This document shows, one piece after another, positions 1-37,013 of a stretch of 37,013 nucleotides of DNA. Both the position numbers and the translations under genes were made by a program. The stretch's first letter is position 1. Every line of letters starts with the position of its first letter. Source of the DNA: Pseudomonadota bacterium (GTDB taxonomy: Bacteria > Campylobacterota > Campylobacteria > Campylobacterales > Sulfurospirillaceae); assembly GCA_017860615.1 (NCBI GenBank), contig JAGDMU010000018.1:1-37013 (forward strand), written 5' to 3'. The notes below the pieces were generated by a model. It was not told the origin of the DNA. It made no database searches and was given only the letters and a program-made list of their open reading frames with translations.

Positions 1-48
1 GATGAGAACATTGATGCTTTTATTGAACGCTATTCCAAAGAAAACTAA
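1..48 (+). CDS. 3' end of an unidentified upstream gene (partial)
   Basis: Frame 1 is open from the window edge and encodes DENIDAFIERYSKEN before a TAA at 46-48. The next gene's preferred ATG lies one base after this stop, the tight packing typical of this region. Only 15 residues are visible, so no family can be named. By position it could be another surface-glycan gene, for example from the dTDP-rhamnose or a glycosyltransferase cluster. Confidence 0.5.
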   Translation, partial: DENIDAFIERYSKEN

Positions 49-49
49 G

Positions 50-1021
50 ATGAAAATTCTCGTTGTCGGTAAAGATACGATGTTGCATTGGCCACAAAAT
101 GTCTGTGATGCTTTAGACGATATGGGCTATGAGAATGATCTTTTTTTGATCAATCATTTAGGTTTTTTCAGTGATACACTCATAAGCATTATCAAGAAGT
201 TCAAGAAACTTTCATCTGAAGAACTTTTAGCACACTATTTTCATCAAAAAATCAATGAATTTAAACCTGATGTTATTATGTTGATTAGTGCTTTTTTTAT
301 GCCTCAATCCCTTTATGATGTTTTAAAGAATTTACCAAAAAAGCCCTATGTCATAGGCTGGAGTGGCGATGCGTTTAATCAAGATGTTGCCCCATTGGTT
401 CACATTTTAGATAAGCTCTACTGTACAGACAGTTTTTTTGTTGACGTTGCACAGTCCACCTATGGGTGGAAAAACGTTGAGTACCTTCCTTTAGCCTATA
501 ATCCCAAAATATTTTTTCCCTCAAATCTACAGAATGAGCAACGCAAAGACACCCTATTTATCGGAAGTCCCGCACCTGATAGAGTCGAAATATTAAAGAG
601 TATTCAAACACCTATTACGCTCATCGGGTCCGCATGGAAAAAACACCCTTTAGCTTTGCACACTATAGTTGCTAAAAATATTGCTTTAAACCAAATCGTG
701 CCCCTATATCAATCATGTCGTGCGGTTTTAAATATGAAACAAGGTGCAAATGTCAAAAATGGTCTTAATATGAGAAGCTTTGAAGCAACCGCATGTGGCG
801 CTTTGATGATTCATGACAATGTAGCGGATATTGAAAAACATTTTGTCCCCAATGAAGAAATTTTAGTTTACACTAATGCAAAAGAGCTCAATGCCTTACT
901 CCAAGAGATCGAAAAAAACCCTCAATTATTTTATGCTATCTCCCAAAAAGGTATGCAAAGAACTCTTTTAGAGCATAGCTATCAGCATCGAATGTCTCTT
1001 ATTTTAGACAATTTATCGTAA
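50..1021 (+). CDS. Glycosyltransferase, CgeB-like / group 1 family
   Basis: A 323-residue protein predicted to be a GT-B fold glycosyltransferase of the CgeB-like type. The N-terminal half opens with a beta strand (MKILVVGKDT). The C-terminal half has a nucleotide-sugar-binding style segment, NMRSFEATACGALMIHDN near residues 242-259, followed by a typical C-terminal helix ending in HSYQHRM. I chose the ATG at 50 over the in-frame ATG at 2 because it begins at the conserved strand and sits one base after the preceding stop; the 16 extra residues look like read-through of the previous gene in another frame. It lies upstream of rfbC-rfbD, which suggests a role in O-antigen, capsule or flagellin glycan assembly. 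Donor and acceptor cannot be inferred. No signal peptide or membrane segment is seen, so it probably acts at the cytoplasmic membrane face. Confidence 0.75.
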   Translation: MKILVVGKDTMLHWPQNVCDALDDMGYENDLFLINHLGFFSDTLISIIKKFKKLSSEELLAHYFHQKINEFKPDVIMLISAFFMPQSLYDVLKNLPKKPYVIGWSGDAFNQDVAPLVHILDKLYCTDSFFVDVAQSTYGWKNVEYLPLAYNPKIFFPSNLQNEQRKDTLFIGSPAPDRVEILKSIQTPITLIGSAWKKHPLALHTIVAKNIALNQIVPLYQSCRAVLNMKQGANVKNGLNMRSFEATACGALMIHDNVADIEKHFVPNEEILVYTNAKELNALLQEIEKNPQLFYAISQKGMQRTLLEHSYQHRMSLILDNLS

Positions 1022-1054
1022 AATTAGGAAGCAAATGAAGGAGAATACTAACGC

Positions 1055-1627
1055 ATGATTTTTACACGAACGACCATTCCCGATGTTCTCATCATAGAAC
1101 CCAAAATTCATGGCGATGAACGTGGATATTTTGTTGAAACCTTTCGAGCCAATAAACTAGAAGAATTTTTAGGTCATCCCATCAATTTTTGCCAAGACAA
1201 TGAATCAAAAAGCTCTCGCGGTGTTTTAAGAGGCCTTCATTATCAACTGCCTCCTCATGCGCAGACGAAACTTGTTCGCGTCATTGAAGGCTCTGTTTTA
1301 GATGTAGCGGTTGATATTCGCAAAAACTCGCCTTTTTTTGGCCAACATGTCGCCGTTGAACTCAGTGGTGACAATAAAAAACAGATGTTTATCCCAAGAG
1401 GCTTTGCACATGGCTTCATTGTGCTCAGTGACGTCTGTACCTTTGCATACAAAGTCGATAACTACTATAGTCCAGAATGTGACAGAGGCATTGCATTTAA
1501 TGACCAAGATATAGACATTGATTGGCAAATTGCTACGTCACAATTGCGTTTATCAGAAAAAGATAAAAAGCAACCTAATCTTTGCAATGCTGATCTCTTT
1601 GAGTACGGAATAAACTATTATGCTTAA
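1055..1627 (+). CDS. rfbC: dTDP-4-dehydrorhamnose 3,5-epimerase
   Basis: RmlC/RfbC converts dTDP-4-dehydro-6-deoxy-D-glucose to dTDP-4-dehydro-L-rhamnose, the third step of dTDP-L-rhamnose synthesis, in the cytosol. The 190-residue length fits the family. The cupin signature is clear: DERGYFVETF near residues 21-30, then RGVLRGLHYQLPPHAQTKL, in which His62 of RGLHYQ is the expected catalytic base, and later the FIPRGFAHGF strand. An AAGGAG-like ribosome-binding site lies upstream of the ATG. The gene overlaps rfbD by 8 bases, so the two are probably translationally coupled. rfbA and rfbB are not in this window and may lie upstream of it. Confidence 0.95.
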   Translation: MIFTRTTIPDVLIIEPKIHGDERGYFVETFRANKLEEFLGHPINFCQDNESKSSRGVLRGLHYQLPPHAQTKLVRVIEGSVLDVAVDIRKNSPFFGQHVAVELSGDNKKQMFIPRGFAHGFIVLSDVCTFAYKVDNYYSPECDRGIAFNDQDIDIDWQIATSQLRLSEKDKKQPNLCNADLFEYGINYYA

Positions 1628-2489
1628 CATTCTTCTGACTGGTTCCAACGGTCAATTAGGCTCTGAAATACGTGAACTCTCCACTAACTACCCTTACCAA
1701 TTTTTCTTTATGGACAGAACAGGGCTTGATATTAGCGATGCAGACGCACTTGAGACGTTTATTGTTACACATGCTATTAATGCGATTGTGAACTGTGCCG
1801 CTTATACTGCCGTTGATAAAGCTGAAAGTGAAAGTGAAAAGGCTTATGCGATTAATGCTAATGCCGTTAAAACCTTAGCATCCCTGAGCAAACAATACGC
1901 TATAAAACTTATTCATATTTCAACGGATTATGTCTTTGATGGTACGCATTTTCAGCCCTATTGTGAAAACCACACAACCAATCCCCTCTCGGTTTATGGA
2001 AAATCAAAACGTGCGGGGGAAGAAGCCTTACTTGAGGTCAACCCTACAAATGCCATTATCATTCGTACCAGTTGGGTTTACAGCTCTTACGGTAACAACT
2101 TTGTCAAAACCATGCTTCGTTTAGCCAAAGAGCGTGAAGTACTCAATGTCATTTATGATCAAATCGGCACACCAACGTATGCCAAAGATTTGGCACATAC
2201 TATTCTTGAGATTCTTCCAAAAATAGATACTAAAACCGTTGAAATCTATCATTATAGCAATGAGGGTGTTGCAAGCTGGTATGACTTTGCAAATGAAATT
2301 ATCTCTTTCTCCAACCTTACATGTAAAATAGAGCCTATTACCGCAGAGCACTATCCATTGCCTGCTAAACGACCCTATTACTCACTTTTAAATAAAGCGA
2401 AAATCAAACAAACATTTGGGATAACGATTCCGTATTGGAAAGAGAGTTTAAAGGCGTGCTTGAGCAAAATCACTAACGCATCGTGTTGA
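1620..2489 (+). CDS. rfbD: dTDP-4-dehydrorhamnose reductase
   Basis: RmlD/RfbD performs the final NAD(P)H-dependent reduction to dTDP-L-rhamnose. The 289-residue protein is a short-chain dehydrogenase/reductase with an N-terminal Rossmann motif (LLTGSNGQLGSEI, residues 5-17). STDYVFDG follows at about 101-108. The YxxxK catalytic pair is YGKSK, Tyr126 and Lys130. The start overlaps the end of rfbC by 8 bases. The stop lies only 3 bases from the stop of the convergent heptosyltransferase gene, leaving no room for a separate terminator between the two operons. Confidence 0.95.
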   Translation: MLNILLTGSNGQLGSEIRELSTNYPYQFFFMDRTGLDISDADALETFIVTHAINAIVNCAAYTAVDKAESESEKAYAINANAVKTLASLSKQYAIKLIHISTDYVFDGTHFQPYCENHTTNPLSVYGKSKRAGEEALLEVNPTNAIIIRTSWVYSSYGNNFVKTMLRLAKEREVLNVIYDQIGTPTYAKDLAHTILEILPKIDTKTVEIYHYSNEGVASWYDFANEIISFSNLTCKIEPITAEHYPLPAKRPYYSLLNKAKIKQTFGITIPYWKESLKACLSKITNASC

Positions 2490-2492
2490 TGA

Positions 2493-3440
2493 TTACTGCA
2501 CACCTTTAAGAAGCGACTCAAATTCTTTTATTGCATCTTGCACACTAAGTGCGTTAATATCATTAAAGTTGCATAAAAAGACTTTTTGAGCACTTAACGC
2601 TCCCGTATTGGCGTCTAACCCTGTTGAGAAAAAGGTTAATGTAGGAATGCCAAGAGCGGCTGCAACGTGCATAGGTCCCGTGTCGTTGCTCACAAAGTAA
2701 TCACACGCACCTATGGCACCACAAAGCTCATCAACACTCACATCACTCACTCTTATAACATCGTTTGAGAAAGCATCAAGGTACTGTTTTTCGCGTTTTC
2801 CTGCAAATACAACCACATTAAAATCGTTTTTATAGTACTCACCAAACTCTGCAAAGTTCTTCTCTGACCAACGCCTGCTTTCTTGCGTAGAGCCTAGATT
2901 TAAACCAATCGTTTTTTTGCTTTGATCTAGTTTTGCCATCAAAAGAGTGCGATACGCCTTCGCCGTTTCACTAAGAACCATTTTTGAAAAATCCAAGCGA
3001 TCATCCACTCCAGCAATGCGACTGAAAAATTGGCTTCTATGACCACTCTCGTCTCTTGGAACAATGGTAGTATAGGCATACTCTTTATTCTTCTTTTTGG
3101 GAGCACCACGTTTTTCTTTTGCTTTGCAAAAATGTGTTATCAAGGCAGTCTCACCAAAATTTTGAAAATCTATAATGAGATCAAACTGCTTTTTTCGAAG
3201 CGTAATAAGATGTGTAATCTCTTTTAAAATCGCCCAAAATTTTTTTGCTTTAAAAACACCACGATTAAGTGTCACCACATCATCAATCAAACCACCGCTA
3301 TTTTTTGCAATATCAACATTGGTACTATCGCATAGAAGCGTTATACGCGCATTTGCATACTTTTGCTTGAGCTTTTGAAATGTTTGAAGCAACATAACAA
3401 TATCGCCCATACCACTAAAACGAATCGCTAAAATTTCCAT
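2493..3440 (-). CDS. ADP-heptose:LPS heptosyltransferase-like protein (glycosyltransferase family 9)
   Basis: A 315-residue GT9 family protein that probably transfers L-glycero-D-manno-heptose from ADP-heptose to the LPS inner core. Family hallmarks are the N-terminal LAIRFSGMGDIVML strand, the mid-protein LNLGSTQESRRWSEKNF element (donor site) and NDTGPMHVAAALGIPTLTFF near the C-terminus. I use the ATG at 3440. The in-frame ATG 27 bases upstream lies inside gmhA and would add residues that do not resemble the family, while ATG 3440 falls 4 bases after the gmhA stop. It is last in the heptose operon, so substrate synthesis and transfer are encoded together. Which heptosyltransferase (WaaC, WaaF or WaaQ type) is not resolvable by eye. 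Confidence 0.85.
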   Translation of the reverse strand: MEILAIRFSGMGDIVMLLQTFQKLKQKYANARITLLCDSTNVDIAKNSGGLIDDVVTLNRGVFKAKKFWAILKEITHLITLRKKQFDLIIDFQNFGETALITHFCKAKEKRGAPKKKNKEYAYTTIVPRDESGHRSQFFSRIAGVDDRLDFSKMVLSETAKAYRTLLMAKLDQSKKTIGLNLGSTQESRRWSEKNFAEFGEYYKNDFNVVVFAGKREKQYLDAFSNDVIRVSDVSVDELCGAIGACDYFVSNDTGPMHVAAALGIPTLTFFSTGLDANTGALSAQKVFLCNFNDINALSVQDAIKEFESLLKGVQ

Positions 3441-3444
3441 CCTG

Positions 3445-4014
3445 CTATTTTCCATAACTGTCATCAATGGCTTGACACAAAATATGTCCGATCATAATGT
3501 GCATCTCTTGAATACGAGGGGTATCGTCACTCGGGACGACAATGTTAATATCACAAAATTCATTCATCACACCACCATCTCGTCCACTCAGGCCTATTGT
3601 TTTGCATCCCATGTTACGAGCAAGACTTAAAGCGCGCACGACGTTTTTACTGTGTCCGCTGGTCGATATGCCAATGAGTACATCTCCCTCTCGAGCCAAT
3701 GCTTCCACTTGCCTATCAAAAATACGGTCAAAGCCAAAATCATTGCCTACGGCGGTAAGAACCGATGTATCCGTGGTCAATGCAATCCCCGCAAGCCCTC
3801 GTCTCTCGCTCTTATAACGCCCGCTGAGTTCTGCGGCGATATGCTGTGCATCAGCCGCACTACCACCATTACCACACAAAAGGATTTTATGCCCATTTTT
3901 AAGTGCTTCCGTTGCAATAATACACGCGGTATAAATATGGCTTTGTAAACTCTCTATCGTTTTAGCAATCACGACTTGATGTGCGAGCATCTCACGCTTT
4001 ATCATTTCCATCAT
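3445..4014 (-). CDS. gmhA: Sedoheptulose-7-phosphate isomerase
   Basis: GmhA isomerises sedoheptulose 7-phosphate to D-glycero-D-manno-heptose 7-phosphate, the first step of ADP-heptose synthesis. The 189-residue SIS-domain protein carries [20 protein letters not shown], with His58 and Glu62 at the expected zinc positions, and [11 protein letters not shown], whose Gln169 and His177 match the spacing of the remaining metal ligands in E. coli Gmh[12 protein letters not shown] is the phosphosugar loop. The start overlaps the hldE stop by 4 bases (ATGA). ATGs two and four codons in are possible alternatives. Confidence 0.95.
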
Positions 4015-5429
4015 TTTTGTTGAGCCCTCTCAATAATCTTTGTTGTACTTTTGCCCTCTACAAACTCAACTAAACGTACCTCTTTAGCAATATCACTTCC
4101 TACAACCACTTTTCCTTCGTAATCAGCCCCTTTAACCAAGATGTCTGGTTTAATGGCAGAGATAAGCTCAAAGGGTGTATCTTCCTCAAAAGGAACCACA
4201 TAACTCACAGACTCAAGGCTTGCTAAAATGTATGCTCTATCGTCCAGTGGATTGATGGGGCGACTTTCACCTTTAAGACGTCTAATTGAATCATCGGCAT
4301 TAAGCCCAACGATGAGCATGTCGCCAAAGCTTTTCGCTATTTCTAGGTACTTCACATGCCCTACATGTAAAATGTCAAAACAACCATTGGTAAAGACAAT
4401 TTTTTGATTTTTCTTGGTTTGCAAAAGATGAATCATCTCTTGTTTCGTTTTGATTTTACTCTCCGCTGTAGCGGCACGTAAGCTATGCTCGTACGCATCG
4501 ACTTCATCTAAATTCACGGTTGCACTACCTAGTTTTCCAACCACAACGGCTGCTGCAGAGTTGGCAAAAGAGGCGGCTTCTTGCATACTAAGACCACACG
4601 AAAGCGCATACCCAAGGCTTGCTAAAACCGTGTCTCCTGCACCCGTGACATCGTAGACTTCGCGTGCAACAGTTGGCATTTTGAGAAACTGCTCACCAAA
4701 AATCGCCATACCATCTTCAGAGAGCGTAATAACGGCGTATTTGAGCCCCAAACTCTCTTTGAGTAAGTTTCCTGCTTTTTGCAGACTTTCATCATCTTTG
4801 ATGGCTATCTTTGTAGCGATACTCGCCTCTTTTTTATTGGGCGTAATAAGTGTCGCACCGCTGTACTTTCGGTAGTCATCCCCTTTGGGATCCACTAAAA
4901 TAGCTTTTTTATGCTTTTTTGCAAGTTCTATAACATTGGTTGTAAAGGTTGTTGTTAAAACCCCTTTACCATAATCGGAGAGTAAAATAACATCTACGTT
5001 AGGTATATAGGTTTCGCATTGTGCTAAAAGTGCATCTACAGAAACTTGAGTGATATCATCTTTGGATTCGCTATCATAACGTACCACTTGCTGATGAGAG
5101 GCTATGACACGGCTTTTCTTGCTTGTTTTTCGCCCTTCTTGCTTGACAATGCCTTTGGCATCCGCACCCAACGTCTCAAGCATACACAAAAGCTCTTTGC
5201 CGTTTTCATCATTTCCCACAACGCTTAAAACGCTGACCTTTGCGCCCAAACTTAAAAGGTTATTGACCACATTGCCAGCCCCACCAAGTACCGTGCTTTC
5301 TCTTTGAACGTCAATAACCTGCACAGGCGCTTCAGGTGAAATGCGTTCACATTTTCCCCACAAGTAGTGGTCTAACATCAAATCGCCAATGACCAAGATG
5401 GAAGGCTGATACGCTCTTAATCTATCCAT
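4011..5429 (-). CDS. hldE: Bifunctional heptose 7-phosphate kinase / heptose 1-phosphate adenylyltransferase
   Basis: HldE carries out two non-consecutive steps of ADP-heptose synthesis: phosphorylation of heptose 7-phosphate, and adenylylation of heptose 1-phosphate after GmhB acts. Residues about 1-315 form a PfkB/ribokinase domain, with [12 protein letters not shown] near 47-58 and the catalytic VTGAGDTV loop (Asp266). Residues about 340-472 form a nucleotidyltransferase domain with [17 protein letters not shown], in which HVGH (355-358) is the HxGH motif. Both halves look intact, and 472 residues is close to the E. coli length. It overlaps hldD by 8 bases and gmhA by 4, which indicates translational coupling. 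Confidence 0.96.
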
Positions 5430-6432
5430 GGCTTACTTCGCTTTTAAAAATACGTTTAATTTCAGGAACATAATTTCTTATCCCCTCTTCTAAGCTCACG
5501 TTAGGTTCATACCCTAAATCATCTCGTGTTGCAGAGATATCTGCTTCCGTATGCATCTGATACGCACGGTATGGATTGTTAAAATACTCTGTTCCAAGTG
5601 TCGTTTCTAGCTCTTTTTGTAAAATATCTGCAATATCTTGAAAACTTCTAGGATTGCCTGTTCCTACATTGTAAACACCACTTTTGTCTGAAACTGCTGC
5701 TTTAATATTTGCCTGAATAACATCATCGATGTAAATAAAATCACGTACAATTTTATCAGACCCATAAAAAAGACGCGGTGTTTTACCGCTTAAAATTTGA
5801 AGACCTAGTTGTAGTACCATAGAAGCTGTTGTATTTTTGAAGTATTCTCTTGGGCCATAGACATTAAAATAACGTAGCCCTACAATGCTCATAGTCGGAT
5901 TTTGTTTTGAAACTTCACGTGCTAAGTGATCCATAGCAAGTTTGCTAAAACCATACACATTTTGAGGTTGTTCATATCCAACACGTTGAGGAGAAGCGGC
6001 ATCACCGTATGTGGCAGCACTAGAGGCATAGACTACAACGGAATGGTTAACTTTGGCAAGTTCTAAGATATTTTTAAACGCATTCACATTGGTTTTGACC
6101 ATAATACCTTGATCTAAAACCGTCGTATCGGAAATCGCAGCTTCATGAAAAATATAATCGAATTTATAAGAGGTAAGCTTTGCTATGGCGGTTTCATCAT
6201 TGATGTCACCACTAATGACTTCGCCTTTAAAACCTATAAGATTTTTAAAATGTCCAAAGCTTTTGAGATTGCCGTTAGAAAAAGTAGCTTCACTTCTAAA
6301 AATATCAAAGACAACGACTTTACATGTAGGATAATTTTCTTGAAAGTAAAAAGCGAGGTTGCTTCCTATAAAACCAGCTCCCCCCGTAATGAGGAGTGTT
6401 TTAAGATTAAAATCAATATGAGTATAACGCAT
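5422..6432 (-). CDS. hldD: ADP-L-glycero-D-manno-heptose 6-epimerase
   Basis: HldD (RfaD) epimerises ADP-D-glycero-D-manno-heptose at C6, the last step before heptose is added to lipid A-Kdo. The 336-residue extended SDR protein has the NADP-binding LLITGGAGFIGSNLAFYF segment (residues 13-30) and the catalytic YxxxK as YGFSK, Tyr160 and Lys164. LRYFNVYGPRE and the C-terminal substrate domain are also recognisable. An AAGG ribosome-binding site lies 6 bases before the ATG. Only 8 bases separate it from gmhB, so the genes are co-transcribed. Confidence 0.95.
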   Translation of the reverse strand: MRYTHIDFNLKTLLITGGAGFIGSNLAFYFQENYPTCKVVVFDIFRSEATFSNGNLKSFGHFKNLIGFKGEVISGDINDETAIAKLTSYKFDYIFHEAAISDTTVLDQGIMVKTNVNAFKNILELAKVNHSVVVYASSAATYGDAASPQRVGYEQPQNVYGFSKLAMDHLAREVSKQNPTMSIVGLRYFNVYGPREYFKNTTASMVLQLGLQILSGKTPRLFYGSDKIVRDFIYIDDVIQANIKAAVSDKSGVYNVGTGNPRSFQDIADILQKELETTLGTEYFNNPYRAYQMHTEADISATRDDLGYEPNVSLEEGIRNYVPEIKRIFKSEVSHG

Positions 6433-6440
6433 TTAAGACC

Positions 6441-6950
6441 TTAATATTGAATAAGGTCTATTGTATCCAAAACAAAATTAACGCAATATTTAGCCCCACT
6501 GTTTTGATCTTCTCCTAGGAGGATCGTATTTTCTATCTTCGCACCAAGGGCAGCTTCAATATCGCTTTTTTTATCACCAATCATCCATGAATGTTCAACA
6601 TCAATATCAAATGCTTCAATGGCGGATTGGAACATGCCACTTTTAGGCTTACGACACTCACAATTGACTTCAGGTGCGTGAGGACAGTGGTAAATCGCAT
6701 CGATTTTGATGTTTGCATCTAAAAGCTCTTTGCACATCCAAGTACTCAATGTCTGAAAATCTTTTTCACTGTAATAGCCTCGACCAATGCCTGACTGATT
6801 GGTGACAATAATAAGCAGATATCCTAGTTTTTGAAAATGTCTTAACGCATCAAAAAGACCTTCACAAAACTCAAAATCCTCGATTTTATACACATACGCC
6901 TTGTCAACATTAATGACACCATCACGATCTAAGAAGATTGCTTTTTGCAC
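6441..6950 (-). CDS. gmhB: D-glycero-beta-D-manno-heptose 1,7-bisphosphate 7-phosphatase
   Basis: GmhB removes the C7 phosphate between the two HldE reactions. The 169-residue HAD-family protein begins AIFLDRDGVIN, with Asp8 as nucleophile and Asp10 as acid/base, and has VTNQSGIGRGYY as motif II. It carries the structural zinc site typical of GmhB, CPHAPEVNCEC (Cys89, His91, Cys97, Cys99), followed by the RKPKSGM loop and IGDKKSD. The start codon is GTG at 6950, directly abutting the TAG of the upstream TPR gene. GGAG inside the last codons of that gene serves as the ribosome-binding site, so translation is probably coupled. Confidence 0.94.
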   Translation of the reverse strand: MQKAIFLDRDGVINVDKAYVYKIEDFEFCEGLFDALRHFQKLGYLLIIVTNQSGIGRGYYSEKDFQTLSTWMCKELLDANIKIDAIYHCPHAPEVNCECRKPKSGMFQSAIEAFDIDVEHSWMIGDKKSDIEAALGAKIENTILLGEDQNSGAKYCVNFVLDTIDLIQY

Positions 6951-7655
6951 CTATTCTCCAAGTTCTTTCGTGATGTCACTGAGCAAATTGGTATATTCTA
7001 AGTAACCAAACGCATCTTTTTGAGATATTAAAGCATTTTTTGCTTTGGCGAAAAAGATTTTTGCTTCTTCTCGATTTTTAAGATCATAGGCTAAAAATTT
7101 TCCCATGTAGTAGTTAGCATAAAGGTGTTTTGGATCTTTCGCCAGTACACTTTGCACTTCTTCAATAGCAGTGTAAATTTGTAAGTTTTTCTGAAGCGCA
7201 AGAGCACGTTTGAGACGTATCATGTGCTGCATACCATCTACCAAGAGGCTTTTTTTATACATCTGTGCAGCTTCATTGAAAATTCCCATCTCAAAATATC
7301 CATCGCCCAATTTATTCCATGTTTCTTTATCGTTGGTTTTCGCTGCTTGTTGCTTGAGATTGGTAACTTTGAGCGCAAAAGGGAGTACGGTTGCTATGCG
7401 GCTATTTTGAACATTATGCGGATCAATCGAATAAGCATTGACTAAAAGATCAAATCCTTGAGCAATTTTGCCGAGTTTGAGGTAAATATTGGCAAGTTGA
7501 AGCATACATACTGTATTGGTTGGTTCTCCCACTAAAATGGCTTCAATTGTCTCTTTAGCTTTTAGCGTATCTGTTCTTTCTACTTCACAAACGCTGTGTG
7601 TAGCGCCCATAAGGTAGCTTGACACACATAAAAATGCTATCATTCCGCGAAACAA
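6951..7655 (-). CDS. Exported TPR-repeat protein of unknown function, first gene of the heptose operon
   Basis: A 234-residue protein with an N-terminal hydrophobic signal sequence (about residues 5-17) and helical tetratricopeptide-like repeats, seen for example in CMLQLANIYLKLGKIAQGF, TWNKLGDGYFEMGIFNEAA and LYANYYMGKFLAYDLKNREEA. No catalytic motif is visible; a scaffold or assembly role is the usual expectation for such proteins. The start is uncertain. TTG at 7655 has AGGGG six bases upstream and places an arginine before the hydrophobic stretch, whereas ATG at 7643 is a better codon without a good ribosome-binding site. It is the promoter-proximal gene of the operon, 31 bases from a -10 box, which ties it by position to envelope biogenesis. 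Confidence 0.75.
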   Translation of the reverse strand: MFRGMIAFLCVSSYLMGATHSVCEVERTDTLKAKETIEAILVGEPTNTVCMLQLANIYLKLGKIAQGFDLLVNAYSIDPHNVQNSRIATVLPFALKVTNLKQQAAKTNDKETWNKLGDGYFEMGIFNEAAQMYKKSLLVDGMQHMIRLKRALALQKNLQIYTAIEEVQSVLAKDPKHLYANYYMGKFLAYDLKNREEAKIFFAKAKNALISQKDAFGYLEYTNLLSDITKELGE

Positions 7656-7686
7656 ATGAACCCCTATACAAATGTAAAATTGCTGG

Positions 7687-7692
7687 ATTATA
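7687..7692 (-). promoter_or_regulatory. -10 box for the TPR-gmhB-hldD-hldE-gmhA-heptosyltransferase operon
   Basis: Reading the minus strand, TTAGGTATAAT contains a perfect TATAAT about 31 bases before the TPR gene start. No convincing -35 is seen. The divergent cytochrome gene has its own -10 at 7768-7773, so the two promoters share this 149-base spacer. Confidence 0.6.
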
Positions 7693-7767
7693 CCTAAGTT
7701 TTATGGAAATGAAAATAGAACTTTTAACTACCTTAGAAAAACTAAGCAGGGTTAAAGTAAGGTTAGT

Positions 7768-7773
7768 TATAAT
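7768..7773 (+). promoter_or_regulatory. -10 box for the cytochrome c553-like gene
   Basis: Perfect TATAAT in the context GTTAGTTATAATTTTTCC, about 31 bases before the ATG, with AAAGGGG as ribosome-binding site. The same context recurs almost exactly in front of tpx at 17381-17395. Confidence 0.65.
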
Positions 7774-7804
7774 TTTTCCCACACAACTTAAAAGGGGTAT
7801 CTAA

Positions 7805-8104
7805 ATGAAAAAAGTTTGCACAATTTTAGCAATTGCAGCAGTCTCTAGTTTGATGGCAGCCGATGGCGCAGCGATCTACCAATCAAAATGTTTTTCCTGT
7901 CATGGAGAGAAAGCTTCTAAGGTAGCACTCAATAAATCTCAAGTCATTGCAGGTTGGGATGCAGCAAAAATCGTTGCTTCTGTTAATGGCTATAAAGATG
8001 GCAGTTACGGTGGCGCAATGAAAGGTGTTATGAAACCTATCGCATCTGGTTTGAGTGATGAAGATCTTAAAGCTGTAGCAGCAACCATCGCTTCATATAA
8101 GTAA
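7805..8104 (+). CDS. Periplasmic class I cytochrome c (c553-like)
   Basis: A 99-residue small soluble c-type cytochrome. A signal peptide (MKKVCTILAIAAVSSLMAA) is followed by the heme attachment motif CFSCH (Cys29, Cys32, His33). VMKPIASGLSDEDLKAVAAYI-like C-terminal helices contain the probable axial methionine. Family knowledge: in Campylobacterota such proteins shuttle electrons from the bc1 complex or dehydrogenases to the cbb3 oxidase. Here the gene sits beside ccoI-ccoS, which act in cbb3 maturation, and petABC lies further along the window. It appears to be monocistronic, with its own promoter and a strong downstream hairpin. Confidence 0.9.
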   Translation: MKKVCTILAIAAVSSLMAADGAAIYQSKCFSCHGEKASKVALNKSQVIAGWDAAKIVASVNGYKDGSYGGAMKGVMKPIASGLSDEDLKAVAATIASYK

Positions 8105-8222
8105 ATTTCTACACGCTACAGGGGCAAAGCTCCTGTAGCTACGTTATGCCACTGGGGCACTAAAGCTTGCCTCTTTGAGGCAGAACTTTCCCTTTGGTTT
8201 CTATAATAATCTCCTAGCTACA
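8105..8222. repeat. Intergenic two-hairpin element, copy A (reads on the minus strand)
   Basis: This gap between the cytochrome gene and ccoS holds two compact hairpins. 8115-8139 is an 11-bp stem, GCTACAGGGGC with GCTCCTGTAGC, containing one G-T pair and an AAA loop. 8169-8181 is GCCTC-TTT-GAGGC. Neither is followed by a T-run on the plus strand, so a canonical terminator is unlikely. Read on the minus strand, the order is small hairpin, CCAGTG, TAACGTA, larger hairpin containing AGCTTTGC. The same order and conserved blocks occur on the plus strand at 13453-13522, which points to a dispersed repeat family. Confidence 0.55.
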
Positions 8223-8462
8223 TCAATCAGGTGGAGCGTATCTCGTCTCTCTTTTTTCTTTCTGTTTTAAAATCTCTGCTTTTTTATGTTCCATCATCAC
8301 CGCGTCATTAAGCGCTTCTTCACTGTCAAATTGTGTACCGTCTAAAAATTTTTTGTGATCATCAAATTGCCCACTACGAATACCCCACAAAAGTGCCCAA
8401 AGACCAAAAGCGCCCAAAAGCGTAGAAGCACTGAGCATCATTGCAATAATCCAACCATCCAT
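8223..8462 (-). CDS. ccoS: cbb3-type cytochrome oxidase assembly protein CcoS
   Basis: A 79-residue single-pass membrane protein. One transmembrane helix (about residues 4-27, containing GAFGLWALLWGIRSGQFDD) is followed by a charged tail. The WGIRSGQFDD segment just after the helix is characteristic of CcoS. CcoS is required with CcoI for maturation of the cbb3 oxidase metal centres. It starts 2 bases after the ccoI stop, so the two are one transcriptional unit. Confidence 0.85.
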   Translation of the reverse strand: MDGWIIAMMLSASTLLGAFGLWALLWGIRSGQFDDHKKFLDGTQFDSEEALNDAVMMEHKKAEILKQKEKRETRYAPPD

Positions 8463-8464
8463 CT

Positions 8465-10885
8465 CTACGACCTTTTTAAAACGTTTTTAATACGCATTGA
8501 ATTTCCAACCACCACAAGCGAACTCAAAGACATTGAAAGTGCTGCAAATAGCGGGATAATATAACCACTCATCGCCAAAGGAATGGTAATGACATTGTAA
8601 AGCAGTGAAAAAAGCAAATTCTCTTTCACGATTCGTAAACTCTTACGAGCGATCACAAATGCCTCATACAAGCTGTTCACGCTATCGTTGGTAAGGACAA
8701 CATCGCTGACATCAACGGCAACATCGGCACCACTGCCCATGGCAATGGCTATTTCACTCTGCGAAAGGGCGAGTGTATCGTTAATACCATCCCCCGCCAT
8801 CACCACCTTTTTACCTTTTTGACGTAGCGCTTCGATGTATGCTGCTTTTTCATGCGGTAAAAGAGCCGCTTCATAGACCTCAATGCCTACTTCATTAGCA
8901 ATCTCTTGCGTCACTCTTAGATGATCACCACTAAGCATAATGATCTCTAATCCAAGCGCCTTAAGTGCAGCAATACTCTCATAAGCACCCTCTTTTAGGC
9001 TATCTCGCAACCCAAAGATCGCAACCAGCACACCATCAACGGCAAAGAAATAGTGACTTAATGTATCAAGATTATGAGGCATAAGAACTTCAATGCCCTC
9101 TTCTTCCATCATTTTAGCATTGCCACCTAGGAGTTGATGCCCCTCAAAAAAAGCCTTTACCCCTTTAGCTTCCACCGTTTTGATCTGTTCTAAATGCTTT
9201 GGCACTAAAAATACTTCTGAGCCTTTTAAAAAACTTGCAATCCCTTGGCTAATGGGATGCCTTGAACTACTGACTAAAGCGTATAACAGTGCATGATCAA
9301 AACTTTGCACATACGCATGTTCAACCACTTCAGGTTTGCCTTTGGTAATCGTACCTGTTTTATCAAGCACAAGCGTATCGCACTTTGCCATACTCTCGAT
9401 AAATCCCGCTTCCTTAAATAAAATACCCCGCTTTGCAGCCAAACCGAGCCCTACAAGCGTTGCAACAGGTGTTGCCAAAGAGAGGGCACAAGGACACGCA
9501 ATCACAATGACGGAGATAGCAATGATTAAGCCTGTTTCAAACGAACCACTTTGATAAAACCAAAACAGTAATGTCGAAAAAGCCAAAAATAAAATAGTAC
9601 GAGAGAAGTAACCAGAGATTTGATTCGCCAATTTTTCAATTTTAGGCTTTTTATTCATCGCATCTTCAAGCAATGTAACGAGTTTTGAGAGCATAGAAGA
9701 GGAGAATGTATTGGTTGCTTGATAACGAATAACACTGTCTAGACAGATCGAACCACTCAAGATTTTATCGCCTTTTTGAGCCAATTGAGGAATTGATTCT
9801 CCACTCAGACGTGAAAGATCAAAAGAGCCTTCCCCTTCTAGAATAACGCCATCAATCGCTACTTTATCGCCAGCCCTTACTTCAATGATTTCACCCACCT
9901 CAACGCTTTCGACGCTCGTTAAAATCTTTTCTTCCCCTTTGATGAGTGTGACTTCAGAAGGCATTGCACTTCCAAAGGCATCAAGGGTATCGATCGCTTT
10001 TTTCTTTGTTAAGACTTCTAAGTATTTGCCTGCGAAGACAAAGGTAATGATCATTGTCACCGAGTCAAAATAGACCTCAGCATTCCTTGAGAACATCGCA
10101 TAGAGTGAAAAAACATAGGTCAGTGTCGCACCTGTTGCAACCAAAAAATCCATCGTCACATAACGATGTTTAATGCCATAATAAGCCCCTTTAAAATAGA
10201 CAGAACCTGTGTAAAACAGTGTAGGAGTTGCTAAAATAAATTCCGCAAAATTGAGTATGTTTTTGATGTTACTTTCCATACCTGTGAAATAGCCCGCATA
10301 CTGAGCAATCGCTATCCACATGACATTCATCGTTGCAAAAATCCCCACCAATAACTTTGAATAATACTCCCTACGCTGGGCTGTTGCTCTCTCTTCTCCA
10401 CTTTTAGGATCGTATGGATACGCGTTATACCCAATGCTTCGAATCGTCTCAATAATCTGTGAGAGCTTAATCAAAGAGCCATCCCAAACAATTTTAGCTT
10501 TATGATTGGTATAGTTAATGCTCACCTCAACAATGCCCTCTTGTTTGGAGAGTACTTTTTCATTGAGCCATACACACGCACTGCAATGAATCCCTTCAAT
10601 AATCAGTGCGATCTCACTAAACCCATCTTTCGTAGTTTTAACGTATTTAGAGATAAAGCCATCCAAGTCGAAACGACTGGCATCATCCATGCTTTCTTTC
10701 GGAGGTTCCAAAGTTGTGTCGCCCATTTTTTTATAAAATGTATCGAGCCCTTCATCCTTTAAAAGGTGAAAAACACCTTGACAGCCTTTGCAACAAAAAA
10801 AATGAGGAGTTTCAAAAGTTTTATCTTGCAGTAACACAGAAGAGTCATATTCTAAATGGCAGTGATCGCAACGTTGTTTACTCAT
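8465..10885 (-). CDS. ccoI: Copper-translocating P1B-type ATPase for cbb3 oxidase maturation (CcoI/FixI type)
   Basis: An 806-residue heavy-metal P-type ATPase. The N-terminus has a Cys-rich metal-binding segment (CDHCH at 6-10, CCKGC at 31-35) followed by an HMA domain with GIHCSAC (Cys101, Cys104). The core has the CPC transmembrane motif (464-466), the phosphorylated DKTGT (Asp508), the HP motif (His543-Pro544) and GDGIND (698-703). FixI/CcoI enzymes move copper for assembly of the cbb3 oxidase rather than for resistance. The long Cys-rich N-terminus and the adjacent ccoS support that assignment over CopA. The -10 box at 10921-10926 lies about 36 bases upstream. Confidence 0.92.
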   Translation of the reverse strand: MSKQRCDHCHLEYDSSVLLQDKTFETPHFFCCKGCQGVFHLLKDEGLDTFYKKMGDTTLEPPKESMDDASRFDLDGFISKYVKTTKDGFSEIALIIEGIHCSACVWLNEKVLSKQEGIVEVSINYTNHKAKIVWDGSLIKLSQIIETIRSIGYNAYPYDPKSGEERATAQRREYYSKLLVGIFATMNVMWIAIAQYAGYFTGMESNIKNILNFAEFILATPTLFYTGSVYFKGAYYGIKHRYVTMDFLVATGATLTYVFSLYAMFSRNAEVYFDSVTMIITFVFAGKYLEVLTKKKAIDTLDAFGSAMPSEVTLIKGEEKILTSVESVEVGEIIEVRAGDKVAIDGVILEGEGSFDLSRLSGESIPQLAQKGDKILSGSICLDSVIRYQATNTFSSSMLSKLVTLLEDAMNKKPKIEKLANQISGYFSRTILFLAFSTLLFWFYQSGSFETGLIIAISVIVIACPCALSLATPVATLVGLGLAAKRGILFKEAGFIESMAKCDTLVLDKTGTITKGKPEVVEHAYVQSFDHALLYALVSSSRHPISQGIASFLKGSEVFLVPKHLEQIKTVEAKGVKAFFEGHQLLGGNAKMMEEEGIEVLMPHNLDTLSHYFFAVDGVLVAIFGLRDSLKEGAYESIAALKALGLEIIMLSGDHLRVTQEIANEVGIEVYEAALLPHEKAAYIEALRQKGKKVVMAGDGINDTLALSQSEIAIAMGSGADVAVDVSDVVLTNDSVNSLYEAFVIARKSLRIVKENLLFSLLYNVITIPLAMSGYIIPLFAALSMSLSSLVVVGNSMRIKNVLKRS

Positions 10886-10920
10886 ATTAATCTTTCACAT
10901 AAAGTTACTTATCAGAAAAC

Positions 10921-10926
10921 ATTATA
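10921..10926 (-). promoter_or_regulatory. -10 box for ccoI-ccoS
   Basis: Perfect TATAAT on the minus strand in the context CACGCTATAATG, about 35 bases before the ccoI ATG. No clear -35. The same 142-base gap carries the start region of the divergent EAL gene, whose promoter I could not fix; TGCTAAAGT near 10991-10999 is a weak candidate. Confidence 0.55.
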
Positions 10927-11027
10927 GCGTGACTTTTTTGTGATGAACCTGATACTAAAGTGTGCTTAATTTTTTTTTCAAAACCTTTGTGCTAAAGTGC
11001 GATCCCTACATGAAAATGTAAGCATCT

Positions 11028-12467
11028 ATGGCTCAAGGGAAAGTAGTGGAGAATATTAAAAGGCTCTATGTTAAAGCAGGACTTTTCCTAACCTTGGCAT
11101 TGTGTCCTATTTACATTTCAATGTGGTATCACCAACCCATTCTTGCATCCATACTTCTCACCATTGTGACATGTGTGGGGTTTTATTTTGTTACCAAATT
11201 ACTTAAAAGCAATACTAAACTTAAAAATGAGTTGCGTAAAAATCTCTACATAGATCTCAATACAAAGCTTCCCAACCGCCTCAAACTCTTAAAAGACAAT
11301 AAAACGATTGATCCAAGTATTGATTCAACACTCATCATCATCAATATTGACTCCTTCCAAAATACCAATAACTTTTACGGACACAATTTCGGCGATAAAT
11401 TTCTCAAAGTCATTGCAGAGTGGCTCTCCCATAACCTTCCGCCTATTGACGCCACGCTTTATAAATTTGAAGCCGATATTTACGCTATTCTCATTCGCGT
11501 TCCTTTTAGCGAATACAATCTCAAAAAATACCTCAAAAAAATCTCGATGAAAATTACCAAAGATCGCATTATTTGTGATGAAGTCGAAGTTGACACTACA
11601 CTGAGTATTGGTGCGCATCAAGGGAAAAAAAGTCTGCTTAAACTCGCCTCCATTGCCTGCAAAGAGGCAAAAAACAAGCGCCTTTCTTATATGATTTATG
11701 ATAAAAGTAGCCATAAAGAGGCAGAGTATCACCACAATATGACCATGAACCATACCCTGAAAGAAGCGCTTGCTAAAGATTATGTCATACCTTTTTTCCA
11801 ACCCATTCTTAACCTTCACACCAATGAGATTGAAAAATTTGAAACGCTAATGCGTATTAAAAAAGGGGATGGCAGTTACTATCTGCCTGCGGAATTTTTA
11901 GATGTTGCCAAACACTCCAAGATCTACTCAAAGCTTTCGATGTCACTCATTCAAAAGGCGTTTGAAACCTTTCAAATCTCCTCCAATGGCTTCTCCATCA
12001 ACCTCTCTTATCTGGATATGACCAACATCGTCACAACCACTTTTATCATCGAAAAGCTCGAAGAGTTCAATGTAGGGCCTTGGGTTATTTTTGAGATTTT
12101 AGAAAGCGATGGTATTGAAAATTATGAAGCAATCGCGAAATTTATCGATCAAGTAAAGTCGTATGGTGCCAAAATTGCCATTGATGATTTTGGCTCAGGC
12201 TACTCTAACTTTGAGCGCCTTACAGAACTGAGGGTTGATTTTATCAAGATCGATGGAAGTCTTATCAAAAATATCCATCAAAACGAAGAGACAAAGATTA
12301 TCGTCAAAACGATTGTTAACTTTGCCAAAGAGCTTAACATCAAAACCATTGCAGAGTATGTTCACTCAGATGAAGTCTTTAACTGTGTGAAAGAGATCGG
12401 CATTGATTATGCGCAAGGCTTTCATATTGGCAAGCCTAAACCAGAGTTGCCTACAAACGCACACTAA
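11028..12467 (+). CDS. Membrane-anchored c-di-GMP phosphodiesterase: degenerate GGDEF plus EAL
   Basis: A 479-residue protein with two transmembrane helices near residues 16-34 and 38-57, a GGDEF-type fold at about 65-225 and an EAL domain at about 238-470. The GGDEF signature is replaced by EADIY (148-152), so cyclase activity is not expected; the domain may bind GTP or be structural. The EAL signature reads ETL (Glu272), but the other catalytic residues are present: Asn325 in NLSYLD, Glu356 in FEILES, Asp386-Asp387 in IAIDDFGSGYS, Lys407 in DFIKIDG and Glu443 in IAEYVH. I therefore infer an active phosphodiesterase that cleaves c-di-GMP. The ribosome-binding site is weak and the exact start is uncertain. 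Its 3' end overlaps the convergent EamA gene by 17 bases. Confidence 0.88.
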   Translation: MAQGKVVENIKRLYVKAGLFLTLALCPIYISMWYHQPILASILLTIVTCVGFYFVTKLLKSNTKLKNELRKNLYIDLNTKLPNRLKLLKDNKTIDPSIDSTLIIINIDSFQNTNNFYGHNFGDKFLKVIAEWLSHNLPPIDATLYKFEADIYAILIRVPFSEYNLKKYLKKISMKITKDRIICDEVEVDTTLSIGAHQGKKSLLKLASIACKEAKNKRLSYMIYDKSSHKEAEYHHNMTMNHTLKEALAKDYVIPFFQPILNLHTNEIEKFETLMRIKKGDGSYYLPAEFLDVAKHSKIYSKLSMSLIQKAFETFQISSNGFSINLSYLDMTNIVTTTFIIEKLEEFNVGPWVIFEILESDGIENYEAIAKFIDQVKSYGAKIAIDDFGSGYSNFERLTELRVDFIKIDGSLIKNIHQNEETKIIVKTIVNFAKELNIKTIAEYVHSDEVFNCVKEIGIDYAQGFHIGKPKPELPTNAH

Positions 12468-13344
12468 CCTTCTTTGCAAATAAGCAGAGATAAATACCCC
12501 CAAAGATTAAAACAATTCCCCCTAAATGGTACCACTCCAAACGCTCACCCAAAAAAATGTAGGCTAAAAAACTACCAAACAGTGGCATCAAATGGGTAAA
12601 TTGCCCTGTCTTGTCTGCCCCAATCTGCGCTATACCCTTATGCCACAAATAGTAGCAAAGAATGGAGGTAAAAAGAACGACGTACGCGATTATCCAAGCA
12701 TATTGACGTAAGATCATCACTTCGCGCTCCAACGTATAACCTTGTGCCAAATAAAACGGTAGAAGCATCACAACACCCAAGCTTACACTCGTTATAAAAA
12801 ACTCAAAACTACTCAGTGTGGGCGGTCGAAATTTAACCAAAACACTGTAACTTGCCCAACACAAAGAAGAAGCAATCACCCAAAAATCACCCGAATTAAA
12901 ATGTAAAGAAAGCATACTTTGTACATCGCCTTTAAGCACTAAAAAGATAACACCAAGGGTTGAAAGGACGATACCCACAATTTGCCTTGTGGAAATGGGC
13001 GTTTTAAGAATAATAAACGAGAGAAAAAGAATAATGATAGGAATAGACGAGTTAATCAGCAGTGCATTGGTAGCCGTCGTGTGCTGTAAGCCGATGTACA
13101 AAAGTGTATTAAATGCCGCAATACCAAGGGCTGAAAGTAAAACTAACATACCAAAATGGCTTTTCAGCGCTACCCAAATGCGTTTGATATGTAACAGTAA
13201 AAAAGGAAGTGTGACCACAAAAACACCAAACCACCTAAAGAAGGCTAACTCCCATGGTTCAATCGCACCTGCAACAAAACGACCCAGTACAAAATTGGCA
13301 GACCAAAAGAACACACACAATACTAAAAGCACATACACCTGCAT
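12451..13344 (-). CDS. EamA/DMT-family transporter (10 TM)
   Basis: A 297-residue integral membrane protein with ten predicted transmembrane helices arranged as two EamA repeats (about residues 5-135 and 148-290). Recognisable features are FWSANFVLGRFV in helix 1 and WASYSVLVKFRPP at the start of the second repeat. Members export or import diverse small metabolites, and the substrate cannot be inferred here. The start is set at ATG 13344 because AAAGGAT ends about five bases upstream of it; the ATG two codons earlier directly abuts this ribosome-binding site. It overlaps the convergent EAL gene by 17 bases at the 3' end. Confidence 0.87.
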   Translation of the reverse strand: MQVYVLLVLCVFFWSANFVLGRFVAGAIEPWELAFFRWFGVFVVTLPFLLLHIKRIWVALKSHFGMLVLLSALGIAAFNTLLYIGLQHTTATNALLINSSIPIIILFLSFIILKTPISTRQIVGIVLSTLGVIFLVLKGDVQSMLSLHFNSGDFWVIASSLCWASYSVLVKFRPPTLSSFEFFITSVSLGVVMLLPFYLAQGYTLEREVMILRQYAWIIAYVVLFTSILCYYLWHKGIAQIGADKTGQFTHLMPLFGSFLAYIFLGERLEWYHLGGIVLIFGGIYLCLFAKKVSVRL

Positions 13345-13368
13345 TTTCATCCTTTGTCATGAAGTGAG

Positions 13369-13374
13369 ATTATA
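13369..13374 (-). promoter_or_regulatory. -10 box for the EamA transporter gene
   Basis: Minus-strand TTTGTTATAAT, a perfect TATAAT with an upstream TG (extended -10), about 24 bases before the start codon. Confidence 0.6.
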
Positions 13375-13404
13375 ACAAATATAACGCCATTGCAACACAA
13401 TCGC

Positions 13405-13560
13405 TATACAATTTCATTAGCCTTCTTAAAAATGAAATTTGCAAGAAGTCGAAGCACCAAAGGTGCGTGGGCTTTCTGCTAAAGAAAACCTAGTGTTAAC
13501 GTAATTTGGAAGCTTTGCTTTCAAAACGTATTAAGAGCCTTATAAGAACTCTTATATGAA
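13405..13560 (+). repeat. Structured intergenic region with two-hairpin element, copy B
   Basis: The largest gene-free stretch of the window. It contains, in order, an inverted repeat AATTTCATT / AATGAAATT (13410-13418 with 13431-13439); a hairpin GCACC-AAA-GGTGC (13454-13466); the blocks CCTAGTG (13489-13495) and TAACGTA (13497-13503); a hairpin GAAGC-TTT-GCTTTC (13509-13522); and an inverted repeat TAAGAG / CTCTTA (13532-13537 with 13549-13554) just before the HD-GYP ribosome-binding site. The middle part aligns in order with copy A at 8105-8222 read on the other strand. An ORF for MKFARSRSTKGAWAFC lies at 13432-13482 but has no ribosome-binding site. Confidence 0.5.
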
Positions 13561-13584
13561 AAAGGATTTTCAAGGAGATTCATC

Positions 13585-14799
13585 GTGTACTATCAACTTA
13601 ATTTACGAGAGCTCACCTACGCTCTGTCTTATGCACTCGACTATGTAGGCATTGATGACATTATGCATGGTAAACGTGTAGCATACATTGCTTGCGAAAT
13701 AGGCAAAAAATTGGGTTGGAGACAATCAAAGCTGGACAAAGTGATGCTTATGGCAATGTTACATGATTGTGGTGTCTCTTCAACCCAAATCCATCGCTCC
13801 ATCATTCATCATCTGGACTGGGAAGATTCACAAGTTCACTGTGCCAAAGGTGCTACTTTACTCAAAGAGGTTCCTCTTTACAGTGATTTTGCCGATGTCA
13901 TTGCTTTTCATCATACCCACTGGGAACACTTTTTACCGCACATTGACGAAGAAGTAAAACTCTATGCCAATCTTATTTACCTCAGTGATCGTATTGATGC
14001 TCTGCGTTCACAATTTGGCGCGCATCTGAGTCATGAAAAAGAGTATATTCGCACAATTATTGAGCAACAAACACCCTCTATGTTTGCGCCAAAACTCTCT
14101 GAAGCATTTGTACACATCTCTCAAACAAATCTCTTTTGGTATTACTTAGAACCAGAGGCGATTCACTACTATTTTAGAGATTGGATCGAACAAGGGGAAA
14201 TCCAAACGGTAACATTTGATCTTCTCAAAAAAATAGCCTTGATGTTTGCAACCATTGTTGATGAAAAAATACCAGATCAAAAGCGACATGCCTTGAGTGT
14301 AGCAACCTTAGCACGTTACATCGCAGGGCTATGTGAGCTCTCTTTACGAGAACAAGAAGGCATTGAGATCGCGGCTCTTTTACATGATTTAGGAAAGCTT
14401 CGTATCCCTGATGATACCCTCTTGAAAATGACATCGCTTACAGAGGAAGAGAGCTCGCAAATCAAAAGGCATGGTTTTGATGCGCAGATTATTTTAGGGC
14501 AAATCAAAGGCTTTGAAAAGATGACTCAAATCGTCTCAATGCATCATGAAATGTTGGATGCAACAGGTTATCCAGCCTCTCTTGGCGAAGCAAAAATTCC
14601 ACTGGAAGCGCGTATTGTCTCTGTTGCCAACACGTTTGTAAATCTTATCCATCAAGACAACATGCATCCTCTCTTAAGTGCGAAAGAGGCGTACGAAGCT
14701 TTGGAAGCAATGGTGGGTGAACATAAACTTGATGCAACCATCGTACACAAAATTGCGGTTCATCTTGAGACGTGTTATGAAAAAGTGTCACATCCTTAA
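13585..14799 (+). CDS. Tandem HD / HD-GYP domain protein, probable c-di-GMP phosphodiesterase
   Basis: A 404-residue cytosolic protein with two HD-type metal-dependent phosphohydrolase domains. The first (about 20-200) has LHDCG (His60-Asp61) and FHHTHWEH (His109-His110) but no GYP. The second (about 208-400) is a full HD-GYP: LLHDLGKLRIPD (His267-Asp268), KRHGFDA (His296), MHHE (His320-His321) and DATGYP (Gly328-Pro330). The second domain is expected to hydrolyse c-di-GMP; the first may be catalytic or regulatory. It starts at GTG 13585 with AAGGAG seven bases upstream. It is followed 93 bases later on the same strand by a diguanylate cyclase, an opposing-activity pairing. Confidence 0.88.
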   Translation: MYYQLNLRELTYALSYALDYVGIDDIMHGKRVAYIACEIGKKLGWRQSKLDKVMLMAMLHDCGVSSTQIHRSIIHHLDWEDSQVHCAKGATLLKEVPLYSDFADVIAFHHTHWEHFLPHIDEEVKLYANLIYLSDRIDALRSQFGAHLSHEKEYIRTIIEQQTPSMFAPKLSEAFVHISQTNLFWYYLEPEAIHYYFRDWIEQGEIQTVTFDLLKKIALMFATIVDEKIPDQKRHALSVATLARYIAGLCELSLREQEGIEIAALLHDLGKLRIPDDTLLKMTSLTEEESSQIKRHGFDAQIILGQIKGFEKMTQIVSMHHEMLDATGYPASLGEAKIPLEARIVSVANTFVNLIHQDNMHPLLSAKEAYEALEAMVGEHKLDATIVHKIAVHLETCYEKVSHP

Positions 14800-14892
14800 T
14801 GTCCTATATAAAAGCCAATAAGCTATTGTTCACTCTTTTGGGGGAGATTGTGATAAAATTAATTGATTTGTGTTCAAAGAAGGGGTAGTCCC

Positions 14893-17349
14893 ATGAGAGT
14901 GCTTATCTTTGTTTTCTTTTTTTACACGACACTTTTTGCAGGTCACGCAGTTGAATCTGTTTCATTGCAACTTGCATGGCTTCATCAATTCCAATCAGCA
15001 GGATTTTATGTTGCTAAAGAAAAGGGTTTTTACGAAGAACTAGACTTAAATGTTACATTCAAAGAATACCAAAAAGGGATGAATGTCGCAAACACCATTG
15101 TGAACAAAGAGAGTACGTATGGCGTTGGCAAATCCTCACTGATTATTGATCGCAGTCAAGGTAAACCTGTTGTTGCATTAATGGCACTTTTCCAACACTC
15201 TCCTTCGGTACTCATTACCACCAATCCTGTGATAAAAACCCCAAAAGATCTCTACAACCGCCTTGTTATGATGAGCGTTGAAGAGTCTGGCGCTGCTGCC
15301 GTTCTTTCCATGCTCATGAGCCATGGCATTCAACGAGATGATATTTTTTTACAAGATCCTACGTTTAAGATTGATGATCTCATTAACCACAAAACCGATG
15401 CCATGGCATCTTACATCTCCAATGAGCCATTTCTGCTCAATGAACGCAATGTCTCCCACACGATTTTAAATCCTAAAGAGTATGGCTTTGACTTTTATGG
15501 TGATATTCTTTTTACCACGGAAGAGGAAATTTCCGCACATAAAGAACGCGCAAAACGCTTTTATACAGCAACAAAACAAGGTTGGGAATGGGCGTTTGAG
15601 CATATTGAAGAGACTGCACAGCTCATCTATGAAAAATACAACACACAAAACAAAAGTCTCTCTGCGCTCATCTATGAAGGATATTCTCTTAAAAGTCTTG
15701 CATTTGAAGAGGGAAAACCTTTTGGTGTCATTGAGGCTAAAAAATTTGAAGATATTGCAAATATCTATAAAATCAGCGGCCTTTTAAAAAAAGAGACCTC
15801 ATTAGAGGGCTTCGTTGATCCACTGCATTTTGCTAAAGATATGGTCAAAATTGGCATTTTAGCCAGTCGTGAAGAGAGTGATGTTATCCCTAAAACATGG
15901 AGTGACAGTGCCCAATACCTCAGTGCACTCTTCCCATCTCATCAATTTGTACTCTTGCCTTTAAATTTTGAAGAGATGCAACGCAGCGTTCAAAAGGGAG
16001 ATGTTGAATTTATCATTACCAACCCAATGTACGCCATCCAACTAGAGCACTCTTATGGATTAAGCCGTATTGCGACACTAAGCCCTCGCTATAAAAATCA
16101 CTACTACAGCGAATATGGCAGTGTTATCTTTACCAAAGCTACGACCAAAGAGATTCAAACCTACAGTGATCTTAAAAATAAAAAGATAGGGGCTGTATCG
16201 TCTCACTCTTTTGGTGGGTATCTTTTGGGTATGAAAGAGCTAGCCAACCCTTCTTTGAAACAGAATGTCGTCTTTTTAAACACTCATTACAATGTGGTCA
16301 ATGCCGTTTTGAGTGGAGAGGTTGATGCAGGGATGATTCGCACCGACGTGTTAGAAAAAATGAGTGACGATGGACTGCTAGAACTCAGTGAGATCAAAAT
16401 TTTAGGGGCAAAACAGTATCCTAATTTTCCGTTTCTTGTGAGTACTGAACTCTATCCAGAATGGGTTCTAGCCAAAACACCGCACACATCAGAATACCTC
16501 ACCAACGAAGTACTCAGCACCCTTTTAAAACTCTCTTCATCACCCAAAGTGACCCAAGCATTTCGTCTTAAAACACCGCTGGATTACTCAAAAGTGCATA
16601 CCATCCTCAAAGAGTTTAACATCTATCCTTACGAGCAAGAACCGTTTACACTCACCGATGTGCTTCTCAAATACCGATACATTTTTCTAGGACTTTTCAT
16701 TACATTTGTAATCTCATTGGCATTTATGGCATACATTCAACACCTCAACAAAAAACTCCTTGAGCGTACCAATGAAGTGCAACACTTTAATGAAACACTT
16801 GAACAAGAGGTGCAACAGCGAACCTATGAACTCAGCCTACTCAATTCCAAACTGAAAGATCTTGCCAATACTGACGAACTTACCAAAATAGACAATCGTA
16901 GGCATTTTTTACTGATGGCAACACAATACTTTCACACCGCCAAGCGTAACCAGATGGAACTGCATATTCTCTCTTTAGACATTGACTTTTTTAAACACGT
17001 CAATGACACGTATGGTCATGCTATGGGCGATGAAGTCCTCAAATTTTTCTGTAAAAACATCAAAGAGCTTATCAGACAGAGTGACCTTTTTGGGCGCATT
17101 GGTGGCGAAGAGTTCTCTATTTGCATTCAAAACACACCGCTTGAAGGTGCACGTATTTTAGCGGAGAAAATACGAGAACGTATTGAGCGAGCCACAGGAA
17201 GTTCCCAAAGTTTACCAGCAGTTACAGTGAGTATTGGCATTAGCTCTCTTAAAGAAGAGGATAAAGAGGTATTTGACGTCATGAAGCGCTCCGACCAAGC
17301 ACTCTACACAGCCAAGCGAAACGGTCGAAATCAAGTACAAATTCTCTAA
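14893..17349 (+). CDS. Diguanylate cyclase with tandem NMT1/THI5-like and PhnD-like periplasmic sensor domains
   Basis: An 818-residue membrane sensor. A signal sequence (MRVLIFVFFFYTTLFAGHA) leads into an NMT1/THI5-like binding domain (about 20-300; LQLAWLHQFQSAGFYVA is characteristic of thiamin-precursor-type binding proteins). A second PhnD/phosphonate-like binding domain follows (about 315-570), then a transmembrane helix (596-617), a short coiled coil (617-655) and a GGDEF domain (660-816). The active-site motif is GGEEF (737-741), and the RxxD inhibitory site RQSD (728-731) lies five residues before it, so an active, feedback-inhibited cyclase is expected. I chose ATG 14893 because AAGGGG precedes it and the signal peptide begins there; an in-frame start 30 bases upstream is less likely. 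The ligands are unknown. Confidence 0.9.
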   Translation: MRVLIFVFFFYTTLFAGHAVESVSLQLAWLHQFQSAGFYVAKEKGFYEELDLNVTFKEYQKGMNVANTIVNKESTYGVGKSSLIIDRSQGKPVVALMALFQHSPSVLITTNPVIKTPKDLYNRLVMMSVEESGAAAVLSMLMSHGIQRDDIFLQDPTFKIDDLINHKTDAMASYISNEPFLLNERNVSHTILNPKEYGFDFYGDILFTTEEEISAHKERAKRFYTATKQGWEWAFEHIEETAQLIYEKYNTQNKSLSALIYEGYSLKSLAFEEGKPFGVIEAKKFEDIANIYKISGLLKKETSLEGFVDPLHFAKDMVKIGILASREESDVIPKTWSDSAQYLSALFPSHQFVLLPLNFEEMQRSVQKGDVEFIITNPMYAIQLEHSYGLSRIATLSPRYKNHYYSEYGSVIFTKATTKEIQTYSDLKNKKIGAVSSHSFGGYLLGMKELANPSLKQNVVFLNTHYNVVNAVLSGEVDAGMIRTDVLEKMSDDGLLELSEIKILGAKQYPNFPFLVSTELYPEWVLAKTPHTSEYLTNEVLSTLLKLSSSPKVTQAFRLKTPLDYSKVHTILKEFNIYPYEQEPFTLTDVLLKYRYIFLGLFITFVISLAFMAYIQHLNKKLLERTNEVQHFNETLEQEVQQRTYELSLLNSKLKDLANTDELTKIDNRRHFLLMATQYFHTAKRNQMELHILSLDIDFFKHVNDTYGHAMGDEVLKFFCKNIKELIRQSDLFGRIGGEEFSICIQNTPLEGARILAEKIRERIERATGSSQSLPAVTVSIGISSLKEEDKEVFDVMKRSDQALYTAKRNGRNQVQIL

Positions 17350-17384
17350 CTTTTTAAATTAAGAGTTTATTTATCCGAGTTAGC

Positions 17385-17390
17385 TATAAT
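17385..17390 (+). promoter_or_regulatory. -10 box for tpx
   Basis: Perfect TATAAT in the context GTTAGCTATAATTTTCC, about 33 bases before the ATG. The context is nearly identical to the cytochrome c553 promoter at 7761-7780. An AAAAGGA ribosome-binding site follows. Confidence 0.65.
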
Positions 17391-17423
17391 TTTCCATAAC
17401 ATTTTTTTAAAAGGACACAACTC

Positions 17424-17969
17424 ATGGCAACAACCAAACTTAAAGGCAATCCAGTCGCACTCGCAGGTAGTGAAATCAATGTTGGCGATAACGCACCTGC
17501 AATTACACTTGTAGCAAAAGACCTCAGCGAGATCAAAGTTGGTGGTGCAAGCGATAAAGCTCAAATCATCGTTATCGTTCCTTCACTAGACACCGCGGTC
17601 TGTGCTCAAGAGACACGTACATTCAACACAAAAGCTGCTGCAACTCCAGATGCAACAGTGATTGTCGCGTCTATGGACCTTCCTTTTGCAATGGGACGTT
17701 TCTGTACAACAGAAGGTATTGAAAATCTTCAAGTCGGTAGTGATTTTAGAGAAAGAGCTTTAGCCAATGCTTATGGCGTTTTAATTGCAGATGGTCCACT
17801 TAAGGGTCTTAGTGCAAGAGCTATTTTTGTCGTTAGTAAAGCAGGTAAAGTAGTTTACAAAGAGATTTGTCCTGAAATTACCGAAGAACCAAACTATGAA
17901 GCAGCACTCTGTGCTCTTAAAGAAACAGCAGCTCCAAGCGGACACACATGTGGTTGTGGCGCTCGCTAA
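17424..17969 (+). CDS. tpx: Thiol peroxidase (Tpx-type peroxiredoxin) with Cys-rich C-terminal tail
   Basis: A 181-residue atypical 2-Cys peroxiredoxin that reduces hydrogen peroxide and organic hydroperoxides using thioredoxin. The peroxidatic cysteine is Cys60 in PSLDTAVCAQETR. The resolving cysteine is Cys94 in FAMGRFCTTEGIENL, with the Tpx-typical spacing. After the core (to about residue 167) the protein continues with a short tail ending SGHTCGCGAR, which places a CxC pair (Cys176, Cys178) and a histidine at the C-terminus; I do not recall this from typical Tpx proteins. It has its own promoter and is convergent with the small gene downstream, 15 bases away. Confidence 0.92.
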   Translation: MATTKLKGNPVALAGSEINVGDNAPAITLVAKDLSEIKVGGASDKAQIIVIVPSLDTAVCAQETRTFNTKAAATPDATVIVASMDLPFAMGRFCTTEGIENLQVGSDFRERALANAYGVLIADGPLKGLSARAIFVVSKAGKVVYKEICPEITEEPNYEAALCALKETAAPSGHTCGCGAR

Positions 17970-17984
17970 TTCATTGAATGCATT

Positions 17985-18233
17985 TTAACTCAGTTTTGCT
18001 TCCTCTTGTGTCTGTTCAAGCCATAAGAGGAGCTTCTCAACTTTTTGCATCATATGCGCATCCACTTGCTCATCTGGAAGCTCTAAAATTGTCTCTAAAA
18101 GTGCTCTGTTTTGTAAAAAGGCAATATTATACAATCCTGCTCTTTCCATAATCTTTTCAAAAAATGCCCTATTTTCAAGCTCCACTCCACACTTTTGCAC
18201 ACTTTGGTAATGGGATAATCCTCTCGATATCAT
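17985..18233 (-). CDS. Small conserved-looking hypothetical protein
   Basis: An 82-residue, largely helical and soluble protein with no motif I recognise; its C-terminal half is acidic (ELPDEQVDAHMM, LEQTQEEAKLS). Its start overlaps the pgeF stop by 4 bases (ATGA), which argues that it is a real third gene of the ribE-pgeF unit. Function unknown. The nearest opposing gene, tpx, ends 15 bases away. Confidence 0.7.
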   Translation of the reverse strand: MISRGLSHYQSVQKCGVELENRAFFEKIMERAGLYNIAFLQNRALLETILELPDEQVDAHMMQKVEKLLLWLEQTQEEAKLS

Positions 18234-18904
18234 AATGCAATCACTCCAGCAAAACGCCCTGTTATTTTATCTCTTCGATACGAAAAGTAGTTTTCACCAC
18301 AAGAGCTGCACTCTTTTGAAATTTCAATATGTTCAGGCTTAACACCTATCGCTAAAAAAGCTTCACGATTGTACGCTTGCAAATTTAAAAAGTATTTTTC
18401 ATTTTTCAAATGCGTAAACTGCTCAAACCCTAAGATCGCCTCTTGACCGACTTCATAACAACACGCATGGATGGAAGGTCCCATAAATATACGCAGTTCG
18501 CTCATTTTGGTTCCAAAATGTTCAGCCATTGCCTGTCCACATTTTTGTCCGACGCGTAATTGGCTTCCCACGCGTCCTGCATGTGCAACACCAATAGCCT
18601 GATGGACTGCGTCATAAAACAGTATCGGAATACAATCGGCAACCATAACGGCAAGGGCGATATCTAAACGTTGGGTTATCATAGCATCACAGGTGGGTGT
18701 TTCATCACCATTTTCGATCACAACAACCTTATCCCCATGGACTTGATCCATAAAAACCAGTTTGGACACACCCATAACTTCTTGCAAAAGCTCTCGGTTT
18801 TTTTTAACGCATTTGGGATTATCGCCCACATGATAAGCAAGATTGAGACTCTCATAGGGTGCTTGACTTACACCGCCAAAGCGTGTCGTAAAACGATACT
18901 GCAT
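18230..18904 (-). CDS. pgeF: Peptidoglycan editing factor / laccase-domain protein (YfiH family)
   Basis: A 224-residue DUF152/YfiH family protein. Family knowledge: PgeF/YfiH removes misincorporated amino acids from UDP-MurNAc during peptidoglycan synthesis; older annotations call it polyphenol oxidase. Metal-site motifs are visible: FMDQVHGDKV (His), CDAMITQ with VADCIPILFYD (Cys), and the AHAGRVGSQ loop, which in many homologues reads HAGWRG. Residues near the C-terminus include SIHACCYEVG and SYRRDKITGRF. I chose ATG 18904, which overlaps the ribE stop as TGATG, over an upstream in-frame start inside ribE because the protein then begins at MQYRFTTRFGGVS, the family start. Confidence 0.88.
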   Translation of the reverse strand: MQYRFTTRFGGVSQAPYESLNLAYHVGDNPKCVKKNRELLQEVMGVSKLVFMDQVHGDKVVVIENGDETPTCDAMITQRLDIALAVMVADCIPILFYDAVHQAIGVAHAGRVGSQLRVGQKCGQAMAEHFGTKMSELRIFMGPSIHACCYEVGQEAILGFEQFTHLKNEKYFLNLQAYNREAFLAIGVKPEHIEISKECSSCGENYFSYRRDKITGRFAGVIAL

Positions 18905-19512
18905 CAATAAATCGCCATAATGCGATCCACGCCATTCCAATCAAGTGCATCTTTTTTGCTAAACATGTGATGAAGGTAGCGTGCAAACATATCGGTTTCA
19001 ACATTGACTTTTTGACCGACTTTATAATTTCCAATGAGTGTTTTTGCAAGCGTATGCGGAATAATCGTTAAACGAAATCCCTTCTTACTCACATCATTCA
19101 CCGTCAAACTTACCCCATCGATGGTGATACTCCCTTTGGGAATCACAAACATGAGTTGTTTTGCAGGAATACTTACCTCAATATCCAGTCCATTTTCTCG
19201 TTGTTTAAAGCTTTCAATCACGCCAATACAGTCCACATGCCCTTGTACCATATGCCCATCTAGGCGGTCTCCAAGAGCAAGAGCGGGTTCCATATGCACT
19301 TTCCCTTTGAGGTTCTCAACCGCGAGCAAAGATCTGCTTTCCAAAGAGAGTTCCACACTAAAGCCACCCTCAAAAAGAGCAATTACCGTTAAACACGCTC
19401 CATTAATCGCAATACTATCACCAATGTTGGGTTTATACGTCGCACGAAGCATTAAAATGTTGTTAGCATAGCTTTCCACTTCTGCAAATTCTCGAATCAA
19501 CCCTGTAAACAT
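18904..19512 (-). CDS. ribE: Riboflavin synthase alpha chain
   Basis: A 202-residue protein that dismutates two 6,7-dimethyl-8-ribityllumazine molecules to riboflavin. It begins with the invariant MFTGLIRE. It has two lumazine-binding repeats: the first with NGACLTV and SLESRS, then GHMVQGHVDCIGVI, and the second with ITIDGVSLTVNDV and IPHTLAKT. The length is normal. Expression probably starts at the -10 box at 19542-19547. The coupled pgeF and small gene downstream make a three-gene unit. Confidence 0.94.
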   Translation of the reverse strand: MFTGLIREFAEVESYANNILMLRATYKPNIGDSIAINGACLTVIALFEGGFSVELSLESRSLLAVENLKGKVHMEPALALGDRLDGHMVQGHVDCIGVIESFKQRENGLDIEVSIPAKQLMFVIPKGSITIDGVSLTVNDVSKKGFRLTIIPHTLAKTLIGNYKVGQKVNVETDMFARYLHHMFSKKDALDWNGVDRIMAIY

Positions 19513-19541
19513 GCTTAACCTTTTTACTATTTGTATGTCTT

Positions 19542-19547
19542 ATTATA
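19542..19547 (-). promoter_or_regulatory. -10 box for ribE-pgeF
   Basis: Minus-strand GTTATAATAAG contains a perfect TATAAT about 30 bases before the ribE ATG; AAGG follows as ribosome-binding site. I looked for an FMN riboswitch here and found no room or motif for one. Confidence 0.55.
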
Positions 19548-19629
19548 ACGCTTTTAGGATTGATAATCCATAAGAGAGCAAAAGCCCTAAAAAAGGCATT
19601 ACAGAAAGTTTGGATTAAAATTATATTAG

Positions 19630-19635
19630 TATAAT
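19630..19635 (+). promoter_or_regulatory. -10 box for the chemoreceptor gene
   Basis: ATTAGTATAATAATTT contains a perfect TATAAT about 26 bases before the ATG, followed by CAGGAG as ribosome-binding site. No clear -35 is seen. Confidence 0.55.
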
Positions 19636-19661
19636 AATTTAATTTTTCATCAGGAGATTCA

Positions 19662-21614
19662 ATGAACAACTGGTCAATTTCACAGAAAATTTACATTCCT
19701 CTTTTTGGAGGAATTATTATAGGATTTATTCTCATTCTTTTCTCCTCCTTTTTAAGCATTAAAGGGATTGAAAAAGATGTTTATGAAAACGAACAAGAGG
19801 CATTAAAGATTTATGTCAAAAATCAACTCGAAGCACAATACGATGTCGCACTCACCAATGCCATTACCATTGCAGGTAACTATTACGTCATTGAAGCACT
19901 TTTAAACAATGATCGTTCCATCGCAATCAAAGGGCTTAAAGAACTCACAAAGCTCTACAAAGAGAAGACCGATTTTAAAGAGGCTCAAATTCATATCCAC
20001 ACGAAAGATATTAAAAGTTTTGTGAGAGAGTGGATGCCGAACAAATTTGGCGATGATCTCTCCAGCTTTCGTCAAACGATTAAAAGTGTCAAAGAGACAA
20101 AACAGCCTCTTACAGCCATCGAAATGGGCGTTGCAGGTATGTCACTTCGAGGTGTCGCTCCCATCCTCAAAGAGGGAGAATATTTAGGTTCTGTTGAATT
20201 TATCGACTCTTTTGATGCCGTTGCAATCAACGCGCAAAAAGATTTAGGCGCAAGCGTTATCTTCTTAACCGACAAAAAACTTCTCAACCTCAGTGCTGGA
20301 GCGAAAGATGCTCTTTTGGCTAAAGATACCGCTCTTTCCCAAAAGAAAGAGATCACCAATATGAAACTGTTTGAAGAGATCAAGGACATTGATCTGACAA
20401 CAAAAGGTGGCAGTTTCTCGACACCAACCTATTTTGTTGTCAGAGATGAGCTTAAGTCGTTTGATGGCACGCGTGCAGGTGAGGTCTTAATTGCCAAAGA
20501 GATTAAAGCTGTTAAAGCCGTTGTTCACGAAGCACAATACGTTCTTGTAAAACAGCTTATCATCATGTGTATCATCACAACAATTATTATGGCGATGCTG
20601 GTTATTACGCTTAAAAAATCGGTTATTGATCCTGTAAAAGAGCTTAAGGTTCGTGCAGAAAACCTCTCCAGTGGCGATGGTGACCTCACGAAAAAGATGG
20701 AGATCAAAAGTGGCGATGAGATAGGACTTGCGTCTCTTGCATTCAACCTCTTCATCGATAAAGTGCGTACCACCGTCAGCATGGCAAAATCGTCCAGCAG
20801 TGAAAATGCTTCTGTTGCCAATGAGCTAAGTTCTACCGCTCTTGAAGTAGGCAAACGTGCAGAAGAGACCTCTTCTATCGTTAATGAAACCAATCAAATG
20901 TCACGCAACATTAAAGATGAACTCTCTCTTTCATTGCAAAAAGCAAAACAATCCGAAGTTGAGATTTCCGAGGCTCATGCAAAGCTGACCAATGCAAAAA
21001 ATCAAATTATTAAAATGGCAGATCAAGTCCAATCCAGTGCGCATACCGAAGTGGAACTTGCCCGTCAAATTTCACAACTCAGTACTGACGCAGACCAAGT
21101 CAAAGGCGTTCTAACGGTTATCTCCGACATTGCCGATCAGACCAATCTGCTCGCACTCAACGCTGCGATTGAAGCAGCACGTGCAGGAGAGCATGGACGT
21201 GGGTTTGCGGTTGTTGCCGATGAAGTACGCAACTTAGCTGAACGTACCCAAAAAAGCCTGACCGAAATTAATGCAACCATCAACGTGATTGTCCAAGCGA
21301 TTAACGATGCGAGCGATCATATGAACAGCAACTCACAAAGTATGGAAAACCTTACCAAGATTGCTTCTGAGGTGGAAAAAAATATCAACGAGACAGCCGT
21401 TATTATGGATAATGCAACGATTTCAAGTGAAAATACGGTGAAAGATTATATTGAGACAGGCAAAAAAGTAGATGCTATTGTCACCAAAATTGAAGAGATC
21501 AACACCATTACGATTAGCAATACTCGCAGTATGGAAGAAGTGAGCGGTGCAACAGAACATCTCAGTGATCTCACCGAGAAGCTTAACAACGTTTTAGGCA
21601 ATTTTAGAACGTAA
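19662..21614 (+). CDS. Methyl-accepting chemotaxis protein with periplasmic double-Cache-like sensor
   Basis: A 650-residue transmembrane chemoreceptor. TM1 lies at about 13-33 and TM2 at about 296-317, enclosing a periplasmic region of about 260 residues. Its [16 protein letters not shown] and [20 protein letters not shown] stretches resemble dCache_3-type domains. A HAMP domain (about 317-370) and a long cytoplasmic coiled coil follow, with the conserved signalling tip (487-532, containing [20 protein letters not shown] and [12 protein letters not shown]). It ends GNFRT without a C-terminal CheR-binding pentapeptide. It signals through CheA/CheW; the ligand is unknown. It stands alone with its own promoter and is convergent with pxpC. 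Confidence 0.93.
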
Positions 21615-21616
21615 TG

Positions 21617-21639
21617 GCAAGAAGCTTTAGGCTTCTTGC
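21617..21639 (+). terminator. Hairpin between the convergent chemoreceptor and pxpC genes
   Basis: GCAAGAAGC, loop TTTAG, GCTTCTTGC: a perfect 9-bp stem starting 2 bases after the chemoreceptor stop and overlapping the last codons of pxpC. On the plus strand it is followed by TCTTT, a short weak T-run, so a terminator for the chemoreceptor gene is plausible. On the minus strand no T-run follows. Confidence 0.45.
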
Positions 21640-22556
21640 TCTTTGAAAAAGGTGTAAAAGGCCTTGGTTGCCCTTTGCGCCTCGCTCAAACTGACCTCTT
21701 TAAATTTCACCTTTCCACCTGCTTTGAGTTGTGCTAGTTTAAAACAATCTACAGCGATCACAGAACCAATTTTAGGATACCCACCAATGGTTTGTCGCTC
21801 TTTTAAAAGCACGATGGGCTCACCATGGCTAGGCACTTGAATCGCCCCATAGCAAATAGGCTCAGAGAGAATCCCTGTAGCGCTTGGCACTACTTTTTCA
21901 CCGCTTAAGCGATACCCCATGCGATCACCCTCGCCTTTGAAGGTATACGCACTGTTAAAAAATGTCTCGTGCGATTTTTCATCAAACATCGCCTCTTGGT
22001 AGCCTTTGACAACGCGTAACGTAATGGTTTCAGGGTATTTTGGGATGAATTTTCGCTCCAACTTACGCCTATCCACAGGACATCTTGCACCTAACGTAGA
22101 CAATAGATCACCAGATTTCAGTTTGCGCCCTTCAAGCCCACCCAAACCTTCTTTGAGGCTGGTGGAATAACTGCCATACACATAAGGTGTTAGGAATCCC
22201 CCCGCAACAGCGATGTAAGCAAATTGTCCTTCATTCGCAAAACCAAAAGCAATCACATCCCCGCGTCTGAGTTGATACGTCTGCCATAAAGCAATGCTGT
22301 GACCATTACACGTCGGTTGCATATTCGCCCCACAAATCGCAATGCACATCTCACTTTTAGCTCTAAAAGAAGCCCCACCCAGCGCTATTTCAATGGTAGC
22401 TGTGTTAAACGCATTCCCTACTAAGAAATTCGCATAGCCAAAGGCTAACTCATCCATCGCACCGCTTTGGGTCAAACCAATATCGCTAAATCCTCTACGT
22501 CCTGCATCTTGAATAGAGCTTTGAACACCGCCATTTTCGACAATAAAGCCATTCAT
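21627..22556 (-). CDS. pxpC: 5-oxoprolinase subunit PxpC (KipA-like)
   Basis: A 309-residue biotin-dependent-carboxyltransferase-like (KipA) subunit of the ATP-dependent 5-oxoprolinase PxpABC, which converts 5-oxoproline (pyroglutamate) to glutamate. Family motifs are SIQDAGRRGFSDIGLTQSGA near residues 14-33, then CGANM, the AYIAVAGGF segment, and ILSEPICYGAIQVPSHGEPI near 231-250. The start overlaps the end of pxpB by 4 bases. It is the last gene of the dctPQM-pxpABC chain and ends in a hairpin shared with the convergent chemoreceptor gene. Confidence 0.92.
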   Translation of the reverse strand: MNGFIVENGGVQSSIQDAGRRGFSDIGLTQSGAMDELAFGYANFLVGNAFNTATIEIALGGASFRAKSEMCIAICGANMQPTCNGHSIALWQTYQLRRGDVIAFGFANEGQFAYIAVAGGFLTPYVYGSYSTSLKEGLGGLEGRKLKSGDLLSTLGARCPVDRRKLERKFIPKYPETITLRVVKGYQEAMFDEKSHETFFNSAYTFKGEGDRMGYRLSGEKVVPSATGILSEPICYGAIQVPSHGEPIVLLKERQTIGGYPKIGSVIAVDCFKLAQLKAGGKVKFKEVSLSEAQRATKAFYTFFKEQEA

Positions 22557-23236
22557 AGCGCACCTCCAAGTCTTAGAAATTCTTCTTTGGAGATAGCTTC
22601 ATACCTCACATGATCGCCCACGTGTAATAAGGAGAGCCCATCATAAGAGGCGTCAAACATCGCTATGGGCGTTCGTCCCAACACTTTCCAGCCACCAGGA
22701 CTTTGTGTCGGATAAACAGCACTCTGACGATCAGCAATCGCCACACTGCCCTTAGGAACGGCTTTGCGGGGACTTGCCAACCTTGATGTCGCCAAACGCT
22801 CATCTATTTCTCCCAAATAAGCAAACCCAGGGGCAAACCCGATCGCATAAACACTGTAAAGCTCTTTCGTATGCAAAGCAATAATTTCTTCAACACTGAG
22901 GTTTTTTTCCTCACTGAGAAGTTCCAAATCAAGCCCTACTTCAAGCCCATAATAAACAGGTATGGTGACAATTTTTGGCTCATCCATCGTAATCGCTTCG
23001 GCATGATGAATGCACGTTTCGATGATCTCACAGACCGCATCAAAATCAAAACGCATGACATCATAACTGACCATCAAAGAGGCATACGAAGGGATAATCT
23101 CATAAAACCCTTCATAGGCTTCTGATTTAAGGGCTTGGTAGGCTTTTTGCACCTCTTGAGAGATCAAAGGATCAATGGTGCTTCCAAAATAGACGATAAC
23201 AGACGACTCTGAGGCAATGGTGTAGCTTCTACTCAC
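22553..23236 (-). CDS. pxpB: 5-oxoprolinase subunit PxpB (KipI-like)
   Basis: A 227-residue KipI-like protein, partner of PxpC in the 5-oxoprolinase complex. Motifs include the YAIGFAPGFAYLGEIDERL segment near residues 130-148, ASPRKAVPKGSVAIADRQ near 153-170 and YPTQSPGGWKVLGRTP near 173-188, all typical of the allophanate-hydrolase subunit 1/KipI fold. It overlaps pxpA and pxpC by 4 bases on each side. The older name kipI (Bacillus sporulation kinase inhibitor) would mislead here: the three-gene set with pxpA indicates the metabolic role. Confidence 0.92.
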   Translation of the reverse strand: MSRSYTIASESSVIVYFGSTIDPLISQEVQKAYQALKSEAYEGFYEIIPSYASLMVSYDVMRFDFDAVCEIIETCIHHAEAITMDEPKIVTIPVYYGLEVGLDLELLSEEKNLSVEEIIALHTKELYSVYAIGFAPGFAYLGEIDERLATSRLASPRKAVPKGSVAIADRQSAVYPTQSPGGWKVLGRTPIAMFDASYDGLSLLHVGDHVRYEAISKEEFLRLGGAL

Positions 23237-23964
23237 ATGCTTTTCCTAAGGGTTTCTACCATAGTAACCGCCTCTTCATTATCGCCATGCACACACAACG
23301 TATCGGCTCGCAGAGCGATTCTTTTGCCTGAAATAGTCTCTAAAACGCCCTCTTTTTGAAGCAGTTTTAAGCGCTCAATGACGGCATTCACATCATGAAG
23401 TACTGCCCCTTTTTGCGTGCGAGGGACTAAAAGACCACTGTCATCATAGGCGCGATCGGCAAACACTTCGTAAATAAGCTCTAAGCCAAGCTCTTTAGCA
23501 ATCATTTCTTGCTTTGACGTATCAACCATGGAGAGAACCATCAATTGAAGCTTTGGATTTACGCGTGCAACGGCTGTTGCTACCGCTTTGAAAATGCGTT
23601 CATCTTTCATCATATCGTTATAGAGTCCACCATGCGGTTTGACATACGAAAGTGTCGCACCATTGGCGGTTACGAAGCCTTGCAATGCTCCAATTTGGTA
23701 GATGACCATGGACTCAACCTCTTCAAGAGAACAGACCATACTTCGTCTACCAAAGCCCACCAAATCAGGGTAGGCAGGATGCGCACCAATGGTAACGCCG
23801 TGTTTTAGGGCTAATTTAATGGAGCGATCCATTATCACAGGATCACCCGCATGAAAGCCGCAGGCAAAATTTGCCATATCGACATAAGGCATAATGGACT
23901 CATCAAGCCCCATCTTCCAAGAACCAAAACTCTCGCCTGCATCACAATTTAATTTTATACTCAT
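23233..23964 (-). CDS. pxpA: 5-oxoprolinase subunit PxpA (LamB/YcsF family)
   Basis: A 243-residue LamB/YcsF family protein and third subunit of the PxpABC 5-oxoprolinase. Conserved signatures occur in family order: LNCDAGESFG near the N-terminus, FACGFHAGDP, GAHPAYPDLVGFGRR, YVKPHGGLYN, EVFADRAY and LCVHGDN near the C-terminus. The length is normal. It overlaps dctM by 4 bases upstream and pxpB by 4 bases downstream, so transporter and enzyme are translationally linked. Confidence 0.94.
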   Translation of the reverse strand: MSIKLNCDAGESFGSWKMGLDESIMPYVDMANFACGFHAGDPVIMDRSIKLALKHGVTIGAHPAYPDLVGFGRRSMVCSLEEVESMVIYQIGALQGFVTANGATLSYVKPHGGLYNDMMKDERIFKAVATAVARVNPKLQLMVLSMVDTSKQEMIAKELGLELIYEVFADRAYDDSGLLVPRTQKGAVLHDVNAVIERLKLLQKEGVLETISGKRIALRADTLCVHGDNEEAVTMVETLRKSM

Positions 23965-25295
23965 CCTATCATCCTATTGGGTAAATAAAAGACTATTTCT
24001 GGGAGCAATGTTACCATAGCCGTAATTAAAACCATTATAAGGAAAAAGGGAATTGTTGCTCGAATAATAAAGCCTATTTTTTCACCAGAGATGCTCTGAA
24101 TAACAAAAAGTGAAAAGCCAACAGGCGGCGTGATCTGTGCCATTTCCACCATAAAAACTAAAAAGATACCAAACCAAAGGGCATCAAACCCTGCTAACGT
24201 GACAATAGGAAGGACAATAGGCAGTGTCATAACCACCATGGAGATGCCATCTAACATCATCCCAAGAATGATATACATGATCGCTATAACCACAATAAGC
24301 ATCAAAGGCGTTAATCCCATAGAAGCGATAAATTCACTGATAGCACGCGCAATGCCTAAAAAACCGACGACTTGCGATAAAAAGCCTGCCCCTGCGATGA
24401 TGAAGCTGATCATTACCGTGGTTTTAATGGTATTGGCAAGCGCTATTTTGAAAATGGCAAAACTAAAGCTTTTAAAATAGAGCGCAAGTATCATTGAAAA
24501 GAAAACGCCAAGTGCCGCTGCTTCCGTCGGTGTCGCAATACCAGCATAGATACTTCCAATCACCACGGTAATGAGGAGTAATACGGGAAAAAGCTCTTGA
24601 AGAGATGCCACTCTTTGCGCCCATGTAAAGTGCTCTTTGCTGGCAGGAACAACGCGTTTATCCAAAAATGCCACCAACATAATATACAAAGAATAAGACG
24701 TTGCCAGTAAAAGACCAGGAATAATGCCTGAGATAAACAGTCGACCAATAGAGACATCCGCTAAAACGCCGTAAATAATCATAATGATACTAGGAGGAAT
24801 TAAAAAACCTAGCGTTCCACTGCCAGCCAGTGAGCCAAGGGCAAGAGATTTGCTATAGCCTCTTTTATGCAATTCATCCAATGTAATCTTTCCAACCGTT
24901 GCTGTGGTCGCCGCCGATGAGCCTGAGACAGCCGCAAAGAGGGAACATGCCGCCACATTGATGTGCAATAATCGCCCAGGAACATTGCTAAGCCAAGGGA
25001 CCAAACCGTTAAAAAGTTTGTTCGAGATAGAAGAGTAGTGCAAAATCTCACCCATTAAAATAAACATCGGCAAGGATGCAAGCGACCATGAATTCATGGA
25101 ATCATAAATAGAACCCGCAAGTAAATTGCCTATCTTGTTGATAATGCTAATGGCAGGAGGAAGGTGATGGTCATAAATGAGCATTCCAAAAATACCTGTG
25201 AGAAAAAGTGATGCCCCAATCCAAATAGACGAGAGTAAAAAGAGAAACATAACACCAATCAGCACAGCGGATAATAATAGTGGATCAGCAATCAT
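23961..25295 (-). CDS. dctM: TRAP transporter large permease subunit (DctM)
   Basis: A 444-residue membrane protein with about 12 hydrophobic helices. DctM features include SSAATTATVGKITLDELHKR near 125-144, the LAGSGTLGFLIPPSI loop and, near the C-terminus, the TPPVGFSLFVIQSIS segment. It is the sodium-driven permease that takes substrate from the DctP receptor across the inner membrane. I set the start at ATG 25295, with AAGGA about ten bases upstream; the longer frame starting inside dctQ adds ten non-family residues. It overlaps dctQ by 11 bases and pxpA by 4. Confidence 0.92.
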   Translation of the reverse strand: MIADPLLLSAVLIGVMFLFLLSSIWIGASLFLTGIFGMLIYDHHLPPAISIINKIGNLLAGSIYDSMNSWSLASLPMFILMGEILHYSSISNKLFNGLVPWLSNVPGRLLHINVAACSLFAAVSGSSAATTATVGKITLDELHKRGYSKSLALGSLAGSGTLGFLIPPSIIMIIYGVLADVSIGRLFISGIIPGLLLATSYSLYIMLVAFLDKRVVPASKEHFTWAQRVASLQELFPVLLLITVVIGSIYAGIATPTEAAALGVFFSMILALYFKSFSFAIFKIALANTIKTTVMISFIIAGAGFLSQVVGFLGIARAISEFIASMGLTPLMLIVVIAIMYIILGMMLDGISMVVMTLPIVLPIVTLAGFDALWFGIFLVFMVEMAQITPPVGFSLFVIQSISGEKIGFIIRATIPFFLIMVLITAMVTLLPEIVFYLPNRMIG

Positions 25296-25776
25296 GATGT
25301 CCCATCCTTTGGAGTATAAATGCAATCACAGCAATACTAAACAGTGCAAAACCTAGAGGCAGTGCCAATTGGGGTATAAAAAGTGGGGTAGCCGATACAC
25401 CCTCAGAAACAACGCCTGTTTGGTATGAATCCCATGTCAGCAACGCTGTACGATAAAAAATAAACAAAAGTAACCCAACGGTGCTCAGACCAGCAAAGAT
25501 ATCAACCCAAGAAGAGGCTTTGGTCGATAACTTAGCCGTTAGAAAAGTAATACGAATATGCCCATCTCGTAAAAACGTATGCCCAAAACCAAAACAGACA
25601 AGGGCTAAATAGAGATACCCACTGTACTCATCCGCACGCATGGTCGAGGTGTTAAAAAAATAACGCAAGGTTATCTCGACCAAGATCAAAGCCACAAGCA
25701 TGATCAATAATGTTGAAGCGATAAAAACTCCCCCAAGGGAGAGTTTTCGCGCAGTCTCAATGAAAAAATGTCTCAT
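25285..25776 (-). CDS. dctQ: TRAP transporter small permease subunit (DctQ)
   Basis: A 163-residue protein with four predicted transmembrane helices. It has the DctQ-type segment RYFFNTSTMRADEYSGYLYLALVCFGFG near residues 40-67, followed by LRDGHIRITFL. It forms the membrane complex with DctM. The start overlaps dctP by 4 bases. It is co-directional with the 5-oxoprolinase genes. Confidence 0.9.
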   Translation of the reverse strand: MRHFFIETARKLSLGGVFIASTLLIMLVALILVEITLRYFFNTSTMRADEYSGYLYLALVCFGFGHTFLRDGHIRITFLTAKLSTKASSWVDIFAGLSTVGLLLFIFYRTALLTWDSYQTGVVSEGVSATPLFIPQLALPLGFALFSIAVIAFILQRMGHHDC

Positions 25777-26732
25777 TGCTTTTTATATTCCGTAAAGATT
25801 TTTTTAATCATTGGATCAGCATCCATCAGATACGCATCCAGCATTTTTTGAGCAACCGCATCCAACTCTTTTTTAAGCTCAGGGCTTGCCTCTGTGATCC
25901 TAACGCCATTATCGGAGATCAATTTTAACGCTACTGCATCTTCTGTTTTACTGGCTTCCCACTGCGCTTTTTCAATTGTCTCAGCCGCTTTAAGAAGTGC
26001 TTCTTGTTGTGCTTTATCTAAGCTTTTCCAGTAGTCGAGGTTAATCGTCACGGCTTGCAATGGATAGGCATAGTTAATTTTTGTAAAATCACTTAAAACT
26101 TCCCAAAATTTTCCATCTTTTCCAGAAGCTGAAGAGGTGACCACTGAATTTACCATACCCGTACTAAGCGCTGAATAAACTTCACCCCAGGGCAATGCCA
26201 CAGAACTTCCACCCACCATGGTGATAAAATCAGCTGAGTTTTTATCGTAAGTTCTGGTTTTAAGATCACTAAAATCCGCTTTAGTATTCATCGGTTTTTT
26301 GGTGTAAAGTCCGCTCGGCGGCCAAGAGACAGTGTAGAGCATTTTTTGATTCCATGTGGCGGCGGCTTTTTCATACGCAGGCTTTGAGATTTGATAAAGT
26401 TTATATGCGTCATCATACGAATTTGCTACAAACGGTAACGCAGAAACACCAAATACCTTACCTCCACCTGCTGTGAAAGGGATGAACATATCGGTCATGG
26501 CAACCGTGCCATCTTTCACCGCTTGAAGCGGACTACCTTTCACCAGAGAGCCTCCCGCATGAACCGTGATTTTCACACTGCCTTTGGTGTACTCATCCAC
26601 CAACGCTGCAAACTGTTCAGCACCTTTTGTATGGACGTTATTTGCCCCATAAATGGCGTTAAGATCCATTTTAATCGTGGCCGCCATCAAGGCGCCAACC
26701 GTACATGAAAGAAGAACTAATTTTCGTAACAT
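25773..26732 (-). CDS. dctP: TRAP transporter periplasmic substrate-binding protein (DctP)
   Basis: A 319-residue solute receptor with a signal peptide (MLRKLVLLSCTVGALMAA) and the DctP fold. The SDLKTRTYDKNSADF segment contains the arginine that usually pairs with the substrate carboxylate, followed by VALPWGEVYSALSTGMVNS, the helix typical of DctP. Family knowledge: some DctP proteins (Bordetella DctP6/DctP7) bind pyroglutamate. The downstream pxpABC makes pyroglutamate the leading substrate here, by context only. AAGGAG lies upstream of the ATG, and a likely regulated promoter lies in the 80-base gap to the regulator gene. Confidence 0.9.
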   Translation of the reverse strand: MLRKLVLLSCTVGALMAATIKMDLNAIYGANNVHTKGAEQFAALVDEYTKGSVKITVHAGGSLVKGSPLQAVKDGTVAMTDMFIPFTAGGGKVFGVSALPFVANSYDDAYKLYQISKPAYEKAAATWNQKMLYTVSWPPSGLYTKKPMNTKADFSDLKTRTYDKNSADFITMVGGSSVALPWGEVYSALSTGMVNSVVTSSASGKDGKFWEVLSDFTKINYAYPLQAVTINLDYWKSLDKAQQEALLKAAETIEKAQWEASKTEDAVALKLISDNGVRITEASPELKKELDAVAQKMLDAYLMDADPMIKKIFTEYKKQ

Positions 26733-26761
26733 ACTGCACTCCTTAAAAAAGTTTTGAACAC

Positions 26762-26799
26762 ATCTTAACAGAGTGCGGTGGGGAAAAAGTGGGGAAAAA
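26762..26799 (-). promoter_or_regulatory. Candidate PhoB-type operator and promoter of dctPQM-pxpABC
   Basis: Two exact head-to-tail copies of an 11-bp unit, GTGGGGAAAAA on the plus strand, at 26778-26788 and 26789-26799. On the minus strand, ten bases separate the repeats from a -10-like TAAGAT (26762-26767), which lies about 30 bases before the dctP ATG. OmpR/PhoB-family regulators commonly bind tandem direct repeats with an 11-bp period placed about ten bases upstream of the -10. A regulator of exactly this family is the adjacent upstream gene. Confidence 0.5.
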
Positions 26800-26812
26800 A
26801 GAGCTATATTGC

Positions 26813-27490
26813 TTAAAAAATAAGCCGATACCCTTCTTGCGGGAGATTCTCTAAAAACTCTATTGTTACCTTTTTACGCAACTCTTTAATAAACGTTTTA
26901 AGGGCTTCGCTGCTCATGACTTTTCCCTCCCAAAGGGTATCTTCGATCTGCGCATACGTTGTAATTTTTTTCTGATTGTGTAGCAGTAAAAGTAAAAAAT
27001 CTTTTTCTCGTTTGTTGAGGCTAATTTCAGACTCTTTAAAAAACAGTTTTCGCTCTAGTGGAGAGAACAAAAGATCACGGCCTAGTTTGATACGCCCAAG
27101 TAATTTACCATCCAGTGCACGTTTAATCCCTTCTAAAAGGCGCTCAGCATTGGCAGGTTTGAGAATGAAATGATCAATCTTAAGATTAATCAGCTCCATC
27201 AAATACTCCTCTTTACTGTACGCGGTCAGCATAATAATGGGGGTTTGTTTATCGTTTTGACGAATGGTTGCAACCAACTCCACGCCGCTCATGCCATTCA
27301 TCCCAATATCGCTAATAATCAGATCGGGGTGGTGCGCCTCATAAAGCGCTAATCCTTCAAATCCATGACGTGCTTCATAGACGGTCCCAAAATAGTAGGA
27401 GAGTGTTTTTGCCAATCGTGCACGAATGCCCTCCTCATCTTCAACACATAAAACGCTCATAGACTTTAATGCTTCTAAGGATGCTTCCAT
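26813..27490 (-). CDS. OmpR/PhoB-family response regulator
   Basis: A 225-residue two-domain regulator. The receiver domain (about 11-125) has the acidic pair in CVEDEEG (Glu17-Asp18), the phosphoacceptor Asp61 in LIISDIG, Thr89 in MLTAYS and Lys111 in FILKP. A C-terminal winged-helix DNA-binding domain (about 140-225) has ISLNKREKDFLLLLL and ends QEGYRLIF, typical of Trans_reg_C. I chose ATG 27490, which forms TGATG with the kinase stop, rather than the GTG one codon earlier; GAGG lies about seven bases upstream. It is coupled to the kinase and directly precedes dctP, so it probably controls the TRAP/pxp operon. Confidence 0.92.
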   Translation of the reverse strand: MEASLEALKSMSVLCVEDEEGIRARLAKTLSYYFGTVYEARHGFEGLALYEAHHPDLIISDIGMNGMSGVELVATIRQNDKQTPIIMLTAYSKEEYLMELINLKIDHFILKPANAERLLEGIKRALDGKLLGRIKLGRDLLFSPLERKLFFKESEISLNKREKDFLLLLLHNQKKITTYAQIEDTLWEGKVMSSEALKTFIKELRKKVTIEFLENLPQEGYRLIF

Positions 27491-29364
27491 CACGACACCT
27501 CTACCCTAAATTTTGCCCCAAAAGCGTCATTTTCCACTTCGATCTTTCCACCCATATTTTGCTCAATAATCATCTTTGCCATGTAAAGCCCCAGCCCACT
27601 ACCTTTCGAAGCTTTTTTAGTCGAAAAGTAGGGTTCAAAAACCATTTTGAGATTGCTCTCCTTAATGCCTCCACCATTGTCCATCACGCAGACTAAAGCG
27701 TTGCCCTCTGGTGTGCGGCCTATCTCCACCCAAATTTGCGGTTCTGGTACTTTACGCTCTATTAAAATATCTTTCGCATTGAGGATCAAATTGAGAATAA
27801 CTTGGGCGTATTCATTGGGGTATCCTTCAATTTTAGGCGAATCAAAAATCTTTACATGTAAAGCGATATGGGAGTTTTTCAAAACCGCTTGCGCTAAGCT
27901 AAATGCCTCTTCACACGCCTTTTGAATCCAAAAACTCTCTTTTTCTTTGGAAGGTTTGAAAAAATGTCTAAAATCATCAATTGTCCGAGACATATAACTT
28001 AAGAGTTTATCCGCTTCCTTGGCACTTTCTTGTATCAGTTGCGTATCTGCTTTTCCAAATTTTGAAGCGGTTTCTAGCTCCATAAAAATACCTGAAACTT
28101 CACTCAAAGGCTGCCTCCATTGGTGCGCGATGATACTGAGCATCTCACCCATCTGCGCTAACCTCGACTGCTGAAGCAATGCCATATCTTTTTGCTTTGA
28201 CTCTTCGAGAGCCTTGTTGATCTTAAAGCGTAGTGTGGCATTAAACTCTTTGAGTGCTTCGGTTTTATGACGCACCCGTTCACGATAACTCTCAAGGGCG
28301 CGATTAATCTGCTTCGTCACCAAGTACGAGATAAACCCCACGCACAGCATAGAGACAAGTGCTATCACAATCACACCAAAGATATAACGATCCATCTTCG
28401 CTTTCATCTCCTCTTTTTTCAAAGCAATCTCTTTTTGAACATCATCCCCATACACACCCGTCCCAACCACCCAATGCCATGGTTTAAACTGTGCCACATA
28501 CGAGATTTTTTTAGAAGGTGTCTCCGCATAAGGTTTACGCCAAAAATACTCTACAAAAGCACCTTGATCCTCTTTTTCCAAAGCTTTTTTGACAAACGTT
28601 TGGATGATCGCCTTTCCAGCTTGATCTTTGAGCAGTGTGTCATCTTTTCCAATGCTCTCTTCTCTAAAAGGGTGCGCTAAAAGTGTATGTGTTGTATTGT
28701 GTATCCACATGTAACCACCCTCACCATACCGCAAAGACTCGCTCCAAGAGATCATCTCATCTTTTAGCCTTGAAGTAGCAATATCCAGATACTCCGCCGC
28801 TCCAATACTCCATCCATAAGGCGCTAATGATTTGACATACACGCGCCTTGGTCGCCCTACTTCGCTGGTAGCATACCCTTCATGTTTTAAAGCCTCATGT
28901 ACCGCACTTTGAAGCCCAATGCGATCACCTAACTCTTCTAAGGGATAGAGTATATCTCCTTTGGCATCCAGTATAAAATAGTAACCTCGATGACCACTGA
29001 CATGCAAAGAAGAAAGTGTCAAAAGTAGCTCTTGGCGTAAGACCTGCAAAGATTTACCTTCCCCTTTTGCAAAAAGATTGATGCCCATCATATGGACATC
29101 ATCTACCCTATCTTTGAGCTCCAAATCAATGGTACGATGCATCATGGCTAAGTGGTACTCAAAGTAGTTAAAAATCTTTTGGATCTCATTGACCAATGTC
29201 GCTTTTTGCTGTTGCAAAAGCTTTTGCTCTAAGGCTTGACTCTCAACATTAAAATTCGCACGCTCAATCGAGATAAAAAAAGAGAGTGTAAAAAGTGTCA
29301 ATAAGCCAATAGTGACAATCGGTGTTAAAAAAATAAGTTTAGCCAAATGCTTCTCTTTGAACAT
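27490..29364 (-). CDS. Membrane sensor histidine kinase with double Cache domain
   Basis: A 624-residue kinase. TM1 at about 10-32 and TM2 at about 327-349 enclose a periplasmic region of about 290 residues with two Cache_2-like modules (GYYFILDAKGDILYP near 127-141 and GGYMWIHNTTHTLLAHP near 216-232, ending WHWVVGTGVYGDD). A coiled-coil linker follows, then a dimerisation domain with IIAHQWRQPL (His414) and an ATPase domain with the N-box NLILNAKD, DNGGGI (562-567) and GSGLGLYMAK. Cache domains usually sense small extracellular carboxylates or amino acids, which fits the transporter operon. It overlaps the regulator gene by one base. A weak -10 (TACAAT) lies about 27 bases upstream. Confidence 0.92.
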   Translation of the reverse strand: MFKEKHLAKLIFLTPIVTIGLLTLFTLSFFISIERANFNVESQALEQKLLQQQKATLVNEIQKIFNYFEYHLAMMHRTIDLELKDRVDDVHMMGINLFAKGEGKSLQVLRQELLLTLSSLHVSGHRGYYFILDAKGDILYPLEELGDRIGLQSAVHEALKHEGYATSEVGRPRRVYVKSLAPYGWSIGAAEYLDIATSRLKDEMISWSESLRYGEGGYMWIHNTTHTLLAHPFREESIGKDDTLLKDQAGKAIIQTFVKKALEKEDQGAFVEYFWRKPYAETPSKKISYVAQFKPWHWVVGTGVYGDDVQKEIALKKEEMKAKMDRYIFGVIVIALVSMLCVGFISYLVTKQINRALESYRERVRHKTEALKEFNATLRFKINKALEESKQKDMALLQQSRLAQMGEMLSIIAHQWRQPLSEVSGIFMELETASKFGKADTQLIQESAKEADKLLSYMSRTIDDFRHFFKPSKEKESFWIQKACEEAFSLAQAVLKNSHIALHVKIFDSPKIEGYPNEYAQVILNLILNAKDILIERKVPEPQIWVEIGRTPEGNALVCVMDNGGGIKESNLKMVFEPYFSTKKASKGSGLGLYMAKMIIEQNMGGKIEVENDAFGAKFRVEVS

Positions 29365-29390
29365 AGCACACCCAATATTTATTTTAAGCT

Positions 29391-29396
29391 ATTGTA
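29391..29396 (-). promoter_or_regulatory. Possible -10 box for the kinase-regulator pair
   Basis: Minus-strand TTGCTACAATAG contains TACAAT, a 5/6 match to TATAAT, about 27 bases before the kinase ATG. The -35 region is not convincing and the ribosome-binding site is weak. Confidence 0.35.
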
Positions 29397-29442
29397 GCAA
29401 TTTTAAAGTGAGCTTTACGCCTAATATACAGACAATTCATAG

Positions 29443-29448
29443 TATAAT
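29443..29448 (+). promoter_or_regulatory. -10 box for mnmG
   Basis: TCATAGTATAATGAT contains a perfect TATAAT about 37 bases before the chosen start codon. It is divergent from the kinase promoter in the same 120-base gap. Confidence 0.5.
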
Positions 29449-29484
29449 GATAAAAACTATGTATGTAATGAAGGTATGAGTATT

Positions 29485-31350
29485 ATGAAATATGATGTGA
29501 TTGTAATTGGTGGTGGACATGCAGGTATTGAAGCCTCTTTAGCGTCCGCAAGACTTGGGCATAAAACCCTTCTTATCTCTATTTTAGCGGAGCAAATTGG
29601 AGCGGCTAGCTGTAATCCAGCCATTGGTGGACTTGCCAAAGGACACTTGGTAAAAGAACTTGATGCTCTTGGCGGACAGATGGCACTTGCCACGGATAAT
29701 GCAGGCATTCAGTTTCGTACCCTCAACCTCTCCAAAGGCCCAGCGGTCAGAGGCAGTCGCGCTCAAATTGATATGGATAGATACCGCATTTACATGCGTA
29801 CCATCGTTTTAAACACTGAAAATCTCAGTGTTGCACAAGAAGTTGCGGAAGAAATTCTCACCGAAGAAGGCAAAGTTACAGGCGTTATTACCGCAATGGG
29901 TAACCACTACCATGCACAAAAAATTATTATCACTACTGGAACATTTCTAAAAGGACTGATTCACATCGGCGAATACACCCATGAATCGGGTCGGGTCGGT
30001 GAGTTTCCGTCCATTAAACTCTCAGATTCCATCAAATCGTTGGGTATCAACATGGGAAGACTCAAGACAGGAACATGTGCTAGAATTGACGCCAAAACGA
30101 TTGATTTTTCCAAGATGGAACTTCAACCAGGCGATGAAAATCCTCTGCCATTTAGCTTTAGAACCGACCGCGCAACCTTTAAACCCTTTCAACTTCCGTG
30201 TTACATTGCCTACACAAACGAAGAGACACACACCATTATTGAAAGCAATTTCCATCGTGCTCCCCTTTTTACGGGACAGATCAATGGTATAGGACCACGC
30301 TATTGTCCAAGTATTGAAGATAAGATCAACCGTTTCCGTGACAAAGAGCGTCACCACCTTTTTGTGGAACCTCAGACACGCGAAGCAACCGAGTATTATA
30401 TTAACGGATTTAGTACCTCACTTCCAACCGATACGCAACTTGGCATGATTCACTCTGTGGAAGGAATGGAAAATGCAAAGATTGTCCGCTTTGGATATGC
30501 CATTGAGTACGATTATGTCGATCCTACCGAACTCAACCATACGTTAGAGACCAAAAAAGTCTCAGGTCTTTACTGCGCAGGTCAGATCAATGGAACAACA
30601 GGCTACGAAGAAGCTGCTGCACAAGGTTTGATGGCAGGTATTAACGCATCTTTGAGCTTAAGAGATGAAGAACCTTTGATCTTAAGACGTGATGAAGCCT
30701 ACATTGGTGTTTTGATTGATGATTTGGTCACCAAAGGCACGAAAGAACCATACCGTATGTTTACAAGTCGTGCCGAGTATCGTCTGTTGCTTCGTGAAGA
30801 CAATGCGGATTTAAGGCTGACACCGTATGGCTATAAAATTGGTTTGATTGATGAGCAAACCCATGACAACGTGGTTAGAAAACAGATGCAAATGAATAAA
30901 GGGTTAGCCTATTTAGAAGAGACAACGCTCACCCCTTCCAATGAAAACAATGCTTTCTTAGCAAGTATTGGCGAAGAGAAAATTACCGATAAAGTGACGC
31001 TTCAGAAGATCGTTGCACGTTCTGAATTTACCGTAGAAAAACTGGAAAAACTCGCACCGATAGTGATGGGATTTAGTGAAGATGCCAAAGAGCAAATTTT
31101 AATTGAAGCCAAGTATAAAAATTATATTGAAAAGCAAAAAGACCAGATCGATACAATGAAAGAGATGATAAACGTTAAAATTCCACCTATGATGGATTTT
31201 AGCACCATCTCAGGGCTCAGTAATGAAGTGGTAGAGAAACTACAACGTTTCAATCCACCAACACTTTTTGCAGCCAGTGAAATTAGTGGTATCACCCCAG
31301 CAGCACTGGATATCTTACATGTCTATATTAAAATTTTTAATAAAAAATAA
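29485..31350 (+). CDS. mnmG: tRNA uridine-5-carboxymethylaminomethyl modification enzyme MnmG (GidA)
   Basis: A 621-residue FAD-dependent enzyme that, with MnmE, installs the carboxymethylaminomethyl group at U34 of certain tRNAs. The N-terminal FAD motif is [17 protein letters not shown]. The MnmG signature [19 protein letters not shown] follows, and further on are [21 protein letters not shown] and the [19 protein letters not shown] block. The C-terminal helical MnmE-binding region is present, so the protein looks complete. I chose ATG 29485, giving [11 protein letters not shown], because AAGG is ten bases upstream; for the alternative ATG at 29476 the AAGG is only one base away. Confidence 0.95.
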
Positions 31351-31368
31351 AATTGTAACAAATAACTA

Positions 31369-31398
31369 ATGACATATATCATAGATTCTTAATATAAT
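31369..31398 (+). promoter_or_regulatory. Promoter of petABC
   Basis: ATGACA (31369-31374, 5/6 match to TTGACA) and a perfect TATAAT (31393-31398) separated by 18 bases, about 45 bases before the petA ATG. This is the only promoter in the window with a recognisable -35. Confidence 0.6.
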
Positions 31399-31443
31399 AT
31401 GCGATAAAATTGTCACAAATTAAACTACACGAAAGGAAAAAGA

Positions 31444-31950
31444 ATGGCTGTTGAGACAAGCAGAAGAGACTTTATAGGCATGGCATTCGGCGGTTTTGCA
31501 GCGGCAGGTGGTGTAATAGCCCTTGGCGCTATGAAAAAGACTTGGGACCCACTTCCAAGTGTACAATCTGCTGGATTCATCACCGTTGATCTCTCTCCAA
31601 TGAAAGAAGGAGAAGTGCAAACGATCCAATGGAGGGGCAAGCCTATTTTCATCTTGAAAAAAAGTGCAGATATGCCAAAAAATGAGAAACGTGACATTAT
31701 AGCTGGTGGTAGTAGCTATGCAGTTATGATCGGACTTTGTACCCATCTAGGATGTATTCCAACATGGACACCAACAACCAAGCAATTTAAATGCGCCTGT
31801 CATGGTGGCGAGTTTGATGCAAGTGGTGTCAATACGTTTGGACCACCACCAAGACCAATGGACATTCCTCCCTTTAAAATAGACGGAGCGAAGCTTGTTC
31901 TTGGTGAAGAAGGACCAGAGTATAAAAAACTGGTAGCTAAGAAAGCGTAA
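31444..31950 (+). CDS. petA: Ubiquinol-cytochrome c reductase iron-sulfur (Rieske) subunit
   Basis: A 168-residue Rieske protein of the bc1 complex. The N-terminus has a twin-arginine motif (SRRDFIG) and a hydrophobic anchor (about 11-29), consistent with Tat-dependent insertion. Cluster-binding motifs are CTHLGC (ligands Cys99 and His101) and CACH (ligands Cys117 and His120); Cys104 and Cys119 are the expected disulfide. The second motif continues GGEF, where many homologues have GS. It is the first gene of petABC, with 11 bases to petB. Confidence 0.94.
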   Translation: MAVETSRRDFIGMAFGGFAAAGGVIALGAMKKTWDPLPSVQSAGFITVDLSPMKEGEVQTIQWRGKPIFILKKSADMPKNEKRDIIAGGSSYAVMIGLCTHLGCIPTWTPTTKQFKCACHGGEFDASGVNTFGPPPRPMDIPPFKIDGAKLVLGEEGPEYKKLVAKKA

Positions 31951-31961
31951 AGGAGACAAAC

Positions 31962-33221
31962 GTGGCAGAAATTAAAAAAGCAACTGGCCTTATCGATTGG
32001 CTCGATCAGCGACTAGCAGTCAACAAGTTCATCAAAGTTATGATGACAGAATATTGGATTCCTAAAAACATCAACTTCCTTTGGGCAATGGGTGTTGTTT
32101 TAATGGTTCTTTTTATGATTCTTATTGTTTCAGGGATCTTCCTTTTAATGTACTATAAACCAGACATTAAACTGGCATTTGACAGTGTGAATTACACCAT
32201 TATGCAAGAGGTAGAGTACGGCTGGTTGTGGCGTCATATCCACGGTGTTTCGGCTTCCGTCATTTTCCTTGTCATTTACATTCACATGTTCACAGGTATC
32301 TATTACGGTTCGTACAAAAAAGGGCGCGAAATTATCTGGTTAACCGGTATGGCACTTTTTGGTATGTTCTCAGCAGAAGCATTTAGTGGTTATATGCTTC
32401 CATGGGGACAGATGAGCTACTGGGCAGCCCAAGTTATTACCAACCTTTTTGGCGGTATCCCTTTCATTGGTGAATCATTAGTTATTTGGATCAGAGGTGA
32501 CTTCTTGGTTGCAGATGCTACATTAACACGCTTTTTCATGTTACATGTACTCTTATTGCCACTGGTTATTCTCTTACTCATTGCCGTTCACTTCTACTCT
32601 TTAAGAATACCTCATGTCAATAACCAAGAGGCGGAAGAGTTAGATTTTGATGTAGAAGCTAAAAAATACCTTGATGGTAAAAAAGTAGAATCTAAAGTGG
32701 TTCCATTCTGGCCAGTGTTCCTCTCCAAAGATTTCTTTGTTGTAGGTGTAGCACTCACCATTTTCTTCTATTTGGTCTGTTTCCACTTTAACTTTGCAAT
32801 GGATCCTATTAACTTTGAACCTGCAAACAATATGAAAACACCTGCGCACATCTACCCTGAGTGGTACTTCTTATGGAGTTATGAAGTGCTTCGTGGTTTC
32901 TTCTTTGATATTGGTGGAATTGCGGCTATGGATATTGGTTTGGCAGCGTTTGGCTTTGCAAACGTTATCTTTATGGTGTTCCCATTCCTAGATCGAAATA
33001 CCGATAATGTAGCTCCAGCACATAAACGTCCAGCATTCTTTGTTTGGTTCTGGTTACTGCTTATTGACATGATTGTTCTAACCGTATATGGAAAGCTCCC
33101 TCCAACAGGTGCAAATGCATGGGTTGGCTTTGGTGCAACGATTGTCTTTATCACACTGTTTATCGTTCTTCCAATTATTACAAAAATGGAAGCTAAATGT
33201 AATAATGGAGGTTGCAAATGA
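31962..33221 (+). CDS. petB: Cytochrome b subunit of the bc1 complex
   Basis: A 419-residue integral membrane diheme cytochrome b that oxidises menaquinol at the Qo site. Heme-ligand helices include WRHIHGVSASVIFLVIYIHM and MLHVLLLPLVILLLIAVHFY. The Qo-site PEWY motif appears as PEWYFLW, and both the N- and C-terminal parts are in one chain. It starts with GTG at 31962, with AAAGGAGA upstream. The C-terminus ends NNGGCK, and the stop overlaps the petC ATG (ATGA). Confidence 0.94.
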   Translation: MAEIKKATGLIDWLDQRLAVNKFIKVMMTEYWIPKNINFLWAMGVVLMVLFMILIVSGIFLLMYYKPDIKLAFDSVNYTIMQEVEYGWLWRHIHGVSASVIFLVIYIHMFTGIYYGSYKKGREIIWLTGMALFGMFSAEAFSGYMLPWGQMSYWAAQVITNLFGGIPFIGESLVIWIRGDFLVADATLTRFFMLHVLLLPLVILLLIAVHFYSLRIPHVNNQEAEELDFDVEAKKYLDGKKVESKVVPFWPVFLSKDFFVVGVALTIFFYLVCFHFNFAMDPINFEPANNMKTPAHIYPEWYFLWSYEVLRGFFFDIGGIAAMDIGLAAFGFANVIFMVFPFLDRNTDNVAPAHKRPAFFVWFWLLLIDMIVLTVYGKLPPTGANAWVGFGATIVFITLFIVLPIITKMEAKCNNGGCK

Positions 33222-34087
33222 GAGAGTTAAAAATATTAGCGGTTGTAATCTTCTTTACAGCTGTTGTCTATTGGGGCGTAGAGCCATTTGCACATTCTCA
33301 AATGCATCCTCATGTTGCACCTGCTGATTTTACATTTAAAGACCTAGGTGTCTCTGCAAAAAAAGGGGATGCAACCAAAGGTGCTGAAACCTTTTTAAGT
33401 GCAGGTTGTATTGGCTGTCACAGTGTAAGCTCTCAAAACATGCCTGCACCTATGGATAATGCAAGTGCTTCTGCAAGTTTTGGTGTTACACCACCTGATC
33501 TTAGCAGTGCTGGTGCGATCTATGATAAAAACTATCTTGCAGCGCTTATTAAAGATCCAACCAAAGCACTTAAAGTTGAACATAAATTCAATGAAACACG
33601 CCCACATCCTATGATTGCATTCTTTGGTCTTGGTGGCGATATTGATCAAGAAGTAGCAGACATTGTTGCGTACCTTCAAAGCATTGCTCCTGTTGCTCCA
33701 ATGGATGACAAACAAGTGTATGCAGATGCGTGCCAACGATGCCATGATATGAAGTATGATAAGCTTATGAGTACAACCGATAAAACAGCTTTAATGGCTT
33801 ATATGGGAACAGTACCACCTGATCTTTCCATGATGATTCGCTCAAAAGGTAAAGACTATCTTACAACGTTTATCAACAATCCACAAAAACAACTTGCAGG
33901 CACTTCTATGCCTCGCGTTGGTTTGACTGAAAAAGCTCAAAACCAAGTGGTTGCATATATGGAAAAAGTCGGTGATCGTAAAAAAGCTGAACGAGAAGAC
34001 CTTGGGTATAAACTCATTGGTTACATGGTCCTCTTTACACTTCTAGCCTATGCTTGGAAAGTTAAAATCTGGAGAGAAGTTCACTAA
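33218..34087 (+). CDS. petC: Membrane-bound diheme cytochrome c subunit of the bc1 complex
   Basis: A 289-residue protein that takes the place of cytochrome c1. An N-terminal hydrophobic segment (about 5-21) anchors or exports it. Two class I heme motifs follow, CIGCH (64-68) and CQRCH (172-176), each with a candidate methionine ligand downstream. A C-terminal transmembrane helix (about 265-281) and a short basic tail end the protein. A diheme petC is typical of Campylobacterota. The ATG at 33218 overlaps the petB stop and has GGAGG upstream; a TTG two codons earlier is less likely. Confidence 0.93.
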   Translation: MRELKILAVVIFFTAVVYWGVEPFAHSQMHPHVAPADFTFKDLGVSAKKGDATKGAETFLSAGCIGCHSVSSQNMPAPMDNASASASFGVTPPDLSSAGAIYDKNYLAALIKDPTKALKVEHKFNETRPHPMIAFFGLGGDIDQEVADIVAYLQSIAPVAPMDDKQVYADACQRCHDMKYDKLMSTTDKTALMAYMGTVPPDLSMMIRSKGKDYLTTFINNPQKQLAGTSMPRVGLTEKAQNQVVAYMEKVGDRKKAEREDLGYKLIGYMVLFTLLAYAWKVKIWREVH

Positions 34088-34243
34088 GAGTTCTGCATTT
34101 TATTTTTAGACGCCTTCACACTGCCTCTTTTGACTCTTAGGTTATTTTATTTAACCTAAGAGTCCATGCCTTCTGTATAGAATTGATACTATAGAGTTCA
34201 TACATGTAACGCCGAAAAAATGGTTTTTAAAAAGGAGGATACT
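34088..34243 (+). other. Gap after petC with a perfect 13-bp hairpin
   Basis: GACTCTTAGGTTA, loop TTTTATT, TAACCTAAGAGTC at 34132-34164, with no mismatches. No T-run follows on either strand, so it may be an mRNA end-stabiliser or a processing site rather than a simple terminator. A weak -10-like TACTAT (34187-34192) and an AAGGAGG ribosome-binding site precede the next gene, which could be transcribed alone or by read-through. Confidence 0.5.
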
Positions 34244-34648
34244 ATGAAAAAATACACATTAATACTTGCTTCTCTTGCTCTATGCAGCTCTCTTCACGCC
34301 TCTGAGGCTGAAAAAGTCAATGCAATGGTTATGCTTAATATGGAAAATGGTTTAGCAAACATTCAAAAAGGATTTTTGTACAACAATCTTGATCTTATTA
34401 AGAGTGGTGTTGATCTTGTTCAAAAAGAGAATGCAACCTACCACAACCGAGATGTTTTGAAATCTATCTTGCCTGAGAGTAAAAAACAGATGGAAAATTT
34501 AGCACTCATCACCTCTAAACGGATTGATAATGCTGCGGATGAGATGAAAAGTTACTTAGCACTTAAACAGATGAAAAAAGCACACAGTGCCTTTTCAGAT
34601 ATGGTAAATGCCTGTACAGATTGCCATACACTTGTTCGTGGTTGGTAA
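34244..34648 (+). CDS. Periplasmic class II-like monoheme cytochrome c
   Basis: A 134-residue protein with a signal peptide (about 1-19) and a mostly helical body. A single heme motif, CTDCH (124-128), lies only six residues from the C-terminus. Heme attachment near the C-terminus of a small helical bundle is the cytochrome c-prime/class II arrangement. The electron-transfer or ligand-binding role is unknown; its position after petABC suggests a respiratory link. I chose ATG 34244 because AAGGAGG lies directly upstream and the signal peptide begins there; an in-frame ATG at 34220 adds eight residues. Confidence 0.85.
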   Translation: MKKYTLILASLALCSSLHASEAEKVNAMVMLNMENGLANIQKGFLYNNLDLIKSGVDLVQKENATYHNRDVLKSILPESKKQMENLALITSKRIDNAADEMKSYLALKQMKKAHSAFSDMVNACTDCHTLVRGW

Positions 34649-34659
34649 GAAGCAATAGA

Positions 34660-34694
34660 AAATTAAAAACGCTAAGAGATTTTTTCTCTTAGCG
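34660..34694 (-). terminator. Rho-independent terminator of fabF-accA
   Basis: On the minus strand, CGCTAAGAGA, a five-A loop and TCTCTTAGCG form a perfect 10-bp stem (34670-34694) followed by TTTTTAATTTT. The left stem includes the accA stop codon and the last base of its final sense codon. It could also end the convergent cytochrome transcript, although no T-run follows on the plus strand. Confidence 0.85.
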
Positions 34695-35627
34695 CTCCTC
34701 ATAAGCTCCAATAGAAACAATGCGCTCATAACGCTTCACCATTCGCTCTTCGGGACTCAGTTTATCAAGTTCTTCTAAAGATTTTAAAAAATAATCTCCA
34801 AGTGCTCTTGCTGCACTCTCTTTATCGCGATGAGCACCAATAAGTGGCTCATCAATAATCGCATCAATCAAATTAAGCTGATGTAAGTCTTCAGCCGTAA
34901 TTTTCATTGCTTTTGTCGCATTTTCTTGCTTGCTGGGATCATTCCACAAAATGGCAGCACACCCTTCTGGTGAGATAACGGAAAATACGGAGTAACGCAT
35001 CATAGCAACGCGATCACTCACACCAATTGCTAAAGCTCCACCGCTTCCACCTTCTCCAATAACCACAGAGATACTTTTGGTATTCAGCTTACTTAACTCA
35101 AAAAGGTTTTTAGCAATCGCTTCACTTTGACCTCTCTCTTCTGCTGCAATTCCAGGATATGCACCTGGAGTGTCAATCAAGAAAAGAATCGGAAGATCAA
35201 ATTTTTCTGCCATTTTAGCAATTCTGAGTGCTTTACGGTAGCCTTCAGGATGGGGCATACCGAAATTTCGTTTGATTTTATTTTTAGTGCCACGGCCTTT
35301 TTGTTCGCCAACAACAATGACTTTGCGTTCCCCAATATAGCCGATATAAGAGACAATAGCAGCATCATCCGCAAAGTTACGATCGCCATGAATTTCATAA
35401 CTATCGCGTAAAAGAGCACGAATGTAATCAAGTGCATAAGGACGATCAGGATGACGTGCTAGTTGAAGTTTTTGATATTCACTTAAATTTTTATAGGTCT
35501 TCGAAATTTCTTTAGAAAGTGTTTTTTCTAAAATCTCAACAGCATGGCTATCGCCTTTGATTTTGGCGTTGGAAATATCCTCGTCAATCTGCTTAATCCC
35601 ATTCTCAAAATCCAAATAAGTCGCCAC
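34689..35627 (-). CDS. accA: Acetyl-CoA carboxylase carboxyltransferase alpha subunit
   Basis: A 312-residue cytosolic subunit that, with AccD, transfers the carboxyl group from biotin to acetyl-CoA, the committed step of fatty acid synthesis. Family features include [13 protein letters not shown] near 57-69, the [16 protein letters not shown] segment, [22 protein letters not shown] and [21 protein letters not shown] near 152-172, then [11 protein letters not shown]. It starts with GTG at 35627, with AAGGA upstream, 9 bases after the fabF stop, so it is co-transcribed with fabF. Confidence 0.95.
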
Positions 35628-35636
35628 TAGAATTCC

Positions 35637-36797
35637 TTATACACGCTTAAAGATAACCGAGCCATTCGTTCCGCCAAAGCCAAACGAGTTACTCATGGTA
35701 TATTCTGCTCTACATTTACGTGCTACATTTGGAATGTAGTCAAGATCACAATCAGGATCTGGATTTTCTAAATTAATGGTAGGAGGTAAAATTTCATCAC
35801 GCATTGCCATCAAACAAACAACCGCTTCAATGGCACCCGCTGCACCTAAACAGTGCCCAATTTGACCCTTAATAGAACTAATTTGTGGTACATTTGCACC
35901 AAAAACCTCTTTAATCGCTGCTGTTTCATTTTTATCGTTTGCTGGTGTACTGGTTCCATGTGCATTGATATAATCAATTTTAGGACGTCCTGCCATCTCA
36001 TACGCTGCTTTCATTGCACGAAGTGGACCGTCTAAACTTGGAGCAGTAATATGACTTGCATCGCCACTCTCGCCAAATCCAACTACCTCACCGTAAATGT
36101 GAGCACCACGCGCTACCGCGTCTTCATAAAATTCTAAAACAAGAGAGCCTGCACCTTCTCCCATAATAAATCCATCACGCTCTGCATCAAATGGGCGAGA
36201 AGCCTTTTTCGGGTCATCATTACGTGTAGAGAGTGCTTTCATAGCAGAAAAACCACCGATACCTGCTGCACAAATGGCTGCTTCTGCACCAACAACGAGC
36301 ATCTTTTTAGCGCCACCTGTCATCATTGTTTTAGTCGCATCACTGATCGCGTGCGTGCCCGCTGCACATGCCGTAACCGATGAAAGATTTGGACCTTTGA
36401 GTCCGTATTCAATGGAAACCATACCACCAAGCATGTTGATAAGTGCAGAAGGAATAAAGAAAGGAGAAATTTTACGTGGACCTGCACTGTTAACAATCAC
36501 AGAGTTTTTCTCAATAACGACTAAGCCACCAATACCTGAAGCTGAACTAACGCCAAATGATTCAGATTCAAAATCTTCAAATTTTGCATCGGCCATCGCC
36601 TCTTTAGCAGCTGCAAGTCCTAATTGAATAAAACGATCTGCTTTTTTAACCTCTTTGGGGTTCATAATCGTATTAGGGTCAAAGTCGGTGATTTCGCCAG
36701 CAATGGTAACAGAATGCTCGGTTGTGTCAAACGAACTAATGCTTTTAATGCCACATTGACCTTCAACGATAGCTTTAAAAGAACTCTCTTTATCCAA
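35637..36797 (-). CDS. fabF: 3-oxoacyl-ACP synthase II (FabF), lacking its native start and about 18 N-terminal residues
   Basis: FabF condenses malonyl-ACP with acyl-ACP in chain elongation. The catalytic triad is intact: Cys144 in [11 protein letters not shown], then His in [11 protein letters not shown] and His in [10 protein letters not shown] (numbered from the TTG at 36797). Compared with E. coli FabF, the first visible residues ([10 protein letters not shown]) align to about residue 19, so the first strand, equivalent to RRVVVTGLGMLSPVG, is missing. Upstream in frame there is only one codon (ATT) and then a TAA belonging to acpP sequence. The TTG has no ribosome-binding site and is not a credible native start. 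This copy is therefore 5'-truncated, by a real deletion or a sequence/assembly error. Confidence 0.85.
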
Positions 36798-37013
36798 AAT
36801 TTATGTGCTTCAATGTAAGACATAGCATCTTTTACAGTGACGATTTTCTCAGCGTCAGTGTCTGGAATTTCAATGTCAAATTTCTCTTCGAGAGCCATAA
36901 CGAGTTCTACAACGTCCAAAGAATCTGCACCCAAATCTTCTACGAATTTTGAATCTTCTTTTACCTCGTCAGGATTTACATTTAATTGTTCAACAACAAC
37001 CGCTTTTACATCA
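36662..37013 (-). CDS. acpP: Acyl carrier protein, cut by the right window edge and fused out of frame to fabF sequence at its 3' end
   Basis: The frame enters from the right edge as [20 protein letters not shown], contains the phosphopantetheine site [10 protein letters not shown], and runs to [10 protein letters not shown] at 36800, where ACPs of this group normally end within a few residues. Instead of a stop, translation continues about 45 residues ([13 protein letters not shown] onwards) to a TGA at 36662-36664. Those residues are the fabF coding sequence read in the wrong frame. The core ACP four-helix domain is complete except for the start codon, which lies outside the window. Confidence 0.85.

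Follow-up and report, generated by a model that had tools for sequence, protein, structure and literature searches.

A conserved tandem repeat as the predicted operator of an OmpR/PhoB-type regulator at the dctPQM-pxpABC operon of Campylobacterota

The tandem 11-bp direct repeat located in front of dctP in the 37,013-nucleotide stretch of DNA analysed here (hereafter, the window) is in all likelihood the operator through which an OmpR/PhoB-type response regulator would activate the dctPQM-pxpABC operon for 5-oxoproline use, by PhoB-like class II activation. The initial annotation had recognized in the repeat the geometry of OmpR/PhoB-type activators at a TRAP/pxp operon and had read it as an operator, a reading that is supported by a conserved, fixed spacing that tracks the linked regulator. 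A guess based on a single repeat has become a precise operator consensus that goes with a single clade of regulators across many Campylobacterota, and the regulator-operator-operon triple is ready for direct testing.

The repeat and its genetic context in the window

The plus-strand unit GTGGGGAAAAA occurs twice without a gap at positions 26778-26799, confirming the period of 11 annotated from the letters. On the minus strand, which encodes the operon, the repeat reads TTTTTCCCCACTTTTTCCCCAC, that is, two copies of TTTTTCCCCAC, followed by the 10-nt spacer CGCACTCTGT (26768..26777), the predicted -10 box TAAGAT (26762..26767, consensus TANNAT), 29 nt and the dctP ATG; the annotated distance of 10 bases between the edge of the repeat and the minus-strand TAAGAT (26767-26762) was exact. 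The core half-sites of the predicted operator (26778..26799, minus strand), both CCCAC, lie at 26789-26793 (distal) and 26778-26782 (promoter-proximal), and the dctP ribosome-binding site, AAGGAG, was read directly from the sequence at 26739..26744 on the same strand.

The repeat was the sole place in the 37-kb window with at least 11 consecutive lag-11 matches. A lag-11 run of that length appeared in none of 100 first-order Markov simulations, and five of the 100 had such a run when all lags of 9-12 were admitted, indicating that a perfect tandem 11-mer is by itself unusual, not overwhelming, and suggestive, no more. The observation that the intergenic regions held no further copy was extended to the whole 2.79-Mb genome, where none was found with up to three mismatches; the relaxed core CYCAC-N6-CYCAC-N10-TANNNT likewise gave a single occurrence in a pattern scan of this genome.

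The end of the regulator gene (26813..27490, minus strand) lies roughly 13 nt before the repeat, with a gap of 80 nt between its stop codon and dctP. Its product, the presumed binder, is an OmpR/PhoB family member, as had been annotated, with Response_reg (PF00072, 93.3 bits) and Trans_reg_C (PF00486, 36.3 bits) domains, both above the gathering cut-offs. The start of this gene is overlapped by the gene for a sensor histidine kinase with a periplasmic dCache domain (27490..29364, minus strand). Downstream of the repeat, also on the minus strand, are the genes for the TRAP solute-binding protein (dctP, 25773..26732), the small permease (dctQ, 25285..25776) and the large permease (dctM, 23961..25325), followed by those for the 5-oxoprolinase subunits A (pxpA, 23233..23964), B (pxpB, 22553..23236) and C family (pxpC, 21627..22556). 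These six genes very probably form a single transcription unit, because they overlap one another from dctP to pxpC. The three pxp genes were found together: PxpA exceeded its subfamily cut-off and PxpB the NCBIfam equivalog cut-off, whereas PxpC passed the domain-family cut-off and scored 230.7 against an equivalog cut-off of 500.

The solved structures closest to the window DctP were 2PFZ (4e-53) and 2PFY (4e-40), which we take to be the Bordetella receptors DctP7 and DctP6, respectively. Crystal structures of DctP6 and DctP7 with 5-oxoproline have been reported (PMC13274462). The cargo of the operon is probably 5-oxoproline, given the PxpABC genes and the proximity of DctP to Bordetella 2PFZ. 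The end of pxpC faces a convergent gene (19662-21614) resembling that of a methyl-accepting chemotaxis protein, whose product might recognize this substrate too.

A scan of positions 26500-27100 for sigma70 promoters and terminators found neither, and no -35 hexamer was present 16-18 nt from TAAGAT, so that the lack of a promoter match was expected. As the gap between the regulator gene and dctP contains no terminator in the window, some read-through is likely. The location of the repeat within the 80 nt that follow the regulator stop codon would also suit an RNA-level element or a terminator of the regulator gene; we give this very little credence, since neither a terminator-like structure nor an Rfam match was found, and the repeat lies upstream of a conserved -10 box and hence outside a dctP transcript starting there.

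Conservation of the site across dctP loci

DctP orthologues from named genomes provided 52 loci, whose neighbourhoods were mapped and whose 130 nt before dctP were scanned; the repeat was scored as present when a period-11 CYCAC pair matched at least 8 of the 10 core positions. A kinase and a regulator upstream, together with dctQM-pxpABC downstream, all on the same strand, were found in 29 of the 52 loci. Loci were classed as regulator-linked when a regulator gene with more than 40% identity lay upstream of dctP on the same strand (n = 37, window included), and as regulator-free when 6.5 kb or more upstream was visible and held no regulator (n = 6). CYCAC-N6-CYCAC was present in 36 of the 37 regulator-linked loci, 34 of them matching 9 or 10 core positions, versus one of the six regulator-free loci (Fisher p = 3.7e-5, to be read as descriptive, because CYCAC was defined on the counted sequences and the loci share ancestry). 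The regulator-free locus with the repeat, L062, had a 9/10 site and no regulator within 6.6 kb. Nine loci with shorter upstream sequence were left unclassed, with the site in three and none in six. The regulator-linked exception, L038, has a degenerate repeat, CTTTCCCCCT twice at period 10 (L038:6090-6130), near a TAGTAT box, possibly a drifting site.

The repeat-bearing loci span Sulfurospirillaceae, Arcobacteraceae, Sulfurimonadaceae and Sulfurovaceae. A -10-like box was located exactly 10 nt past the second half-site in all 40 motif loci (TANNNT in 38, CATAAT in two), while each of the other offsets from 4 to 17 nt accounted for at most 4/40. The 10-nt spacer was constant in length in the 40 loci and had 38 distinct sequences, so recent shared ancestry does not account for the fixed spacing. 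The direct repeat expected in orthologous promoters was thus recovered, with the same period and the same 10-nt distance, in 40 of them. A functionless product of chance tandem duplication or slippage in A/T-rich intergenic DNA, for which the perfect runs in five of the 100 simulated windows might speak, is refuted by this conservation, with period, core and distance alike in 40 loci of four families and spacers that differ; we regard it as extremely improbable.

Information content was 0-0.2 bits in the upstream flanks, about 1-2.5 bits in the core half-site columns and 0.8-1.5 bits at the TA..AT positions of the -10 box, giving the consensus CYCACY-N5-CYCACY-N9-TANNAT. Of the annotated unit, the tandem period-11 arrangement was the part that held across loci; GTGGGGAAAAA itself was not conserved, the conserved core being CYCAC(Y). 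Judged by the sequences compared, the A-tract is incidental, as is the exact match between the two 11-bp copies, and both are peculiar to the window and a few sister loci; in the sister loci L003 and L004 the second copy is instead TTTTTTCTCAC. The distance from the -10 box to the start codon was 22-36 nt in 38 of the 40 loci, leaving space for a short leader with a ribosome-binding site.

Palindromes around TTTACATGTAAA or TACATGTA were observed upstream of the operator in eight loci (L007, L038, L039, L040, L061, L064, L076 and L077). They are terminator-like, in some loci with a T-run, and lie between the regulator stop codon and the operator where the regulator adjoins; they are missing in the window.

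Predicted mode of activation and known systems

The period of 11, the 10 nt to a TANNNT or CATAAT box in 40/40 loci and the missing -35 are the features of a class II operator. In the motif loci the -35 position (16-18 nt) scored 1.6/6, lower than the 2.6 obtained by random placement, as it lies partly between the half-sites and partly on them, and from this low score the half-site pair is predicted to stand in for the -35. Sigma70 promoters of Campylobacterota commonly lack a -35, and its absence alone is no proof of activation. In the proposed mechanism, the dCache kinase would phosphorylate the regulator, and two monomers would dock head to tail on the CYCAC half-sites, one helical turn apart, with both facing the same side of the helix. 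The pair would take the place of the missing -35 and recruit sigma70 RNA polymerase to the TANNAT box, setting the predicted transcription start, and the single dctPQM-pxpABC operon would be switched on, with import of 5-oxoproline (pyroglutamate) and its hydrolysis to glutamate.

The same regulator could instead repress, its unphosphorylated or phosphorylated form blocking RNA polymerase at the dctP promoter, and the site does cover the -35 region, where repressors bind too. We consider this improbable: the promoter lacks a -35 that could be blocked, the site of a repressor could slide or be inverted without loss, and the distance of 10 nt and the orientation, fixed in 40 loci, suit a contact with sigma region 4, in agreement with the PhoB precedent of head-to-tail binding on 11-nt direct repeats and contact with the polymerase sigma factor (PMC4415409). 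Activation is favoured because orientation, helical phase and distance to the -10 box are all fixed, as class II activation predicts.

The Pho box stands at a fixed short distance from the -10 box. The predicted operator resembles the PhoB/Pho box system of Escherichia coli in its OmpR/PhoB-type regulator and in the 11-nt direct repeats that replace the -35, and PhoB binds two such repeats head to tail (PMC4415409, PMC3978041). It differs from the Pho box in its half-site (CYCAC(Y) versus CTGTCAT), in serving a single operon where PhoB governs a phosphate regulon, and in the dCache sensor. The regulator was rejected as a PhoB orthologue (84.6 bits with TIGR02154, whose cut-off is 296.2). The likeness to a PhoB box that had been annotated is accordingly one of geometry; by sequence the site is not a Pho box, nor is the regulator a PhoB orthologue.

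A DccR box of Campylobacter jejuni, WTTCAC-N6-TTCACW over the -35, was reportedly described by Wosten in 2010. Its period would equal that of the window operator and its core would be almost identical, with different targets, and we take the likeness to the CYCAC pair as a lead. DccRS is an OmpR-type system of C. jejuni that activates a small set of genes whose products are periplasmic or membrane proteins (PMC9449129). In Sulfurospirillum, RR2, the OmpR family regulator of the tetrachloroethene regulon, was shown by gel shift to bind CTATW-N17-CTATW, which for the most part overlaps the -35 (PMC7755780). Both this site and the window operator are direct repeats, presumably from the same genus, as the closest named relative of the window is Sulfurospirillum sp. 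SCADC (L032), although sequence, spacing, signal and genes differ; an OmpR-type direct-repeat operator is therefore not new in the genus.

The control of bacterial 5-oxoproline metabolism was stated in 2026 to have been unstudied before PxpR, a dedicated regulator of an operon for 5-oxoproline uptake and PxpABC in Corynebacterium glutamicum (PMC13274462). PxpR is a cytoplasmic GntR-type repressor that acts with an APC-type transporter, whereas the window encodes a predicted two-component activator and a TRAP transporter. To our knowledge, no such operator has been described at the Bordetella DctP6/DctP7 loci. A eukaryotic-type 5-oxoprolinase gene is found in the vicinity of DctP6/DctP7 in Bordetella pertussis (PMC13274462). 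Within the literature collection searched, nothing turned up on TRAP transport, two-component systems and pyroglutamate in Arcobacter, and, ordinary as the operator type is, this regulator-operator-operon switch seems to be undescribed.

We hold it an even question whether, in much of the Campylobacterota, the periplasmic dCache sensor responds to 5-oxoproline outside the cell and activates the TRAP transporter and PxpABC through one CYCAC-N6-CYCAC operator. If so, this would be a second, different solution to 5-oxoproline control, via an outside sensor, and the first known case of a two-component system governing the use of 5-oxoproline. A dedicated activator with a single site and a very regular promoter would also be useful for studying how related response regulators separate their DNA targets, since the genus has dozens of response-regulator paralogues.

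Link to the regulator and extent of the regulon

The regulators of the motif-bearing loci formed one clade (support 99/98). The site at dctP was retained in five loci with a more distant regulator gene, at 0.9-5.3 kb (L042, L044, L054, L064 and L077), and was missing in L037, L063, L065 and L069, where 8 kb of upstream sequence held no regulator. In the presumed recognition-helix segment, most members of the clade have ALK[ST]F[IV][KR], versus mostly ALR[ST]LV in paralogues, a difference that is suggestive only as a tie between site and regulator. The unlinked regulators L013 and L016, without an adjacent dctP, also fell inside the clade; their loci, both short, yielded no CYCAC pair. L013 has a TRAP large-permease-like gene on the opposite strand, and, given this neighbour, further TRAP systems may be under the control of the clade.

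The composite of half-site pair, 10 nt and TANNNT also preceded the kinase-regulator genes in 11 loci (10 of the 52-locus set plus L139), and in L047 it also precedes pxpA. This suggests autoregulation of the kinase-regulator genes in the lineages with the second composite, which are Arcobacteraceae-type, where the second copy would add a feedback to the switch. At the kinase promoter of the window a single CTCAC (about 29408-29412) and no pair was found, and this CTCAC was not conserved in the sister locus L032; the kinase promoter thus does not point to autoregulation in Sulfurospirillum.

The CYCAC pair had 45 matches in the 689-kb locus set, versus three for the reversed pattern. In 60 genomes of relatives the composite had 22 matches, 11 of them before dctP, against 15 for the reversed control, and the excess is therefore confined to the dctP operon; the 11 remaining matches, about the background rate, were none of them beside dctP, kinase or pxp homologues. 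A wider regulon in the window's own genome found no support, as the relaxed pattern with up to two mismatches had fewer matches (74) than the reversed control (173). With the composite occurring once in this genome, the system appears to be a dedicated switch of one operon with no visible regulon.

Another DNA-binding protein, either a paralogous response regulator or a global regulator, might occupy the repeat, as at least 49 matches to the regulator were found in the window's genome and L136 has a similar site before a different response regulator. This we judge quite unlikely, since the site co-occurs with a specific regulator clade and its copies precede the same kinase-regulator genes, and the single composite site in the genome argues against a global regulator. 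The linked regulator remains our preferred binder.

Similar sites, AACTCAC-N5-ACTCAC-N10-TANNNT, were observed before other genes at L136:1503-1534, where the different response regulator follows, and at L142:1501-1532, where a coiled-coil membrane protein follows; they may serve paralogous regulators or have arisen by chance.
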